Positions 1-64,000 of a stretch of 64,000 bases of DNA are shown here, one piece after another. The stretch lies in contig CAIQVH010000030.1 of assembly GCA_903875215.1 (NCBI GenBank), positions 1 through 64,000 of the forward strand. The letters run 5' to 3'. Source of the stretch: an uncultured Anaerolineae bacterium. GTDB taxonomy: Bacteria > Chloroflexota > Anaerolineae > Anaerolineales > Villigracilaceae. The notes below the pieces were generated by a model that searched no databases, was not told the DNA's origin, and saw nothing but the letters and a program-made list of their open reading frames with translations. A program made the position numbers and the translations under genes. How positions within the stretch are numbered: the stretch's first letter is position 1; every line of letters starts with the position of its first letter.

Positions 1-1
1 C

Positions 2-547
2 GACGACACCACCGATCCGTACTGGCTGCAACAGCAGGTGGCCATGCTCGTGCAGGGCAACTGGTACGACAGCATCACCAAGAAGGGCATCGCCGACGGC
101 TCCGTCCAGAAGTTTGATTACATCTTCGTCCAGGTTCCGAACAAGCCCGGCGCTCCTGTGACGCCGGTTGGCATGTCCAACCCCGATGTATGGGGCATGT
201 TCAAGCAGACCGATCCTGCCAAGCAGAAAGCCATCTACGAGCTGATCAACTACATGCAGAAGCCCGAAATTGTCTCGCAGATAGCCGAAGGCTGGGGCAA
301 GATCCCGGTGCGCGCCGATGCGCCGTTCAAGAGCGATGATCCTGCTGTGGCTGGTCCACTCGCTGCCGCCCGCAAGTTTGGTTCCTACGATCCGTATTTT
401 GTGAATGGCGTCCCGTGTAATTACAACGACGTCCGCCAGGCCTGGGCCGAGACCCGCCAGGCGTTCTGGCAGGATAATGCCGATATTCAGGGCATTTTGA
501 ATGGCTTCGTTGATCGCGCCAACTCGATCATCGCTACCTGCCCATAA
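2..547 (+). CDS. Sugar ABC transporter substrate-binding protein (5'-truncated)
   Basis: This is the C-terminal part (about 181 residues) of an extracellular solute-binding protein; the reading frame is open to the left edge, so the start lies outside the window. The visible part has the Trp/Gly-rich pattern of family 1 sugar-binding proteins (LVQGNWYDS, then a helix ending in YELINYMQKPEIVSQIAEGWGK-like text split over residues 79-100). It precedes two MalF/MalG-type permease genes on the same strand, which fixes its role as the ligand-binding part of that importer. The ligand cannot be read from sequence; the downstream catabolic genes suggest a sugar or sugar acid. Confidence 0.85.
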   Translation, partial: DDTTDPYWLQQQVAMLVQGNWYDSITKKGIADGSVQKFDYIFVQVPNKPGAPVTPVGMSNPDVWGMFKQTDPAKQKAIYELINYMQKPEIVSQIAEGWGKIPVRADAPFKSDDPAVAGPLAAARKFGSYDPYFVNGVPCNYNDVRQAWAETRQAFWQDNADIQGILNGFVDRANSIIATCP

Positions 548-653
548 TTTCAATCGCTGGGCTAATCTGGCCAGTTGAACGGTAACACTTCCCAGGCTGT
601 CGGGTTTCCTGGCAGCCTGGGACTGAACTCCGGAAAAACGGGAGATACCAATC

Positions 654-1547
654 GTGGTAAAGCTCAAATCATTCATGAGAGAACTCCGCAAAGGTTGGTC
701 GGGCTACCTTTTTATTGCCCCAGGGTATCTTGCTTTCCTGGCCTTTATGTTGATTCCTCTCCTGGTGGCGATTGGATTGTCTTTTTACACTGTTTCTTTC
801 GATATCAAGGCGCGCGAATTTGTCGGGGTTCAGCAATATATCCTGCTTACCAAGGATCCGATCTTCAAAACCGCCTTGCTTAATACCATTGAATACACTG
901 CTGTCATTGTCCCGGTCACGATTTTGCTGGCCCTGGTGATCGCGTTGCTCATTGACCCGCTCGGATCGCGGGCGCAGGCATTTTTCCGCGGCGCGTTTTA
1001 CATTCCCGGCGTGGCCGGGGGTGTGGTGCTTTCGGTTGTTTTTCTGTGGATTTTTAACCCCACTTACGGATTGATTAATTTCGCTCTCGGGCGCATGGGC
1101 GTGGAGCCGGTCATGTGGCTGGCCAGCGCGCCTTTCAGCTTTTATGCCGTCTGCGCCGTGGTGCTGACCTTTACCATTGGCCAGCCGATCATCCTCTTCC
1201 AGGCCGGGCTGGCAGGAATCGGCCCGGAGATTTTGGACGCCGCCACCGTGGATGGGGCCAGCAGTCTTCAGCAGACTTTTTATATCCGTATTCCACTGCT
1301 CCGTCCGGTGCTGTTATTCGTCCTTGCCACCCAGACCATCCAGGTTTTTCAACTCTGGGAGGTCATTTACATGCTGACCGGCGGCGGCCCCTACAATACC
1401 AGCACCTCGCTCGTTTATCTGATTTTCCAGCGCGCCTTCATCGGCGCCAATTATGGCATTGCCTCGGCCATGGGTGTTGTCCTGATGATCATCATCATGA
1501 TATTTACCATTATTCAATTGCGTTTTTGGAATTCGGAAGATGTATAG
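654..1547 (+). CDS. Sugar ABC transporter permease, MalF/UgpA type
   Basis: A 297-residue inner-membrane protein with six hydrophobic segments and the cytoplasmic EAA-type loop near residues 195-215 (DAATVDGASSLQQTFYIRIPL) that docks on the ATPase. The start is a GTG with GGGAGA a few bases upstream. It pairs with the next gene as the two membrane subunits of a CUT1-type sugar importer whose binding protein precedes it. No ATP-binding subunit gene is present nearby, so the transporter probably uses a shared MsmK/UgpC-like ATPase encoded elsewhere (known habit of CUT1 systems; inference here). Confidence 0.9.
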   Translation: MVKLKSFMRELRKGWSGYLFIAPGYLAFLAFMLIPLLVAIGLSFYTVSFDIKAREFVGVQQYILLTKDPIFKTALLNTIEYTAVIVPVTILLALVIALLIDPLGSRAQAFFRGAFYIPGVAGGVVLSVVFLWIFNPTYGLINFALGRMGVEPVMWLASAPFSFYAVCAVVLTFTIGQPIILFQAGLAGIGPEILDAATVDGASSLQQTFYIRIPLLRPVLLFVLATQTIQVFQLWEVIYMLTGGGPYNTSTSLVYLIFQRAFIGANYGIASAMGVVLMIIIMIFTIIQLRFWNSEDV

Positions 1548-1580
1548 GGTCTGCTTGGCCCGCTTCAGGAGAAAAGCCGC

Positions 1581-2471
1581 ATGACTGAGACCATCCTCGC
1601 CCAGGAAAAAACCCGGCGCTCGCTTGAGAAAGCCGCATCCCTGCTCAGCTATTTACTGCTTGTCATGTTTGCAGTCACTTTTCTTCTGCCTCTTTATTGG
1701 ATGGTGAGCGGCTCCTTCAAACTGCAAAGCGTGACGATGGCCATCCCGCCCGAGTTTTTCCCATCCAACCCCACCCTCGAAAACTGGACGCGCCTGTTTA
1801 CCGGCCCCTGGCCCGTCTGGCGTTGGGTGCTGAATAGCGTCATTGTATCCATGCTGACGGTTATCCTCGTCCTCCTCGTCAGTTCGATGACCGGCTACGG
1901 TTTTGCTAAAAAGAAATTCCCCGGTTCCAACCTGCTCTTTTTCATTCTCCTTCTGACCATGTTCCTGCCCAACCAGGTCATGCTTATTCCGCTTTTCCTG
2001 CTTGTGCGCAGCCTGCACCTGACCGCCACCACGCTCGGCACCTACTTTGCCATGGCCATGCCGATGATTCCCTCGCCCTTCGGCATCTTCCTCGTAAAGC
2101 AATTTTGTGCCAGCCTGCCGGATGAATTGTTTGACGCCGCCCGGATCGATGGCGCATCTGAATGGCGTATCTACACCGATATCGTCCTCCCGCTCATCAA
2201 GCCGGCCATGGCCGCCCTGGCTATTTTTACCTTCAATCAATCCTGGAACTACTTCATGTGGCACATGGTCCTCGCCGCCGACAAATTCCAATACACTGTC
2301 CCAGTCGGCGTCTCGATCATCTCCCGCACCCCGGCCTTTGGAAAAATGATCACCGATATCGGTCTGACCATGGCTGGCGGCAGTTTTGGAGCATTTTTCA
2401 TGATTGCCTTCTTCATTGCCTTCCAGCAATATTTCATTCGGGGCATCACCTTCGGAGCCGTCAAAGGCTGA
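1581..2471 (+). CDS. Sugar ABC transporter permease, MalG/UgpE type
   Basis: A 296-residue membrane protein with six hydrophobic spans and a clear EAA loop near residues 185-205 (ELFDAARIDGASEWRIYTDI). It begins 33 bases after the MalF-type permease and completes the membrane channel of the sugar importer. The last residues (QQYFIRGITFGAVKG) match the usual C-terminal end of MalG-like permeases, so the gene is intact. The next gene follows after only 13 bases, indicating one transcript with the downstream catabolic genes. Confidence 0.92.
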   Translation: MTETILAQEKTRRSLEKAASLLSYLLLVMFAVTFLLPLYWMVSGSFKLQSVTMAIPPEFFPSNPTLENWTRLFTGPWPVWRWVLNSVIVSMLTVILVLLVSSMTGYGFAKKKFPGSNLLFFILLLTMFLPNQVMLIPLFLLVRSLHLTATTLGTYFAMAMPMIPSPFGIFLVKQFCASLPDELFDAARIDGASEWRIYTDIVLPLIKPAMAALAIFTFNQSWNYFMWHMVLAADKFQYTVPVGVSIISRTPAFGKMITDIGLTMAGGSFGAFFMIAFFIAFQQYFIRGITFGAVKG

Positions 2472-2484
2472 GGAGTCACACACC

Positions 2485-3849
2485 ATGACCGGGACCGAAA
2501 AAAAACTCTCCTTGCGCAGCAAATTAATGTACGGCGTTGGCGATGGCGGCATCAATCTGGCCGATACCATGGTCAGCCTGCTGTTTGCCATGTTCCTGAC
2601 CGATGTGGTCGGGCTACGTCCCGGGCTGGCTGCGATGGCCGTTTTCATTGGTCGTTCCTCCGATTATTTGAACGACCCCATCATCGGATACTTATCTGAC
2701 CGGACGCGCACCCGCTGGGGCCGCCGGCGCCCCTACTTGCTCTTTGGCGCGCTCCCGTTTGTCATCGTTTACACCCTGCTGTGGTGGATTCCGCCCATCC
2801 AATCCCAGGTCTGGCTGGCGGTTTACTATGGTATCGCATTCGTGTTATATGACACCGCTGCCACCGTCATCTATATGCCCTATTTTGCCCTGACCCCCGA
2901 ACTGACCCAGGATTACGACGAGCGCACCACCCTCACCAGTTACCGCATGACGTTTTCCATTCTCGGTGGCATGATCGGCTTCGTGGTGCCGCTCGCTCTG
3001 ATCGGCACCTTAAACGTGGAAAATGCCCAGCGCGTCCTGCTTGTCGGAGCCGGGATTGGGTTGCTCAGCATATTGCCCATTCTGGCCGTCTTCTTTGGCA
3101 CGCGCGAGAGCGAAGAATACCAAAAGCAGGAACAGCCCTCTTTCAAACAGTCGCTGCTGGCCGTGGCGCAGAATAAACCCTTCATCTTTGCCCTGATCAT
3201 CTTCACGCTGACGTGGATAGCCCTGGATCTCATACAATCCACCCTGCTCTATTTTTTGAAATACCGTATGCAAATTCCTGAACAAGGTGACCTGATTTTC
3301 GGCCTGTTGTTCGTCGCGGCACTGGTTTCCATCCCCTTTTGGGAATGGGCGGCCCGCCGCTGGAACAAGCAAAAAGCCTACATGGCTGGGATGGCCTTCA
3401 TGGCGATTGAAACGACCGCCATGGGATTTGCCCGCCCCGAGTGGGGCCTGCCGGCCATGCTCGCCTTCGGTACCCTGGCCGGGTTCGGACTGGGCGCCAT
3501 CCAGATTTTGACGTGGGCCATGATCCCCGATGGGATTGAGTGGGATGAACTGAAAACCGGCCAGCGTCACGAGGGCATGTTCTACAGCCTGGTGACCACC
3601 ATTCGCAAAGTCGCCGCATCGCTGACGTTGCCGCTGCTCTTGCTGGTTTTGGAATGGACGGGTTACAACGCCACGCTGCCCACCCAACCGGCTAGCGCCA
3701 TCCTCGGCATCCAGGCGCTGATCGGGCCGATTCCGGCGGTATTTTTGGGCATCGGCATCCTGTTTGCCATGTTCTACCCGCTCAATCGCGAGCGGCACGC
3801 CCGGCTGCTCAGCGAACTGGCCGAGCGCCGGGCCGCCCGAGAAGGGTGA
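2485..3849 (+). CDS. GPH-family (MelB-like) sugar:cation symporter
   Basis: A 454-residue protein of about twelve membrane segments. The N-terminal half carries MYGVGDGGINLADTM, then NDPIIGYLSDRTRTRWGRRRP, the loop 2-3 signature of glycoside-pentoside-hexuronide symporters. An open frame extends upstream into the permease gene, but the ATG at 2485 is preceded by GAGGAG and starts the family's usual N-terminus, so I chose it. Having a secondary symporter next to an ABC importer suggests either two uptake routes for one substrate family or export/import of a breakdown intermediate. Confidence 0.88.
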   Translation: MTGTEKKLSLRSKLMYGVGDGGINLADTMVSLLFAMFLTDVVGLRPGLAAMAVFIGRSSDYLNDPIIGYLSDRTRTRWGRRRPYLLFGALPFVIVYTLLWWIPPIQSQVWLAVYYGIAFVLYDTAATVIYMPYFALTPELTQDYDERTTLTSYRMTFSILGGMIGFVVPLALIGTLNVENAQRVLLVGAGIGLLSILPILAVFFGTRESEEYQKQEQPSFKQSLLAVAQNKPFIFALIIFTLTWIALDLIQSTLLYFLKYRMQIPEQGDLIFGLLFVAALVSIPFWEWAARRWNKQKAYMAGMAFMAIETTAMGFARPEWGLPAMLAFGTLAGFGLGAIQILTWAMIPDGIEWDELKTGQRHEGMFYSLVTTIRKVAASLTLPLLLLVLEWTGYNATLPTQPASAILGIQALIGPIPAVFLGIGILFAMFYPLNRERHARLLSELAERRAAREG

Positions 3850-3855
3850 TCGGCC

Positions 3856-4971
3856 ATGTGGCTCAGCGGGTTGGCAGTTCTCGTCGGTGCGGGCCTGCTG
3901 GCGTATCTCTTTTTGCGCCCTAACCGGGCCAAGGTTGCGCCTGGGCTGCACCTGCAAACCCGTGAACTCGTTCACGATGGTTGGCACAATGGCTTCACCG
4001 ACCTGGTTTTCTGGCGCGGAAGCTTTCACCTGGTGTATGTGGCTTCGCCGGCGCATTTTGCCAGCCCGCGCAGCCGATTGGTACTGCTCGCTTCCAGCGC
4101 GGCGCAGACCTGGACGGAAACTGCCCGGCTGACCTTCCCCGGCCAGGATATCCGTGACCCAAAACTGGCAGTCATCCGTGACGAATTGTTTTTATTCGCC
4201 CTGCTCAACAAATCCTGGGACCCCCAGCCCTATACCACTGTCTATGCCAAAAGCATCGATGGTGTAACCTGGACTCCGTTTCGGGAGATTGAACCAGTTG
4301 GATGGTTGTTTGGGCATCCCAAAACAGCAGATGGAGTGCGCTGGTTTGTCTCGGCTCACTGGCGAGAATTTAACCGGGTCGGGCTGTTCAGCTCCACCGA
4401 TGGAGAATCCTGGCAGGTTGTTGCCATCTGCATTGCACAGCCCGGACTCGATGAAACCGCGCTGGAGTTTTTGCCGGATGGCCGGGCGCTGCTGGCCATC
4501 CGCTCTGAAGCGGGTGGAGGCCTGCTCGGGGCTGAGCAGGCCGGGACGCTGCTCCTGTCGTCAGAGCCACCCTATACTCAATGGGCAGAACCGGTTTCCA
4601 GCCGGGTGACGCGGCTCGATAGCCCGAATCTGTTCAGGGTGGGCGACAGGGTGCTGGCAGTGGGGCGTCATCAGCCCCGTATCAGCCGCCCGTTTCACCT
4701 GCCCGGATCCACCCTGAGCCGTAAGCGCACCGCCCTGTTCCTGGTCACGCCCGGGCAGTTGACTTATCTTTCGGATTTGCCGAGTGCTGGGGATACGGCT
4801 TATGCCGGGGTGGCGCAGCAGGAGGGCCGGCTGCTTGTATCATATTACAGCAGCACACTCAAACGGGATTATCCCTGGTTGCTGGGTATGTTTTGCCCGA
4901 CCAGTATCCAGCTGGCCAGTATTGACCTGGCCGGTTTGGAAGAGCTTTGTCAAACGAGGAGTATTTTATGA
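3856..4971 (+). CDS. Membrane-anchored Asp-box beta-propeller protein (sialidase/GH43-like fold)
   Basis: A 371-residue protein with one N-terminal hydrophobic anchor (residues 2-21) and an extracytoplasmic repeat domain. Repeated Ser-x-Asp-Gly-x-x-Trp pieces (SIDGVTWT near 135, STDGESWQ near 180, and the weaker SSAAQTWTE near 80) are Asp-box-like, as in sialidases and related five- or six-bladed propellers. No full set of sialidase catalytic arginines can be assigned by eye, so enzymatic activity is open; GH43-type or carbohydrate-binding roles are alternatives. It overlaps the lyase gene by ATGA, tying it to the sugar-degradation cluster. Confidence 0.6.
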   Translation: MWLSGLAVLVGAGLLAYLFLRPNRAKVAPGLHLQTRELVHDGWHNGFTDLVFWRGSFHLVYVASPAHFASPRSRLVLLASSAAQTWTETARLTFPGQDIRDPKLAVIRDELFLFALLNKSWDPQPYTTVYAKSIDGVTWTPFREIEPVGWLFGHPKTADGVRWFVSAHWREFNRVGLFSSTDGESWQVVAICIAQPGLDETALEFLPDGRALLAIRSEAGGGLLGAEQAGTLLLSSEPPYTQWAEPVSSRVTRLDSPNLFRVGDRVLAVGRHQPRISRPFHLPGSTLSRKRTALFLVTPGQLTYLSDLPSAGDTAYAGVAQQEGRLLVSYYSSTLKRDYPWLLGMFCPTSIQLASIDLAGLEELCQTRSIL

Positions 4972-5888
4972 AGGAATGCGGTATTTTGGTGCCGATTGTC
5001 ACGCCCTGCCGCCCATCTGGCGAGCTGGATATGGAAGGATTGCGCCAGGTTTGCCAGGATATGCTTTCGGCGGGCTGTCACAGCCTGTTTGTGGGCAGCA
5101 GTACCGGGCGCGGGCCGTGGCTCAGCCGCGAGGAGCGGGTCAAAATTTGCCAGGCGGTGGTCGCCCAGGTGGATGGAAAAGTGCCTGTAGTAGCCGGGTG
5201 CATTTCCCTTGGTCTGGATGACATGATTGAGAATGCCCAGGCCATGAAGGCGGCCGGGGCGCAGGCGGCGGTCGTCACCGCGCCGGTGTATTTCAAGTAC
5301 AGCCAGGCAGAACTCGCCCGCATCTTCCTCGACTTTGCCGATGCCAGCCCGCTGCCGGTCATGTTATATGACATCCCCGATTTTGCGGGCATCAAAATGA
5401 GCCAGGAGATCATCCTGGAACTGGCCCGGCACGAAAACATCATCGGTTTTAAAGATTCAACGGACGACTTTCCTCGTTTTCAGGCCTTACTGGCGGCTTT
5501 GCAAGCGCGTTCCGATTTTTACCTCTTGCAAGGCAAGGAGCGCTGGCTGGCGGATTCGTTGCGGCAAGGTGCTTCGGGATTTGTCGTCAGTATGACCCAT
5601 CTCGACCCGCTACTCTTTTCCACGCTGTATCAGGCCGCCCGTTCTGGGAACGTGGAACAGGCTGATGTATTGCAGGCCGCAATCAGCCGGGTGATGGTCT
5701 TGGTGGCGCAGATGTTCAGCCGCCGTCCCGAAACCTCGACTCTGTTCCACTTTCTCAACCAGGTTTTGAGATTGCGCGGCGTATGCGAAAACATTGTCCT
5801 GGAACAGGATGGCGAGTGTCCCGCGTGGCTGGTGGAAACTGCCGCGCAGGCCCGCGAGATATGCGCGGCGGCGATACCGGCTCGCTGA
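4968..5888 (+). CDS. DapA/NanA superfamily aldolase (dihydrodipicolinate synthase / N-acetylneuraminate lyase family)
   Basis: A 306-residue TIM-barrel class I aldolase. The Schiff-base lysine is K162 (GFKDST) and the catalytic tyrosine is Y134 (LYDIP), at the spacing usual in the family. The substrate loop reads GSSTGRGPW instead of the canonical G-T/S-T-G-E, so the substrate is probably not plain aspartate semialdehyde. I chose the ATG at 4968, in ATGA overlap with the preceding gene and after ACGAGGAG, over an upstream TTG. Context (sugar transport, YhcH-like protein) favours a 2-keto sugar acid or sialic-acid-like substrate rather than lysine synthesis. Confidence 0.82.
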   Translation: MKECGILVPIVTPCRPSGELDMEGLRQVCQDMLSAGCHSLFVGSSTGRGPWLSREERVKICQAVVAQVDGKVPVVAGCISLGLDDMIENAQAMKAAGAQAAVVTAPVYFKYSQAELARIFLDFADASPLPVMLYDIPDFAGIKMSQEIILELARHENIIGFKDSTDDFPRFQALLAALQARSDFYLLQGKERWLADSLRQGASGFVVSMTHLDPLLFSTLYQAARSGNVEQADVLQAAISRVMVLVAQMFSRRPETSTLFHFLNQVLRLRGVCENIVLEQDGECPAWLVETAAQAREICAAAIPAR

Positions 5889-5954
5889 TACAGCGGCCAG
5901 TCTGGCCGCTGTGTTTGGATGGATGAAAAGACTACATTTAAAAAAAGGAGAAAG

Positions 5955-7199
5955 ATGATGGACAAGACAAAAGTTTCGGGCCTGGGCGATGCTTCCGGGC
6001 GGGGTTCTGTGGCAGGGTATCGCGTCAATTTTCCAGCGCGCATGAAAACATACACGGAAGAAGAGATCGCCGCCGTGGTGAATGTGATGCGCAACGCCGA
6101 AGTGCAAACTCAGGGGCCATATTTGCGCCAGTTTGAGGCTGATTTCAAAGCCTACACCGGCGCGAACCATGCCTTTGCCGTTGACAATGCCACCAATGCT
6201 CTGCGCCTGGCCGCCGTGCTGTGCGACTTGCACCCCGGTGACGAAGTTATCCTGCCCGGTTACACCTTCTGCGCCTCGGCCCTGCCCTTTGGCATGAGCG
6301 GTGTCAAAATCGTCTGGGCCGATATGGATCCAGAACGCTGGACTGTCAGCCCGGCGGATATCGAGAAGAAAATCACATCACGCACCCGGGCCCTGGTGGT
6401 GGTGCATCTGCTTGGCATGCCTGCCGATATGCCCACCATCATGAAGATCGCCGAAAAGCATCACCTGCGCGTGGTGGAAGATTGCGCCCAGGCTCCCGGC
6501 GCCTCGATTGATGGCAAAATGGTGGGCACCTTTGGTGACTTTGGTTGTTTTTCCTTCCATGGCGCCAAGAACCTGACCACGCTGGGCGAAGGCGGGATGC
6601 TGACCGTCCGCTCGGATGCGGATGCCGCCCTGGTGCCGGGGATTCGTCACAACGGCGTGCGTCCCTTCCCCGCTGACCGGCCTCGCTATTGGAAACCGGC
6701 CATGTCCAACGTGGATATTGACATGGAAGAAGTCTGGCCATATAACTTCTCAATTGGTGAGGCGCAGTGCGCCCTCGGCAGTGTCCTGTTGAAAAGTCTG
6801 GATCAGAACAATGACATCACCATTGCCCAGGCCGCCAAACTGCGCGCTGCGCTGGCCGGTGTGCCTGAAATCAGCCTCGCCAGGGTTCCCGCGGGCACCC
6901 GTCATATTTACCACCAGTTTGTCATGCACTTTGATGGCTCCGCTTTTGGAAAAAACCGCGACGACCTGCTGGATTTCCTGACCGCCGAAGCCGGTATACG
7001 CGCTATCGTACAGTATCACCCGCTCTATCGCTACCCACTTTTCCAAAAACTTGGCGCGGGCGAACAGAATTGTTCCGCCCTCGAAAGCTGGTGGGACAAC
7101 TCCTTCAGCTTCCCGTGGTGGATTGGCATGCCCGACGAAACTCTCGAATACCTCGTCAACTCGCTCAAAGCCGGTATCGCCGCACTCAAGGGCTCCTGA
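5955..7199 (+). CDS. DegT/DnrJ/EryC1-family PLP aminotransferase
   Basis: A 414-residue fold-type I PLP enzyme. The PLP lysine is K205 (SFHGAKNLTT), preceded by the cofactor-binding EDCAQAPGA and followed by GEGGML. Members transaminate keto-sugars (usually nucleotide-linked) or scyllo-inosose. AAAAAAGGAG lies just upstream of tandem ATGs at 5955/5958, which decides against the more upstream ATG at 5919. Finding it between a lyase and an aldo/keto reductase, with no nucleotide-sugar enzymes around, hints at an amino-sugar or inosose step in catabolism; the direction of the reaction is unknown. Confidence 0.85.
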   Translation: MMDKTKVSGLGDASGRGSVAGYRVNFPARMKTYTEEEIAAVVNVMRNAEVQTQGPYLRQFEADFKAYTGANHAFAVDNATNALRLAAVLCDLHPGDEVILPGYTFCASALPFGMSGVKIVWADMDPERWTVSPADIEKKITSRTRALVVVHLLGMPADMPTIMKIAEKHHLRVVEDCAQAPGASIDGKMVGTFGDFGCFSFHGAKNLTTLGEGGMLTVRSDADAALVPGIRHNGVRPFPADRPRYWKPAMSNVDIDMEEVWPYNFSIGEAQCALGSVLLKSLDQNNDITIAQAAKLRAALAGVPEISLARVPAGTRHIYHQFVMHFDGSAFGKNRDDLLDFLTAEAGIRAIVQYHPLYRYPLFQKLGAGEQNCSALESWWDNSFSFPWWIGMPDETLEYLVNSLKAGIAALKGS

Positions 7200-7200
7200 T

Positions 7201-8112
7201 ATGGAACTGCGCCTCATCCCCAACACCACCCTGAAGGTTTCTCCGCTTTGCCTTGGAACCATGACTTTCGGCACGCCGGTCGCCGCCCCCGAAGCCATCC
7301 AGATCACCCACCAGGCACTGGAAAAGGGCCTCAACTTCATTGACACCGCCAATATGTACGAAGGTTACACCCGATACGTCGGTTCGCCGGGCGGGGTCTC
7401 TGAAGAAATCCTTGGCCAGGCCCTGGCGGGCCGGCGCGAAAAAGTCATCCTCGCCACCAAGGTTGGCATGAAAATCGGTCCGGCAGACGACGACCAGGGC
7501 CTCAGCCGCCGCCACATATTGCGTGAGGTCGAACGTTCACTCACACGCCTGAAAACCGGTTACATCGATCTGTACTACATGCACAAACCCGACGCGGAAA
7601 CCCCCCTGGCCGAATCCGTTCAGACTTTCGATGAACTGCTCAGCGCCGGCAAAATCCGCGCCTGGGGCGTCTCCAACTTCTCTGCCGAACAACTCAGCGG
7701 CCTGCTGGCGCTTTGCGATCAGAATGGCTGGCGCCGCCCGGTCGCCATCCAGCCCGCTTACAGCTACCTGAAACGCGACATCGAAGCTGATCTCCTGCCG
7801 CTTTGCCAGCGCGAACAGATCGCCGTCTTCCCTTACCAGGTCTTGCAAGGCGGCCTGCTGACTGGCAAATATCGCCGCAGCGAACCCATACCGGCCAATT
7901 CACGCCAGCTCGAAAAACCCGCCTGGACCCTGCCGCTGACCGACGAACTGTTTGACAAACTCGAACAATGCCAGCGCGAAGGCCAGCAGTTGGGGCGCAG
8001 CCTGATGCAGCATGCCCTGATGACCCTGCTTGAACAGCCGCTGGTGCTCTCACTGATTGTCGGCATTAAGAACGCGGAACAACTTGACGACCTGATCGCC
8101 GCCGTCAGCTAA
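7201..8112 (+). CDS. Aldo/keto reductase
   Basis: A 303-residue NAD(P)H-dependent TIM-barrel oxidoreductase. The catalytic tetrad is complete: D48 and Y53 (FIDTANMYEG), K87 (LATKVG) and H128 (YYMHKPD). It starts at the ATG right after the stop of the aminotransferase; the longer open frame upstream lies inside that gene. It probably reduces an aldehyde or ketone intermediate of the sugar pathway encoded around it; the exact substrate cannot be deduced. Confidence 0.9.
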   Translation: MELRLIPNTTLKVSPLCLGTMTFGTPVAAPEAIQITHQALEKGLNFIDTANMYEGYTRYVGSPGGVSEEILGQALAGRREKVILATKVGMKIGPADDDQGLSRRHILREVERSLTRLKTGYIDLYYMHKPDAETPLAESVQTFDELLSAGKIRAWGVSNFSAEQLSGLLALCDQNGWRRPVAIQPAYSYLKRDIEADLLPLCQREQIAVFPYQVLQGGLLTGKYRRSEPIPANSRQLEKPAWTLPLTDELFDKLEQCQREGQQLGRSLMQHALMTLLEQPLVLSLIVGIKNAEQLDDLIAAVS

Positions 8113-8125
8113 TTTAGGAGATTCG

Positions 8126-8572
8126 ATGATTTTTGATTCGCTCGAGAATTCCTCCCGTTACACTCACCTGGGCCCTGGCCTGGCCGCCGCTTTCGACTTT
8201 CTCGTCCACTCTAACCTGGCCGCGCTGCAACCTGGCCGCCTCGACCTGCAAGGCGAGGCCCTCTACGCCCTGGTGCAGGAATACACCACCAAACCGGCCG
8301 GATTGGGTTTCTGGGAGGCCCACCGTCGCTACATTGATCTGCAATACCTTCTCAGTGGCAGCGAGCGGATGGGCTTTGCCCGTCTGGATGCCATGCAGCT
8401 GGGAGAATACGTCGCTGAAAAGGATTTCCAGCCGATGAACGGAATCGGCCAAACGCTGGATCTTTCCGCCGGAGAATTCGTCATCTTCCACCCGGAAGAC
8501 GCCCACATGCCCGGACTCATGCTCCACACTCCGACAATGGTCAAGAAAGTGGTCGTCAAAATTCGCATTTGA
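8126..8572 (+). CDS. YhcH/YjgK/YiaL family protein (NanQ-like sugar anomerase)
   Basis: A 148-residue cupin-fold protein with the family pattern: FWEAHRRYIDLQYLLSG in the middle, FHPEDAHMPGL near residue 118 (metal-binding His/Glu) and the ending VKKVVVKIRI. E. coli YhcH (NanQ) speeds anomer conversion of N-acetylneuraminate, and relatives occur in sugar-acid operons. TTTAGGAG precedes the ATG. It is the last gene of the plus-strand cluster and is followed by a strong hairpin terminator. Its presence is the best pointer that the operon handles sialic acid or a similar sugar. Confidence 0.85.
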   Translation: MIFDSLENSSRYTHLGPGLAAAFDFLVHSNLAALQPGRLDLQGEALYALVQEYTTKPAGLGFWEAHRRYIDLQYLLSGSERMGFARLDAMQLGEYVAEKDFQPMNGIGQTLDLSAGEFVIFHPEDAHMPGLMLHTPTMVKKVVVKIRI

Positions 8573-8588
8573 AACGGTTTTCCCATAG

Positions 8589-8634
8589 AAAAGAGCAACG
8601 CCGCTCCCGGCAGGAGGCGGCGTTGCTCTTTTTC
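8589..8634 (+). terminator. Rho-independent terminator of the sugar-degradation operon
   Basis: A perfect 16-bp stem (8589-8604 with 8617-8632) around a 12-base loop ends in a run of T. It lies 17 bases after the YhcH-like gene. Because the stem starts with AAAA it can also act for transcripts arriving from the minus-strand gene on its right. Confidence 0.9.
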
Positions 8635-8707
8635 AGCAGCTTTCCCGGCGCATGGCCCACAGTTTCAGGGTGGGGTGAGGGTCATCTGCCCTGTGACCTG
8701 GGTGCAA

Positions 8708-10558
8708 TCAGTCTCGGGAAAATATGACGCTGCGATTGCGTCCCGAATTTTTGGCAGCATACATGGCGAGATCCGCCTGGTGCATTAATTCGTCCAAGGT
8801 TTCAATCTCTGGCTGGTATTCGGTAATCCCAACGCTGACGGTGGCGGTGGCTGGACCCTGGGTGGTTGGGATGTTTATCCGGGCGATCTCTTCTTGAAAG
8901 CGGTGTGCCACTTGCGCGGCTTCTTTGACAGTGCAGTTGGGGAGCAGGATGGTGAATTCTTCACCCCCGTAGCGCGCCAGTATGTCCACATCGCGCAGAT
9001 GCTGACTGGTGGTTTGCGCCACCTGTTTTAATACTTCATCGCCGATTTGATGCCCAAAGGCGTCATTGATGCCCTTAAAGTTATCTATATCGAACATAAT
9101 GACAGCCAAAGGATTGTTGTACCGTCGGGCGACCTGGAATTCGTGGGCAGCCATTTCGAAGAAGTGCCGGCGGTTGTAAATCCCGGTCAGACTGTCGGTG
9201 CGCGCCAGGTTTTTTTCGCGGGCCAGGGCCTGATGAAGTTCTTTGTTGGCTTGTTCCAGGGCGGTATGTGTTTCCAGTAAGTCTTTCTCCGCTTGCTGGC
9301 GGGTCGTGATGTCGCGAATATGGACAAGGTATCCGGTATTTTTCTGTCCCTGTTCGCCAAGCGGGTGGATTATGCAGTTGATGGCGAAATTCCCCGAGCG
9401 GGAGGTGGGATAGAGATGATTCTCTTTGACCAGATCGAAGTTGAAGAGTTCTTCGTAGCTGACTGTTTCTCCACGGGCGAGGCTGGCCAGTGCATCTTCC
9501 GGGATATTGGGATCTTCGAAGAGCCTGAAGCCCAGGACATGTTCCAGGCTGGGTACTCCAAACATCTCAAGACAGGCCGGGTTGGCATCAATCAGCCGCC
9601 CTTCGGCATCAAAAATTTCAATTGCCACAGGCGACTGCTTGAAGATTCCATGAAATTTTTTTTCACTTTCAATCAGCTCGTCTTCGGCTCGTTTTTTTCC
9701 GGTGATATCCCAGGCCAGGTCAGCCAGCAGGTTGACGGTCACAACGTCCGCGGCGTCATACTCTTCTGGTTTATTGCCGACACCCAGGATGGAAACCACA
9801 ACATCGTTGCGAATGACCGGGATAACCAATTCACGCTGGATTGCGGCATGCCCGGGCGGGAGGCCTTTACGATGCGGCAGGCTGGCGTAGTCGTTGTGTA
9901 TGACTGGGCGGCGTTGGTGGAGGCAATCCACCCAGACGCCGGCTTTCTCGATGCTGTAGTGAGAAAATTTTCCTGCAGCGGTACACATGTTTTGCAAGGT
10001 ATTCGTCGACCAGGTTTGCAGCCAGAGGGTGCGCTGGTCTGCTTCGACGAAATGGAAAAAGCCGATCTGGCTGTTGGTCAGTCGTTCGGCTTCATCGAGG
10101 GTTTTTTGGAGTAATTCATCCAGGGTGTGGTCAAAGGCATATTTGCTCAAGCGCACCCGGGCTTCCAGGATGTTTTTTTCTGCGCTGGGGGCTGGTTCTT
10201 CGGTGAAGGTTCCCCATATAATTCCGTTTTGACTTTCGAGTGGTTGTAAATCCAGTGCAACCCTCAAGAGGGTCCCATTTTTACAGGTGAGGTGCCATGC
10301 GCCGGGCAGCCGGCCGGTTATTTCCGGCGACTGGATCAGGCTCTCAAAGCGCGGCAGATCTTCCACGAAAAGCAGATCGCGCAGGGTCATCTGTTGAAGT
10401 TCTGTGTGCTCGAACCCCAGCAGGTTTTCCAGGGCTGCGTTGGTGGAGATCAGCGCCAGATCTTGCTGCCGGTGGATCCAGAGTGGATAAGGATGGCGTT
10501 CAAATAAAAGGTCAAAGTCGAGTTCATTTTTAATCATCGTCAACATTTGTGCATCCAT
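8708..10558 (-). CDS. PAS-GAF-PAS-GGDEF diguanylate cyclase
   Basis: A 616-residue cytoplasmic signalling protein without membrane segments. It has a PAS domain (about 15-135), a GAF domain (about 145-300, GVWVDCLHQRRPVIHND-type core), a second PAS (about 305-430) and a GGDEF domain (450-616) with an intact RYGGEEF active site for c-di-GMP synthesis. The start has AAGGAG at good spacing. It is preceded on the same strand by the P-type ATPase, about 140 bases apart, with no sign of co-function. The sensed signal is unknown. Confidence 0.92.
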   Translation of the reverse strand: MDAQMLTMIKNELDFDLLFERHPYPLWIHRQQDLALISTNAALENLLGFEHTELQQMTLRDLLFVEDLPRFESLIQSPEITGRLPGAWHLTCKNGTLLRVALDLQPLESQNGIIWGTFTEEPAPSAEKNILEARVRLSKYAFDHTLDELLQKTLDEAERLTNSQIGFFHFVEADQRTLWLQTWSTNTLQNMCTAAGKFSHYSIEKAGVWVDCLHQRRPVIHNDYASLPHRKGLPPGHAAIQRELVIPVIRNDVVVSILGVGNKPEEYDAADVVTVNLLADLAWDITGKKRAEDELIESEKKFHGIFKQSPVAIEIFDAEGRLIDANPACLEMFGVPSLEHVLGFRLFEDPNIPEDALASLARGETVSYEELFNFDLVKENHLYPTSRSGNFAINCIIHPLGEQGQKNTGYLVHIRDITTRQQAEKDLLETHTALEQANKELHQALAREKNLARTDSLTGIYNRRHFFEMAAHEFQVARRYNNPLAVIMFDIDNFKGINDAFGHQIGDEVLKQVAQTTSQHLRDVDILARYGGEEFTILLPNCTVKEAAQVAHRFQEEIARINIPTTQGPATATVSVGITEYQPEIETLDELMHQADLAMYAAKNSGRNRSVIFSRD

Positions 10559-10698
10559 GGGGCTCCTTATATGGATAAAAATGAGGGTCTAGAGCCTGTA
10601 TATCTTTATGATAAGGCATTTGTCTGCAGAAATCAAATCATGGGTCGGGCCTTTGGGTTGGTGTATTTTTGGGTTTTCGATTGTGGCATGGTTGCAGC

Positions 10699-13269
10699 TC
10701 AAGCCGATTCCGTTTCTGCGGGGAATATCACTCGTTTGAGGATGCCCAGTTTGATACTTTCTGCAAAAAGGATGCTGGACAGGCCGGTAACGAATAACAG
10801 GGCGAATTCCCAGCGATGGAGCGGGGCGAATTGGAAGACATTCCGCAGGGCCGGGATGGTTAGGACGAGCGTCAGGAAGAAGAGCGCCCCGCCAGTGACC
10901 CACCACAGCGCCTTGTTCGGGATGCGGATGGATTGCAGGATGGAAAGCGTCCGCGAGCGGTTGGCGAAGATCAAGCCCAGGTTGCCGATTACCAGCGAGA
11001 CAAAGGCGAACATGCGCGCTTCGCCTTCGCCGAGATTCTGATTCAGTGCGAACACGTAAACGCCAGCCACAACTGCCAGGATACCCAGACCCTGGATCAG
11101 ACCGGAAAGGATCATCGAGCGCCCAAAGAGCGGAGAATCCAGTTTGCGCGGCGGGCGCTGCATGATATCGCGTTCGTCGTCTTCCATCTCGAAAACAACC
11201 GTGCAAGCCGGGTCAATGATCAACTCCAGGAACAGGACATGCACCGGCAGGAGCGCCAGCGGCAGTTTGAACAGCACCGGGATGAGCGACATGCCCGCGA
11301 TGGGGATATGCACCGAGAAAATAAAAGCCATGGCCTTTTTGAGATTGTCGAAAATGCGGCGGCCCATGCGCACAGCGGCCACGATGGATGCGAAATTGTC
11401 ATCCACCAACACCAATGCGGCGGATTCACGCGCCACGTCGGTGCCGCGCCCGCCCATGGCGATTCCGATATGGGCGGCTTTCAGCGCCGGGGCATCGTTG
11501 ACACCGTCGCCGGTCATCGCCACCACTTCACCGTTGGCTTTTAGTGCGCCGACGATGCGTAGTTTTTGCTCGGGCACGGCACGGGCAAAGATGCAGGTGC
11601 GTTTGATGCGCTCGCGCAGGGTTTCATCGCTCATTTCGTCCAGTTCCGCGCCGGTGATGATGTCATCCAGTGGTTTCAGGCCGATCTGGCGGGCAATGTT
11701 TTTGGCCGTGCCGGGGTAGTCGCCGGTGATCATGATGACGCGAATCCCGGCGTCGTAGCACTCCTTGACCGCGCCTGGCACTTCGGCGCGGATCGGATCC
11801 GCCAGCCCGAGCAGGCCGACAAACTTGAAGTCAAAGTCATGCTGTTCGGCGGGCAAATCCACCGGGGTGAACTCTGCCTGGGCCACACCGAGCACGCGCA
11901 GGCCCTGGTCAGCCATCTGGTTGATCTGCCCGCGCAGGGCATCCATCTGTGCCGCATCGAAGTGGCACAGATCGGCAATCGCTTCGGGCGCGCCCTTGGC
12001 GGCGATCTCAAACGTGTGGCGGCTGGTGGAACGCCAGGCGTGCGTCATCGCCAGCAGTTTTTCCGAGAGCGGGTACTCGCGCAGCAGGTTCCAGTCGCTG
12101 TGCAGGTGCTCAGTGTTGATCAGCGTGCGCCCGCCCAGTTCCTTGATGGCCTTTTCCATCGGGTCAAACGGGTCAACCGGCGTCGCCAGGATGCCAAACT
12201 CGACCAATTCGTGGAAGATTTCCGGCAGCGAGCGCTGCTGCAAGCCGACTTCGAGCATTTCCCCGCCGGTCATCAGGTGCGTCACGGTCATGCGGTTTTG
12301 GGTCAACGTGCCGGTTTTATCGGTACACAGCACCGTTGCCGCGCCGAGCATCTCCACCGCAGCCACGCGCCGGGTCAGGACACGATGCTGCGAGATGCGC
12401 CAGGCTCCCAGAGCCAGGAAAATCGTCAGCACCACCGGGAATTCTTCGGGCAGGGTCGCCATCGCCAGCGTGATTCCCGCCAGGAAACCGTGCAACCAAT
12501 CGGCGGTGGTCAGACCGTAGACAATCACCACCACCGCGCACATCGCCAGCCCGATGATGGCAAAATTGCGGACGATGATGCCGGTCTGCTGTTGGAGGTT
12601 GGTGTCTTCGGGCTGCAATATTTGCAGCGCCTTGCCGATTTTGCCAATCTCGGTGCGGAATCCCGTTGAACGAACCTGCGCCACACCCTGGCCTTTCACC
12701 ACCATCGAGCCGGAATAGATGAACGGCTGATCGTCGCCGCCCGGACGCCCCATCTCGAGCCGCCCATCCCAGGCTTTCTTTCGCACCGGAACCGACTCGC
12801 CAGTTAACAGCGATTCATCCACGCTGACGTTGGATCCCGTCAACAATACCGCATCCGCCGGGACGCGATCCCCTTCGGCCACGAGAATAATGTCATCGCG
12901 GACAACTTCCCGTCCGGCGATGCGCTGCTGCTTCCCATCGCGGATGACCAGCGCCCGCGGGCTGGAAAGGTCACGCAGGGCGTCCAGCGCCCGCTCGGTT
13001 TTTTGCTCCTGATAAAAGGTGATGCCGATGATGACGAACACAAAACCCATCAGCATGATGGCTTCCTCCTGGTCGCCCAGGAAAAGATAGAGCACGCCGC
13101 AGGCGATCAGCATCAGGAACATCGGTTCGCGGATGACTTCGAGCAGGATGTGCAGGAAGGTGCGTTTTTTTGCGTCGGGGAGTTCGTTGTAGCCGTCGGT
13201 GGCGAGCCGTTCGCGGGCTTCCGCATCGGTCAGGCCTTCGAGCAGTGTAGGATCGAGAGAGTTGTCCAT
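10699..13269 (-). CDS. Calcium-transporting P-type ATPase (type II, PMCA/SERCA-like)
   Basis: An 856-residue P2-type ATPase. Features in order: N-terminal cation-ATPase domain, actuator loop with LLTGES (near 155), phosphorylation site D317 in DKTGTLT, nucleotide domain, TGDGVNDAPALK hinge (near 590) and a six-helix C-terminal membrane part. LPEEFPVVLT in M4 and the length fit calcium pumps of bacteria. AAGGAA precedes the ATG at 13269. Two ICMT-like methyltransferase genes lie just upstream on the same strand. Other divalent or monovalent cations are possible substrates. Confidence 0.9.
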   Translation of the reverse strand: MDNSLDPTLLEGLTDAEARERLATDGYNELPDAKKRTFLHILLEVIREPMFLMLIACGVLYLFLGDQEEAIMLMGFVFVIIGITFYQEQKTERALDALRDLSSPRALVIRDGKQQRIAGREVVRDDIILVAEGDRVPADAVLLTGSNVSVDESLLTGESVPVRKKAWDGRLEMGRPGGDDQPFIYSGSMVVKGQGVAQVRSTGFRTEIGKIGKALQILQPEDTNLQQQTGIIVRNFAIIGLAMCAVVVIVYGLTTADWLHGFLAGITLAMATLPEEFPVVLTIFLALGAWRISQHRVLTRRVAAVEMLGAATVLCTDKTGTLTQNRMTVTHLMTGGEMLEVGLQQRSLPEIFHELVEFGILATPVDPFDPMEKAIKELGGRTLINTEHLHSDWNLLREYPLSEKLLAMTHAWRSTSRHTFEIAAKGAPEAIADLCHFDAAQMDALRGQINQMADQGLRVLGVAQAEFTPVDLPAEQHDFDFKFVGLLGLADPIRAEVPGAVKECYDAGIRVIMITGDYPGTAKNIARQIGLKPLDDIITGAELDEMSDETLRERIKRTCIFARAVPEQKLRIVGALKANGEVVAMTGDGVNDAPALKAAHIGIAMGGRGTDVARESAALVLVDDNFASIVAAVRMGRRIFDNLKKAMAFIFSVHIPIAGMSLIPVLFKLPLALLPVHVLFLELIIDPACTVVFEMEDDERDIMQRPPRKLDSPLFGRSMILSGLIQGLGILAVVAGVYVFALNQNLGEGEARMFAFVSLVIGNLGLIFANRSRTLSILQSIRIPNKALWWVTGGALFFLTLVLTIPALRNVFQFAPLHRWEFALLFVTGLSSILFAESIKLGILKRVIFPAETESA

Positions 13270-13316
13270 TTGGTTTCCTTGTTATTTGCGGAGGGTGCGT
13301 TGCACTGTTCGGTGGC

Positions 13317-14018
13317 CTACCACACACCCGGCAGGAGACGATATTTCACCTTTTTGGCATATTCGTGATATCCAGGCAGCTCTTCCTGTAAGGTTTTATC
13401 TTCAAGTGCGGTGCGGATAAGCGCAATCATCAACGCAACCCCCGCTGGAATGAGTGTCCAGAGCGAGTCTAGTGCCAGCACAATCCCAATCAGCGGCAGA
13501 ATATTTCCGGCGTAGCCAGGATGGCGGATAAAGCGGTATGGGCCAGTTTCGCAGACCACATGCCCACGCTCCTTTTGAATTCTCACCACGCTTGAAAAAA
13601 AGCGGTTTTCAATTAATGCCCAGACCGCCAGCCCGTAACCGGGTATTATCAGCAAGTATCCGATGAGATTGGTCCACAGAGGAAAAGGCTGCGACCAGCC
13701 AAAACGGTGATCCAGACCAGCAACAATCACCATCGGAAAGCCCACACTGAGCGCCATCAACGGCGCAAGGATTTTGTCCCACGGTTTGACATCGGAGAAT
13801 TTCTTAATATTGGTACGTTCTGCCATGAGTCCTGGATGTCGTAACTCTGACTAGGCACGTCCGACAATCCCCGCAGCAAAAACCATGCCGCTATACACCC
13901 AGGCCTGCCACCAGCCCCAGTTTCCTGCGCATGCCAGGAGTATGCCGGGGATCAGAATGTAAACAAAAACCAGCTTCATCCACTGGGAAGGGGGGAATTT
14001 TTCAGGGGCCATTTGCAT
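13317..14018 (-). pseudogene. ICMT-like membrane methyltransferase interrupted by an in-frame amber codon
   Basis: Reading from the ATG at 14018 (AGGAG in front), 55 codons give two membrane segments ending in VYSGMVFAAGIVGRA, then TAG at 13851-13853. The same frame continues without any shift as SELRHPGLMAERTNIKK and on to a normal ICMT/DUF1295 C-terminus (YRFIRHPGYAGN, then KYRLLPGVW at 13317). The joined product, about 233 residues, matches the downstream-encoded paralog (14039-14725) along its full length, including WWQAW against YWQAW. A downstream ATG at 13826 could still make a 169-residue piece lacking the first helices. The TAG may be a true nonsense mutation, a sequencing error or a read-through codon. 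Confidence 0.8.
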
Positions 14019-14038
14019 GATGTTTCTCCTGATGTCAC

Positions 14039-14725
14039 CTACCAGATACCTGGCAACATCCGGTATTTCACTTTTTGGGTGTATTCGGGATAACCGGGCA
14101 GGTCGCGCAGGAGCAGTTTTTCCTCGTCGATGATGCGGAACACCAGCACCGGTAGGATCATCAGCCCGGGGATGAAGGCCCAGTATGAACCCAGCGCCAG
14201 GGGGGTGAAGGCGTAGGTCAGGAATGAGCCCACATACATGGGGTGGCGGACGATGGCATATGGGCCGGTGGAAATGACTTTCTGCCCGGCTTCCACTTCA
14301 ACGATGCGCGAGGTGTACGAGTTGGTTTTGAAAACCAACAGCACCATCAGGTAGCCGAGGATGACAATCGCGTTGCTGAGTATGGCCACCCAGACGGGCA
14401 TTTGCGACCAGCCGTAGCGCACATCAAACCCTGGCAAGATAAAAGACAGCGTCAGGAAAATCCCCGAAACCAGGATGATTTTCTGCTGCCCGCCCCGGCG
14501 TTCGCGCATGCGCATACGGCGCTCGAGCAGGGCCGGGTCGTTTTTCAGCAGGTAGGCGAGCGTGATCAACATCAGGAAAATGATGGTTGCCAGCCACATC
14601 CAGGCCTGCCAGTAGTTAACCGTCCCGGCGGGGAGGAAGAAGAGGAGCGCCAATATCATAAAGAATACTACGGCTCGTGCACTTACCTGGCCTGCGAGGT
14701 AGGCTGTCGAAGTCGCTGGATTCAT
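14039..14725 (-). CDS. ICMT-like (isoprenylcysteine carboxyl methyltransferase family) membrane methyltransferase
   Basis: A 228-residue protein with about five membrane helices and the family's C-terminal SAM-binding signature: GPYAIVRHPMYVGSFL near residue 150, an acidic EEKLL near 205 and the end YTQKVKYRMLPGIW. AAGGAGAG sits just before the ATG. Bacterial members methylate small molecules or membrane compounds, substrate mostly unknown. It is a tandem paralog of the interrupted gene 20 bases downstream, and the pair precedes the calcium-type ATPase gene. Confidence 0.85.
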   Translation of the reverse strand: MNPATSTAYLAGQVSARAVVFFMILALLFFLPAGTVNYWQAWMWLATIIFLMLITLAYLLKNDPALLERRMRMRERRGGQQKIILVSGIFLTLSFILPGFDVRYGWSQMPVWVAILSNAIVILGYLMVLLVFKTNSYTSRIVEVEAGQKVISTGPYAIVRHPMYVGSFLTYAFTPLALGSYWAFIPGLMILPVLVFRIIDEEKLLLRDLPGYPEYTQKVKYRMLPGIW

Positions 14726-14798
14726 GCCGCTCTCCTTTCAGGAAGAAAACCAGTGTCAGGAAGTTTGGGGCACTGCGAAAGAGTCCATCCCAGGTCGA

Positions 14799-14809
14799 GG
14801 TTAACCAAG
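14799..14809. promoter_or_regulatory. GGTTAACCAAG motif, copy of the palindrome near 15057
   Basis: The 11 bases at 14799-14809 recur at 15059-15069, both inside the divergent intergenic region between the methyltransferase (starting at 14725, minus) and the polysaccharide locus (starting at 15187, plus). The core GGTTAACC is self-complementary. Two copies in one divergent control region suggest a shared regulator, but this is based on pattern alone. Otherwise 14726-15186 holds no gene that I can support. Confidence 0.35.
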
Positions 14810-15046
14810 GAAAACCAGTCAGGCCGGGTTTCGGGCAATTCTTTGCAATGATCTGAATTTGTGAACATGATACCTGTCAATTAAATGTTAAATCACAGCA
14901 AGGGGAGTTTGGGAGTTGGCGAAAAATTCCCCAGTTGCTTCATTATATTACCAGGGGCGAGGCAGTCAATCTGACTTTAGGGCTACTTCCTACAGCGCGG
15001 ACAGGTGGCGGTGGCATAAATCCCCCTAAAGTACTCTGGTTTTGGC

Positions 15047-15075
15047 TTGACTTTGGTTGGTTAACCAAGTAAATT
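15047..15075 (+). promoter_or_regulatory. Promoter of the polysaccharide locus with palindrome in the spacer
   Basis: TTGACT at 15047-15052 and TAAATT at 15070-15075 are 17 bases apart, a good sigma-70-type promoter. The spacer holds the perfect 12-bp palindrome TTGGTTAACCAA (15057-15068), a position where a bound protein would block RNA polymerase. The transcript would have a leader of roughly 105 bases before the GT2-GAF start codon. This reading is from sequence only. Confidence 0.55.
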
Positions 15076-15186
15076 AAAATCATAACGGTTTTATACACTG
15101 CAGTAATCCCGATCACCCATTTACTGTTGGATTATGTTGATTTATGTTCGGAAATGAGAAAATTTCCACCCAGCAGGGAGGCCAAA

Positions 15187-16542
15187 ATGATGGACACAAA
15201 CCAATTGAACTATTCTGTTGAAAAGAATTTAGCCACGACCGCAGTTGCTTATGGCGGTTTGCACCATTCCGGCAGCACATCGCGGGCCCGGCCGACCGTT
15301 TCGGTCATTATTCCGACCCTGAATGAAGCCAAAAATCTTCCCCTGGTTTTTCCCTACCTTCCGATGAGTTGGATTGACGAGGTGATCCTGGTGGATGGCC
15401 GTTCGACGGATAATACCATCGAGGTGGCTCGCCAGCTTTTGCCGACGGTGAAAGTGATTCTCGAGAAGCGCAAAGGCAAGGGCCTTGCCATGCGAGCCGG
15501 TTACGAAGCTGCTTCGGGTGACATTATGGTGGTGCTGGATGCGGATGGGTCACATGATCCGCGCGAAATCCCGCGTTTTGTCCTGGCCCTGATGCAGGGT
15601 GCAGACTTTGTCAAGGGCAGCCGTTTTGCCCCCGGCGGCGGCACCACGGATATGCCGGCCTATCGCAAGGCGGGCAATGCCGCTTTTGTCATCATGGGAA
15701 ACACCTTGTTTGGGGTCAGTTTTACCGATATTTGCTACGGCTATCACGCTTTTTGGAAATATTGCCTCGATGCGATTGACCTGACCAACATGGATGGTTT
15801 TGAAATTGATACCGCCATTTACCTTGAGGCTGTTCGCGCCCGCCTGCGTATCGTCGAAGTGCCCAGTTTTGAAGGCTACCGCTTCCATGGGGCCAGCAAT
15901 TTGCGTACCATCCCCGACGGCTTTCGGGTTCTACGCACAATCGGCCAGGAATGGATTTCTCACTTAAAGGAAAAGGACGAAAATGTTTACCTCGGCTTCA
16001 GAGGCTTCAAATTTCCTTATGCCGATATTTACACACTCAAAAACCTGAATTGGGGTTCATCCGATGAACCGATGAACCTGCAATTCTTGCAACTGTTGAA
16101 CTCGATGGTGATGGCTCGCGGTGATGTCCAACTGGTGCTTGAACAGTTACTGCAGTTAACCGTCAGCGCGCTGGATGCTACCAGCGGCAGCTTTGTTTTA
16201 CTGGACGAAAATGGCAATGTCAGCGACGGCATCCGCACTTATGACGGAAAAACACTGGGCGGCATATCCGATCCCAATCTGATTCAGCAGGGATTGGCAG
16301 GTTGGGTCATTCAGAATCGGCAACCCGCGCTGGTCTCGAGCACGGATCATGATCCACGCTGGGTCAAGCGCAGTGGCGAAAAAAATAACGCTCAGAACAG
16401 CCGCTCTGCGTTGTCTTTCCCGGTAGTGCTGGGTGAAAAACTGGTCGGTGTGCTGACCCTGACCCGCGCCCAGGAAAAGGAATTTACCGAGCGGGAATTG
16501 AAACTGTTGCAAGCCTTCACCAAAAGCTCCTTGGGGAATTAG
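15187..16542 (+). CDS. GT2 glycosyltransferase (dolichol-phosphate-mannose-synthase-like) fused to a GAF domain
   Basis: A 451-residue protein. Residues 37-260 form a GT-A glycosyltransferase with SVIIPTLNEAKNL, EVILVDGRSTDNT and the DAD metal motif at 118-120; this family usually adds sugar to polyprenyl phosphate. Residues about 310-450 form a GAF domain (LEQLLQLTVSALDATSGSF, GLAGWVIQNRQP, SALSFPVVLGEKLVGVLTL). I chose ATG 15187, five bases after GGGAGG; the frame is open further upstream without a ribosome site. It is the first gene of the long envelope-polysaccharide cluster. The GAF part could tie enzyme activity to a small ligand. Confidence 0.85.
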   Translation: MMDTNQLNYSVEKNLATTAVAYGGLHHSGSTSRARPTVSVIIPTLNEAKNLPLVFPYLPMSWIDEVILVDGRSTDNTIEVARQLLPTVKVILEKRKGKGLAMRAGYEAASGDIMVVLDADGSHDPREIPRFVLALMQGADFVKGSRFAPGGGTTDMPAYRKAGNAAFVIMGNTLFGVSFTDICYGYHAFWKYCLDAIDLTNMDGFEIDTAIYLEAVRARLRIVEVPSFEGYRFHGASNLRTIPDGFRVLRTIGQEWISHLKEKDENVYLGFRGFKFPYADIYTLKNLNWGSSDEPMNLQFLQLLNSMVMARGDVQLVLEQLLQLTVSALDATSGSFVLLDENGNVSDGIRTYDGKTLGGISDPNLIQQGLAGWVIQNRQPALVSSTDHDPRWVKRSGEKNNAQNSRSALSFPVVLGEKLVGVLTLTRAQEKEFTERELKLLQAFTKSSLGN

Positions 16543-16553
16543 CAGGTGACTCA

Positions 16554-17534
16554 ATGACCCTTTCTTCTGACCCAGGAAATGGAATTTCCGTCATCATTTG
16601 TGCTTACACCGAAAAGCGCTGGGAAAAACTGGTGGCGGCCATCCAATCCATCCGGAGTCAGACCTTGCCCATCGCCGAACTGGTGCTGGTGATCGACCAC
16701 AACCCCGGGCTTTATCAGCGTTCTTGCGAGGCGTTTCCTGGCGTGCTGGTGGTCGAGAACCGCGAGACGCGCGGCCTGTCCGGAGCTCGCAATACCGGTA
16801 TTCGTGCTGCGCACGGCGACCTGCTTGCTTTTTTGGATGATGATGCCGTGGCCGCCCCGGATTGGTTGGCCCTGCTCTGCGAGCACTTCAGCGACGACAC
16901 CGTGCTCGGCGTCGGCGGGCTGTCCGAGCCGGATTGGGAAGCTGAGCGTCCGGCCTGGTTCCCGGAGGAATTTCTCTGGGTGGTAGGCTGCTCTTACCGC
17001 GGCCTGCCCCAACAGATTGCGGCTGTCCGTAATCCATTGGGCGGCTGCACCTGTTGGCGCCGGGAAGTGTTCATCACGGTCGGGAATTTTGACAGCACCC
17101 TCGGGCATGTCGGCAGCCTGCCGGCGGGCTGCGAGGAGACCGAGCTGAGCATTCGCGCCACGCAACGCTGGCCGGGCCGGAAATTTCTGTACGATCCCCG
17201 CTCACGGATTTTCCACTTTGTTCCGCAAGCCCGCGCCCGTTTTAGCTATTTCCGCTCGCGTTGTTATGCAGAAGGGATTTCAAAAGCGGGTGTAACCCGC
17301 CTGGTCGGCCCGGCGGATGGCCTTTCAGCGGAACGCTCCTACACCTTTAAAACGCTGCCCGCTGGCTTTCTGCGTGGGCTGGCTGACTTTTTCAGTGGGG
17401 ATTTTGGTGGGTTGGGTCGGGCGGGAGCCATTTTTCTTGGGCTGGCCTTTACCGCCCTTGGGTACCTGGTCGGCAGGGTGCAGCAGCGCCTGGCTGGAAA
17501 TGTTTTGCAGGAAAAACCGGGCTTGAGTTTATAA
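16554..17534 (+). CDS. GT2-family glycosyltransferase
   Basis: A 326-residue GT-A enzyme: ISVIICAYTEKRW at the start, RGLSGARNTGIRAA, then LAFLDDDAVAAPDW with the metal-binding DDD near residue 96. The acceptor half has GGCTCWRREVF and an EETELSIRATQRW segment typical of rhamnosyl/galactosyl-type GT2 enzymes. The last 60 residues include a hydrophobic stretch that may associate with the membrane. It lies 11 bases after the GT2-GAF gene and 11 before the deacetylase, so it is in the same operon. Donor and acceptor are unknown. Confidence 0.88.
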   Translation: MTLSSDPGNGISVIICAYTEKRWEKLVAAIQSIRSQTLPIAELVLVIDHNPGLYQRSCEAFPGVLVVENRETRGLSGARNTGIRAAHGDLLAFLDDDAVAAPDWLALLCEHFSDDTVLGVGGLSEPDWEAERPAWFPEEFLWVVGCSYRGLPQQIAAVRNPLGGCTCWRREVFITVGNFDSTLGHVGSLPAGCEETELSIRATQRWPGRKFLYDPRSRIFHFVPQARARFSYFRSRCYAEGISKAGVTRLVGPADGLSAERSYTFKTLPAGFLRGLADFFSGDFGGLGRAGAIFLGLAFTALGYLVGRVQQRLAGNVLQEKPGLSL

Positions 17535-17545
17535 CGGAAGGTCGT

Positions 17546-18349
17546 ATGTCTGTAATTCCGATCTTGATGTATCACAGCCTTTCTGAGCAGGCTGCTCCCG
17601 GATTCAGGAAATTTACTCTCAAACCGGAAATTTTTGCTGCGCACCTGGCTTTTCTGCAAGCGCAGGGCTATACCACTCTGACGGTTGCCCGCTTGGCAGA
17701 AATCCGCTTGATGCATCAGGAACATTTGCTGCCCCGTAAACCGGTTGTGCTGACTTTTGATGATGCCTTCGAAGATTTTTATCTCTCCGCCTGGCCGTTG
17801 CTGCAGGAGTATAACGCTACGGCCTCCCTGTTTGTGGCGACAGGTTATCTCGATGGAGTCAGCCAGTGGCTCGAAGCGCTCCACGAAGGCCGGCGGGCCA
17901 TTATCCGCCGCGCCCAGTTACGGGAAATTGCGGAAGCGGGCATTGATTGCGGCTCTCACACGCATACGCATGTTCACATGGATACTGTCGACGAGAAAAA
18001 GGGACGCCAGGAATTGGTCATTTCCAAGGCTTTGCTGGAACAAATCCTTGGCCGGCCGGTGACGACCTTTGCCTACCCCTATGGCCATCATGACCGGCGC
18101 GCGCGGCAGTGGGTCGTGGAGGCCGGTTTTTCCGCGGCCTGCGCGGTCAAAAATGCGCTCAGCCATACGGAGGACGATCTGCATGCCCTGGCGCGCATCA
18201 CCATCACTGATCAGACCGACGTGGCAACTCTGGCGGAATTCCTTTCTGGCCAGCGTGTGAATCTGGCTGCTCCAGGCGAAGCGTTGCTCACGAAGGGCTG
18301 GCGGCAATTTCGGCGCGTTTGTAAAAAATTCATCCCGGCTTACGCCTGA
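17546..18349 (+). CDS. NodB-type polysaccharide deacetylase
   Basis: A 267-residue carbohydrate esterase 4 enzyme. The catalytic base/metal motif is TFDD (D72, D73), the metal histidines are in SHTHTH (H138, H142), and TFAYPYGHHD supplies the third motif. Such enzymes remove N- or O-acetyl groups from polysaccharides. No signal peptide is visible, the N-terminus starting with IPILMYHSLS, so it may act on a cytoplasmic lipid-linked precursor. It stands in the middle of the glycosyltransferase cluster. Confidence 0.9.
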   Translation: MSVIPILMYHSLSEQAAPGFRKFTLKPEIFAAHLAFLQAQGYTTLTVARLAEIRLMHQEHLLPRKPVVLTFDDAFEDFYLSAWPLLQEYNATASLFVATGYLDGVSQWLEALHEGRRAIIRRAQLREIAEAGIDCGSHTHTHVHMDTVDEKKGRQELVISKALLEQILGRPVTTFAYPYGHHDRRARQWVVEAGFSAACAVKNALSHTEDDLHALARITITDQTDVATLAEFLSGQRVNLAAPGEALLTKGWRQFRRVCKKFIPAYA

Positions 18350-18459
18350 AAATTCCCCATTTTTGACCGAACCGGGCGCCGATCGCAGTCTTTGTAAAGT
18401 TCAGACGGGGACAGGCTGGCGAAGAAGAGCCAGCGGTAGAGTTTCGCCCAGGATAAAAC

Positions 18460-19593
18460 ATGACAACCACATCAAAACCAGCATTGCGCATTGCCATGGC
18501 CACCCCGCGATTTTTCCCGCTCGCGGGTGGCGTGGAAAACCATGTCTACCAGGTGGCCTCCCGCCTGAATCATCAGGGAATGGAGGTCACAGTTCTGACT
18601 GTTGATCCCACGGGGGAGATGCCCGCGAGTGAGACGATCAATGGCATCCAGGTCATGCGCGTCAAAGGTTGGCCCCAAAACCGCGATTTTGGTTTTGCGC
18701 CCGGGTTGTACCGGCTTGTGGCGGAGGGCGGTTGGCAGTTGCTGCATGTCCAGTCGTATCACACCTTTGTCCCATTTTTTGCCATGGCCGCCGCCCGGCA
18801 TGCTAGAATTCCCTACGTTGTCACCTTTCATGGCGGGGGGCACTCCTCTCCACTAAGAAACCTGGCACGGGTTCCACAGCGCGCCCTGTTGCGCCCGTTT
18901 CTGGCGCGCGCGGCGCGTCTCGTGGCCGTTGCCAGATTTGAAATTGATGTCTATGGCCGGGAACTTCGCCTGCCGCCTGAACATTTCACATTGATCCCCA
19001 ACGGGGCCGATCTGCCGCAGGCTCCCAGCCCAACTGCCGGGGATGAGTCTCAAATCCTGATCTTGTCTGTTGGCCGGCTGGAAAAATACAAGGGTCACCA
19101 GCGCGCCATTGCCGCCTTGCCGCACCTGCTGGAACGCGAACCACGGGTGAAACTACGCATTGCCGGTTCAGGCCCATATGCTGAAGCGCTCCAGCAGTTG
19201 GCCCGCGACCTGAATGTAGCCGCGCAGGTGGAAATTGGCGCTGTGCCGCCGGAGCGCCGCGAAGAAATGGCCCAACTCGTTTCACGGGCTGCGCTGGTGG
19301 TCTTGTTGAGTGACTTTGAAACCCATCCCATCGCTGCGCTGGAGGCGCTGGCTCTGCACCGCCCGGTGTTGGTGGCCAACAATTCCGGGATGAAGGAATT
19401 GGCCGATCAGGGCTGGGCGCGCGCCATCCAGACGGATAGCTCACCAGCCGATACTGCCGAGGCGATGCTCGCGCAAATTCGTAACCCGTACCAGCCGGCA
19501 GAGATGCACCTGCCCACCTGGGACGAGTGCGCTGACGGGTTGGCCAGCCTCTATCGCGGCATCCTGGGCAACTCGGCTGAATCGCAAAAGTAA
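18460..19593 (+). CDS. GT4-family glycosyltransferase
   Basis: A 377-residue GT-B retaining transferase. The N-terminal acceptor half opens with FFPLAGGVENHVYQVA, the donor half holds ILSVGRLEKYKGHQRAI and the nucleotide-sugar-binding PIAALEALALHRPVLVANNSGMKE segment, here lacking the canonical E-x7-E glutamate pair in full (ETHPIAALEAL supplies E and E). It overlaps nothing but leads into a second GT4 gene after four bases. Specific sugar unknown. Confidence 0.88.
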   Translation: MTTTSKPALRIAMATPRFFPLAGGVENHVYQVASRLNHQGMEVTVLTVDPTGEMPASETINGIQVMRVKGWPQNRDFGFAPGLYRLVAEGGWQLLHVQSYHTFVPFFAMAAARHARIPYVVTFHGGGHSSPLRNLARVPQRALLRPFLARAARLVAVARFEIDVYGRELRLPPEHFTLIPNGADLPQAPSPTAGDESQILILSVGRLEKYKGHQRAIAALPHLLEREPRVKLRIAGSGPYAEALQQLARDLNVAAQVEIGAVPPERREEMAQLVSRAALVVLLSDFETHPIAALEALALHRPVLVANNSGMKELADQGWARAIQTDSSPADTAEAMLAQIRNPYQPAEMHLPTWDECADGLASLYRGILGNSAESQK

Positions 19594-19597
19594 TTTT

Positions 19598-20836
19598 ATG
19601 AAGATACTCATGCTGGCACAGTTTTATCCGCCTCTGATGGGAGGCATTGAGCGTCATGTTCAGAATCTGGGCCGGGCGCTGGTCAAACGCGGCCATCAGG
19701 TCAGCGTGGCCACGCTCTGGCATGCCCCTTTGCCGGAATTTGAAATTCTGGAGGGGGTGCGCATTCATCGCCTGCGCGGCACCTTGCAGCGCATGACTGC
19801 CCTGTTCACCACCGATCGCCAGCACTCGCCCCCGTTTCCCGACCCCGAGATTACCCTGGCGTTGTCGGATCTGTTGAAAAAAGAACAACCGGAAATTGTC
19901 CACGCTCATGACTGGATGGTGCGCTCTTTTTTGCCACTCAAACGCCGGAGCGGGCTTGCGCTGGTGCGCACCCTGCATGACTGCGAGCTGGCCTGCGCCC
20001 AAATGCGTTACATGTATCTCGATGAGCAATTATGCTCCGGGCCAACCCTGCGGCGCTGTACGAATTGTGCCACGCACCATTACGGGCCGCTCAAAGGCCC
20101 CGTGACTCTGTACGCCAACTTTGGCATGAGCGCCCTCGAAAAACAGCTTGTCGATGTTTTCATCCCGGTCAGCCGCGCGGTGGCAGACGCCAATCAGCTG
20201 GATGTGACTCAGCCTTTCGTGCAGGTCACGCCCAATTTCGTGCCGGAGGAGGTTGCCGACGAGACCGATATCTCCCTTCCCGGCGACCCGCTGCCGGCTG
20301 CGGGTTTTATCCTGCAAGTCGGCGACCTGGTTCCCGATAAAGGCATCGAAATCCTGCTCCAGGCCTATGCCCGGCTGGCGGACCCTCCGCCCCTGGTACT
20401 GATCGGGCGCCGCACACCGCGCTCACCCAGTGAGCTGCCTGCCGGCGTCATCTTAATCGAAAGCCTGCCGCACGGCTGGATCATGGAAGCCTGGCGGCGC
20501 TGCATCTTTGGCACGGTCGCTTCCACCTGCCTGGATGCCTCGCCCACTGTCACGCTCGAGGCTATGTCTTGTGCCCGCCCGATCATTGGCTCGCGCCTCG
20601 GCGGCATTGTGGATCAGGTTAGCGATGGAGAAACCGGCATTTTAGTCGAGCCGGGCGACCCTGAAGCCTTGCGCTCAGCCATGCAGCGACTGATCACCGA
20701 CCCACAGTTGCGGGCGCGCCTCGGCCAGGCCGCGCGCGCGCGAGTGCAGGCTTTCCAGGCGCAGACCGTGGTTGGGAAGATTGAAGAAATTTATCGACAG
20801 CAGCTTTATCGCGCAGAGGTGCAACGTGGAAAATAA
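19598..20836 (+). CDS. GT4-family glycosyltransferase
   Basis: A 412-residue GT-B enzyme with LAQFYPPLMGGIERHVQNLG at the N-terminus and the donor-site pattern ASPTVTLEAMSCARPIIGSRLGG (residues 308-330). An unusual insert near 125-155 contains four cysteines (CELACAQ, CSGPTLRRCTNCATHH), which could bind a metal; this is seen in some GT4 enzymes. Its last bases overlap the GTG start of the flippase fusion, so translation of the two is likely coupled. Confidence 0.88.
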   Translation: MKILMLAQFYPPLMGGIERHVQNLGRALVKRGHQVSVATLWHAPLPEFEILEGVRIHRLRGTLQRMTALFTTDRQHSPPFPDPEITLALSDLLKKEQPEIVHAHDWMVRSFLPLKRRSGLALVRTLHDCELACAQMRYMYLDEQLCSGPTLRRCTNCATHHYGPLKGPVTLYANFGMSALEKQLVDVFIPVSRAVADANQLDVTQPFVQVTPNFVPEEVADETDISLPGDPLPAAGFILQVGDLVPDKGIEILLQAYARLADPPPLVLIGRRTPRSPSELPAGVILIESLPHGWIMEAWRRCIFGTVASTCLDASPTVTLEAMSCARPIIGSRLGGIVDQVSDGETGILVEPGDPEALRSAMQRLITDPQLRARLGQAARARVQAFQAQTVVGKIEEIYRQQLYRAEVQRGK

Positions 20837-23681
20837 GCTCGTCAAACAGGCTTTCGCCTCTCTGCAAGCGCATTTACGCATTCCGTTGTATGCCAATGCG
20901 TATATGCTGGTCACCAATCAGGCCGCAACCGCTGTCCTGGGCTTGTTTTACTGGACCCTGGCTGCCCGGCTTTACCCGGTGGAAGTCGTTGGCGAAAATT
21001 CAGCCATTATTTCTTCGATCATTTTCCTGGCCATGCTCTCCGAATTGAGCTTGAAAAGCGCCATGACCCGCTTTGTGCCGCGGGCTGGCGCAAAAACCGC
21101 GCAATTGATCCTGGTCACCCTGGGTATAAACTTCCTGGCTGCGTTGGCGGTGAGCAGCTTCTTATTGACGGTGGGCCGTCACTTCTCCATCACTGCCGGT
21201 TTACTGACGGACATTCCCTTCTCGCCGGTCTGGCTGGCGCTGGCGGCCATGCTTTGGACGGTTTTCTACGTTCAGGATGGTGTGTTGACCGGCATGCGCC
21301 GGGCCAGGTGGGTTCTGATCAAGAACATGCTGCTCAGCCTGGCCAAAATCGCGCTGCTGGTTCTTTTCTTCCGTTCCTTTGCCAATATGGGGCTGGTGAT
21401 TTCCTGGTTCGCACCGGTTCCGCTGATTGTGCTCGGTTTTGGCGTGCTCATCTTCTGGCGTTTTCTGCCCGAACACCTGAAGCTGGATATCACCCACACC
21501 CGGCCCATCACCCGCACCGAAATCTTTACCTCGATCGGCGGAGATTACCTCGGCGGGATCCTGGCCGAAACCAGTACACGCCTGCTGCCTTTGTTGGTGC
21601 TGTATTTCCTGGGCAAGGAACCCACCGCCTATTTCAACCAGGCCTGGGTGGTGGCCATGCCTTTTTACCTGGTGGCGACCAATATGGGCTCATCCTTCGT
21701 GGTGGAATCTTCGGCGAACATGAAACAGGTTGCCATGCACAGCCGTCGCATTCTGCGCCAGATGATCCTGATCCTCGTTCCCGTGGTGGTGCTGATCTGG
21801 ATCGGGGCCCCGTTTTTGCTGCATATTTTCGGCAAAAGCTACGCCGAGGAGAGCTTCGTCCTGCTGCGCTGGCTGTTGCTGGCGACCTGGCCTTTTATGT
21901 TTAACGCCTGGTTTCTGAGTTATTCGCGCGTCATGGGGCATGCCAGGTCGATTGTGGCGGTGCAGGCGCTTCAATTGGTGGTTACGCTCGGGTTCAGCTA
22001 TTTCTGGTTGCCAGTGTTTGGCATTACCAGCGTCGGCATGGCATGGCTGTTGGCCCAGAGTCTGATCTCTTTGGGCGTTCTGACCCGCGCAATATCCATT
22101 TTATGGCCGCAGAATGTGGAAGAAATCAGCCAGTCGCCGCTCACGAATAATCACTTCATTCGCCGGGTGGACTGGCGATTCCTGCTAAATCTTAATCAGA
22201 TTGAAAAAAGCATCTGCCTGGTGGATGGCCCGCTGGCGCAGGCAGTGGCGGCGTTTTCCCGGGAGAATTTTGATCGTCATTCCACGCCAGATGGCATCTG
22301 CGATCTTGCGGTGGCGGTCAACCCGGATCAGGGTGCCCTGTTGACGGCCAGCCGGGCTCTGCGCCCGGAGGGGGTGCTGTATGCCGAATGGCTGCCCCTG
22401 AGCACGGGCGGTCTGGGCGGGATCCGCAAGCGCCTGCATCAGGCCGGCTATGAATGGGTCAAATGGTACATTCCCTTTCCGAATCCCGCGCGGCCCCGGT
22501 TTTGGATTCCGCTCGGGTCATTTCGCGCGGCGTCGCACTATATTGCCAGTTGGTTATTTCCGGGTATGAATTTGTTCCAGCGCGGCGCTCGCATCTTGCT
22601 GCGTGAAATCCTTTCCCTGCTGCTGCCGGCTGGTTTGGTTCCGTATATGGTGACCATTGCCGGAAAAGGTTCAACACCGGTTCCCGACCTGCTCGATGTC
22701 ATTCGCGATGAATGGCAGCAGAAGCATCCGGGGCAATCGGCGGATGGATTGTCTTTTCTCATCAAAACCGGTGGTTTGTTGTTATTCAGCAAGATCGTCT
22801 GTCTCGTTTTTTCACAGCCAGAGTCGTCGTTTGCTGAATGGGTGGTGAAAGTGCCGCGTCTCGCAGAAGACCTCCCCTCCTTGCAGCGCGAAAAACAACT
22901 TTTGGATGATCTGGATCAAATCAAAAACGACCGGCGCGCTATGCCGGTTGTGCCCCAATCGTTGTTTACCCGGAAATTGAATCATGTGGAAATCTATGGT
23001 CAGACCGCTTTGCTGGGTGACCCGCTCACCAGCGCAATTTCGGGGGATAGCTTTACCGGGATTGCCTTGCGCCTGACCGAGGCGCAAATTGCGTTGGCCG
23101 AGAGCACGCGGATCTGGGCTGGAGATACCTCCAGCGGCGAAATCATCAGCGCACTGCTGCAAAAATCAACCGCTTTATCGGGTCGCGTTGCCAACCTGCC
23201 GGATTTGGAACAAACCCGGCGCGTCCTGGATGGGCTTAGGCCCCTGCCGGTGGTTTGTGTTCACAACGACTTTACCCCGTGGAATATCGTCGACGATGCC
23301 GGCAAACTGGGCGTTTTCGATTGGGGCGATGCCGCCAAACAGGGTCTTCCGTTGCTGGATCTGGTCTATGGCCTGGCAACCGCTGCTTTTTTGCTCGACC
23401 ATGCCCAAAGTGCGGACGAAATGAACAAGAGTTACCTCACCTTGCTGGACCCGTACCATGCCCGGGGCAAGGTCTTTGCAGAATGTCTCAACCGATACGC
23501 CGCCAGCCTCGGCATTCCGTCCGACAGTATTGCGCCTCTGCGTCTGATGACCTGGATGTATCACAGTTTTAACGAACTGGAAATATATGCCCAGGAAGTG
23601 ATTAACAATACGAGCCCTTACCAGAGCGTTTGCACGCCCATGTGGATTGCAGAATTGCAGTGCCAGGAATGGGTGGAGTGA
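20826..23681 (+). CDS. Flippase fused to methyltransferase-like and APH/kinase-like domains
   Basis: A 951-residue protein. Residues about 15-425 are a 12-14-helix polysaccharide flippase of the MOP/Wzx type. Residues about 440-620 resemble a class I methyltransferase without a readable SAM-binding first motif (GALLTASRALRPEGVLYAEW is its recognisable core). Residues 640-940 are an aminoglycoside-phosphotransferase/choline-kinase-like domain with catalytic HND (H813, D815), N820 and metal-binding D832 in FDWGD. The GTG at 20826 follows GAGG and overlaps the previous gene. Fusion of a lipid-linked-sugar flippase with a kinase domain suggests modification of the transported glycan; unproven. 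Confidence 0.8.
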   Translation: MENKLVKQAFASLQAHLRIPLYANAYMLVTNQAATAVLGLFYWTLAARLYPVEVVGENSAIISSIIFLAMLSELSLKSAMTRFVPRAGAKTAQLILVTLGINFLAALAVSSFLLTVGRHFSITAGLLTDIPFSPVWLALAAMLWTVFYVQDGVLTGMRRARWVLIKNMLLSLAKIALLVLFFRSFANMGLVISWFAPVPLIVLGFGVLIFWRFLPEHLKLDITHTRPITRTEIFTSIGGDYLGGILAETSTRLLPLLVLYFLGKEPTAYFNQAWVVAMPFYLVATNMGSSFVVESSANMKQVAMHSRRILRQMILILVPVVVLIWIGAPFLLHIFGKSYAEESFVLLRWLLLATWPFMFNAWFLSYSRVMGHARSIVAVQALQLVVTLGFSYFWLPVFGITSVGMAWLLAQSLISLGVLTRAISILWPQNVEEISQSPLTNNHFIRRVDWRFLLNLNQIEKSICLVDGPLAQAVAAFSRENFDRHSTPDGICDLAVAVNPDQGALLTASRALRPEGVLYAEWLPLSTGGLGGIRKRLHQAGYEWVKWYIPFPNPARPRFWIPLGSFRAASHYIASWLFPGMNLFQRGARILLREILSLLLPAGLVPYMVTIAGKGSTPVPDLLDVIRDEWQQKHPGQSADGLSFLIKTGGLLLFSKIVCLVFSQPESSFAEWVVKVPRLAEDLPSLQREKQLLDDLDQIKNDRRAMPVVPQSLFTRKLNHVEIYGQTALLGDPLTSAISGDSFTGIALRLTEAQIALAESTRIWAGDTSSGEIISALLQKSTALSGRVANLPDLEQTRRVLDGLRPLPVVCVHNDFTPWNIVDDAGKLGVFDWGDAAKQGLPLLDLVYGLATAAFLLDHAQSADEMNKSYLTLLDPYHARGKVFAECLNRYAASLGIPSDSIAPLRLMTWMYHSFNELEIYAQEVINNTSPYQSVCTPMWIAELQCQEWVE

Positions 23682-24529
23682 CGGGCAGAAGTTCTATGGA
23701 TCAAGCCGCCTACTTGTTTATCTCGCCGCACCTTGATGATGCCGTCTTTTCTTGTGGAGGTTTCATCCGGCAGTTGGTGCTTTCCGGCAGCCGGGTGATT
23801 GTCGCCACTGTCGTCACTGCGGATGCCCCCGACGAACTGCCACTGGGCTGGTTGGCGAAACGCAATCTACGCAGTTGGGGTAACCAGCGGCACATTTTTG
23901 CCTTGCGCTGTGCCGAAGATTTGGCGGCGGTAAGACACCTGGGCGCAGAGACTCTGCACCTTGGATTTCTGGATTGCATCTACCGGCGCGACGCTCAACA
24001 GCTGCCGCTCTATACTCGCCGGGTGATCAACGTCCCGCTGCATCCCTACGATTTGCAGTTTTTTCAACCTGCTCTGGAAACCCGCCTCCGGGAACTCCTG
24101 GTGCAAGCCATCAAGGTCGTTTGTCCCCTGACCATTGGGAACCATGTGGATCACCTCCTCGTCCGGCAGGCGGTGGAAGCCGTCACGACTGCCCGGCAGC
24201 GCATCTATTATGAAGAATTCCCCTACATCCTGCGGACTGGGAAACACCACACCAAATGGGTCAACCTATCGCAGCAGATGATCAGGCTGCAGCCGGCGGA
24301 AATTGAAGCCCGCCTGCTGGCCTCGACCTCCTACCGCTCGCAGATCCCAGGCCTGTTTCCCGCCCCCCTGGATGTCTGGTGCGAAATCATGCGGGCTTAC
24401 CTGCCGGTGCTTGACCGGTACGTGCCCGCGGAACATCCGCTCTGGCACTCCATCAAACGGATGCAGACCATAACACGCCGGCATATTGACCGGGTGGGTG
24501 GTGAAAGGTATTGGACACAACCTCTATGA
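23678..24529 (+). CDS. PIG-L (LmbE-like) deacetylase
   Basis: A protein of about 283 residues with the zinc motif SPHLDD (H18, D20, D21) and a distal GNHVDHLLV supplying the third histidine. PIG-L enzymes remove N-acetyl groups from sugar conjugates such as GlcNAc-linked lipids or mycothiol/bacillithiol precursors. GTG 23678 overlaps the flippase stop (GTGA); ATG 23696 is an alternative start. Within this locus it probably trims an N-acetylhexosamine unit before or after export. Confidence 0.83.
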   Translation: MTGRSSMDQAAYLFISPHLDDAVFSCGGFIRQLVLSGSRVIVATVVTADAPDELPLGWLAKRNLRSWGNQRHIFALRCAEDLAAVRHLGAETLHLGFLDCIYRRDAQQLPLYTRRVINVPLHPYDLQFFQPALETRLRELLVQAIKVVCPLTIGNHVDHLLVRQAVEAVTTARQRIYYEEFPYILRTGKHHTKWVNLSQQMIRLQPAEIEARLLASTSYRSQIPGLFPAPLDVWCEIMRAYLPVLDRYVPAEHPLWHSIKRMQTITRRHIDRVGGERYWTQPL

Positions 24530-26472
24530 CAGCTAATCTGGGCGCTCCCATGGCGGATCCCCAACCTGCTACAGGCTGGCAGCGTTTCCTGGCCCGCATC
24601 GATTCCTGGCTGAAAATCCCACTGCAGTGGGAAGAATCCCCCATGCCGCCTGCCCAACCTGCCGCCGGCTGGGGATCCTTTCCCCAGGTCAGCCTGCTGA
24701 TGGCGATTGGGATCGTCATTATCTCGGCTGGAAACATTGCGGCGCGCTCCGGGGTGGAGCAAGCCATGCTGATTTATTGGATTGGCTTGAGCCTGTTGGT
24801 TGTTCCTGTTACCCTGCGCTTGGCCTCAGATAATATTTCCTCTGGCGAAGCGGTCTGGCTACTGGCGTTTTTTGCCGTGCTCAGTTATGGGGCCATTCAC
24901 CTGTGCAGCCCGCTCTTCTTCCGCGGCTTTGACGAAGCTCTGCATTGGCGCACTGCCTACGATATTTTATCCACGCACCACCTGTTTACCCACAACTCCA
25001 TGTTGCCGGTTTCGCCGCTCTACCCGGGCCTCGAAAGTGCCACCTCCGCACTGGTGATGCTCAGCGGACTAACCATTTACGAAGCCGCCTCAGTCCTGCT
25101 GATCTTCGCGCGCCTGATCATGGTCCTTGGTCTCTACTTCCTCTACCAGGAATTGAGCGGCTCTGTGCGCGTGGCCGGGATTGCCACCCTGATTTACACC
25201 GGCAGCTCAACCTTCATGTATTTTGACGCCCAGTTCGGTTACGAGAGCCTGGCATTGCCTCTGGTGATGCTGTGTCTCTACATGCTGATCTATCGCAACC
25301 GCCTGCATGGCCCTGCCTTATGGATCTGGAATTTCCTGGTGGGCATCGTACTGTTTGCCATCGTGGCGACCCATCACATGACAACCTATGCATTTACCGG
25401 CATTCTCATTCTATGGGTTTCGATGGATATCCTCACCCTGCTCTATAAGGGCCAGCCCTCCGCCCCGCCCTGGGCCGCATTCCTGCTGGTGGCGCTGACC
25501 TGGGTTTGGGTTGGGGTGATCTCGACCAATACCATGGAATATCTTGCTCCAATTTTGAATGGCGCGGTCAGTTCCTTTTACGATCTTATTGCCGGATACA
25601 GCCCCCCGCGCCAGCTTTTCCGCGATTCTTCCGGTGCAAGCGGGGCCATGCTTCTGGAGCGGGTCATTGCCATCCTGTCGGTGCTGCTGGCTGGCATGAC
25701 GCTGCCGGTGGGGGCCTGGCAGTGGTGGCTGCGTTATAAAAAGCAAGCCCTGGTTACCACCCTGCTGGTGATTGCCTTGTGCTTCCCTCTGTTGCCGGTC
25801 ATGCGGCTCTCCTCCGGCGCCTGGGACCTGGCCAATCGCGCTTCTGGCTTTGTTTTTATCGGGCTGGGTTTTATCGGTGGGCTGGCGCTTATCCAGTTCC
25901 CGCTGCCGGCTCGTTGGCGTGCTCTGCGCCGGGGCGTGGTGGTGGTCAGTGTCGCTGTGATCGTGGTCGGCGGGGTGATTGCCGGGGTGTCGCCAGGTGC
26001 GCGCGTCGATCAGCCTTATCTGCCTGCCGCTGGGTCGCGTTCTGTTGATCATGAATCCGTTATGACGGGGGAATGGGCGCGCAGTGTGCTCGGCCCCAAC
26101 TCCCGGATGGCGGCGGATCGGACTCTGACGCAGGTGCTGGGGTCGTATGGCGTCCAGCGTATGATTACCGATCTGAGTGATCGTATCAGTATTTCCGGGT
26201 TGTTTCTCCGTTTTGAGCTGACCCCTCACGAGTACGATCTGATCCGGCAGGCCTCCATTCGTTACCTGGTGGTTGATAAGCGCATTGCGACGGTTTTATC
26301 GACCTACGCCTATTATTTTGAATCTTGGGAACAAACGATTGTGGCCTACGTCCCGCCGGTCAGCCTGGCCGTGTTGGAAAAATTCGACCACATCGCTGGC
26401 CTCAGCCGCATTTATGACAGCGGAAATATCGTCATCTATGATTTGGGGGCATTGTCGCATGGGCAGCCGTAA
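24526..26472 (+). CDS. Large polytopic membrane protein, probable GT-C-type or envelope polysaccharide protein
   Basis: A 648-residue protein with roughly 13 membrane segments from residue 60 to 500 and a C-terminal soluble part of about 150 residues. Between the second and third segments lies FRGFDEALHWRTAYDIL, a short acidic loop in the place where GT-C (Dol-P-sugar dependent) transferases keep catalytic Asp/Glu. The ATG at 24526 sits in ATGA overlap with the deacetylase. Because the first gene of the locus resembles polyprenyl-phosphate-sugar synthases, a GT-C role using that donor is plausible but not shown. Confidence 0.55.
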   Translation: MTANLGAPMADPQPATGWQRFLARIDSWLKIPLQWEESPMPPAQPAAGWGSFPQVSLLMAIGIVIISAGNIAARSGVEQAMLIYWIGLSLLVVPVTLRLASDNISSGEAVWLLAFFAVLSYGAIHLCSPLFFRGFDEALHWRTAYDILSTHHLFTHNSMLPVSPLYPGLESATSALVMLSGLTIYEAASVLLIFARLIMVLGLYFLYQELSGSVRVAGIATLIYTGSSTFMYFDAQFGYESLALPLVMLCLYMLIYRNRLHGPALWIWNFLVGIVLFAIVATHHMTTYAFTGILILWVSMDILTLLYKGQPSAPPWAAFLLVALTWVWVGVISTNTMEYLAPILNGAVSSFYDLIAGYSPPRQLFRDSSGASGAMLLERVIAILSVLLAGMTLPVGAWQWWLRYKKQALVTTLLVIALCFPLLPVMRLSSGAWDLANRASGFVFIGLGFIGGLALIQFPLPARWRALRRGVVVVSVAVIVVGGVIAGVSPGARVDQPYLPAAGSRSVDHESVMTGEWARSVLGPNSRMAADRTLTQVLGSYGVQRMITDLSDRISISGLFLRFELTPHEYDLIRQASIRYLVVDKRIATVLSTYAYYFESWEQTIVAYVPPVSLAVLEKFDHIAGLSRIYDSGNIVIYDLGALSHGQP

Positions 26473-27238
26473 ACCTTTTGACTTGATTCTGGCCAGCCTG
26501 CTGGCTGTGCTGACGCTCGGGCTGGCCTTTGCTGGCGTGCGCGGGATCTCTGAATTGGACACTTTGCCGCGCTGGTTTATCCCGGCCGGGATTTTGATGG
26601 CGCTGCTGGTGCCGGGTTACGCGCTGGTGGCGGGATTGCTCCCCGCACTGCAAGGGCCGGTCGTCTGGCTGCTCTCGGTGGCGCTGAGTATTTGTTTGGA
26701 TATCGTCGGCGGGCTGGCGCTCAATTCGCTGGAGCAGGGCTTGCAGGTCACCACCTGGTCAGCCTGGCTGGGCGGGATCACCCTGGTCGGATGTGCGCTG
26801 GCGTTTGTGCGTCGGGGATTGGCAGCCGCCCGACAGCCGGCGCCGGAGCTTGCGCGTGCTGCCTTCGATTGGCGCGGAGCGCTGCTCTTTAGCCTGTCGC
26901 TCGGCCTGGTTGTATTGGCCATCTTCATCAACGCGCGCTCGGCAGAGAATGCCCAGGCCGCATTTACGCAATTGTGGGCGGTGCCGGTCTCCGGCGCAGA
27001 TCCACTGGCGTTGGAAATAGGGGTGCAAAACCATGAGAAAGTGGTCAAACGCTACAATGTCTATGTTGAAAGCGGCGGGAAAAAAATCGCAGATTGGTCC
27101 AATATTGAACTTCAGCCGGATAAAACCTGGACGACTGTGTTGCAGTTCCCTGTTCAGCCCGCCAAAACCATCAATGTCCTGTTGTTTTTATCCGAAACCC
27201 CGACTGTGATCTATCGCACGGTCAAAATTTCGCCCTAA
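26459..27238 (+). CDS. DUF1616-like membrane protein
   Basis: A 259-residue protein: four membrane segments (about 8-160), one more near 150-165, then an extracytoplasmic beta-rich domain (LALEIGVQNHEKVVKRYNV, ending in VIYRTVKISP) as in DUF1616 proteins of archaea and Chloroflexota. ATG 26459 overlaps the previous gene by 14 bases; the longer open frame upstream is a shadow. Function unknown. Position before a BcsB-like gene suggests a part in surface polysaccharide export or anchoring. Confidence 0.65.
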   Translation: MGSRKPFDLILASLLAVLTLGLAFAGVRGISELDTLPRWFIPAGILMALLVPGYALVAGLLPALQGPVVWLLSVALSICLDIVGGLALNSLEQGLQVTTWSAWLGGITLVGCALAFVRRGLAAARQPAPELARAAFDWRGALLFSLSLGLVVLAIFINARSAENAQAAFTQLWAVPVSGADPLALEIGVQNHEKVVKRYNVYVESGGKKIADWSNIELQPDKTWTTVLQFPVQPAKTINVLLFLSETPTVIYRTVKISP

Positions 27239-27269
27239 TTTCCTGTTCCACCAACAAGGGATGTGAACC

Positions 27270-29471
27270 ATGACAGTTAAAACCGTTTTTCGTAATTTTC
27301 TTTCGCTGGTCCTGCTGGCCGGATTGCTTCTCTCCGAGACTGGCACAGCTTTCGCCCAGGGATATGTTTCTGGAGACCTGGTTACCTTTGACCAGTTGCA
27401 GGTTGGCGATATCTCTCTGAAAGGGCCACTGGAAGCTGAGTCGCTGCGCTTCACCCTGCCGGCCAATTGGGCGCTGACCTCCGGCGCAGAAATGCACCTG
27501 AACATGAGCGTTTTCGCCGGGGATGCCGTGGACAATGCCCCGGGGAGCGTCCGCCCGGTGTCAGGATTCCTCTCCATCCGCGTCAACTCTACCTGGGTGC
27601 AGACCATCACCCTCGACCATACCGGCGATTACTCGCTGGTGATTCCCATTCCGTCCGATGCCTGGCTGACCACGCCTCGCAATGCCCGCCAGACAATCCG
27701 CTTCTCGTTGGAAAGTGCCCAAAGCTGCGACATGATCATGGCGGCCCTCTCGCGCGGCATCTTTACCGGCCTGAATACCCTGATTCACCCAACCTCCTTC
27801 CTGGTTCTGCCGCATACCGAAGATGCTGAAATTCCGTTGGATTTGAAGCTCTTCCCTTATCCGCTCTACCAAAAAACTTTCATCCCAGATCACGCCGTGC
27901 TGGTCATGCCGCAACAGCCCAGCGAGATGGAATTACAGGCTGCCATTACCACGGCGAGCGCGCTTGGATATTTGACGCAGAAAAATCTGCTCACCACTTT
28001 TGTGACTGCCGACAAGTTGGATCCTGTCGCACTCAATGAATCCAACGTGGTCTTTGTAGGCAAGCCGGAGGCCTTCCCGGCGGCATTGGAGGCCAGCTGG
28101 CCAGTGACACCTGTCAATGGGGCCTTCCCCTTCCAACAGATTGAGCAGGATGACGGTGTCATTCAGCTGGCCGTTTCACCGCGCAATCCGGCCCGGGCCT
28201 GGCTGATGGTCAGCGGCAAGACCGATGCCGGGGTTTTGAAAGCCGCCCAGGCACTGGGTGGCGCCATTCAGCCTGTCTCCCGGCCCGATCTCGCCATTGT
28301 AGCCAATGTAAGCCCGCAAACCGTTAATCTGCCCCGCGCAGACGTCACTTTTGCCGACCTGGGATACAGCGACCAGACCTTCATTGGCTACAACGATTTT
28401 GTTTTTGATTACTGGTTCGATGTTCCGCTCGATACCCAGGTTTCGAATGGCGCCTACCTCGATCTGATCTACAGTAATTCATCCCTGTTGAATTTTGAAG
28501 AAGTCAGCCTGACGTTTAAGTTGAACGACCAGTTCATCGGCGGGCTGCGCTTCAATGAAAGGACCAACAACTCGACCCAATTCCGTTTCAATATCCCCAA
28601 TGGCGCGTTTAAGAGCGGCAGCAACCTGGTCAGCCTGGTGGTCTCGCTAAAAGGCGCCACGCCATGCGTCCGCAACGACGATGTCTGGGCGGCGGTTTCT
28701 TCTCTCTCGACGCTGCATATCCCGGTTGAGCCGGTGCCTGCCGATTCGCTGCCTGACTTTCAGTTTGTTTCGTACCCCAAGCGGATTTTCCCCTTCCACA
28801 GCAATACCGCTTTTGTTCTCGCGCAGGATGATCCCGCCAGCTGGACAGCCGCTGCCCGCCTGGCTTTCCACATGGGCGGATACCGGCGCGGGCCGTTCAT
28901 CAATCCCGATGTGGTCACTTCTACGTCTCTGACCGAGGCCATGCGCCAGCAAAAAGACCTGGTGCTGGTAGGCCGCGCCTCCACGCTGCCGGTTTTGCAG
29001 GATATCGCCGCCCGTATGCCAGCGCCTTTTGCGCCGGGGGTGGATGAAGTCGCCGACAGCGCGGGGCAGGTCGCCTTCCGCGTTTCCGCCGATAGCGATC
29101 TCGGGTATCTGGAGGTTTTCCCCTCGCCCTGGAACCCCAGGCGCGCGGTCTTGCTGGTTGCCGGGAACAGCACGAACGGCCTGGAATCAGCCATTTCAGC
29201 CATTACCGATACCGACCGGTTGATTTACACGGACCTGATCGGCAACTTTGCCGTGGTGGCCGGCCTGCAGTTGAGTTCCCGCCTCTTGGAGATTCAACAA
29301 CCCGAAACCGTCCTGCCCGCCTCCGGGCAATCCGCCGCTTTGCCGGATGCCCAGACCCAGCAGGCCCAGCCCTTCAGTCTCGACCTGGTCACCGTCGGGA
29401 TCATCCTGGTAGTGATCGTGGTGATGCTGATGGTGGTCTACTGGTTGATCAAACGCCAGGGCGGGAATTAA
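27270..29471 (+). CDS. BcsB-like cellulose synthase regulatory subunit family protein
   Basis: A 733-residue extracytoplasmic protein with a signal peptide (about 1-30, cut near TAFAQG), repeated BcsB-type carbohydrate-binding/flavodoxin-like modules (LRFTLPANWAL, LSIRVNSTWVQTI, later LDLIYSNSSLLN and a second NDQFIGG segment) and one C-terminal membrane anchor at about 703-725. AAGGGATG precedes the start. BcsB normally pairs with the membrane synthase BcsA; no BcsA-like processive synthase is present nearby. It probably guides the exported polymer across the envelope. Confidence 0.82.
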   Translation: MTVKTVFRNFLSLVLLAGLLLSETGTAFAQGYVSGDLVTFDQLQVGDISLKGPLEAESLRFTLPANWALTSGAEMHLNMSVFAGDAVDNAPGSVRPVSGFLSIRVNSTWVQTITLDHTGDYSLVIPIPSDAWLTTPRNARQTIRFSLESAQSCDMIMAALSRGIFTGLNTLIHPTSFLVLPHTEDAEIPLDLKLFPYPLYQKTFIPDHAVLVMPQQPSEMELQAAITTASALGYLTQKNLLTTFVTADKLDPVALNESNVVFVGKPEAFPAALEASWPVTPVNGAFPFQQIEQDDGVIQLAVSPRNPARAWLMVSGKTDAGVLKAAQALGGAIQPVSRPDLAIVANVSPQTVNLPRADVTFADLGYSDQTFIGYNDFVFDYWFDVPLDTQVSNGAYLDLIYSNSSLLNFEEVSLTFKLNDQFIGGLRFNERTNNSTQFRFNIPNGAFKSGSNLVSLVVSLKGATPCVRNDDVWAAVSSLSTLHIPVEPVPADSLPDFQFVSYPKRIFPFHSNTAFVLAQDDPASWTAAARLAFHMGGYRRGPFINPDVVTSTSLTEAMRQQKDLVLVGRASTLPVLQDIAARMPAPFAPGVDEVADSAGQVAFRVSADSDLGYLEVFPSPWNPRRAVLLVAGNSTNGLESAISAITDTDRLIYTDLIGNFAVVAGLQLSSRLLEIQQPETVLPASGQSAALPDAQTQQAQPFSLDLVTVGIILVVIVVMLMVVYWLIKRQGGN

Positions 29472-29507
29472 CCGCCCGCGTCCTGATCGCCTGGCGTTGT
29501 GAAGCGC

Positions 29508-29553
29508 AGCGTGGCGTTTTGGCCCCAGCGGGCTGGAGCGCCACGCTGTTTTT
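29508..29553 (+). terminator. Hairpin terminator after the polysaccharide locus
   Basis: AGCGTGGCG at 29508-29516 pairs with CGCCACGCT at 29539-29547, with inner CCAG/CTGG pairs, and is followed by GTTTTT. It lies 37 bases after the BcsB-like stop codon and marks the end of the 15.2-29.5 kb transcript. Confidence 0.75.
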
Positions 29554-29679
29554 AATCTTGCGGCGGGAGTTCGACGCACCCTCCAGCAGAAACGACCAGG
29601 CCAGGCCATTTTGGCCGATTTACTGTACAATGTCCCTGCATTCGCCCATCCCGCCTCGCTGATTCAGGAGTTCCCCACC

Positions 29680-29787
29680 ATGCAAAAATCGCAAGCGGCC
29701 CCGCTCCTCACCCCGTTGACCTGGTTCGTGCTCTCGCTGCTGCCACTGTTGTCGATCCACCGCTCCGAAAGTTCCCGCCAGCCATGA
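29680..29787 (+). CDS. 35-residue membrane-type peptide, translationally coupled to GH127
   Basis: The small frame starts at an ATG nine bases after CAGGAG and encodes a peptide with one hydrophobic stretch (PLTWFVLSLLPLLS, residues 12-25) and a polar tail. Its stop codon overlaps the start of the GH127 gene as ATGA, while that gene has no ribosome site of its own. Either a coupling leader peptide or a small membrane protein; no family recognised. Confidence 0.5.
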   Translation: MQKSQAAPLLTPLTWFVLSLLPLLSIHRSESSRQP

Positions 29788-31730
29788 ACACGTTCCCCCG
29801 CCTGACCTCCGGCTTTTGGCACACACGGCTGAAAATGAACGCTCGCGAAGCAATTTTCTACCAGTGGCAACAACTGGAAATCTCCGGCTGCCTGGATAAC
29901 TTCCGCATTGCCTGCCGCCAGAAGGAAGGCTTCCGCGAAGGCTACTTCTTCGCCGATTCGGACGCCTACAAATGGCTGGAAGCCGCCGCCCGCATCCTGG
30001 CCCTCGAGCCGGATGCGCGCCTCGATGGCCTGATCGACGACCTGGTCGGCCTGCTCGAAGCGGTACAGGAACCGGATGGCTACCTCTACACCTACAATCA
30101 GATCCACTTCCCTGGCCAGCGCTGGGTGAACCTGCAAATTGAACACGAGTTTTACTGTCTCGGCCACCTGATCGAAGCCGGCATCGCCCACCACCTTGCC
30201 ACCGGCAGCCAACGCCTGCTCGATCTTGTCCGCCGCGCCGCCGATTTGCTGGTCCGCGACTTCATGAACGCCACCCCCGCCCAGACAGACGGCCACGAAG
30301 AAATTGAACTGGCCCTGCTGCGCCTCTACCGCCACACCGCCCACCCCGAATACCTCGAACTGGCCCGCCGCCTGCTCGAACGCCGCGGACGGATCCCGCT
30401 CTTCCCGCTCCACATCCTGAAAGAATTCAACCGCTACCAAAAGCGCGCCGCCGCAGTAAAAGCGCAGCGCGCCGCCTATCTGGCCACCCACCCCGAACAC
30501 GCCGCCTTCCAACTCCCCGCCGATAACCCCTCCAAACAGCCTCCCTTCGCCAGTCTGCGCCGCTCCCTAGACCAGTTGAGCGGCAAATACTTCCAGCAAA
30601 ACCTGCCCATCCGCCAGCAGAAGATCCCGGTTGGGCACAGCGTCCGCTTTGGCTACCTTCAGACCGCGGTTGCCATGCTCCTGCGCGAAACCGGCGACGC
30701 CAGCCTGCTTGCCCCGCTCGAGGCGGCCTGGCAACACATGGTCACGCGCCGCATGTACGTCACCGGCGGCTTGGGCGCTTTGCCTTTTACCGAAGGCTTT
30801 GGCCGCGATTACGAACTCGACCCGGAATATGCCTACACCGAAACCTGCGCCGCCCTGGCCAGCCTGTTCTGGAACCGCGAAATGGCCCTGCACACCCGCC
30901 AGCCGCGCTACGATGACCTGTTCGAGTGGCAGTTATACAACGCCGCCTCAGTGGGCATTGGGCTGGATGGGCGCTCCTACTTCTACAACAACCCGCTCAC
31001 CTGTCGCGGCGGCATTACCCGCGCCGGGTGGTACAGCGTGCCCTGCTGTCCCAGCAACCTTTCGCGCACCTGGGCCTGGCTCGCTCAGGATGTGTTTGAT
31101 CTGGAACCCGGTCACCTGTGGGTGCGGCAATATCTTAGCAGCCGCTGGCAGGTTCCCGGCGGAGAAATCCAGCTCGAAGCCGATCTGCCCTGGCAGGGTG
31201 GCGTGAGCTTCCACTTCAACCTGACGCGCGACTTCCCCGTCACCCTGCATTTGCGGATTCCTGCCTGGGCTTCGGCTTTCACCCTGACGTTAAACGGAAC
31301 CCCGCTCGAGCCGGATATGCTCACCCCCCAGCCGGATTCTTCCCTCAGCGCCTGCGGAGTCAACCCCGCCGCCGCCCGTTCTGCCAGTCTCACCCGCGCC
31401 TGGGCGCCCGGCGACCGGCTGGAACTGACCTTCGAAATGCCCATTCGCCTGCTGCGGCAGGATGCGCGCCTGCCTGGCTGCGGCGGACAGGTGGCGCTGG
31501 CGCGCGGCCCGCTGGTCTACTGCCTAGAAAGCCTGGATAACCCCGGCCTCGATCTGTTCAACCTGGAGCTTGATCTGGCTTCTCCGCGCGCGCTGCCAGC
31601 CCCCGCCCAACCCGGCGGTGGAGTTCAGATCAGCGCTCGCACCCGCACCGGCCAGCCGCTGACCTTTCTCCCTTACCTGGCCTGGGGCAATCGCGGCCCT
31701 TCGCAGATGACTGTTTTTCTCAAGGCCTGA
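29784..31730 (+). CDS. GH127-family glycoside hydrolase (beta-L-arabinofuranosidase type)
   Basis: A 648-residue cytoplasmic (alpha/alpha)6-barrel enzyme. The zinc and nucleophile set matches HypBA1-type enzymes: E353-x-C355 (TETC) and C421-C422 (VPCCPSN), where C421 corresponds to the nucleophilic cysteine. SGFW near residue 10 and EHEFYCLGHLIEAG are further family marks. There is no signal peptide, so it acts on imported oligosaccharides. Expression may depend on coupling to the 35-residue frame in front of it. Substrate could also be another furanoside of the GH127/146 group. Confidence 0.9.
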   Translation: MNTFPRLTSGFWHTRLKMNAREAIFYQWQQLEISGCLDNFRIACRQKEGFREGYFFADSDAYKWLEAAARILALEPDARLDGLIDDLVGLLEAVQEPDGYLYTYNQIHFPGQRWVNLQIEHEFYCLGHLIEAGIAHHLATGSQRLLDLVRRAADLLVRDFMNATPAQTDGHEEIELALLRLYRHTAHPEYLELARRLLERRGRIPLFPLHILKEFNRYQKRAAAVKAQRAAYLATHPEHAAFQLPADNPSKQPPFASLRRSLDQLSGKYFQQNLPIRQQKIPVGHSVRFGYLQTAVAMLLRETGDASLLAPLEAAWQHMVTRRMYVTGGLGALPFTEGFGRDYELDPEYAYTETCAALASLFWNREMALHTRQPRYDDLFEWQLYNAASVGIGLDGRSYFYNNPLTCRGGITRAGWYSVPCCPSNLSRTWAWLAQDVFDLEPGHLWVRQYLSSRWQVPGGEIQLEADLPWQGGVSFHFNLTRDFPVTLHLRIPAWASAFTLTLNGTPLEPDMLTPQPDSSLSACGVNPAAARSASLTRAWAPGDRLELTFEMPIRLLRQDARLPGCGGQVALARGPLVYCLESLDNPGLDLFNLELDLASPRALPAPAQPGGGVQISARTRTGQPLTFLPYLAWGNRGPSQMTVFLKA

Positions 31731-31776
31731 AAGCCCGCGTTTGCGGTAAAGTTCGGTGCCGCAGGTGGAACGACGG

Positions 31777-32745
31777 TCATGGGCAGGTGGCGCGCCAGGC
31801 AGTCAGGTCGCGCTCTTTCAGGATCATGCTCAGATTCAGATCGGCGGCCAGTTTGCAGGCCGAGACGAAGTTGATTTCCATATCGGTATATTCAGCGGCC
31901 AGGACGGGTTTTCCGGCGGCCAGGTAGGGCTGCATCTGCTCGCACCAGCCGTAGGCAAAGCAATCTTCCGTAATGGCAAAATCATACACTCCCACCAGGG
32001 CCGGGGTCTGGTGGGGGGCGTTTTTCTGGCCGATAGCCAGGCCGCGGGCGTGGGCTTCCTCTGCCAGCCAGAGCGCGAAGCGGGTTTCATCTGCGGCCAG
32101 TAGCGGGAAGCCAGTGCCGTTCTCCACCACTTCCAGGTTATCGGGTTCCAGGCCATCAAACCCTTTTTGCTGGCAGAGATCCAGGCGGGCCCGCAGGATG
32201 GGCGCCAGCTTGTCAATCTGGCGGATATCGAGCCAGCGTTCATCCGGCCAGACGTCCATTGTTTGCCCCAGCACTTCGCGTGGAAACAGGCCGGCATCGG
32301 GCCGCCAGTTTTCCCACGACCCTGCCGAGATGTAGCAGATGACCCTGGCGCCCTGGCTGTGCAGGGCGTCGAGAATGGTTTGGTCAACATATAGATCCAC
32401 GTCGTAGACATCCGCGGCCAGGGAGAGATTGATGTCATCATCGCCAATCTGCCATTGCCAGGTCAGGCCGGGGGCGGGCTGCCACCAGTTGGGCGGTGTG
32501 GCGGAGGGTTGGGGGGTGGATGCCAGAGTCGGGGTAAGGGTGGTCGTATCCAGTGACGTGAGTGTGGGGGAGGGGATCTCCCACGCCACGACAGGTGATG
32601 CGGTGGCAGGCGGGGCTGCGTGTCCACAGGCCGAAACGGCCAGGGTTGCACCAATCACCAGCAGGCGCAGGAAAATGCGGGGGCGGTTGACCTTGCTGGT
32701 GCGGGTGACGAGCCGTGGGGCGGGGCGGAAGTTTTTGAGAAGCAT
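31777..32745 (-). CDS. GH114-like lipoprotein (endo-alpha-1,4-polygalactosaminidase family)
   Basis: A 322-residue protein with a long basic N-terminus, hydrophobic stretch and lipobox ending at C40 (AVSAC). After a Thr/Pro-rich linker the TIM-barrel domain starts with WQWQIGD and includes VICYISAGSWENWRPD and KGFDGLEPDNLEV, whose acidic residues are the likely catalytic pair of GH114. Known members cleave galactosaminogalactan. It faces the GH127 gene convergently, and could process the organism's own extracellular amino-sugar polymer. The start could be a few codons downstream, as no clear ribosome site is visible. Confidence 0.82.
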   Translation of the reverse strand: MLLKNFRPAPRLVTRTSKVNRPRIFLRLLVIGATLAVSACGHAAPPATASPVVAWEIPSPTLTSLDTTTLTPTLASTPQPSATPPNWWQPAPGLTWQWQIGDDDINLSLAADVYDVDLYVDQTILDALHSQGARVICYISAGSWENWRPDAGLFPREVLGQTMDVWPDERWLDIRQIDKLAPILRARLDLCQQKGFDGLEPDNLEVVENGTGFPLLAADETRFALWLAEEAHARGLAIGQKNAPHQTPALVGVYDFAITEDCFAYGWCEQMQPYLAAGKPVLAAEYTDMEINFVSACKLAADLNLSMILKERDLTAWRATCP

Positions 32746-32794
32746 GGGATTGGGTCATGGCAGAGGAGCGGCAGGGCTGAATGGAAATTCAGTT

Positions 32795-32815
32795 CACAAT
32801 CTTAGCGTGATTGTG
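32795..32815. promoter_or_regulatory. 21-bp inverted repeat between divergent genes
   Basis: CACAATC (32795-32801) and GATTGTG (32809-32815) are perfect inverted arms around seven bases, in the region between the GH114 gene (minus) and the HD-GYP gene (plus). It could be an operator for one or both genes. No promoter could be placed with confidence around it. Confidence 0.35.
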
Positions 32816-32948
32816 TCCGATGTCAAGGAAATGGGCGCTGGCTGGGCTGCCGCCTGGCGAATGGCAGAATGAATTCTTTTTTTTACCCTGTCCCTTATTG
32901 CCAAGTAAAGATAAAATATTCCGACAAATTTTCTCTAGAAGGATGTTT

Positions 32949-34178
32949 ATGCCTGGTGGAGTAATCCTGTTAGCTGAAGATAATCGTTTCAACCGCCTGC
33001 GGATTTCACAGCAATTGGAGAAGCAGGGACACGCGGTGGAGCAGGTTGCAAACGGGCAGGAAGCGCTGGACCTTTTGCGCACCCGGCCGTTTGATTTGCT
33101 GCTGCTCGATATCGTCATGCCCGTGCTGGATGGCTACCAGGTGCTAGCGCAGCTGAAGGCTGACGCCAGCCTGCGCACTCTGCCCGTGATCGTGATTTCG
33201 GCCGTAGAAGAAATGGACAGCGTGGTGCGCTGCATCAGCATGGGCGCCGATGATTACCTGCCCAAAACCTTCGATGGGATTTTGCTGCGCGCCCGTATTG
33301 AAGCCTGTCTCGAAAAAAAACGCCTGCACGACCAGGAAATCTCTTATCTGGCCCAGATCAGCAGCGAAAAAAAACGGGCAGATGACCTGCTGGTGGAATT
33401 GAACCGCCAGAATGCCCACCTGGCAGAGCTGGTAAAAGAGCAGGTGGCTGAAATCTCCAATTCACAGCTGGCCACGATTGTTGCGCTGGCCAAGCTGGCT
33501 GAATCGCGCGATGATACCACCGGCAAACACATTGAGCGCACCCAAACCTTTTGCAAGATCCTCGCCAGCCGGATGCATATTGACCCGCGCTTTTCCGGCC
33601 AGATCGATGATGAGTTTGTCATATCTATTTTTAATGCTGCGCCTTTGCATGATATTGGCAAGGTGGGCATTCCAGATCACATCCTGCTCAAGCCCGGAAA
33701 ACTGACCCCGGCCGAGTTTGAAGTCATGAAGCAGCATGCCTGGCTTGGCGCAAATACGCTCCAGATTGCGCAGAGACTGTATCCGCGCAATGCCTTGATC
33801 AATATGGGCATTGAGATCACCTGCGCGCATCATGAACGGTGGGATGGACGTGGTTACCCGCTTGGCCTGGCGGGCGCGGAGATTCCCCTGGCGGCGCGTA
33901 TCATGGCGGTGGCGGATGTTTATGACGCGTTGTGTTCTGAACGGCCATATAAGCCGGCTTTCCCCCATGCCGAGGCGGTTCAGCTGATTTTGGAAGGCGC
34001 CGGCAGCCAGTTTGACCCGACGATTATTGCGTTGTTTGGGGAAGTGGAAGCTGAGTTTGCCCGGATCCGGGCAGAAATGGCCGAATCATCGTTCCGCACC
34101 CTGGGAGGCGTGAACAGCCTCCGGCTGCCGGAAAGCCTGCCCGGCCAGGCGCAAAATCTGGATGTCAGTGCGGGGTGA
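32949..34178 (+). CDS. Response regulator with HD-GYP c-di-GMP phosphodiesterase domain
   Basis: A 409-residue protein. Residues 1-125 are a receiver with phosphoacceptor D54 (LLLLDIVMP); a coiled coil (about 135-180) leads to an HD-GYP domain with HDIGKVGIPDH, the H-x-H pair further on and HHERWDGRGYP (the GYP motif). The domain hydrolyses c-di-GMP. AAGGA lies six bases before ATG 32949; the open frame further upstream lacks a ribosome site. No kinase gene is adjacent. Convergent with a GGDEF gene, so making and breaking enzymes stand side by side. Confidence 0.92.
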   Translation: MPGGVILLAEDNRFNRLRISQQLEKQGHAVEQVANGQEALDLLRTRPFDLLLLDIVMPVLDGYQVLAQLKADASLRTLPVIVISAVEEMDSVVRCISMGADDYLPKTFDGILLRARIEACLEKKRLHDQEISYLAQISSEKKRADDLLVELNRQNAHLAELVKEQVAEISNSQLATIVALAKLAESRDDTTGKHIERTQTFCKILASRMHIDPRFSGQIDDEFVISIFNAAPLHDIGKVGIPDHILLKPGKLTPAEFEVMKQHAWLGANTLQIAQRLYPRNALINMGIEITCAHHERWDGRGYPLGLAGAEIPLAARIMAVADVYDALCSERPYKPAFPHAEAVQLILEGAGSQFDPTIIALFGEVEAEFARIRAEMAESSFRTLGGVNSLRLPESLPGQAQNLDVSAG

Positions 34179-34211
34179 ATTTTGCGGTCTGGGGGAGGGG
34201 GGGATTTGCCT

Positions 34212-36305
34212 TCAGGCGTCGGATGTTTCTATACCGGTTGTAGGCTGCTGAAGCTCATCCCAGGCTGTGACGCAATTGCGGCCGTTATTTTTGGAGATGT
34301 ACAGGGCCTGGTCGGCCCTGGCGATGATTTCGTGCGCGGTGTTCCCGTGCTGGGGGTAGGTGGCGATGCCAAAAGACATGTAGACGCTCAATTTGCGGAT
34401 GTCCAGGTCGAGGGGGGCTTCGGCGCAGGCCTGACGGATTTCTTCGGCGCGTTGCTTGGCATCCTCCAGTGAGACGCCCGGCAGGGCCAGCAGGAATTCT
34501 TCGCCGCCGTAGCGGCAGGTCAGGTCTGATTCTCTGGCGCAGTTTTTGATGATTTGCGCCAGTTCGGTGATGACGATATCGCCAAATGGATGCCCGTAGG
34601 AGTCGTTGATTTTCTTGAAGTAGTCGATATCGGCGATGATCACGCTCAGGGGCGCGCCTTCGCGTTCGGCGCGGGAGAGTTCGCGCGGCAGGGTTTCATT
34701 CAGATAGCGGCGATTGTGCAGCCCGGTCAGCGGATCACGTATGGCCTGTTCTTTCAGTTTGCCCTGCAGTTGTTGAATTTTGTTCATCTGGGTTCTTAAT
34801 TCGTTATGGGCCTGAACCAGCGAGCGTTCGGCGTTTTTGCGGTCGGTGATATCGTGGATGATGGCAAAAATTACGGCGCGATTGCGCCAGGTGAAGGCGC
34901 CTGCCACCATTTCGATGGGCAGTTCGGTGCCGTCATTTTTATGGTGGTAGCGCAGTGAAAGGTAGGCCGTGGAGTTGGTTTGCAAGGCCCGGTGAATATT
35001 GGTCATGGTGTCAGTGGTTTCGGTGGAGAGGTCGAGCAGCGACAGGCCGTTGAAGATATCCCGGCGCTCGTAGCCGTACATCTGTAAAAAGGCATCGTTG
35101 GCGTCCAGAATGCGCAGGGTGTGCTGATCAAAGATGAGGATGGCGTAAAAGCCGTTTTCAAAAAGCGCGCGGTATTTACTTTCGCTGTCGCGCAGGCTTT
35201 TTTCAACTTCCCGCTCCTGGGAGACATCTTCCACGATGGAGGCGAACTGCCCGCGCTGCGGGGAAAAAGCGCGTATGCGCAGATGGCGGTTGGTGGTTAG
35301 GGAGTAGTTTTCCGTGTCCAGTGGCTGGCCGGTCAGGGCGACGTTGCCGAAGGTTTCGATCTGACTGGGGGTGATGTTTGGTGTGATTTCCCGCCCGGTT
35401 TTGCCAACCATATCAGCCGGGCGCAGGCCCATTTGGCGGCTGAAGGCGGAATTGGCTTCGAGTACGCGAAAATCGATCACCTGGCCGGAGGGGTTGGTGA
35501 TGATTTCGTTCAAGGAGAAGCCTTCCTGCATGTTTTCAAACAGCAGGCGGAAGCGGGTTTCGCTGGTTTTCAGGCTGGATTCCAACTGCCTGTGCACGCT
35601 GAGATTGTGGGCCATGATCACCACGCCCGCCATGCTGCCGCGCTCATCGCGCAGCACCTCCAACGAAAGTTCCACCGGGATGCGATGGCCATCCTTGTGC
35701 TGCAGGCGGGTTTCGCCTCGCCAGTTGACCAGTTCATCCAGTTTTTGCATCTTTTCGGCCAGGTTCGGTATTTCGTCATCATCGGGGCTGAGCAGCCGGG
35801 AGTGGTTCGCGCCGAGCAGTTCGGCAGCGCTCCAGCCAAACAATTTTTCGGCGGCCGTGTTCATGTAGGTGATGCGCAGTGCGCTGTCTGTGGCGAAGAT
35901 GGCGTCATTGATTGTGTCGAGTAGCCGGGCCTGGTAGGCCAGCCGGTCTGCATTTTTCTTTTGCTCGGTGACCTGTTGAAATATGATGACAAAGTGGTTG
36001 TGCTGCGGGCAGATTACGGAAAAGGCGATCCAGGCGTCGAGGGCTTCGAAATATCGTTCCAGGCTTTGGGGCTGGCCGGTTGTGGCCACCTGGACAAAGG
36101 TTTCAAACCAGTGCCGCCGGGTTTGGATGAAATCCGGGAAGATTTCGGTGACTTTTTTGCCGCTGACCTTGGACACGTTGAGGAGGGTTTCCATCAGTTG
36201 GTTGGCTTCCAGGCAGAGGATGTCACTGGCTTTGCCGTTTTCATACACAATCTCGCAATAGGCAAACCCCAACTGGGAATTGGTAATGATGGCGCGGAAT
36301 CCCAT
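34212..36305 (-). CDS. Multi-PAS diguanylate cyclase (GGDEF)
   Basis: A soluble signalling protein of about 697 residues with four PAS-type domains in a row followed by a GGDEF domain with intact RYGGEEF. IRDPLTGLHNRRYL opens the cyclase domain. The frame continues upstream to a TTG at 36506; I place the start at ATG 36305 (MGFRAIITN) because the first PAS begins there, but a short helix upstream (WLREKTDFQNLE) may also be coding. It converges on the HD-GYP gene with 33 bases between them. Confidence 0.85.
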   Translation of the reverse strand: MGFRAIITNSQLGFAYCEIVYENGKASDILCLEANQLMETLLNVSKVSGKKVTEIFPDFIQTRRHWFETFVQVATTGQPQSLERYFEALDAWIAFSVICPQHNHFVIIFQQVTEQKKNADRLAYQARLLDTINDAIFATDSALRITYMNTAAEKLFGWSAAELLGANHSRLLSPDDDEIPNLAEKMQKLDELVNWRGETRLQHKDGHRIPVELSLEVLRDERGSMAGVVIMAHNLSVHRQLESSLKTSETRFRLLFENMQEGFSLNEIITNPSGQVIDFRVLEANSAFSRQMGLRPADMVGKTGREITPNITPSQIETFGNVALTGQPLDTENYSLTTNRHLRIRAFSPQRGQFASIVEDVSQEREVEKSLRDSESKYRALFENGFYAILIFDQHTLRILDANDAFLQMYGYERRDIFNGLSLLDLSTETTDTMTNIHRALQTNSTAYLSLRYHHKNDGTELPIEMVAGAFTWRNRAVIFAIIHDITDRKNAERSLVQAHNELRTQMNKIQQLQGKLKEQAIRDPLTGLHNRRYLNETLPRELSRAEREGAPLSVIIADIDYFKKINDSYGHPFGDIVITELAQIIKNCARESDLTCRYGGEEFLLALPGVSLEDAKQRAEEIRQACAEAPLDLDIRKLSVYMSFGIATYPQHGNTAHEIIARADQALYISKNNGRNCVTAWDELQQPTTGIETSDA

Positions 36306-36599
36306 TTCCAGGTTCTGAAAGTCCGTTTTTTCGCGCAACCATGCGCGAGCCGCGCGGGTGCGGGCTTTACGGGGCAAGTATTTCGGGTGGGTTTTTTTTA
36401 AGCGGGGGGCCAATTTTCCCTCTGGCGGCGTGTGGCACGATAAAAATAAGGTTGGCAGGTTGGGAGGATAAGATGTATAAACGATTCTATTTTGCCATAC
36501 TGCCAAAATTTTTTCAAGATGCCCAGGCGGCAGGTTGGGTGAGAAATCTTTCTTATTTCAAATCTGAAAGGTGGAAGGCTCGTTGATTGACAAAGGTAA

Positions 36600-36690
36600 T
36601 AAAACTTACCACCAGGGCACGAAGGCACCAAGAATTTCTGTTTTTTCTTCAAAACTTCGTATTTTTGCGCCTTTGTGGTGAAAATATAAT
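36600..36690. repeat. CACCA/GGCACGAAG-type imperfect inverted repeat
   Basis: One side reads ACCACCAGGGCACGAAGGCACC, with nine-base period GGCACGAA/GGCACCAA; the other side (complement) reads CACCACAAAGGCGCAAAAATACG, giving a loose hairpin of about 90 bases. Similar CACCAC-AAGGCAC-AAG elements are scattered through many bacterial genomes. No coding sequence covers it. Together with flanking AT-richer sequence it fills the 36306-36751 gap. Confidence 0.45.
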
Positions 36691-36715
36691 ATTTGTCAGT
36701 CAACCAGGGTGGAAG

Positions 36716-36748
36716 GATAAAAAAAGGCCGGATGTTCGCCGGCCTTTG
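36716..36748 (-). terminator. Rho-independent terminator of the CpXC gene
   Basis: On the minus strand AAAGGCCGG pairs with CCGGCCTTT around a seven-base loop and is followed by TTTTTTTAT. It begins four bases after the CpXC stop codon. Confidence 0.88.
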
Positions 36749-36751
36749 GGG

Positions 36752-38116
36752 TTACTTGCCCAGGTTTTGCTGCATTGATTTCTTCAGGACGGCCCGGTAG
36801 AGCTTTTCGAGTCGCTGCAAGATTTCCGCCGCGTTCGGGTCCTGGCTGCCCTGCTGTTCAACCTGGTTCATCAGGCTGGCAATCATGCCGGTAAATTCCT
36901 CGCCGAGTTCGGCCTCGTGTTCCTTGAGCTTGTGCGCCAATACCATATCGTCCCCGGTGTATTCGAGCAGTTCGTTGATCAGCATTACCTCGGGCGGGGT
37001 GCTGGCTTGCTGCAGGATGGCCACCATCTGCTGGAGCTTTTCCATGCGGGCGGGATCCTGCTTTTTTGCGGCTTCCTGCAATTTTGATTCCAACACCTGT
37101 ACCACGACGTCGCTCTGGAAGGCGCCCAGGTTTTGCGCGGTGGCTTGGGCCACATCTGGCGCGGCCAGCAGGCTTTCAATCAATTTATCGGCTTCCTGCA
37201 TCTGTTCGGCCATGGCCTTGTCGATCTGGTTGGTAAAATCGAGCAATTTGGCGCGCAGTTCTTCCAGCCGGGTGCGCTGTTCGCCGCCAGCCTGGTCCAT
37301 TTGCCCGCTCAGGATCTGGAAGAAGGCGTAATCCAGCCCGTTGCGCGTCATGCTGACGAGCGCCTGCAGGCGCTGTTCGCTGGGCGCTTCCAGGAAGATT
37401 TGGAGCAGTTTCTCGCGCGTCAGGCCCTGGCCGGCTTCCTGCAGGGTTTTAACCGCCGCTTCCAGTTCGCCCATTTGAGCCTGCACTTTTTTCCCGTATT
37501 CTGAGTGCTGGAGCAATTCCTCCTGCAGGGCGCTCATGGCCTGGGCGGTGGGCTGCTGCCCCGATTGCAGCGCAGCCTCCACCAGGCGGTTGAACAAGGC
37601 GAAGAAGGCCTCATCGAGCAGGTCGGTATTTTGCTTGATGATCTCGGTGCGCAGATCAGGCGAGGTGGCCTGCAGCAGGCGCTGAATCAGGCTGACGCGC
37701 TTTTGCTGCTCATCGAGCATTTCCCTGGTCACGCCGTCTTTTTCCAGGATTTTTTCGATCATACTCTGGTAGGTGAGAAAGCTCTGCGGGCGCAGCAGGT
37801 AGCCTTTGCGCTTCTCGGCGGGCAATTTGTTCATCACCTGGGTGATCAACGGCCCGATGAGTTTTTCCTGCTCGTTGACCGGCAGGCCCAGTTCGGCGGG
37901 GAAATAGGTCAGCAGCAGTTCCTTGTCATTGTCGTGGTAAACCAGCGGGGTGGCGAGCGGGCCTTCGAAGCCGCAGAACTGGCAGCGGGCATAGTTGGAG
38001 ACGCGCCCAAGCAGGCGCTGTTTGGCCGCAGGGTCGGTGGTGACATCGAAAAGCTGCTCCACCTGGGCGGGGATCATCTGGCGGCAGCGGGGACAGGCAA
38101 TCTGGGTTTGTGGCAT
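36752..38116 (-). CDS. CpXC-domain protein with long helical tail
   Basis: A 454-residue protein. The N-terminal 140 residues form a CpXC domain with CPRC (C8, C11) and CQFC (near residue 47), a probable zinc ribbon, followed by the LVYHDNDKELLLTYFP segment typical of the family. The rest is almost wholly helical and rich in Gln, Glu and Leu, suggesting coiled coil and protein contacts. The ATG at 38116 follows GAGAAAG; the longer frame is a shadow. Function is unknown; it stands alone between a GGDEF gene and a histidine kinase. Confidence 0.75.
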   Translation of the reverse strand: MPQTQIACPRCRQMIPAQVEQLFDVTTDPAAKQRLLGRVSNYARCQFCGFEGPLATPLVYHDNDKELLLTYFPAELGLPVNEQEKLIGPLITQVMNKLPAEKRKGYLLRPQSFLTYQSMIEKILEKDGVTREMLDEQQKRVSLIQRLLQATSPDLRTEIIKQNTDLLDEAFFALFNRLVEAALQSGQQPTAQAMSALQEELLQHSEYGKKVQAQMGELEAAVKTLQEAGQGLTREKLLQIFLEAPSEQRLQALVSMTRNGLDYAFFQILSGQMDQAGGEQRTRLEELRAKLLDFTNQIDKAMAEQMQEADKLIESLLAAPDVAQATAQNLGAFQSDVVVQVLESKLQEAAKKQDPARMEKLQQMVAILQQASTPPEVMLINELLEYTGDDMVLAHKLKEHEAELGEEFTGMIASLMNQVEQQGSQDPNAAEILQRLEKLYRAVLKKSMQQNLGK

Positions 38117-38275
38117 GGGGCTTTCTTTCTCTGGTGGGTTAGGTCGTGCGGGCGGGTTGTATTTTACCCCGAATATGGCTTGAATTGGCAAAAGTGCCGC
38201 CGGGATCAATCCCGGCTTGCGGTGCGGCAGGTCTGCTTAAGCGGATTTTTGTGTGTTTGGGCCGGCCGCGTCGCA

Positions 38276-39835
38276 TCAACGCGGCAGTGAAAAACAGATG
38301 CGCGCGCCGGAACTGGTTTGCCCGGCGAGTTTGCGCGGTTGTGAATCGACCCACATGCGCCCGCCATGCGCTTCGACGATGGCGCGCGCCAGGTAGAGCC
38401 CCAGCCCGGCGCCTTTGGTTTTGCGCACGGCGCCCTCGGCGCGGTAGAAGCGGTCGAAGATGTGGGGCATGTCGTGCGGGTCGATGCCTGGGCCTTCGTC
38501 GCTGACGCACAGGATGACCTGCTCGGGGCGCACCTGCCCGCTGATGCAGATTTCGCCTTTGGGGGCATATTTAATGGCGTTGGAGATCAGGTTGGAGAGT
38601 ACCTGTTCGATGCGGGTTTCATCGGCCAGGATGACCGGGCATTCTTCGGGGAAATCCACTTTCAGGGTGTGTTTTTGGGTCTGGGTCTGGAAGCGCTCAG
38701 CGAGGCGTTGGGCCAGGGTGCGCAGCGTGACGTCGGTGCGTTTCAGTGAGAGGCCGCCGGCTTGGAGGCGCGAGGCATCCAGCAGGTCTTCGATCATGCG
38801 GGTCAGGCGGTCGGCTTCTTCTTCGATGACGGCCAGCGAATCCTGGATGACGTGTTTATCCCAGCGGGCATCGTCGCGCCGCAGGGTGGATGCGTAGCCT
38901 TTGATGAGTGCCACAGGCGTTTTCAGTTCGTGGCTGACGATGGAGATGAAGGTGGCCTTGATTTCTTCGGCGTTGCGGAAGTGGGTGATATCGCGCACGG
39001 TGACGATGACGTTTTGCAGGCTGCCTTCGGCGGTCAGGAGCGGGGCGTAGGTGACGCCGACCGGGATGTAGGGCATTTGTTCGTCGGCGCGCACCAGGTC
39101 GCCTTCGACGTAGAGATGCGCGTTTGGGGTGGGCGGCCAGCCGTCTTTTTCGGCGGCTTCGAGGGTCATCCCTTCTGGTTTTCGCGCCCAGCGGATGATT
39201 TCCTCGTGGCGCTGGCCGCGCAGTTCGTCGTCGGTTTTGCCGTAGATGCGTTCAAAGGCGTCGTTGACGCGCTCGATGCTGTGGTCGGCGTTGAGAATCA
39301 GGATGCCATCGGCAGCCGAGTCGATCAACGCATCCAGGCGCAGTTTTTCCACGCTGATCTGCCCGTAGAGGCGCGCATTGAAGACGGCGATGGCGGCCTG
39401 GTCGGCGAAGGATTGCAGCAGTTGTTGGTCGTTGGAGGAAAACAGGTCATCGTATGAGCGGAAGATAAAAATCACCCCGATGACGTGCCCGTGTGTCAGC
39501 AGGGGAATGGCGGTGCCGTTCAACAGACCCATGCTGGCCGTGTAGGTCAGGTCTTTCAGCATGCGGTTTAACTCGTCAATATCGAGTTCGGAGGCCTGTT
39601 CTTCGGCCAGCAGCGGCTCGAGATAGCGCAAAAATGCGGGCGGAATGCCGTGGGCGGCGGCCACGCGCCAGGTTTTGGCGTCGCGCAGCGCAATCAGCCC
39701 GGCCTGTCCGGCCAGCATTTCAATGGAAATGCGTAAAATCCGCTTGAGCACCTTTTGCAGGTCAAGCTCCTGGGTGATGGTGCGGGCAATTTCAAGCAGA
39801 TAATCCCGCTGGCGGACGCGAAAATCGGGCAACAT
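38276..39835 (-). CDS. Soluble GAF-PAS histidine kinase
   Basis: A 519-residue kinase with no membrane segment: GAF (about 10-155), PAS (165-290), HisKA with phospho-His H302 (SHELKTP), and a HATPase domain with N-box NLISNAIKYAP, G1 DEGPGID and G2 GAGLGLYLAR. No response regulator is adjacent; nearby regulators at 32949 and 53375 are candidates by default. The start codon lies six bases after an extended -10 box with no ribosome site, suggesting a leaderless transcript. Confidence 0.92.
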   Translation of the reverse strand: MLPDFRVRQRDYLLEIARTITQELDLQKVLKRILRISIEMLAGQAGLIALRDAKTWRVAAAHGIPPAFLRYLEPLLAEEQASELDIDELNRMLKDLTYTASMGLLNGTAIPLLTHGHVIGVIFIFRSYDDLFSSNDQQLLQSFADQAAIAVFNARLYGQISVEKLRLDALIDSAADGILILNADHSIERVNDAFERIYGKTDDELRGQRHEEIIRWARKPEGMTLEAAEKDGWPPTPNAHLYVEGDLVRADEQMPYIPVGVTYAPLLTAEGSLQNVIVTVRDITHFRNAEEIKATFISIVSHELKTPVALIKGYASTLRRDDARWDKHVIQDSLAVIEEEADRLTRMIEDLLDASRLQAGGLSLKRTDVTLRTLAQRLAERFQTQTQKHTLKVDFPEECPVILADETRIEQVLSNLISNAIKYAPKGEICISGQVRPEQVILCVSDEGPGIDPHDMPHIFDRFYRAEGAVRKTKGAGLGLYLARAIVEAHGGRMWVDSQPRKLAGQTSSGARICFSLPR

Positions 39836-39841
39836 ACTGGT

Positions 39842-39850
39842 ATTTTATCA
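39842..39850 (-). promoter_or_regulatory. Extended -10 (TGATAAAAT) just before the histidine kinase start
   Basis: On the minus strand TGATAAAAT ends six bases before the ATG at 39835. With transcription starting about seven bases after a -10 box, the mRNA would begin at or next to the start codon. No Shine-Dalgarno is present. A -35 box at normal distance is not evident, which fits an extended -10 promoter. Confidence 0.45.
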
Positions 39851-39913
39851 CCGCGAGGTGGCTTCGAGGCGCAAGCCGGGTTGGAGATTTATCAGGGTTA
39901 TGGCTGAATTTTA

Positions 39914-40354
39914 TTAACGTCCGGCTGGATTATCGAGTTTCAGCTGGCCCACCAGGTGCGGCGCGGGGACGTAGATGCCGCGCCCCGTTACCGCCACCGA
40001 ACCATCCGGCAGGCGCATCTCGCCGCTGGTCAGCACCTTGCGCGCCTGTTTTTCCTCCACCCGTGCCGAGATGACGACCTTCTCGCCCAAGGGCAGTGCG
40101 CGCCGGTAATTAATTTCCAGGTTCACGGCTACCACGCGCAGCCCGGCGCGCCAGACCGCCGCGCCCATGGCCTCGTCCAGCACGGCCGCCGAAGCTCCGC
40201 CGTGCACATGCCCCGGCGGTCCCTGTTGGGCCAGGTCAAAGACAAATTCGGCAAAAATTTCCCCCGTCTCCTGCTCAAACCAGGTCAGACCAAGACTGCG
40301 CGGGTTGGTTGTGCCGCACACAAAACAGGAACCATGTTCAGATAATTGTTTCAC
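39914..40354 (-). CDS. PaaI/hotdog-fold thioesterase
   Basis: A 146-residue hotdog-fold protein. It begins with a CxxC pair (SCFVCGTTNPRSLGL), then GHVHGGASAAVLDEAMG with the active-site helix, and LEINYRRALPLGE. Such enzymes hydrolyse acyl-CoA thioesters; substrate unknown. I chose GTG 40354, six bases after GAGG; the longer upstream frame overlaps RecJ and is low-complexity. The gene overlaps the end of recJ by 17 bases and closes a four-gene overlapping set. Confidence 0.82.
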   Translation of the reverse strand: MKQLSEHGSCFVCGTTNPRSLGLTWFEQETGEIFAEFVFDLAQQGPPGHVHGGASAAVLDEAMGAAVWRAGLRVVAVNLEINYRRALPLGEKVVISARVEEKQARKVLTSGEMRLPDGSVAVTGRGIYVPAPHLVGQLKLDNPAGR

Positions 40355-42611
40355 CACTTGCCTCAATCGGATTGGCCGCCGCCTTGAAAAATTTGCGATA
40401 AGCCTGCGTTTCCTGCAAGCTCGCTTCGAGCTGGAGCTGAATTCCGCCCGCGGCGGCTGGCTGGACCGCAGACTGGCTCCAGGCGAGACGCACTTCCCCG
40501 CCTTCATCCAACTCCACGGTCAGCTGCCCCTGTTTCGAAAGTGCCACCAGCCCCAGGCGCACCGCCAGCAGGGTTTCGCCGGTGGCGGCAGCCAGCACCG
40601 CCAACCGTGCGTTCCCGCCGCGCTGATTCACTACAAATTTGACGACGCCTGCCAGCCTCTCCAGAAAATTCTGCTGCGGGTCCTGGCAGACCAGGATCAC
40701 CCGGCGCGGCGCGGCGCGTTCCAGCGCCTCGCGCAGCACCTCGCCATAGGGCGGCGTTGTCCAGATGACCAACGTCTCGGCCGGTTCCAGCTCATGCCGC
40801 CCGCGGCCATTGACCTGGTTCTTGTGCTCCGCTTCGGCCCAAACCTGGCACGGAAAATCGCACGCCGCCAGCAGCGCCTGGGGATGCGCCTCGCGCCGCC
40901 AGTCCAGCACTTCCAGGCTCCGGCCGCGAATCTCCACCTGGGGCTGTTGCTCGGCTCGAAAGTCGGCTAGCTCCACAGTGACTTGTTTCTGGCCTTTATA
41001 GTCGCTGGTGCGCAGCGTATACGCCAGGTCGAAGACCCCTTGCGGCAGTTCCTGGCTGCCCCCGTTCCACCATAGCACGGTCTGGCTGTGCCCGGCGGCA
41101 TCCGTCACTGTCAGGCGCACATGTTCGCCGCTTTTACCGACCGGCGCGGCGCTTTCCAGCCGCAGGGCGCGGGAGGCCAGCACCAGACGTTCATTTCCCG
41201 GCCCAAAGGGCGCCAGCTGTTCGATGTCTGCCGCCCGCTCCAGTAAAAGATCGCCCAGCTCCAGCCAGCCTTCCACCTCCAGCACCGCTTCTTGCACCTG
41301 GGATTCGGCCAGCATTTTTTCCACGGTGCGCGCCAGCCGGCGGCGAAATTCTGGCAGTTTTTCGGTTTCCAGGCCAAGGCCGGCTGCCATGGGGTGACCG
41401 CCATAGTTGCGCAGCAAATCTTTTTGAGCCGCAATGGCTTCGGTGATGTGCAGTCCTTCAATCGAGCGCGCCGAACCGCGCGTCAGGCCGTCAGCGCCGA
41501 TCGTGAGCAGGATGGCGGGTTTGCCGTAGCGCTCCACCAGGCGCGCCGCCACGATCCCGACCACTCCGCCTGGCCAGGTGGGGTGCGCCAGGATGAGAAC
41601 GGGCGCGGCCAGCAGGGCCGGGTCGGCGCGCAGTTGGGCTTCGGCGGCCAGCGTCACCTGGTCGCAGAGCAGTTTGCGCTGGGCATTCAGGCCTTCGAGA
41701 TGCGCGGCCAGGACGCGCGCGCGCATCGGGTCGTGGGTGGTGAGCAAATCGACCGCCGGGTTGGCATCTTCCAGCCGCCCGAGGGCGTTCAGCCGCGGCC
41801 CCAGCGTAAACCCGATGTGGCTTTCGGTCAGGTTTTCGGGCCTGATTTCGGCCAATTCGTACATCGCCCGCAGTCCCAGGCGCGGAGTCTGCCGCAGTTG
41901 GGCCAAACCGCGTTGGACGTGGTAGCGTGTTTCGCCGCGCAGGATGGCCAGGTCGGCGACGGTGCCCAGAGCGACCAGGTCGAGCAAGGTTTCGGGGTTG
42001 GAAGCAGGCCCGCCCAGGGCTTCGGCCAGTTTGTAGGCCACGCCTGCGCCGGGCAGGTGGGCGAGCGGGTGATGATGGGGCAGCAGCTTGGGGTTGGTGA
42101 CGGCGGCGGCTTCGGGCAGGCTTTCGCCGATGTCATGGTGGTCGGTGATGACCATGTCTACGCCGCGCGAGCGGGCATAGCGGACGGCTTCGTGGGCGCT
42201 GATGCCGGTGTCGCAGGTCACGATCAATTGCGCGCCGTGGTCGATGAGTTCTTTCAGCACCGGCAGGTTGACGCCGTGGCTTTCTTTGGCGCGCACCGGG
42301 ATGTGGTAGCTCACCTGGCCGCCGAGCTGGCCCAGGGTTTCGACCAGGATGGCGGTGGCGGTCTGTCCGTCCACATCAAAATCGCCCCAGACGCACAGGT
42401 GTTCACGGCGGCGCAGGGCGGAGGCGATGCGTTCCAGCGCGGCCTCCATGCCGGGTAATGCGGAGGACGGCGTCGGTGGGTAAGAGGCGGGCGAGAGAAA
42501 GGCGCGGGCTTCGGCTTCGGTCTGGATTCCGCGGCGCAGCAGGGCGGTGGAGACCAGGTCAGAGAGGCCGGGGAAAATGGAGGCGGCGTGCGGCGATTCG
42601 ATCCAGCGCAT
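40338..42611 (-). CDS. recJ: Single-stranded-DNA-specific exonuclease RecJ
   Basis: A 757-residue DHH-family 5'-3' exonuclease for recombination and mismatch repair. Motif I is GDFDVDG (D77, D79), motif III is the DHH at 157-159, and GPRLNALGR and GGHPMAAG mark the DHH and DHHA1 domains. It carries roughly 180 residues after the OB-fold domain, longer than E. coli RecJ (577 residues). ATG 42611 overlaps the stop of the previous gene by one base (TGATG). Operon partners include a RecB-type nuclease. Confidence 0.93.
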   Translation of the reverse strand: MRWIESPHAASIFPGLSDLVSTALLRRGIQTEAEARAFLSPASYPPTPSSALPGMEAALERIASALRRREHLCVWGDFDVDGQTATAILVETLGQLGGQVSYHIPVRAKESHGVNLPVLKELIDHGAQLIVTCDTGISAHEAVRYARSRGVDMVITDHHDIGESLPEAAAVTNPKLLPHHHPLAHLPGAGVAYKLAEALGGPASNPETLLDLVALGTVADLAILRGETRYHVQRGLAQLRQTPRLGLRAMYELAEIRPENLTESHIGFTLGPRLNALGRLEDANPAVDLLTTHDPMRARVLAAHLEGLNAQRKLLCDQVTLAAEAQLRADPALLAAPVLILAHPTWPGGVVGIVAARLVERYGKPAILLTIGADGLTRGSARSIEGLHITEAIAAQKDLLRNYGGHPMAAGLGLETEKLPEFRRRLARTVEKMLAESQVQEAVLEVEGWLELGDLLLERAADIEQLAPFGPGNERLVLASRALRLESAAPVGKSGEHVRLTVTDAAGHSQTVLWWNGGSQELPQGVFDLAYTLRTSDYKGQKQVTVELADFRAEQQPQVEIRGRSLEVLDWRREAHPQALLAACDFPCQVWAEAEHKNQVNGRGRHELEPAETLVIWTTPPYGEVLREALERAAPRRVILVCQDPQQNFLERLAGVVKFVVNQRGGNARLAVLAAATGETLLAVRLGLVALSKQGQLTVELDEGGEVRLAWSQSAVQPAAAGGIQLQLEASLQETQAYRKFFKAAANPIEASGETII

Positions 42612-43228
42612 CAGGGAAACACCGCTCCCTGGGCTGCGCCATGCATGGTTTCGGTATCGTAGGTCCGGTCGGCGGCGCGCAGCTGTTCCAGGATGGTTTG
42701 CGCGGCAGCTTCGGCGCTGGCGCAGGTGGCACCGAGAATGGCGGGCCTGACCTGGGGATAGTATTTGGCCACCAGGTCGAGATGACCCTGTTCGTGGGCG
42801 GCCAGGTGGTCTAGGTAGGTTGACCATTGCTGGCGCAGTTTGGCGCTGGCTTCAGTAGCGCCTTTCCATTCGGGCAGGATGACGGTGGTTGCCAGCGAGG
42901 TGCTGGCCTGGCTGAGATCACAGGTCTCTGTGCCATAGCCGGGCCAGTTCCACGAGATGTACCAGGTGGCGGCGGCATCGCCTTTGTAACCGTCGACGGT
43001 GGGGCCGTAGAGATCCATTTGGGCGCGCAGTTCTGCGGCGGTTTGTCCGCTGATGGGGTAGGTGGTGATGGTGGCGCCCTCGAAGCGGGCGGTTGTGGCG
43101 GGCGCGGTGCTGACGGGTGGCGGGAGGTGGGTGCCGCCGGGGTCAGGACGCGTGAGGAGGTTGCAGGCTGCGGCGGCCAGGAGCAGCATCAAAAGCAGAA
43201 TCGGCGGGCGCGACGCGATTTTTCTCAC
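42611..43228 (-). CDS. DUF922-like lipoprotein with HExxH motif
   Basis: A 205-residue lipoprotein: hydrophobic signal with lipobox ending at C22 (LAAAAC), Pro/Thr linker and a domain with WYISWNWPGYG and H145-E-x-x-H149 (AHEQGHLDL), the zinc-binding and catalytic motif of metalloproteases. DUF922 proteins have this same pattern. I chose GTG 43228, overlapping the upstream gene as GTGA; the very long upstream frame is a shadow. Placing a secreted protease between two DNA-repair nucleases is unexpected and may simply reflect dense packing. Confidence 0.75.
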   Translation of the reverse strand: MRKIASRPPILLLMLLLAAAACNLLTRPDPGGTHLPPPVSTAPATTARFEGATITTYPISGQTAAELRAQMDLYGPTVDGYKGDAAATWYISWNWPGYGTETCDLSQASTSLATTVILPEWKGATEASAKLRQQWSTYLDHLAAHEQGHLDLVAKYYPQVRPAILGATCASAEAAAQTILEQLRAADRTYDTETMHGAAQGAVFP

Positions 43229-44046
43229 AGTTCGATCTCTCCGATTTGTTCGAAATTGAGTTCGAGGCTGGCTTCTGCTTCGGCGGGTTCTCCTCCACCG
43301 CCGGCCTGGATCCCGCGCGCGCAGTAGGAGCGGTAGAGACACCAGGCGCATTTTTCGGTGTCGCTGGTCTGGGGGAACCCGGAAGTTGATTCCAGCGCGG
43401 CGCTGTGCAGAATGGCGTCGGCCTGGGTTTGCAGCATGTCCTGGTCGCGTTGGTAGAGGGCGCGGTCGTAGGGGAAGTGCGCCGGTTGGTCGGGGAAATC
43501 GGCGAACCAGTAGATCATTTCGATTTGTTCCGGCTGGAAGGGCTGGCCGTTGTTCAGCTGTTTCCCGGCCTGAACGAGCAGGGCGCGGTAAACGCGCGTC
43601 TGCCAGCGCGCGGCCAGGAATTCGTTGCGCGGGCGTTTGCGGTAGGTTTTCCAGTCGTAAATGAGCACGTTCCCGTCCGGCTGGGTGGTGATCAGGTCGT
43701 ATTTGGCCAGCAGCCGCAGGCTTGCGAGCGGGGCGGAGAGGCTCAGTTCCGGGTAGAGCGCGCCGGGAGTCTGTGGAAAGTGAAATTGGTGCAGGTAATT
43801 TCCCCACCAGCGTTGCAGGTTTTCGCTCACCGCCTGCCGCCCGACCTGTTCGGCGGGCAGGCCGAGCAGGTGCTGTTGCACCAGACGATGGAAGGTTTCT
43901 CCTTCCTGCTGATGTTTTTCATTTTCCAGGGCGGGTTCTGCTTCGACAGCTGGATAGATCAGCCGCTCCAGGTAGCGCAGCTGGAAGCGCCGCGGGCATT
44001 CGCTGTAATCTTGCAGGGAGGCTTGTGAGAGGCTGGTCAGTGGCAT
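43225..44046 (-). CDS. PD-(D/E)XK nuclease with probable iron-sulfur cluster (RecB/AddB/Cas4-like)
   Basis: A 273-residue RecB-type nuclease. The catalytic core is D117 (KYDLIT), D131 and K133 (YDWKTY). Four cysteines, C17 (ECPRRF) plus C233, C236 and C242 (CAWCLYRSYC), are arranged as in the 4Fe-4S nucleases AddB and Cas4. No helicase or cas gene is adjacent. It is the first gene of a minus-strand set that goes on with the lipoprotein and RecJ, so DNA repair is the best guess. Confidence 0.85.
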   Translation of the reverse strand: MPLTSLSQASLQDYSECPRRFQLRYLERLIYPAVEAEPALENEKHQQEGETFHRLVQQHLLGLPAEQVGRQAVSENLQRWWGNYLHQFHFPQTPGALYPELSLSAPLASLRLLAKYDLITTQPDGNVLIYDWKTYRKRPRNEFLAARWQTRVYRALLVQAGKQLNNGQPFQPEQIEMIYWFADFPDQPAHFPYDRALYQRDQDMLQTQADAILHSAALESTSGFPQTSDTEKCAWCLYRSYCARGIQAGGGGEPAEAEASLELNFEQIGEIEL

Positions 44047-44118
44047 GGCTTAATTGTGCCATAAAACCGGCGAGAAAGGTTGTTTTCAGGTGGCCAGAGT
44101 TTCTAACAAATCTTTAAC

Positions 44119-44146
44119 TTGACGCGGAATATATTGTAACTATAAT
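44119..44146 (+). promoter_or_regulatory. Promoter of the Rrf2 gene (leaderless)
   Basis: TTGACG at 44119-44124 and a perfect TATAAT at 44141-44146 are separated by 16 bases. The ATG follows eight bases after the -10 box, so transcription should begin at or within two bases of the start codon, and no Shine-Dalgarno exists. Confidence 0.75.
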
Positions 44147-44154
44147 AGTTACAA
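44134..44154. promoter_or_regulatory. Operator palindrome TTGTAAC-N7-GTTACAA over the -10 box
   Basis: Perfect seven-base arms (44134-44140 and 44148-44154) flank the TATAATA that contains the -10 box; the right arm touches the ATG. A dimeric regulator bound here would block its own promoter. The arrangement is what is expected for autorepression by the Rrf2 protein encoded next. Confidence 0.7.
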
Positions 44155-44592
44155 ATGAACGCCAGCCAACAGTTTGCCGTTTCTGTGCATATTTTGACCG
44201 TCCTGGCAGCCAGCCGCGAGCAGGTGCTGACTTCCGAAGAGATTGCCGGGAGTGTGGGCACGCATCCGGTGGTCATCCGGCGCATCCTGGGGCATTTGCG
44301 CGCGCACGGGCTGGTTGAGTCGCGACCGGGAGCGGCGGGCGGGTGGCGGTTGGAAAAACCTCCGGCGCAGATTGTGCTGGGGGTGGTTTATCGTGCGGTC
44401 AACCATGAGGCGGTGCTGGTTATGCACCAGCATCCCAATCCCGGCTGCCCGGTCGGCGCGCGCATCCAGCCGGCGCTGGCCGAAGTTTTTTCGGCGGCCC
44501 AGACGGCGCTGGAGGCTGAGCTGGCACACTACACGGTGGCAGATATGTTGGGCAAGGTTTTTCCGCTGGAAAGTTTTCAAGGAGTTGAATGA
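44155..44592 (+). CDS. Rrf2-family transcriptional regulator (YwnA-like)
   Basis: A 145-residue winged-helix regulator: FAVSVHILTVLA, then IAGSVGTHPVVIRRILGHLRAHGLVESRPGA-type recognition helix region (about 30-60) ending in the wing with GGW. It has only one cysteine (C101 region, NPGCPVG), so it is not the iron-sulfur IscR/NsrR type with three cysteines; it resembles YwnA, which senses other signals. ATG 44155 begins the family's normal N-terminus and lies directly after its own operator. ATGA overlap with the next gene suggests it controls the dioxygenase too. Confidence 0.88.
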   Translation: MNASQQFAVSVHILTVLAASREQVLTSEEIAGSVGTHPVVIRRILGHLRAHGLVESRPGAAGGWRLEKPPAQIVLGVVYRAVNHEAVLVMHQHPNPGCPVGARIQPALAEVFSAAQTALEAELAHYTVADMLGKVFPLESFQGVE

Positions 44593-45365
44593 TGAGCGAG
44601 AAGATGCCGGTGTTGTTTGTGGGGCATGGCAACCCCATGAATGCGATTGAAACCAACGAATACAGCCAGGCCTGGGAGGCGATGGGTCAATCCCTGCCGA
44701 AACCCAGGGCGATCCTGGCGGTCTCGGCCCACTGGGAAACTAATGGGACGCGTGTGACGGCCGTGGAACGCCCGCGCACCATCTATGATTTTTATGGTTT
44801 TCCGCGTGAACTATACGAGGTCACCTACCCTGCGCCTGGCTCTCCGGCGCTGGTTGAGACGGTACGCAAGGCCATCAAGCTGACCTCCGTCGAGCCGGAT
44901 TATGCCTGGGGGCTGGATCATGGCACCTGGTCGGTGTTGAAGCGTATGTTTCCGCAGGCCGATGTGCCGGTGGTGCAGTTTTCTCTTGATCGTTCGCGCA
45001 ATCCACTGGCGCATTATCAGCTGGGTCAGCAATTGCAGGAACTGCGCGAGGAAGGCGTGCTCATCATCAGCAGCGGCAATATTGTCCACAATCTGCGCGC
45101 CGTTATCTGGCAGGAAGGCGCAAAATATGACTGGGCCGAATCGTTCGATACCCGCGTCAAAAATTGGATTTTGAATGACGAATCCGAGCCGCTGATAAAT
45201 TTCGAACGGCATGGCCAGGAGGCCGCCCTCGCCATTAACAGCGCGGAACATTACCTGCCATTGCTGTACACCATCGGCGCCCGGCAGGCCGGTGACCCGG
45301 TCAGCTTCTTTGCTGACAAGGTCACATACGGTTCGCTTTCCATGCGCTCGGTGCGCTTCGGGTGA
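44589..45365 (+). CDS. 4,5-DOPA-extradiol-dioxygenase-like (LigB family) protein
   Basis: A 258-residue class III extradiol dioxygenase relative, like E. coli YgiD. Metal histidines can be read in GHGNPMNA (near 14), SAHWETNG (near 48), LDHGTWS (near 106) and EHYLPLL (near 220). The family opens catechols such as DOPA; bacterial substrates are mostly unknown. Co-encoded with an Rrf2 regulator through an ATGA overlap, a pairing that suggests response to an aromatic or quinone-type compound. Confidence 0.87.
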   Translation: MMSEKMPVLFVGHGNPMNAIETNEYSQAWEAMGQSLPKPRAILAVSAHWETNGTRVTAVERPRTIYDFYGFPRELYEVTYPAPGSPALVETVRKAIKLTSVEPDYAWGLDHGTWSVLKRMFPQADVPVVQFSLDRSRNPLAHYQLGQQLQELREEGVLIISSGNIVHNLRAVIWQEGAKYDWAESFDTRVKNWILNDESEPLINFERHGQEAALAINSAEHYLPLLYTIGARQAGDPVSFFADKVTYGSLSMRSVRFG

Positions 45366-45431
45366 TGTGCTCTGCCCGATTCGAGAGAGATTGAGAGTGG
45401 TGCGTGATTAAAAAGAGAACAGGAGCCGATC

Positions 45432-45938
45432 ATGGATGCCCTGCAAAAATTCCGAAACGAAAAAGATGAATTCTTCAAGACAAGCCACCAGTCGCCGCTG
45501 ACTGCCGGGCAGAAAACCGAATTTCAGGCGCTGGAATATTTTCCCGCCGACCCGGCCTGGCAGCTGGAACTGGAGCTGGAACGGAATCCGCAGCCGGAGC
45601 AGGTGCTGTTCGCTACTTCCACCGGTGACGATCGTCCCTACTGGCTGATCGGGCAGGTGCGTTTCGAGGTGCAGGGTCATCTGGTCTGCTTGCAGGTGTA
45701 TGAAGATGATTATGGTTTCTTCATTCCATTTGTCGATGCAACCGCCCCGCAGGAAACTTATCCGGGCGGGCGTTACCTGGAACCACACGAGATCCGTCAG
45801 GGGGTGCTGTTGCTCGATTTTAACCTGGCTTATAACCCCTACTGTGCCTATAACGAGCGCTGGTCTTGCCCGCTGCCGCCTGCTCTTAACCGGCTGGCTG
45901 TGCGCATCACGGCCGGGGAAAAGAAATTTCACGTCTGA
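45432..45938 (+). CDS. DUF1684 family protein
   Basis: A 168-residue protein with the family ending LLLDFNLAYNPYCAYNE, CPLPPALNRLAVRI and AGEKKF; the start has the usual LQKFRNEKDEFF. AGGAG precedes the ATG. Function of the family is not established. It lies between the dioxygenase and riboflavin-type genes on the same strand. Confidence 0.8.
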   Translation: MDALQKFRNEKDEFFKTSHQSPLTAGQKTEFQALEYFPADPAWQLELELERNPQPEQVLFATSTGDDRPYWLIGQVRFEVQGHLVCLQVYEDDYGFFIPFVDATAPQETYPGGRYLEPHEIRQGVLLLDFNLAYNPYCAYNERWSCPLPPALNRLAVRITAGEKKFHV

Positions 45939-45946
45939 GCTGCGCC

Positions 45947-46627
45947 ATGAAACCCTACGTCATCATCAATGCCGCAATGAGTGTGGATGGCAAGCTGGAT
46001 AGCATCGAACGCCGGGGCGCGGCACTGTCTTCGGCCCAGGATCGGCGCCGGGTGCTGGAACTGCGCGCCGAGGTGGATGCGGTGTTGGTGGGCGGGAAAA
46101 CCCTGTTGCGTGAAAGCCCCAGGCTGACGGTGAAACTGCCCGAGCTGTCGCAGCAGCGCCTGGCGCGCGGCCTGCCCGAGAATCCTGCCAAGGTTGGCAT
46201 CGTCACCCGCGCCGAGTTGGATCCCAGGGGCGATTTTGTCACCGCTGGCCCGGCGCGCCGGATTCTCTTCACGACTTCGCAGACTCCGCCCGACCAGTTG
46301 GAGTTGCTGAACAGCCTGGGTGTGGAGGTGTTTGTGCAGGACGGGCAGCGCGTGGATGTGGCGCAGGCGCTGGAGATGCTGGCCGGGCTCGGTCTGCGGC
46401 GGCTGATGCTTGAAGGCGGCGGCACATTAATTGCGGAGTTTATCCGCCTGGGGCTGGCAGATGAATTGCGGGTCTACCTGGCGCCAAAAATTTTCGGCGG
46501 GGTGACTGCTCCGACGCTGGTGGACGGAGCCGGGTGGCTGGCATCGGCGGCGCGCCCGCTCAGGCTGATCGAAGCCCGGGTGTTGGATGAAACCGGCGGC
46601 TTGTTGATTCATTATGAATTCTTATAA
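45947..46627 (+). CDS. RibD C-terminal-domain reductase (pyrimidine reductase of riboflavin synthesis type)
   Basis: A 226-residue stand-alone reductase of the dihydrofolate-reductase-like fold: INAAMSVDGKL at the start, VDAVLVGGKTLLRE, LMLEGGGTLIAEFI and LAPKIFGG. It would reduce the ribosyl side chain of the riboflavin precursor using NADPH. The deaminase half found in bifunctional RibD is absent. The next gene is RibA, 18 bases on, supporting a role in flavin synthesis. The rest of the pathway is not in this window. Confidence 0.85.
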   Translation: MKPYVIINAAMSVDGKLDSIERRGAALSSAQDRRRVLELRAEVDAVLVGGKTLLRESPRLTVKLPELSQQRLARGLPENPAKVGIVTRAELDPRGDFVTAGPARRILFTTSQTPPDQLELLNSLGVEVFVQDGQRVDVAQALEMLAGLGLRRLMLEGGGTLIAEFIRLGLADELRVYLAPKIFGGVTAPTLVDGAGWLASAARPLRLIEARVLDETGGLLIHYEFL

Positions 46628-46645
46628 ATATATTTGGAGGAAACC

Positions 46646-47410
46646 ATGGCTTTGACACAACTTCCCATTCAGGACTTGCTTGCAGAAAACAAGGAGCATG
46701 CCTGTGAAGGCTGCGGCGAGGAGGGCGTTTGCGTCCGAATTGTTTCGATTGCCGAGCTGCCCACGCGCTTTGGCGATTTCCAGATTGTGGCGTTTGAGAA
46801 TAATAAAGATGGCAAGGATCATATTGCCATTGTGCGCGGCGATGTGACCGGCGCGGAAAATGTGGCGGTGCGGCTGCATTCCGAGTGCCTGACTGGCGAC
46901 GCGCTCGGGTCGCTGCGCTGTGACTGCCGCGACCAGCTGGAGGCGGCGCTGACCGCCATCGGCAGGCTGGAGCGGGGCATAGTGCTCTACCTGCGTCAGG
47001 AAGGGCGCGGCATCGGTCTGAAGAACAAAATCCGCGCTTATGCGTTGCAGGATTATGGCATGGATACCGTCGAGGCTAACCTGGCGCTTGGTTTTCGGGA
47101 TGATGAGCGTGATTATGCTGTGGCGGCGCACATGCTGGCCTCGCTGAAGGTGAAGAGCATCCAGTTGATGACCAACAATCCGCGCAAGATTAATGATTTA
47201 CAGCGCCTGGGGGTGAATGTGGCCGGGCGTTTGCCGCACATTTTGCCAGCCAACCCGCACAACGAGTTCTACCTGCGAACCAAGGCGGAGAAATCGGGTC
47301 ATATGTTTGATTTGCGCGATTTCAAAGGAAAATCGCATTTGCAGGAGCAGAGCGACCGGCCGGTGGTGAAGGGGATGACTGAAAAACAAGTGCAGGCCCT
47401 GCAGGATTGA
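46646..47410 (+). CDS. ribA: GTP cyclohydrolase II
   Basis: A 254-residue enzyme opening the GTP ring in riboflavin synthesis. Zinc ligands are C81, C92 and C94 (HSECLTGDALGS, then LRCDCRDQ); GRGIGLKNKIRAYALQD and TNNPRKI complete the active site. TTGGAGG precedes ATG 46646, which rules out an upstream in-frame start. It has an N-terminal extension with C20, C23 and C29 (CEGCGEEGVC), not part of the standard catalytic zinc site. The DHBP synthase (RibB) half is missing. Confidence 0.9.
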   Translation: MALTQLPIQDLLAENKEHACEGCGEEGVCVRIVSIAELPTRFGDFQIVAFENNKDGKDHIAIVRGDVTGAENVAVRLHSECLTGDALGSLRCDCRDQLEAALTAIGRLERGIVLYLRQEGRGIGLKNKIRAYALQDYGMDTVEANLALGFRDDERDYAVAAHMLASLKVKSIQLMTNNPRKINDLQRLGVNVAGRLPHILPANPHNEFYLRTKAEKSGHMFDLRDFKGKSHLQEQSDRPVVKGMTEKQVQALQD

Positions 47411-47418
47411 GTCTCGCC

Positions 47419-48207
47419 ATGCTGGAAGCTTACCACGCCCTACGCTATCCACGCTCCACGCTGGTTCCGCTTATTTTATGGGTGCTGACTTTACTCTCCC
47501 TGCCCGTGCTGGGCTGGATTTTGGGCGAGCCGGCGCTGCTGCGCGGCATGTCGGTGGGGGTGCTGGTACAGGCGGGCGCGGTGCTGATGATTCTGATCCA
47601 GGCCTGGGGCTGGCGGCGCACTGTGCGCGTCTCGGGCCTGCTGGCGCTGCTGTCTTACCTGGCCGAACTGCTTGGCTCGCACACCGGGTTCCCTTTTGGT
47701 AAATACTATTACACCGACCTGCTCCAGCCGCAGCTGGCAGGGGTGCCGTTGCTCATTCCGCTGGCCTGGCTGATGATGCTTGCTCCGGCCTGGGCGGTGG
47801 CTGAACTGATCTGGCCGCGGCCTGTCTCATCCGGGCGGGCTGCCGCGCTGCCTCATGCGCTGCTGGCAGCCCTGGCTTTTACCGCCTGGGACCTGTTTCT
47901 TGATCCGCAGATGGTGCGCTGGGGCTTCTGGGTCTGGGAACAGCCCGGCCAATACTTTGGGATTCCGCTGGTAAATTACCTGGGCTGGCTGATCATCTCT
48001 GCGCTGATTACCTGGATCCTCAACCCGCAGGATTTACCGCTCGGCCCGCTGGCGCTGGTCTACACACTGACCTGGCTGCTGCAAACCGTTGGACAGGCGC
48101 TGTTCTGGGAACAGCCCGGCCCGGCGCTGGCTGGTTTTGTGGGCAGCGGGCTGTTTGTCTTGCTGGCCTGGCGCGCCTCACTGCTTCCCCGTCAGGCGAG
48201 CAGATGA
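47419..48207 (+). CDS. CruF-like carotenoid 1',2'-hydratase family membrane protein
   Basis: A 262-residue protein with about seven membrane helices. HTGFPFGKYYYTD (near 93) and AWDLFLDPQMVRWGFWVW (near 160) are the conserved loops of DUF422/CruF proteins, which add water to the end of gamma-carotene or related pigments. I chose ATG 47419 rather than the TTG overlapping the ribA stop. The following PlsY-like and GT2 genes overlap or nearly touch it, as expected for making carotenoid glycosides. Confidence 0.78.
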   Translation: MLEAYHALRYPRSTLVPLILWVLTLLSLPVLGWILGEPALLRGMSVGVLVQAGAVLMILIQAWGWRRTVRVSGLLALLSYLAELLGSHTGFPFGKYYYTDLLQPQLAGVPLLIPLAWLMMLAPAWAVAELIWPRPVSSGRAAALPHALLAALAFTAWDLFLDPQMVRWGFWVWEQPGQYFGIPLVNYLGWLIISALITWILNPQDLPLGPLALVYTLTWLLQTVGQALFWEQPGPALAGFVGSGLFVLLAWRASLLPRQASR

Positions 48208-48785
48208 CGGCTCTGGCTTGCTTCTGCCTGGCCTTGCTGTGCGGTTCGCTGCCCTTTTCCGTCTGGGTGGCGCGGCTGGCTGGCGCTGATCCGCGCAGCG
48301 TTGGCGACCGCAATCCCGGCGCAACCAATGCCTTCAAGGCCGGCGGCAAATGGGTTGGGCTGGCAGCCTTGTTGTTGGATATCTCCAAGGCGGCTTTGCC
48401 GGTTGGGTTGGCCTGTCAGGTCTATGGTCTGCGCGGCCCGGCGCTGGCGGCGGTGGCCCTGGCGCCCACACTGGGCCATGCCTGGTCGCCGTTCCTGGGG
48501 TGGAGGGGCGGTAAGGCCGTCGCCACCATGCTTGGCGTCTGGATCGGGCTGACGCTCTGGGACGTTCCACTCGTTGCAGTGGCTGGCGTAACGCTCTGGT
48601 TCTTGTTGTTAAAAAATTCGGGCTGGGCATTGCTGTTCACCCTGCTAGGCATGGGCATATACCTGTGGATGGTGCGCCCCGAGGTCATTCTGCTGGCGAT
48701 ATTGAGCCTGCAAACCCTGATTGTGCTCTGGAAATACCGCGCCGAACTGCGCCTTCCGTTTCACCATTTACCTGCCGCTTCGTAA
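48204..48785 (+). CDS. PlsY-like acyltransferase (glycerol-3-phosphate acyltransferase family)
   Basis: A 193-residue membrane protein with five helices and the three PlsY motifs: GSLPFSVW, VGDRNPGATNAFKAGG, and GHAWSPFLGWRGGKAVAT. The family moves acyl groups from acyl-phosphate to glycerol-3-phosphate. It starts in ATGA overlap with the CruF-like gene. Either the cell's housekeeping PlsY or a version recruited to acylate the pigment glycoside; the context favours asking the second question. Confidence 0.88.
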   Translation: MTALACFCLALLCGSLPFSVWVARLAGADPRSVGDRNPGATNAFKAGGKWVGLAALLLDISKAALPVGLACQVYGLRGPALAAVALAPTLGHAWSPFLGWRGGKAVATMLGVWIGLTLWDVPLVAVAGVTLWFLLLKNSGWALLFTLLGMGIYLWMVRPEVILLAILSLQTLIVLWKYRAELRLPFHHLPAAS

Positions 48786-48791
48786 CCCGCC

Positions 48792-49919
48792 ATGTCTGAC
48801 CTGCTCCTGGCCCTGGCCTTCTTTCCCCTGCTGCTCCTGGCCCTGATCGCCATCCTGAACACGTTCACCTTTCCACGCCTGAAACCAGCCGCGCTGACTG
48901 CTGCTCCGCGCCTTGCGGTGTTGATTCCCATGCGCAACGAAGCCGCTGTCATTACTGGAACAGTGCGCAGCCTGCTCGATCAGGATTATCCCAATTTTGA
49001 AGTGCTTATCCTCGATGATGACTCTGGGGATGGATCTGCCGCGCTGGCTCATGCCGCAGCGGCCGGAGATGTGCGCCTGCGGGTGATCTCCGGCCAGCCC
49101 CTGCCGGCAGGCTGGCTGGGAAAACCCTGGGCCTGTCACCAGCTGGCAGAGCGCGCCGACGGGGAGATTCTTCTGTTTACGGATGCAGACGTGCAATGGC
49201 AGCCGGGTGCGCTGAGCGCCGTCGTGGCTGAACTCGCTACCACCCGCGCCGACCTGCTGACGGTCTGGCCGCGCCAGGAAACGCGCTCCTGGCCCGAGCG
49301 GCTGGTCGTTCCGCTGATGAATTTCTCCATCCTGGCCTATCTGCCCGCCCTGGCGGTGCATTTCATTCCCTGGCGGGTTTTTGCCGCGGCGATCGGGCAA
49401 TGCCTGGTCTTTCGGCGTGCCGCCTATGCCCAACTTGGCGGGCATGCCGCCATTCGCACCCGCATCACGGATGACATGGCGTTTGCCTATGTTGCCAAGG
49501 CTCGCGGGCTGCGCTTTCGCATGGCTGATTCTTCCGGCCTGTTGACCTGCCGGATGTACCACGACTGGGACGAGGTGCGCCGTGGGTATGCCAAAAACAT
49601 CCTGGCCGGGCATGGCAACAGCCTGGGTTTTCTGGCGTTTTCAACCGTTTTTCACTGGTGGTTGTTTGTGTGGCCCTGGCTGTTCCTGGCCGGTGCGGCA
49701 TGGCTGCGTCAGCCTGCGGCGCTGGAAGCGGCCATGTTGGAGATTCTTCTTGGGCTGCTGGTGCGCGCTCTGACTGCCGCTTTTGCGCGTCAGCGGCTGG
49801 AGGATGCCGTGCTGATGCCGGTTTCGGTCGCGCTGATGACGCTGATCGCGGCTCAGGCTGTGGCCTGGCGTTTTCGCGGCGGCGCGCAGTGGAAGGGCCG
49901 CCGTCTATCTGAAGCATAA
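48792..49919 (+). CDS. GT2 glycosyltransferase (CruC/CruG-like candidate)
   Basis: A 375-residue membrane-bound GT2 enzyme: anchor helix 3-20, LIPMRNEAAVI, VLILDDDSGDGS, LFTDADVQW, a QxxRW-like stretch replaced by TRITDDMAFAYVAKARG, and four C-terminal helices. This layout is that of hopanoid/carotenoid glycosyltransferases such as CruC or CruG. It follows the CruF and PlsY genes by six bases. A transferase for another lipid cannot be ruled out. Confidence 0.75.
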   Translation: MSDLLLALAFFPLLLLALIAILNTFTFPRLKPAALTAAPRLAVLIPMRNEAAVITGTVRSLLDQDYPNFEVLILDDDSGDGSAALAHAAAAGDVRLRVISGQPLPAGWLGKPWACHQLAERADGEILLFTDADVQWQPGALSAVVAELATTRADLLTVWPRQETRSWPERLVVPLMNFSILAYLPALAVHFIPWRVFAAAIGQCLVFRRAAYAQLGGHAAIRTRITDDMAFAYVAKARGLRFRMADSSGLLTCRMYHDWDEVRRGYAKNILAGHGNSLGFLAFSTVFHWWLFVWPWLFLAGAAWLRQPAALEAAMLEILLGLLVRALTAAFARQRLEDAVLMPVSVALMTLIAAQAVAWRFRGGAQWKGRRLSEA

Positions 49920-49954
49920 GCGCATCTCCCGGGGCCAGCCTGGGAGATGCGCTT
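49918..49954. terminator. Bidirectional hairpin between convergent genes
   Basis: AAGCGCATCTCCC at 49918-49930 pairs perfectly with GGGAGATGCGCTT at 49942-49954. It lies between the ends of the convergent GT2 and flavoprotein genes. The T-run is short on both sides, so termination efficiency is uncertain. Confidence 0.65.
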
Positions 49955-49984
49955 ATAACGAGATTACGTATTCAGCGGGATACG

Positions 49985-51238
49985 TCAGCCGCGCAGCCAG
50001 GCATCGGCGCCGTGTGCGGCCCATTTTCCAGTGGATAGGCAGGCGGTCAGCAGGTAGCCGCCGGTTGGGGCTTCCCAATCCAGCATTTCTCCGGCGCAAA
50101 AAACACCCGGCAGGGTTTTCAGCATCAACGATTCGGTCAGGGCTTCGAAGCGTACTCCGCCGGCGCTGCTGATGGCTTCGGCCAGCGGGCGGGGGCGGAT
50201 CAGCGGCAGGGGCAGGGCTTTGATGGCAGCGGCCAGTTTTTCGGGCTGATCGAAGGTTTCACGCGGCAGGAACTCCCACAACAGCCCGGCCTTGACTCCT
50301 TTCAGCCCGGTGGCTTTTTCGAGATGGCTGCTGGTGGAGCGCGACCCGCGGGGCCGGGAGAGCCGTTCGGTCAGCCGGGTTGCGCTCCAATCGGGGGCCA
50401 GGTCGAGCAGGAGGATGGCCTGGCCGTGGGATTCGATCTCTTCGCGCAGCGGGGCGGAGAGTGCGTAGATCAGGCTGCCTTCCACGCCTTCGCGGGTGAT
50501 GATAAATTCGCCCTGGGTGGTGTGTCCGTGGAGGGTGGCGGTGATGGTTTTGAGTGGGGCGCCGTCAAATTTGGTTTTGAAAATCTCTGACCAGGTCACG
50601 TCAAAGCCGCAGTTGGAGGCTTTGAGTGGAGCTATGGGAATGCCCAGAGATTCCAGGATTCCGACCCAGCGGCCGGTGGAACCCAGCCTGGGCCAGCTTC
50701 CACCGCCCAGGGCCAGGATGACGGCTTCGGTGTGGAGGGTTTGTTCTCCGGCCGGGGTGTCAAAGCGCAGGAGCAGGTCGCTGTCCGTCGCGCTGGGACT
50801 TTTTTCCAGCCCGCACCAGCGCCACCCACCCTGAAACCGCACTCCGGTTTCCTGCAACTGTTTCAGCCAGGTGCGCAGCAGCGGTGAGGCTTTCATCCCG
50901 CTTGGAAAAACCCGCCCCGAAGTGCCTACGAAGGTTTCAAAGCCAAGTTGTTGCGCCCAGGCGCGCACTTCGGCTGGGCCCCAGGCGCGCAGAATCGGCT
51001 CGAGGTGCGGGCGTGCGGCCCCGTAGCGCGCCAGGAAGGATTCCAGCGGCTCGGAGTGGGTCAGGTTCAACCCGCCGACTCCAGCCCTTAAGAATTTCCG
51101 GCCAGGAGTGGGCAGGGCGTCGAAAAGCTGCACCGCCCGTCCCGCTTGCCGCAGGGTGGCGGCAGCCATCAGCCCGGCTGGCCCGCCGCCGATGACGGCC
51201 ACGCCGGAAACCGACTCGCGCCTGCCGAGGCTCTTCAT
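49985..51238 (-). CDS. HI0933/YhiN-like FAD-dependent flavoprotein (TIGR03862-type)
   Basis: A 417-residue flavoprotein. The dinucleotide-binding motif VIGGGPAGLMAAATLRQ is at residues 14-30; GRKFLRAGVGGLNLTHSE and the C-terminal FCAGEMLDWEAPTGGYLL are family marks. Substrate and role are unknown in this family. ATG 51238 overlaps the SET gene's stop as ATGA; the frame further upstream is a shadow inside that gene. Confidence 0.87.
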   Translation of the reverse strand: MKSLGRRESVSGVAVIGGGPAGLMAAATLRQAGRAVQLFDALPTPGRKFLRAGVGGLNLTHSEPLESFLARYGAARPHLEPILRAWGPAEVRAWAQQLGFETFVGTSGRVFPSGMKASPLLRTWLKQLQETGVRFQGGWRWCGLEKSPSATDSDLLLRFDTPAGEQTLHTEAVILALGGGSWPRLGSTGRWVGILESLGIPIAPLKASNCGFDVTWSEIFKTKFDGAPLKTITATLHGHTTQGEFIITREGVEGSLIYALSAPLREEIESHGQAILLLDLAPDWSATRLTERLSRPRGSRSTSSHLEKATGLKGVKAGLLWEFLPRETFDQPEKLAAAIKALPLPLIRPRPLAEAISSAGGVRFEALTESLMLKTLPGVFCAGEMLDWEAPTGGYLLTACLSTGKWAAHGADAWLRG

Positions 51239-51750
51239 TGTGCGCCGCGGTTCAGCCGGTCTATGCGGCGCTGTAAATAGCTGGAAAAATAGCCCTCGTA
51301 ACGCTGCCACAATTCGGGGCGCTGCCAGTCTTCTGCGCTCACCCGGCCCCGGCACATGGGCGCGCCGCAGGAGCAGGTAAATTCGTCGTAGGGGGTGCTG
51401 TCGGCCATGGCGTAATCGAAAGTGATTTCCTCGCCCGGCGCAATGGCGCGCATGGCCACCAGAGATACCTGCCCGCGGATGCCGGCATTGGGCTGACAGG
51501 AATGGTTGACGAAATCGGCCGGTTCCTCATCCAGGCTGAATGGCGCAAGGAACATCTCCTCGTCCACCTGGATTGTGTGGCTCTTTTCGGCTTCTGTCAG
51601 CCCCGGCAGCTGCGCCTGGCTGACAATCCGGCCTGTCCAGACGCACAGCAACTCCTCACGGGCCAACGCTTCGCGTGCATAGACAGCAAAGCCGCCCTTC
51701 TCCGGGGCGGCCCGAACTTCCAATTTTGGGGAAAGATAGGAATTGGTCAT
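51235..51750 (-). CDS. SET-domain protein lysine methyltransferase
   Basis: A 171-residue complete SET domain: GGFAVYAREALAREELL at the start, the SAM-binding NHSC at 82-85 followed by QPNAG, the catalytic-site GEEITFDYA with Y113, and a post-SET zinc motif CSCGAPMC (C126, C128, C133). These are the residues of active eukaryotic-type enzymes. In bacteria such proteins methylate lysines of host or own proteins. It overlaps the flavoprotein gene and may be leaderless. Confidence 0.88.
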   Translation of the reverse strand: MTNSYLSPKLEVRAAPEKGGFAVYAREALAREELLCVWTGRIVSQAQLPGLTEAEKSHTIQVDEEMFLAPFSLDEEPADFVNHSCQPNAGIRGQVSLVAMRAIAPGEEITFDYAMADSTPYDEFTCSCGAPMCRGRVSAEDWQRPELWQRYEGYFSSYLQRRIDRLNRGAQ

Positions 51751-51756
51751 GCGCTC

Positions 51757-51765
51757 ATTATACCA
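51757..51765 (-). promoter_or_regulatory. Extended -10 (TGGTATAAT) just before the SET gene
   Basis: On the minus strand TGGTATAAT ends six bases before the ATG at 51750, so the transcript would start at the codon itself. No ribosome site is present in the six bases. The box lies 15 bases beyond the stop codon of the upstream metallopeptidase gene. Confidence 0.5.
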
Positions 51766-51780
51766 ACCTGGCTCCCCGCC

Positions 51781-52458
51781 TCACTCCTCCAACGTCAACC
51801 TGCGCCCGTTTTGCTTCAGCCAGTCCCGGCGCAGCTTGTACTCTGGCAGCATGCGTGCCACCTCGGCCCAAAAAGCAGCCGAATGATTTTGCACCTTCAA
51901 GTGGGCCAGCTCATGGAGAACAACATAATCTACCACTTCCAGCGGCGCCATCACCAGCCGCCAGCTGAAACTCAGCGTCCCCGTTGAACTGCATGATCCC
52001 CAGCGCGTCCGTGCCCCCGTGATGCGGATCTTGGCATAACGCAGCCCGAATTGCTCTGCATACAGCCGCACCCGTTCGCCCAGCACCCGCCGCGCTGCCG
52101 CGCGATACCAGCTTTCGAAAAGCGCCGGCGCCGCCGGTAGGTGATTTTTTGACAGGAAAAAACCCTGTTCGAAGCGCAAGGCCGCCCGCTGACCGGGTAC
52201 CACGTTCAGGGCATATTCCTGCCCGAGGAACAGAAAACCCTCCCGCGCCGAAAACTTGCTCGCCGTACCCGGAGCCATTTTTGCCGCCTCGGCTTTTTTC
52301 GCGCTAATCCACCCGGCTTTCGACTCAACAAATTGGCGGATCCAGATCTCTGGCGCAGAAAGCGGCGCACGCACCACCACCTTCCCATCCCGTTGGACGA
52401 GGATCGCGATTGTGCGCCGCCTGGAACGAATCAACTGATCAACCTGGGGGAGGCTCAT
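51781..52458 (-). CDS. DUF45/YgjP-like M48-family metallopeptidase
   Basis: A 225-residue protein with the zinc site HELAH (VVLHELAHLKVQNHSAAFW) and the family's RWGSCSSTGTLSFSWRLVMAP block before it. The N-terminal half is the YgjP-type substrate domain. ATG 52458 begins 14 bases after the MoaB stop; the longer open frame lies inside that gene. Substrate unknown. Confidence 0.85.
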   Translation of the reverse strand: MSLPQVDQLIRSRRRTIAILVQRDGKVVVRAPLSAPEIWIRQFVESKAGWISAKKAEAAKMAPGTASKFSAREGFLFLGQEYALNVVPGQRAALRFEQGFFLSKNHLPAAPALFESWYRAAARRVLGERVRLYAEQFGLRYAKIRITGARTRWGSCSSTGTLSFSWRLVMAPLEVVDYVVLHELAHLKVQNHSAAFWAEVARMLPEYKLRRDWLKQNGRRLTLEE

Positions 52459-52471
52459 GCGTGCCGCATTT

Positions 52472-52966
52472 CTAGTGCATGTGGCTTTGTTCAGAATCAG
52501 GCGCTTCGCGCAGCAATTCCACCGCATGCGGCAGCGCCGGGAACAGTACCTGTAAATTCTCCACCGCCCCGCGCGGACTGCCCGGCAGATTGATGATCAG
52601 CGTCCGCTTGCGGATGCCGCTCAGCGCGCGTGACAGCATGGCGTGCGGGTGAATCTTCAGACTGGCCGCCCGCATGGCCTCGTCGAATCCCGGCGTTGGG
52701 CGTTCGATCACCGCCCGGGTGGCCTCTGGTGTGATATCTCGAGGAGCGAAACCCGTCCCGCCGGTCGTCAGGATCACATCAAAACGCCCCGCATCGGCCC
52801 ACGCGGCCAACTCCTGCCCAATCAACTCGGCCTCATCGGGCAGGATGCCCGTCTCTGTCACCTGCCAGCCCTGCGCCAGGATCGTTTCAGCCAGCGCCGG
52901 GCCTGAAGCGTCAGGGCGTTCTCCGCGCCACGAACGGTCGGAAATCGTCAAAATACCAAATCTCAT
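52472..52966 (-). CDS. MoaB/MogA-family molybdopterin adenylyltransferase-type protein
   Basis: A 164-residue protein with the molybdopterin-binding motifs ILTISDRSWRGERPDASGP, LTTGGTGFAPRDITPEAT and INLPGSPRGAVEN. It would adenylate molybdopterin before metal insertion. AGGA precedes the ATG. No other molybdenum cofactor gene lies in the window. Confidence 0.9.
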   Translation of the reverse strand: MRFGILTISDRSWRGERPDASGPALAETILAQGWQVTETGILPDEAELIGQELAAWADAGRFDVILTTGGTGFAPRDITPEATRAVIERPTPGFDEAMRAASLKIHPHAMLSRALSGIRKRTLIINLPGSPRGAVENLQVLFPALPHAVELLREAPDSEQSHMH

Positions 52967-53009
52967 CGTGAAAATCCTGGTAATGGATATTTTTCGAACA
53001 AGCGCAGGC

Positions 53010-53375
53010 TCAACCCTGGTGTTTGGCCAACCCCTGGTGGATTGCGGCTAGCAGCCGGTCTGGCATATATGGCTTCAGCAGAAAAACATCGGCTCCTGCG
53101 GCCAGGCACTCTTCAGAAAGATCCAGACCGGACTGCATCAGGATCAGCATTTGGTCAAGCTGCGGGGAAAGCCGGATTTCGCGCAGGAATTCAATGCCAT
53201 TTCCCTGCGTCAGGTGCACATCCAGTAGAACAGCATCTGGTTTTTCGCGTATGATTGCGTCCAGCACGTTTTCGGTCTCTCCCAATGCGGCAGTTTCAAA
53301 TCCCTCCATTCGGAGCAGAGTCTGGAGCAGGGTGAGCATGGTGGTATCGTCTTCAGCTAGCAGAATCTTGGGCAT
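53010..53375 (-). CDS. Single-domain response regulator (CheY-like)
   Basis: A 121-residue receiver with acidic pocket E8-D9-D10, phosphoacceptor D52 (VLLDVHL) and K102-region LKPYMP. It has no output domain. GAGGAAAG sits before ATG 53375 and the gene overlaps the end of lon by 23 bases, so it is the last gene of the Hsp20-Lon operon. Confidence 0.88.
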
Positions 53376-55977
53376 GTTCGCTTTCCTCGCTGCGAGTAGA
53401 TTTTTTCCGCCTGGGTTTCCTGGGGGCTGGTTCGCCGGTTTTTGGTTTGGCAGGCTCCAGCGCGGCGCTGACGACATCATCAACGCTTTCTGCAAAGATA
53501 AATTGCATATCCTTCTGCACTTCCTCGGGCACATCTTCAAGGTCCGGTTGGTTGCGCCGCGGCAGGATGACGGTTCGTAGTCCGTTGCGATGCGCCGCCA
53601 GCACCTTTTCTTTGATGCCGCCGATGGGCAGTACCTGTCCGCGCAACGTAATTTCGCCGGTCATGCCCAGCCCAGCTTTAACCACCCGGCCAGAGATCAA
53701 CGAAGTCAATGCCGTGGCAATCGTCACCCCCGCCGAAGGCCCATCCTTAGGCTGAGCGCCGGCTGGTATGTGCAGATGGAAATCAGATTTTTCGTAAAAA
53801 TTGGGCTCCAGCCCCAGTTCCACGGCGTGGGAACGCACGTACGAGAGCGCCGCCCGCGCCGATTCTTGCATCACATTCCCGACCGATCCGGTCACCTGGA
53901 AGCCCTTCCCGCCCGGCATGCGCGTCGCTTCGATGAACAACACATCCCCGCCGAAGGGTGTCCAGGCCAGGCCGGGCACCACGCCCGGAACAGTCGTGCG
54001 CGCGCTCAGTTCCTCTGGACCTTGCAGCGGCGCATGTCCCAGGAATTCCTTTACCAGCTCCGGGGTCACTTCAAACGCCGCGCCCTTGCCCTCTGCCACG
54101 CGGGTGCCGATCTTGCGGCACACCGAGCCGATCGTGCGCTCCAGGTTGCGGACGCCCGCCTCGCGCGTATACTGCCGGATGATGGTTTGCAGCGCCGCCT
54201 CGGTAAAGCTGACTTCCTCGCTTCGCAGCCCGTTTTCCCGAATCTGGCGCGGGATGAGATAGCCGCGCGCAATGGCAATCTTCTCGCCATCCGTATAACC
54301 CGCCAGCGAGATGATCTCCATCCGGTCGCGCAGCGGGCCGGGGATGGTTTCGAGCGTATTGGCCGTGGTAATGAACATCACCTGCGAAAGGTCGTACGCC
54401 ACTTCCAGGTAATTGTCGCGGAATTCATTATTCTGCTCTGGGTCCAGCACTTCCAGCAGCGCCGATGACGGGTCGCCATGGAAATCGTTGGTCAGCTTAT
54501 CCACTTCATCCAGCATAAAGACCGGGTTGCGCGTCTCGGCGCGCCGCAGAGCCTGCAAAATCCGTCCCGGCATGGCCCCGATATAGGTGCGGCGATGACC
54601 GCGCACCTCGGCTTCATCGCGCACCCCGCCGAGCGAAATGCGGATGAACTTGCGCCCCAGCGCGCGCGCAATCGATTGTCCCAGCGAAGTCTTGCCCACG
54701 CCAGGCGGCCCGACGAAACACAGAATCACCCCCTCGCGTTCGCGGCGGATGACGTCCGTCGTCGTCTCACCCTCGCCCTTGCGCTCCAACTTCAACTTGC
54801 GGATCGCCAAAAACTCCAGGATGCGTTCCTTGATATCTTCCAGCCCAAAATGATCCTTCTCAAGCACTTCGCGGGCGTGGCCAATCTCCAGGTTATCCTC
54901 GGTCGCTGTTGACCAGGGCAGGGAAACCAACCAGTCGAGATAGGTGCGGATGACGCCATATTCCGCCGCGGCGGTTGGCAGACGCGTGAGACGCTCCAGC
55001 TCACGGCGGGCCATTTTCTCTGCCTCCTCGGGCATTTTCGCCGCTTCCAGCTTTTTGCGGAATTCCTCGACTTCGACCGCCTGCTCGTCCCGTTCGCCGA
55101 GTTCCTTCTGAATCGCCTTCAACTGCTCGCGTAGAAAATACTCCCGTTGCACCTTGTCAATCTCGGAGCGCGCCTCGTTCTGAATCTTTTGCCCCAATTG
55201 CAACACTTCGGTTTCCCGCACCAGGAAATTAACCAGCTTGTGCAGTTTTTCGGTGACTGAATCAATTTCCAGCAGGGTTTGGGCTTCCTCCAGCTCGATA
55301 CGCTGGAAATTGGCGATCGAATAAATGGTCTGGAGCGGGTCCTCGATGGCAGTGATCGAAGTCACCAGCTCGCGTGGAAAGGAAGGAATTAAATCGGCAA
55401 TAGTGGAAAACTGGTCGCGCGCGTTACGCGCCAGCGCATCAATTTCCAGCCCGGTTTCGAGGGTTTCGGGCGTGCGCTCAATGCGAGCCATCAGGTACGG
55501 CTCGGTCTGGACAAATTCAACCACCCGGAAGCGCTCCACCCCCTGCACGAGCAGGCGGATGGTGCCATCGGGCGCGCGCAGCAGGCGATGAACAGTGGCA
55601 ATCGTTCCGACTCCGTACAGGTCAGCCGGCCCCGGTGTTTCCAGCTCCGGGTTTTTGGCCGCCACCAACCCGACAAAGCGATCCCCGGCGACGACATCAT
55701 CCACCAGCTTGATAGAGCGAGGCTGGCCGATGGTCAGCGGGACGGCAGTCTGTGGGAAGACAATTACGCCGCGCAGGGGCAAAATGGGAACAATCTCGGG
55801 GGCGGTGGTCATCTCGTCGGGTGTTTCTAGCTGTGTATCATCCGGTTCGTTGGGCTCTTTTTTTTGTGAGAAGCGCGTGAAGATGGAGGGCATGAGCATA
55901 TCCAGCAGTTCAGCGTCGTTTTCGTCGATCCAGTCAAACAATTCGGCAGGGTGGGTCTGCCAGCGGGAAGCAGGCAT
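53353..55977 (-). CDS. lon: ATP-dependent Lon protease
   Basis: An 874-residue protease for damaged and regulatory proteins. Order: substrate-binding LAN domain (about 60-265), coiled coil, AAA+ domain with [11 protein letters not shown] and FMLDEVDK, and the protease domain with catalytic dyad S748 (KDGPSAG) and K791 (GGIKEK). The C-terminal 40 residues are Lys/Arg/Pro-rich. ATG 55977 lies five bases after the Hsp20 stop; a start at 55899 is also possible, since the first 50 residues are not typical of Lon. Confidence 0.94.
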
Positions 55978-55984
55978 AGGGTGG

Positions 55985-56404
55985 TTATGATTCCTGTGAT
56001 GGGGGGATTTTTTTGGGGCTGGCTTTGGGCAGGCTGACGACCAGGAAGCCATCTTCGTATTCCGCGCTGGAAGTTTCTTCGTTCACCGGGCCGGGCAGGG
56101 CGACTGTGGTGCTGAATTCTCCAAAGCGAACCTCCATCTGGTGGTAGGCGCGCCGTTCGGGTGTATCGGGCCGCGTGCCTCGGATGGTGAGGAGGCTGTG
56201 TTCGAGCAGTACATTGAAGTCCTGGCGGCGCATCCCCGCGACTTCGACTCGCACGACATATGCAAATTCGTTTTCAAAGAGGTCAGTGGGCGGGCTCCAG
56301 AGATGCGATTGCAGGCGGACCTGCCAGCCCGGAGATTCGATCAGCATTCGCCGTCTTTCAGGCCGGGGGGGCTGATCCTTGGCCCGTAATATTACTGTTG
56401 CCAT
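55985..56404 (-). CDS. Hsp20/alpha-crystallin small heat-shock protein
   Basis: A 139-residue chaperone with an alpha-crystallin domain: [40 protein letters not shown] and [14 protein letters not shown] lies six bases before ATG 56404. It begins the operon with lon and the receiver gene, joining a holdase chaperone to a protease under one promoter. Confidence 0.9.
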
Positions 56405-56421
56405 AGAACACCTCAGTCTTC

Positions 56422-56449
56422 TTATAACCGGTTTGGTCTGACTGACCAA
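56422..56449 (-). promoter_or_regulatory. Promoter and inverted repeat of the Hsp20-Lon operon
   Basis: On the minus strand TTGGTC (56449-56444) and TTATAA (56427-56422) are 16 bases apart. The -35 box is one arm of TTGGTC-N5-GACCAA (56433-56449), a probable operator. It is not the CIRCE element or an HspR site as I know them. Confidence 0.5.
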
Positions 56450-56524
56450 TGGTTTTTTGGGGTGAATTAACAAAAAACCAATCTGCCCATGAAGATATTA
56501 ACACACTTAAAACCGGGGTGCAAG

Positions 56525-58852
56525 TCATCCATTCCAGAATTGGATGTAGACCAGCAGCCCACCCAGCAAGACCAGGAGTGGGTAAACCCAGCGCGCTGTT
56601 TTTATGATCTGGTTGGCGTACGTTTCCTGTTTCTTGTCTATATTCATCTTTATAAGCAGGATGATAATAATCTGTATCACGCATAAGAAGTAGACGATGT
56701 AGAACATCCAGTCCATGGCCGTGGTGTAGCCGATATTGGGTAAAGAATCTGTCAGGCCTAGTTGGAAGAAGGCTGCCGTCAGGATGACACTGGTGACAAT
56801 ATCGTACATTTTCCCGTAATCGCTGGCACTGGAGAAAAAGGCCAGCTGTGCCAGCCCCACCAGGAAAAACAGCGGCAGCAGATTTTTCAGGCTGTATTGC
56901 AAACCCTTGCGGATAATGCCAAATTCAACACTGATCCGCGAGTAGGGGATCGATGTTTCCGTCTCCACAAGATTGGGGTTGCCAAGGGTTGAGTCATTGG
57001 AATAATTATCCTGCTGAATTTTGGCTGAACTGCCCAATTCCCAATTGCCAAGACCATCCACCACCTTTTGCTTATTGAGACGTGCCAGGATATCTCCCTC
57101 GGAGATGCCGCGCATCCCGATCGTATCCGGTACCAGGAGCAACTCCTGAGCATCTTTGAATTTATGTTTGATCTGAAACTTAATGGTCTGCTGGTCAAAG
57201 GGGTAATTTTTATAATCAAAATCGCCTTTGAACCTGGCCTTGACATGATAGGCGCGGTAGGAAATCCCATTTTCAACCGCCTCAACCAAAGGAGATCCAA
57301 AGTCGATCGCATCAACCACTTGCAAAAATTCGAATTGAGCCGGGTCGACAACTTCCCGGGCCCGGAACCAGACATAAAAATCCAGAACATAGGAATTCGT
57401 CTGGATATCCATTTCGCTGATTTTGTTGATATCAACGCCGACATAGACTACATCTGTAATACGGAAAAAGCGATGATCGTACGTAATGACCGGATTCTTG
57501 ACCTGTTTTTGCGCATTCAACCGGTCAGCTGTGGCTTCATCGATTTCGATAATCTGACTGATCGCTGAGATGCGTTTTCCGTTCTGGTAAATGCTCGTAT
57601 CGATAGGTTTGACCGGGTCATGATTGGCATCGAAATAAAGCTTACCAGTTACACCCTCAACCGCTTCCTGCGGGGTGTCAATCGAAGCGAGTGCATCGCG
57701 TAATTTATGGCGATCGTCAACCAGAGCGGTAGGTTCGCCTGAAACCTGGGCTTGCTCCAGGGCGCGGGCTGTAATTTTCAGGGCATCACAATTGGTGGCC
57801 GCCTTCATTCCCGGTTCATTCCCATTATAGGCAGCCTTAAAGTCTTGGAGAAAAGCCTGGCCAGCTTTCCCGGCGGTATCAAAAACCACCGGAGCCAGCA
57901 CATATACGCCGTTTGAATAAAAATTGAGATCCCTTCCGGCTGGGGCTGTGGATTGAAAAGTAGCCAGGAAGTTAAGGTTTGCAAAGGCACTGGGGCCGAA
58001 AGCCAGATTGTTGATACCCGCGTCCCGCATGTGGATCAGCAGGTTGGCTGCTTCGGGAGCGCGCATGACGAATACCAGCACCCCTGGATCGCTCTTTGAA
58101 ATCCCGGATTGGAAATCCAGGTTGGATTGTTTTACCTGCTCCACCGCCGCAAACATTGCCGGTGTCATCCTGTTGTTGTCCAGCCCCTTGCCGATTTCAA
58201 TTGGCCCGGAGATTTCACCTCCCAAATCCTTATAGGTTTCCATAAAGCTCTGAGCAAATTCCTCGGCAAAGGACTCGCCTGTCAACTTGATCAGGGTGAT
58301 ATTTTTCTGGCGTAAAACGTGGAAAATATAATTGGCCATCTGGTGAGACTGGGCCTGACTATTTGGCAGAGCGCGGAAATACCAATTGTTTCCCTTGGTT
58401 ACGCCGACATTGACTGATGAAGCGGTAATGGCCGGAATGCCTTCTGCGCTATATATTTTGCCCATTTCCTGGGAAACATTGGAGAAGGCGTGGCCCACAA
58501 CCAGCATGGTGTGGTTGGTTGCCAGCATCTCATTGACCCGTTGACGGGCCGTATCGATCGAGTTGTCATCATAATAAAAATCGAGATTCAGTTCGTAGTT
58601 TTTGTGCGCTGTATCCCACGCTTTATTAATTTCCTTCTTGCACAGGTTCGCACCGTTTCTGGCGTCAACACTGTCGGCAAATTTTTCAGTGGTCGATCCA
58701 GCGACGAATTCCCGTTCCAGCATCACGGCCAGGTAAATCGGAATCTTGTTTTGGGATTGCACCGGCTGCCAATGCAGGCTTGCGCCGATTATCAGGGTGA
58801 GAATAACGAGGCTGGCTAGAGCCATGGAAATACGACGAGGGGTTATTTTCAT
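56525..58852 (-). CDS. Type-1 periplasmic binding domain fused to a pentameric ligand-gated ion channel
   Basis: A 775-residue protein. Residues 1-25 are a membrane-leading signal; 36-430 form a LivJ-like (Peripla_BP type 1) domain with two lobes; 455-650 form the channel's beta-sandwich with DFYVWFR and the Pro-loop YPFD at 550-553 lacking the animal Cys pair; then M1 (658-674), M2 (681-700), M3 (715-735) and M4 (753-772). Aligning the LP after M2 with GLIC places S688 at 6', the hydrophobic gate L691 at 9', D684 at 2' and K681 at -1'. LPNIGYTTAMD is the standard M2-M3 link. AGGAG precedes the ATG, eight bases after the SulP stop. Confidence 0.9.
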   Translation of the reverse strand: MKITPRRISMALASLVILTLIIGASLHWQPVQSQNKIPIYLAVMLEREFVAGSTTEKFADSVDARNGANLCKKEINKAWDTAHKNYELNLDFYYDDNSIDTARQRVNEMLATNHTMLVVGHAFSNVSQEMGKIYSAEGIPAITASSVNVGVTKGNNWYFRALPNSQAQSHQMANYIFHVLRQKNITLIKLTGESFAEEFAQSFMETYKDLGGEISGPIEIGKGLDNNRMTPAMFAAVEQVKQSNLDFQSGISKSDPGVLVFVMRAPEAANLLIHMRDAGINNLAFGPSAFANLNFLATFQSTAPAGRDLNFYSNGVYVLAPVVFDTAGKAGQAFLQDFKAAYNGNEPGMKAATNCDALKITARALEQAQVSGEPTALVDDRHKLRDALASIDTPQEAVEGVTGKLYFDANHDPVKPIDTSIYQNGKRISAISQIIEIDEATADRLNAQKQVKNPVITYDHRFFRITDVVYVGVDINKISEMDIQTNSYVLDFYVWFRAREVVDPAQFEFLQVVDAIDFGSPLVEAVENGISYRAYHVKARFKGDFDYKNYPFDQQTIKFQIKHKFKDAQELLLVPDTIGMRGISEGDILARLNKQKVVDGLGNWELGSSAKIQQDNYSNDSTLGNPNLVETETSIPYSRISVEFGIIRKGLQYSLKNLLPLFFLVGLAQLAFFSSASDYGKMYDIVTSVILTAAFFQLGLTDSLPNIGYTTAMDWMFYIVYFLCVIQIIIILLIKMNIDKKQETYANQIIKTARWVYPLLVLLGGLLVYIQFWNG

Positions 58853-58860
58853 GGGTGCTC

Positions 58861-61038
58861 CTATTGCAATAAGGCCTGGACGCTGGCTGTGGTGTTTTGT
58901 AAGCGCTGTCCGAGCAATTGAACGATATACCGATGGAATTTGCTCGCCAGGGTAGGCATTTCGTTTTCCATACGCCGAAAAGCATCCGGACTCAATAAAT
59001 ATAACTCACTCGGGATATCTGTTTGTGCCGTTGCACTGGCAACGCCGCCCGTGTATAAACTCATTTCACCCACTGCCGTGCCTGCGCCCATACTGCGCAG
59101 GCGGAACAAAAGTCCGTTTGGCAACTCGCGATAGATGGTGATGCGCCCGCGTTCGACCAGGTACAGGCCAGGCGATTCCTCGCCCTGCTTGATCAGGGAA
59201 TAATTTTCACTCACATCCAACCGTTGCATAAACTCAAAGAGAGCCTTATATTCCTCCGGGTTGAAATAAGCCCCCAGATTTTCCACCAGACTGCGCGAGG
59301 TGACAACCGTCATATCCGATTGGAACAGGATCATTGATTCACACCATTCCACGGCATGATCCATGTTTTCGAAGGAACGCAAGCCATTTTCGTTGATCTG
59401 GAAACCATTCCGGGCCAGTTTCCCCAGAATTTTTTCGCTGATTGATGAGAATACGAGAGAAAACTGATACGTTTTTGCCAGGCGCTGCATTTTAATAAAG
59501 ATCATCGCCGCTGAAGAATCGACCCCGTAAGTCTGGGTAAAATCCAACACCACAAACCGGATCGGTTGACTATCCTCGGCTAAACGGTCTTTGACTTGCT
59601 GGTAGATGAAATGTGCTGTTCCAAAAAAAATGTACCCCTGCAATCGCAGGATGAAAATCTGTTCGCCGCGTTCTTTCAGGTATTGCATGTGCTTCATGGG
59701 GCGGTCAACGTTGCTTTGAAAATTGCGCCCAGTCAAAATGCTGCGGATGGCGCTGGTGTTGCTGTAACTGGCCACAAAGATGATGACCATAAGCACCAAT
59801 CCAAGCAAAATACCGGCAAGTAAATTGACCAGAGTCACAGTCAAGAAAATGGCCAGTACCACCAGATAATCGGTGATTGAAAATTTGAAAAAGCCCTCCA
59901 CCAGCCATTCGTACAGGAAATTAACCCCAAGAGAGATTAACAGGCCCCCAATCACGAAGTTGGGCAGATAAGACAGGTATTGACTCCCGTAGAAAATGGT
60001 GACAGCAAACATGGCGGCCACCACCAGGTTCAACAATCGGCCCGGACGGCCGCGTTTATAGGCCATGATGGTCAGCCCGGCGGATGGATAACCGACGATG
60101 CCACCGCCGGCTAACACTGCCATTAGGTTGGCAAAACCAGCCAGACGCAATTCCCGGTCAGGATCAATGTCTGTGCCAATCGCCATCTCAATGCCATTGA
60201 TGTTCAACAGCATGCTTATCATGGCTGTGAATAGCAAGGTCATGGCGGTTGTGGTGTTGAAGAAGATCACTCTCCATTGCACATTGCCCAGCAGGCTCAA
60301 GGAAGGGAGTTGGAACAAAGTGTGAGTTTTAATTTCTGAAAGTGTTAATAACCAGCCCGCCTGGCGTAAATGATCGACAGATGTGCCGTTAATCAGGTAA
60401 AACAGGGCCACCGCTGCGCTCAGGATGGCAGGCGTGATCCAGGTCTTGGCGCTTTTCTCTTGCATGAAAAACAAGAGCATTCCGAGCAGCAATGCCGGGA
60501 TCCAAAAGGCTAATTTCTCAGGGTTGAGAAGCATCTTTAACGAAAATTCGCCAACGGATACCTTGAATCCGCTGCTCAACAGGAGCCAGCCCAACCCAGC
60601 CAGGAATCCCCCGGAGACCGGATAGGGCATAAAGCGGATGATTATCCCCAGTTTTCGGAATCCTAGAAGGATATAGGCCACTGAAACCATCAATGTGGCT
60701 AGCAGGACGGCCATTAATACCGAGGCAGCTACTACCTCGGGACTTTCTCCCGGGATGAGAATGATCACATTCGAAACCAGCAGTGCAAATACCGGGGTAA
60801 TGGCTGATTGTGGAAAAGCCACCAATCCAGGGATCGAACCGAACAATCCAAACAGCAGTGACAAAACCAGGCCATTGATTAATGCCAGCATCACTCCTCG
60901 GGCTGTATCACCAGCCGCCGAGTAAATTAACACCCCATAGGTGATGGTATTTACCAGCGCAATCAGTCCTACGATCAGCCCAGATGCGATGGAATTGATC
61001 AGCGTGGTTGGTTTAAATTCTGCGAGCAGTTTTTTCAT
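58861..61038 (-). CDS. SulP (SLC26-like) anion transporter with STAS and cyclic-nucleotide-binding domains
   Basis: A 725-residue protein. Residues 10-430 form a UraA-like transporter of about 14 helices (PYPVSGGFLAG, GYPSAGLT, NLLAGILLGL). Residues 450-570 are a STAS domain with VLDFTQTYGVDSSA; 590-715 are a CRP-type nucleotide-binding domain (YSLIKQGEESPGLYLVERG, GEMSLYTGGVASATA). The family moves sulfate, bicarbonate and other anions. Transport could thus be gated by cAMP or a similar ligand. It overlaps the sulfotransferase gene by 26 bases and is followed at eight bases by the channel gene. Confidence 0.92.
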   Translation of the reverse strand: MKKLLAEFKPTTLINSIASGLIVGLIALVNTITYGVLIYSAAGDTARGVMLALINGLVLSLLFGLFGSIPGLVAFPQSAITPVFALLVSNVIILIPGESPEVVAASVLMAVLLATLMVSVAYILLGFRKLGIIIRFMPYPVSGGFLAGLGWLLLSSGFKVSVGEFSLKMLLNPEKLAFWIPALLLGMLLFFMQEKSAKTWITPAILSAAVALFYLINGTSVDHLRQAGWLLTLSEIKTHTLFQLPSLSLLGNVQWRVIFFNTTTAMTLLFTAMISMLLNINGIEMAIGTDIDPDRELRLAGFANLMAVLAGGGIVGYPSAGLTIMAYKRGRPGRLLNLVVAAMFAVTIFYGSQYLSYLPNFVIGGLLISLGVNFLYEWLVEGFFKFSITDYLVVLAIFLTVTLVNLLAGILLGLVLMVIIFVASYSNTSAIRSILTGRNFQSNVDRPMKHMQYLKERGEQIFILRLQGYIFFGTAHFIYQQVKDRLAEDSQPIRFVVLDFTQTYGVDSSAAMIFIKMQRLAKTYQFSLVFSSISEKILGKLARNGFQINENGLRSFENMDHAVEWCESMILFQSDMTVVTSRSLVENLGAYFNPEEYKALFEFMQRLDVSENYSLIKQGEESPGLYLVERGRITIYRELPNGLLFRLRSMGAGTAVGEMSLYTGGVASATAQTDIPSELYLLSPDAFRRMENEMPTLASKFHRYIVQLLGQRLQNTTASVQALLQ

Positions 61039-61891
61039 AATCAGCCATTTTTTGAATGCGGGAATAATTCTCTTTGCGCCAAAAGGCGTATAACTCGTTT
61101 AAGTGCAATGCTTCGACCTGTGTCACCACTTCAGGGGTGCAGCCTGGCAGCGGTTCGGCACCGGCAAAATATTGCAGGTGGGATGCCTGCATAGCGCGCT
61201 CGTGCGCATAGGGTGCATAAAACAATTCATGTTCAACCGGGAAAAAGATGTTCGAACCAGGTTCGGCAAATGCTGGTAATTGATCCCAATCCATGATCGC
61301 TTGAGAAATATAGGGCAGCTTCAATTGTGCGAACATATCCCGAATAGCACTTTCGGGGCCAAAATCACGCACGGCCTCATACACAAATTGCACCACTGGT
61401 AGGCCAGCTTCCACCACTTGCTGGCGAATGGTTTCGATTTGTCGATATGCTGCAACAAAAATATCAAAGCGGGTTTTTTCGCCCCAAACTTTGTACCAGG
61501 AACTCCAGGTTTGCAATGGCTCGCGATAAACCAACATCACCTGGAGTTTCTCCAGGGGGTATCCAATAGTTTTAAAAATTTGAAAGGGATTAAACTCTGC
61601 CTCGAGTTGGGTGTAGGGCCCCAGGGTTTCTTTAATTAGAATGGGGGTGCGGCTGGCTGGGAAAGTCCACTCCCACTCTTTATCCTGCATTGCCCAGCGC
61701 AGGACATTTTTCAGGGGCTGAAAATGTGCCGGTACACCAGAGGCACCGAATACCCGCAATAAGACAGTGGAACCGCTCCGGCAAGGTGAAATTCCCAAAA
61801 TCACCGGGGCTATATTGTCACCATCAATCAGGTGAATACCTTGCACCACCTGTTGGAAATCTACTGGTACACGCTGATACAAGGAAACCAT
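61013..61891 (-). CDS. PAPS-dependent sulfotransferase family protein
   Basis: A 292-residue cytoplasmic protein. The 5'-phosphosulfate loop is SPCRSGST (residues 35-42) and a 3'-phosphate region MLVYREPLQTWSSW appears near 130. It transfers sulfate to an unknown small molecule, lipid or sugar. AGAGGA lies eight bases before ATG 61891, better than the upstream ATG at 61918, which has none. It is the first gene of the operon with the SulP transporter and the channel. Confidence 0.83.
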   Translation of the reverse strand: MVSLYQRVPVDFQQVVQGIHLIDGDNIAPVILGISPCRSGSTVLLRVFGASGVPAHFQPLKNVLRWAMQDKEWEWTFPASRTPILIKETLGPYTQLEAEFNPFQIFKTIGYPLEKLQVMLVYREPLQTWSSWYKVWGEKTRFDIFVAAYRQIETIRQQVVEAGLPVVQFVYEAVRDFGPESAIRDMFAQLKLPYISQAIMDWDQLPAFAEPGSNIFFPVEHELFYAPYAHERAMQASHLQYFAGAEPLPGCTPEVVTQVEALHLNELYAFWRKENYSRIQKMADYEKTARRI

Positions 61892-62000
61892 AAACGCTTC
61901 CTCTTGCAACCTGAGCATTACGGATCAGCAAGAATTACACTATGGATATATAAAAGTACCAATGGGGATTTTCGTGGTTGGCTAAAGTCACGAAATCAGG

Positions 62001-62073
62001 CGCCCCTGGCGGGATTCGAACCCACAACCAACAGCTTAGAAGGCTGCTGCTCTGTCCATTGAGCTACAGGGGC
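62001..62073 (-). tRNA. tRNA-Arg (anticodon TCT)
   Basis: A 73-base cloverleaf: acceptor GCCCCTG/CAGGGGC, D arm GCTC/GAGC, anticodon stem GCAGC/GCTGT with loop CTTCTAA (anticodon TCT), T arm GTGGG/CCCGC with TTCGAAT loop, discriminator G. CCA is not encoded. The 3' end faces the sulfotransferase operon; the 5' end faces the mobile-looking genes. Confidence 0.95.
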
Positions 62074-62200
62074 AATGGAGGGGCTAATGCTTCATTATCA
62101 AGTGTATCGCTGGCAATTCTCTTCACGCGCCGAAATTGGATAGGCTATTGCCCATATCATACCCGCCACAGGCTGAATTTACAAGTGCATTGACTACCGC

Positions 62201-62220
62201 CTAAGATCGTGTTATCTTAG
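62201..62220. repeat. Perfect inverted repeat CTAAGAT-N6-ATCTTAG
   Basis: Seven-base arms around six bases, between the tRNA and the first gene of the element-like cluster. It could be a protein-binding or recombination site. The 62074-62439 stretch otherwise contains no gene that I can support. Confidence 0.4.
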
Positions 62221-62267
62221 CATGTATGTTCTAGATAAGCATGAAGTGAAGAACTCGCATAGGTAGC

Positions 62268-62342
62268 AGGTTAAGCTACAGCCGGGCGCGCTTCATGGTG
62301 TCAAAAAAAACACAAGTCACTCCGTAGAGACGACAGGTTAAG
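62268..62342. repeat. Two direct copies of CAGGTTAAG, 66 bases apart
   Basis: Copies at 62268-62276 and 62334-62342; the first is also inside the inverted repeat GTAGC-AGGTTAA-GCTAC. They lie about 100 bases before the first small gene of the cluster and may be operator or origin-type sites. Confidence 0.3.
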
Positions 62343-62439
62343 TTGACACGAGCGGTGTAGACAGATCAGACGGTGAAAGCCGTTCTCTCTGTTTGCGCCG
62401 CTTTTGTTATTTATCCGCCAAACAGAAAGGATAACCGCT

Positions 62440-62679
62440 ATGAAAAAAAGTGAGAATTTTATAATGCGCCTTACGCCTAGAGACAAGGAAGTGTTCCGGG
62501 AACTTGCCGAACGCTTCGACTGTTCGCAGGCTGAAGTGTTGCGCCGTGCCGCCTACGTTGTGCTGGACGTGCTGAACAAGCCGAACGCCGCTGCGCTTGA
62601 ACTGGAAGCCGAACAGCCTGGCGGTTCTACCGCCGCCGAAGTTGAATACCACTTTGAACAGCCCGCGCTTGCTGGCTGA
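62440..62679 (+). CDS. Small ribbon-helix-helix-like protein
   Basis: A 79-residue basic-acidic protein beginning NFIMRLTPRDKEVFREL, then DCSQAEVLRRAAYVVLD; a beta strand plus two helices with an alternating pattern as in ribbon-helix-helix (CopG/Arc-like) regulators. AAAGG lies nine bases before ATG 62440. No exact family recognised. Likely a regulator of the mobile-looking cluster that follows. Confidence 0.55.
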   Translation: MKKSENFIMRLTPRDKEVFRELAERFDCSQAEVLRRAAYVVLDVLNKPNAAALELEAEQPGGSTAAEVEYHFEQPALAG

Positions 62680-62739
62680 AATTAGTACCGCCTGCGCGAT
62701 CTTCTCAGGGACAAGCGCAGGCGGTTGGAGATAAAAACA

Positions 62740-63138
62740 ATGACTAATTTACTACAATTCCGTCGCAGGGAACAGGTGTTGGGCAAGGTGTTTATAAAAA
62801 AAGTTGTCAGAGAAAAGCACCTGTTCAAGGCCGCGAACGCGTATGCTGTGGACACTGATCAGCTTGAGTATTTTGCCGCCGCAGGCGTGACAGAGATTCA
62901 ATTCCATGAGGATACCGGCACGACTTATAGCACTACACCGGCTGAATTCCGTGTTCATGGCTTTGAGAAGCAGTATCCCGGCTACTCTCGCCAGACTTTT
63001 TTACCGCTTCGCTATTGGAGATCGGCGAACGCCTCGCCAGCGCCAGCCTACAGCGAGCAGAGTGCAACAGACAACCTAACAAGCGAACCGCAGGAAAAAC
63101 AGCTTTTTTTTTCCGGCTGGAATTGGAGGCGAGAATGA
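62740..63138 (+). CDS. Hypothetical protein of the element-like cluster
   Basis: A 132-residue protein of no family that I recognise. It is basic at the N-terminus (FRRREQVLGKVFIKK) and ends in a polar Ser/Gln-rich tail with a nine-T run in the DNA at 63104-63112. GGAG lies nine bases before ATG 62740. The stop overlaps the next start as ATGA. Confidence 0.6.
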   Translation: MTNLLQFRRREQVLGKVFIKKVVREKHLFKAANAYAVDTDQLEYFAAAGVTEIQFHEDTGTTYSTTPAEFRVHGFEKQYPGYSRQTFLPLRYWRSANASPAPAYSEQSATDNLTSEPQEKQLFFSGWNWRRE

Positions 63139-63320
63139 ACTCACCGAGAACGAACGCCGCCAGCTTGAAGCGTGGAAAAAGCGCAAAGCAGAAAGCCGCC
63201 GCCTGGCGCGATTTTGTAAACTTCTGCTCGAAGCGCGGCGTAAAAATAACCAGGGACGCTACAGGCGCATACTGGCGCTTATGGTTAGTGATCAATCAGA
63301 AAGCGCAGGCTGAACTATGA
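63135..63320 (+). CDS. Small basic hypothetical protein
   Basis: A 61-residue basic protein (AAAWRDFVNFCSKRGVKI in the middle). GGAGG lies five bases before ATG 63135 and the gene is joined at both ends by ATGA overlaps, which is why I prefer this frame to another open frame on the same strand across 63080-63313. No family recognised. Confidence 0.5.
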   Translation: MNSPRTNAASLKRGKSAKQKAAAWRDFVNFCSKRGVKITRDATGAYWRLWLVINQKAQAEL

Positions 63321-64000
63321 CGACTGAAGCGTATATCACCAAAGCCGAGAAGGGCAAGCCGAGAGAGTGGCTTAAATTGCACACGAAATATCTTGGAGAA
63401 CCGTCGCTGTTCCGTGTAAGCGACAGGGCGAGGGCGCGGTATTTTATGCTTTACATGGCCGCCGCTGTTCTGGACGGTGACGGCGCAGTCTATGACGGTG
63501 ACGGCGTTCTGCCTGCCGTGTTTGACGATCTCGCCTGGCGGCTGCGTTGTTCCGTTGACGAACTGACTGCGGACTTGCGAGAACTTGCCGCCGCCGGGCT
63601 TGTGGCGCAGGCTGGCGAATTCTGGCGACTTGTCCGCTATACTGAAGAACAAGTCAACATGAAGGAAGTCCGGCAACAAGCCCGGCAACGTGTGACAAAG
63701 TACCGTGACAAGAATAGAGCAGAACAAGAAATAGAAACAGAAAGAGAAAGAGAACAGAGTGTATCTGTTAGTAACGAGAGTGTAACGCGTTACACGGACA
63801 CACCGACAGACACCGCTTCTACTTCTTTTTTGAGTGAATTTACACCTTCTGCTGAGACAGAGAAACTCGTGCAACAGGACGTTACCGACAGAATGGCAAA
63901 ATCTAATTTGAAAGACGACATTCTATCGACATTTGAAGTAAGGCTGAGATACAGCCTTACAGGAAAAGACGCAGAGACATTCGTTGATTTCATTGCAAAG
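63317..64000 (+). CDS. Phage/plasmid replication-initiation-like protein (3'-truncated)
   Basis: 228 codons are visible and the frame is still open at the window edge. Residues 1-120 look like a winged-helix replisome-organizer N-domain (KPREWLKLHTKYLGEPSLFRV-type start, two short strands, DLRELAAAGLV helix). A charged linker with EIETEREREQ follows, as in phage DnaD/replisome organizers, then an acidic Ser/Thr-rich part. GC falls toward its end. It is the strongest sign that the cluster after the tRNA belongs to a phage or integrative element. Confidence 0.6.
   Translation, partial: MTTEAYITKAEKGKPREWLKLHTKYLGEPSLFRVSDRARARYFMLYMAAAVLDGDGAVYDGDGVLPAVFDDLAWRLRCSVDELTADLRELAAAGLVAQAGEFWRLVRYTEEQVNMKEVRQQARQRVTKYRDKNRAEQEIETEREREQSVSVSNESVTRYTDTPTDTASTSFLSEFTPSAETEKLVQQDVTDRMAKSNLKDDILSTFEVRLRYSLTGKDAETFVDFIAK

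Follow-up and report, generated by a model that had tools for sequence, protein, structure and literature searches.

A LivJ-type binding domain fused to a pentameric ligand-gated ion channel in an Anaerolineae bacterium, and its relatives with a second binding protein or an MscS pore

Introduction

Prokaryotic pentameric ligand-gated ion channels (pLGICs) such as GLIC, ELIC and sTeLIC carry no extra domain that we know of, and the natural stimuli of prokaryotic pLGICs are, to our knowledge, largely unknown. DeCLIC (6v4a, 7q3h) is likewise a prokaryotic pLGIC and has an extra N-terminal part, made up of two lobes, NTD1 and NTD2, for which PMC12664993 draws a comparison with calcium-binding domains found in other proteins. 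An N-terminal type-I binding domain (PBP-I) fused to ligand-gated ion channels (LGICs) has been reported in the alphaproteobacteria Magnetospirillum magnetotacticum and Bradyrhizobium japonicum, and the sections of that work devoted to these PBP-I::LGIC proteins propose an allosteric interplay between multiple sites (Tasneem et al., 2004; PMC549065). The two-part architecture was already known in 2004, and the protein presented here is a member of that kind.

This protein is encoded in a stretch of 64,000 nucleotides from an uncultured Anaerolineae bacterium, which was analysed as a whole and is referred to below as the window. An earlier note on this DNA had stated that prokaryotic channels with extra N-terminal domains are known, and the fusions treated in those sections of Tasneem et al. 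(PMC549065) are a case in point. As in the PBP-I::ART-LGIC architecture outlined there, the window protein has a type-I binding domain at the N-terminus, followed by the sandwich and the four-helix transmembrane core in one chain; the likeness is drawn from the published description, not from sequence, and the bacteria are alphaproteobacteria in one case and Chloroflexota in the other. That outline mentions neither a SulP operon nor an MscS pore, nor a chain with two binding domains. In the literature searched, which was open-licence only and consisted mostly of titles-level listings, neither the operon, the triple fusion nor the MscS version described below was found, and the same holds in the open-licence literature for a tether beside the channel, with the binding domain near a membrane segment or lipid anchor. 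Searches combining pLGIC with Peripla_BP_6, or on Chloroflexi pLGICs or Anaerolineae LGICs with a solute-binding protein, returned no open-licence literature.

Results

The fusion gene is an intact open reading frame of 775 residues, identified by ORF and Pfam, that runs on the minus strand from 58852 to 56525 (56525..58852). A plus-strand reading of 56525-58852 was rejected, many stops interrupting the frame. The 775-residue chain with a LivJ-like domain and a full pLGIC that the earlier note had described was borne out by Pfam, profiles, fold and relatives; the strand, the operon, the relatives with a second binding protein and those with an MscS pore were all absent from it.

After an N-terminal hydrophobic segment (residues 8-26; 58775..58831, minus strand; Kyte-Doolittle scan), which may be a signal peptide or a membrane anchor and ends 10 residues before the binding-domain match, the chain enters a LivJ/Peripla_BP_6-type solute-binding domain (residues 36-440; 57533..58747, minus), delimited with Pfam and the family profile. 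The Pfam match to Peripla_BP_6 covers residues 63-416 (E 2.1e-22) and establishes homology to LivJ-type amino-acid-binding proteins. The best solved sequence relative of the domain is the LivJ-type protein 4gnr (E 2.7e-14 in a PDB sequence search), which is also the best match of a six-row binding-domain profile (E 6.9e-31); metabotropic glutamate receptors are matched by this profile as well. By profile the domain is the same as in LivJ-type branched-chain amino-acid-binding proteins (4gnr, 1z15), with the difference that in the window it is fused to a channel. The ligand contacts differ. At the positions of S79, T102 and E226, which we take to be the amino-acid contacts of LivJ, the window protein has S124, V147 and S288, its relatives L001 and L002 have S, I and S, and L039, L059 and L061 have S, T and D. 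Since two of the three presumed contacts are replaced, these three residues suggest that the flytrap of the window clade may bind a solute other than a plain alpha-amino acid. The two ligand sites with allosteric control envisaged in the earlier note are thereby less supported, and can be put forward as conceivable.

Residues 455-775 make up a complete pLGIC region. Its extracellular beta-sandwich (residues 455-642; 56927..57490, minus) was recognised by profile against GLIC and by the fold matches of an AlphaFold2 (AF2) model, and its four-helix pore domain, M1-M4 (residues 650-774; 56531..56905, minus), by Pfam, PDB sequence alignment and AF2. The pore domain is homologous to Neur_chan_memb according to Pfam (residues 659-742, E 2e-6, with 28.7 bits barely above the cut-off of 28.1) and to PDB sequence matches; Neur_chan_LBD gave no Pfam match in the window protein at E 0.01, so that, among the three profile searches proposed in the earlier note, those with Peripla_BP_6 and Neur_chan_memb were positive and that with Neur_chan_LBD was negative. 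The other best solved relatives by sequence are pLGIC chains, namely GABA-A chimeras, the chimeric 4yeu and GLIC, and a six-row sandwich profile made from the window protein and five relatives matches GLIC chains (best E 3.2e-7). The AF2 model of residues 455-775, a monomer built on a three-row alignment (mean pLDDT 65.9, pTM 0.54), has GLIC as its top PDB match (Foldseek E 2e-15, TM 0.61) and is also close to the GABA-A receptor beta3 (Z 18.8, rmsd 4.3, 281 aligned) and to DeCLIC (Z 18.7, rmsd 4.2, 279 aligned). The earlier note had beforehand made its reading depend on a pLGIC fold for these residues, and this is the fold that was obtained. The window protein shares the core channel fold, the Pro-loop and the pore register with GLIC, ELIC and sTeLIC; the two lobes of DeCLIC are not in the window protein, whose N-terminal region is the Peripla_BP_6 flytrap.

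Within this core, the Pro-loop YPFD (residues 550-553; 57194..57205, minus; row alignment), the M2-M3 link LPNIGYTTAMD (residues 704-714) and the four helices are as the earlier note had read them, the helices being backed by Neur_chan_memb and the AF2 fold, and the window protein has both the Pro-loop acid (D553) and the pre-M1 basic residue (R648) of pLGICs. A [YF]P[FW]D Pro-loop and a pre-M1 Arg were present in all nine PBP::pLGIC rows of an alignment that also included four of the plain channels, and YPFD in seven of seven further fused members with a pLGIC pore. The pre-M1 basic residue is not universal, the plain pLGIC of the window's own genome having His. An M2-M3 link of the LPxIGY type is lacking in L061, and a pattern search did not find it in G809 and G813; it is thus no general trait of the family. 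In a HMMER alignment G680, K681, D684, S688 and L691 stand opposite E, A, T, S and I of 4yeu, presumably positions -2', -1', 2', 6' and 9' of GLIC in prime numbering. This confirms the register given before (L691 at 9', S688 at 6', D684 at 2', K681 at -1') and places the M2 pore helix, from -2' to 20', at G680-D702 (56747..56815, minus).

The channel gene is the last of three on one strand, in the order sulfotransferase-like gene (gene 1, 301 residues; 61013..61918, minus), transporter gene (gene 2, 725 residues; 58861..61038, minus), for which Pfam gives SulP anion transporter, STAS and cNMP-binding domains, and PBP::pLGIC gene. The gap between the SulP and channel genes is 8 bases and the first two genes overlap, a spacing from which we infer that the three are transcribed as one unit. 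Order and strand are common to the window, L001 and L002, with 57% (L001) and 56% (L002) identity to the window for SulP and 55% and 54% for the first gene. The flanks of the operon in L001 and L002 do not lie beside it in the window, and the ORFs outside the operon in these loci gave only partial matches to distant genes when compared with the window and 30 kb beyond; since L001 and L002 share flanks, the operon is kept in two genomic settings, not three.

The name of the first gene, a neighbour of the channel in L001 and L002 too, comes solely from the motif CRSGSTVLL, which we take to be P-loop-like. No family was found for it in Pfam (E 0.01 or curated cut-off), NCBIfam or PDB sequences, and at E 1 there was only a sub-cut-off match of chance level. 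It occurs in 4 of 396 class genomes, its own included and one of them with a weak short match, and in three neighbourhoods of it in the other two genomes (8-11 kb each) SulP and the channel were absent. The operon genes were not found either in the neighbourhoods fetched for L037, L038, L039, L059 and L061, so that the role of the operon may be limited to the window's genus. In the cNMP domain of SulP, the Arg that we take to contact the cyclic-nucleotide phosphate in CRP appears to be absent. A tRNA-Arg(tct) gene lies just upstream of the operon (61999..62073, minus; ARAGORN), and tRNA genes are common insertion sites. The GC content is 48-50% in the operon region and about 60% at 50-56 kb; values of 51-57% continue some 11 kb beyond the operon, and because the dip is wider than the operon, low GC is a weak sign of transfer. 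Scans for promoters (6 found, 7.2 expected) and terminators (15 found, 7.9 expected, sd 3.3) were put to no use.

The closest relatives, L001 and L002, are end-to-end matches from Anaerolineae and Anaerolineales MAGs (58 and 56% identity), and their genomes (G765 and G749, matched to the two loci by identical coordinates) belong to the window's genus. The PBP::pLGIC architecture was also seen in L039, L059, L061, G809 and G813. Matches over most of the chain were obtained in 4 of 396 class genomes, the window's own included (G000, G280, G351, G084). The sandwich profile matched 11 of 400 phylum genomes, with a complete binding domain in G000, G280, G351, G494 and G630, a match cut by its contig in G481, and plain channels or a fragment in the remainder. 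It also matched 24 of 149 family genomes, the sandwich being fused to a binding domain in 11 of the 24 (one of these, G843, cut by its contig); the other 13 were judged mainly by frame length (<500 residues), not individually by profile, and G459, with a 125-residue frame, was set aside. A plain pLGIC of 348 residues is encoded about 12 kb from the fusion gene in the window's genome, and the genomes of L001 and L002 have one too. Viral contigs, searched with both the six-row and the sandwich alignment, yielded no relatives. Ten ORFs scanned near L037, L038, L039, L059 and L061 had no common theme, except that L037 and L038 each have a gene of the histone-deacetylase fold in their vicinity. In the sandwich tree, from which duplicate loci, L004, L005, L054-L056, L058, L046 and the weak matches L014 and L019 were dropped, the PBP::pLGIC rows are not one clade (3 changes) and two DeCLIC-like rows stand among the fused ones; the tree therefore shows only the split between fused and plain channels.

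In 7 of the 11 fused family members (G280, G351, G821, G743, G858, G754 and the contig-cut G843) M4 is followed by a second solute-binding protein, of the sugar type. Pfam identified it as SBP_bac_1 in G280 (E 4e-34) and G351 (E 1.8e-31), and a profile derived from these two revealed it in the other five. Instead of the N-terminal membrane helix, these triple fusions have what we take to be a lipobox, its Cys being present in all six with a complete start (for L037, an internal Met was assumed as the start). In the portion of Tasneem et al. (PMC549065) concerned with gene neighbours, PBP-II genes lie beside LGIC genes, whereas here the second binding protein is in the same chain.

A different pore was found in Azospirillum, where plasmid proteins align over the binding domain and the channel-type sandwich; of the 27 records matched in this alignment search, 8 have a query coverage of at least 80%. 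Five proteins from four Azospirillum records were examined, and the four scanned with Pfam (L043, L044, L045 and L066) all have Peripla_BP_6 and an MscS beta-domain, L044 with an additional C-terminal cNMP domain. On the family profile their sandwiches score E 8e-26 to 3e-32, except for L044 at 1e-14, which overlaps the range of plain pLGIC sandwiches in the same scan (6e-8 to 3e-19). The final Asp of the Pro-loop is found in none of the four MscS-pored rows, and the pre-M1 Arg was not seen in three of them and is uncertain in L044. The Pro-loop acid is thus kept by the sixteen pLGIC-pored members checked and missing in the four MscS-pored proteins aligned, a pattern which argues that the predicted coupling in the window protein is under selection.

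Discussion

The domains and the way they follow one another are established, as are the elements of coupling (Pro-loop acid, pre-M1 Arg, M2-M3 link), the residues of the pore and the conservation of the gene order. On this footing we consider it moderately probable that the window protein is a homopentameric, cation-permeable Pro-loop receptor-channel with one flytrap per subunit, gated by a solute from outside, and that the resulting change in potential or ions supports or signals to SulP. In the cytoplasmic membrane of this Anaerolineae bacterium, the subunits would form a homopentamer bearing a LivJ-type Venus flytrap on the outer part of each. An extracellular solute, perhaps no plain alpha-amino acid, would close the flytrap, its movement would pass through the linker to the sandwich and, by way of the Pro-loop and the M2-M3 link, would open the gate at L9'; cations would then flow, and the changed membrane potential or ions would support, or signal to, the adjacent SulP anion transporter.

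The flytrap probably hangs beside the sandwich, near the membrane, since the majority of fusions have 5-15 residues between a membrane segment or lipid anchor and its start. The hydrophobic segment ends at this distance before the binding-domain match in 10 of 12 fusions, the exceptions being L066 (21 residues) and L044 (31 residues), and a link of 15 residues spans at most ~50 Angstrom. In L039 and L059 some 120 soluble residues, which in L059 look TPR-like although below the Pfam cut-off, come before the segment, which is for this reason a membrane helix rather than a signal that is cleaved off; in the triple fusions the presumed lipobox takes its place. In these proteins the start of the flytrap must then lie near the membrane. 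This placement is drawn from linker lengths only, because the full-length AF2 model (three rows) was poor (pLDDT 50) and was used for no claim.

Alternatively, following an idea of Tasneem et al., the binding domain could be a ligand concentrator for the sandwich site, which would do the gating. Preliminary concentration of ligand by such domains is suggested in the corresponding part of that work (PMC549065), and the sandwich and coupling elements are intact; however, the binding-domain tree sets all 12 fused domains, with pLGIC and MscS pores alike, on one side of a 100/99 branch, opposite 19 stand-alone ones that were taken from search matches and are not a random sample. A coupled pair of flytrap and sandwich fits this better, and we regard a mere concentrator as unlikely. 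L044 stands apart from the remaining MscS rows in this tree, from which duplicate loci (L003, L006-L008, L047-L052 and the window copy), L046, a near-copy of L043, and the contig-cut L060 were left out.

Returning to the receptor-channel, its ions have to be considered. The SulP gene directly adjacent in the window, L001 and L002 could suggest an anion channel working with the anion transporter, the same anion taking two routes, and K681 at -1' is in line with this, as are GAR in L059 and GSR in L060 at -2' to 0', residues that resemble those of animal anion channels. The acids in the pore point in the opposite direction: the window, L001 and L002, the three closest members, agree in K-1', D2', S6' and L9', and L001 and L002 have Glu at -2', opposite the -2' Glu of GLIC, at the place of G680 in the window. 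pLGIC pores with acids at 2' and -2' favour cations, and Glu-Arg at -1'/0', as in the seven triple fusions, is a cation-type arrangement. With the 2' Asp kept in the three closest members and a -2' Glu in two, cation permeation is predicted as the better bet and an anion channel appears quite unlikely. The mixed charge of K-1' and D2' that had made selectivity not obvious in the earlier note is there, and the question is now somewhat less open. The -1' region varies among members, and its Lys reduces certainty on cation selectivity.

LivJ-type domains normally serve ABC importers, and the channel might then be a mere membrane anchor; this is very improbable, as none of the three genes in the conserved unit encodes an ABC permease and the pore and coupling residues are kept. 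That a LivJ gene and a pLGIC gene were brought together by faulty assembly, a doubt raised in the earlier note, was rejected and has a negligible chance, for no supporting point was found and unbroken frames with the same domain order recur in independent genomes, i.e. end to end in L001 (58%) and L002 (56% identity) and in at least eight others.

Beyond the single protein, there is in our view about an even chance that flytrap and sandwich are a portable cassette, set on pLGIC pores, on MscS pores in Azospirillum, where it lacks the Pro-loop acid that would touch a pLGIC pore, and, in a third lineage, combined with a second binding protein, with a membrane-tethered flytrap in most. The case for both the receptor-channel and the cassette is weaker because the M2-M3 link is not general and the sandwich of L044 scores like plain ones. 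If true, the cassette would amount to a bacterial system of ligand-gated channels whose pores are interchangeable, and the triple fusion a channel that could read two solutes.

An ionotropic glutamate receptor has its pore, of the K-channel type, inserted into a type-II binding domain. The window protein has a pLGIC pore instead, and the two differ in pore family, subunit number and topology; what they have in common, by analogy only, is the logic of flytraps on a channel. A well-studied flytrap family and a conserved transporter neighbour provide testable leads to ligand and role, and the chains with binding protein, channel and binding protein, together with the MscS-pored relatives, represent a natural test of how the extracellular sandwich talks to different pores and a counterpart, among prokaryotes, of the glutamate-receptor flytraps.

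Genomic context and further pLGICs

The operon that comprises the sulfotransferase-like gene, the SulP transporter gene and the fusion gene, as well as a gene for a plain pentameric ligand-gated channel (pLGIC), are all located within a stretch of about 17 kb with a GC content of 48-57%, extending from window positions 56000-64000 on to about position 73000 of the same contig (G000:C30:73000), and flanked on both sides by DNA of about 60% GC. The plain pLGIC (348 aa) is encoded outside the window (G000:C30:70662-71708, corresponding to L035 15663-16709, minus strand), and some 12 kb separate it from the gene for the fusion protein. One plain pLGIC besides the fusion was also found in each of the genomes of the two closest relatives, L001 and L002. 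The cNMP domain of the SulP transporter (gene at window 58861-61038, minus strand) apparently lacks the Arg of the phosphate-binding cassette known from CRP, and the same applies to its counterparts in L001 and L002.

Eleven genomes of the class encode pLGICs that are similar in size to DeCLIC, at about 630-645 aa, although some are cut (loci L010, L013, L014, L015, L018, L019, L022, L023, L025, L028 and L032). Pfam identified no N-terminal family in the three such proteins scanned (L040, L041 and L042).

Domain architectures in the fusion family

In seven relatives from the same family, one pLGIC is joined in a single chain to two solute-binding proteins, with a LivJ-type domain at the N-terminus and a sugar-type SBP_bac_1 domain downstream of M4 (L037 5922-9836, minus strand; L038 7775-11434, plus strand; and L105, L106, L107, L108 and L109). 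A lipobox-like Cys is present in all six with a complete start.

Azospirillum plasmid proteins combine the binding domain and the pLGIC-type sandwich of the fusion proteins with an MscS pore (L043 5545-8865, L044 5698-9162, L045 5866-8949 and L066 4893-7961), and the L044 protein carries a C-terminal cNMP domain. Both MscS-pored proteins in the annotated Azospirillum record are labeled "ABC transporter substrate-binding protein". ABC transporter, HlyD-type and TolC genes follow the second of these genes of Azospirillum sp. B510 on the same strand (L066 4893-11572).

Finally, in the distant relatives at L039 (4932-7517) and L059 (5517-8114), which join a solute-binding domain to a pLGIC, around 120 residues of soluble sequence, TPR-like by a weak match in L059, precede the membrane segment, so that these stretches probably constitute a cytoplasmic domain on a predicted ligand-gated channel.
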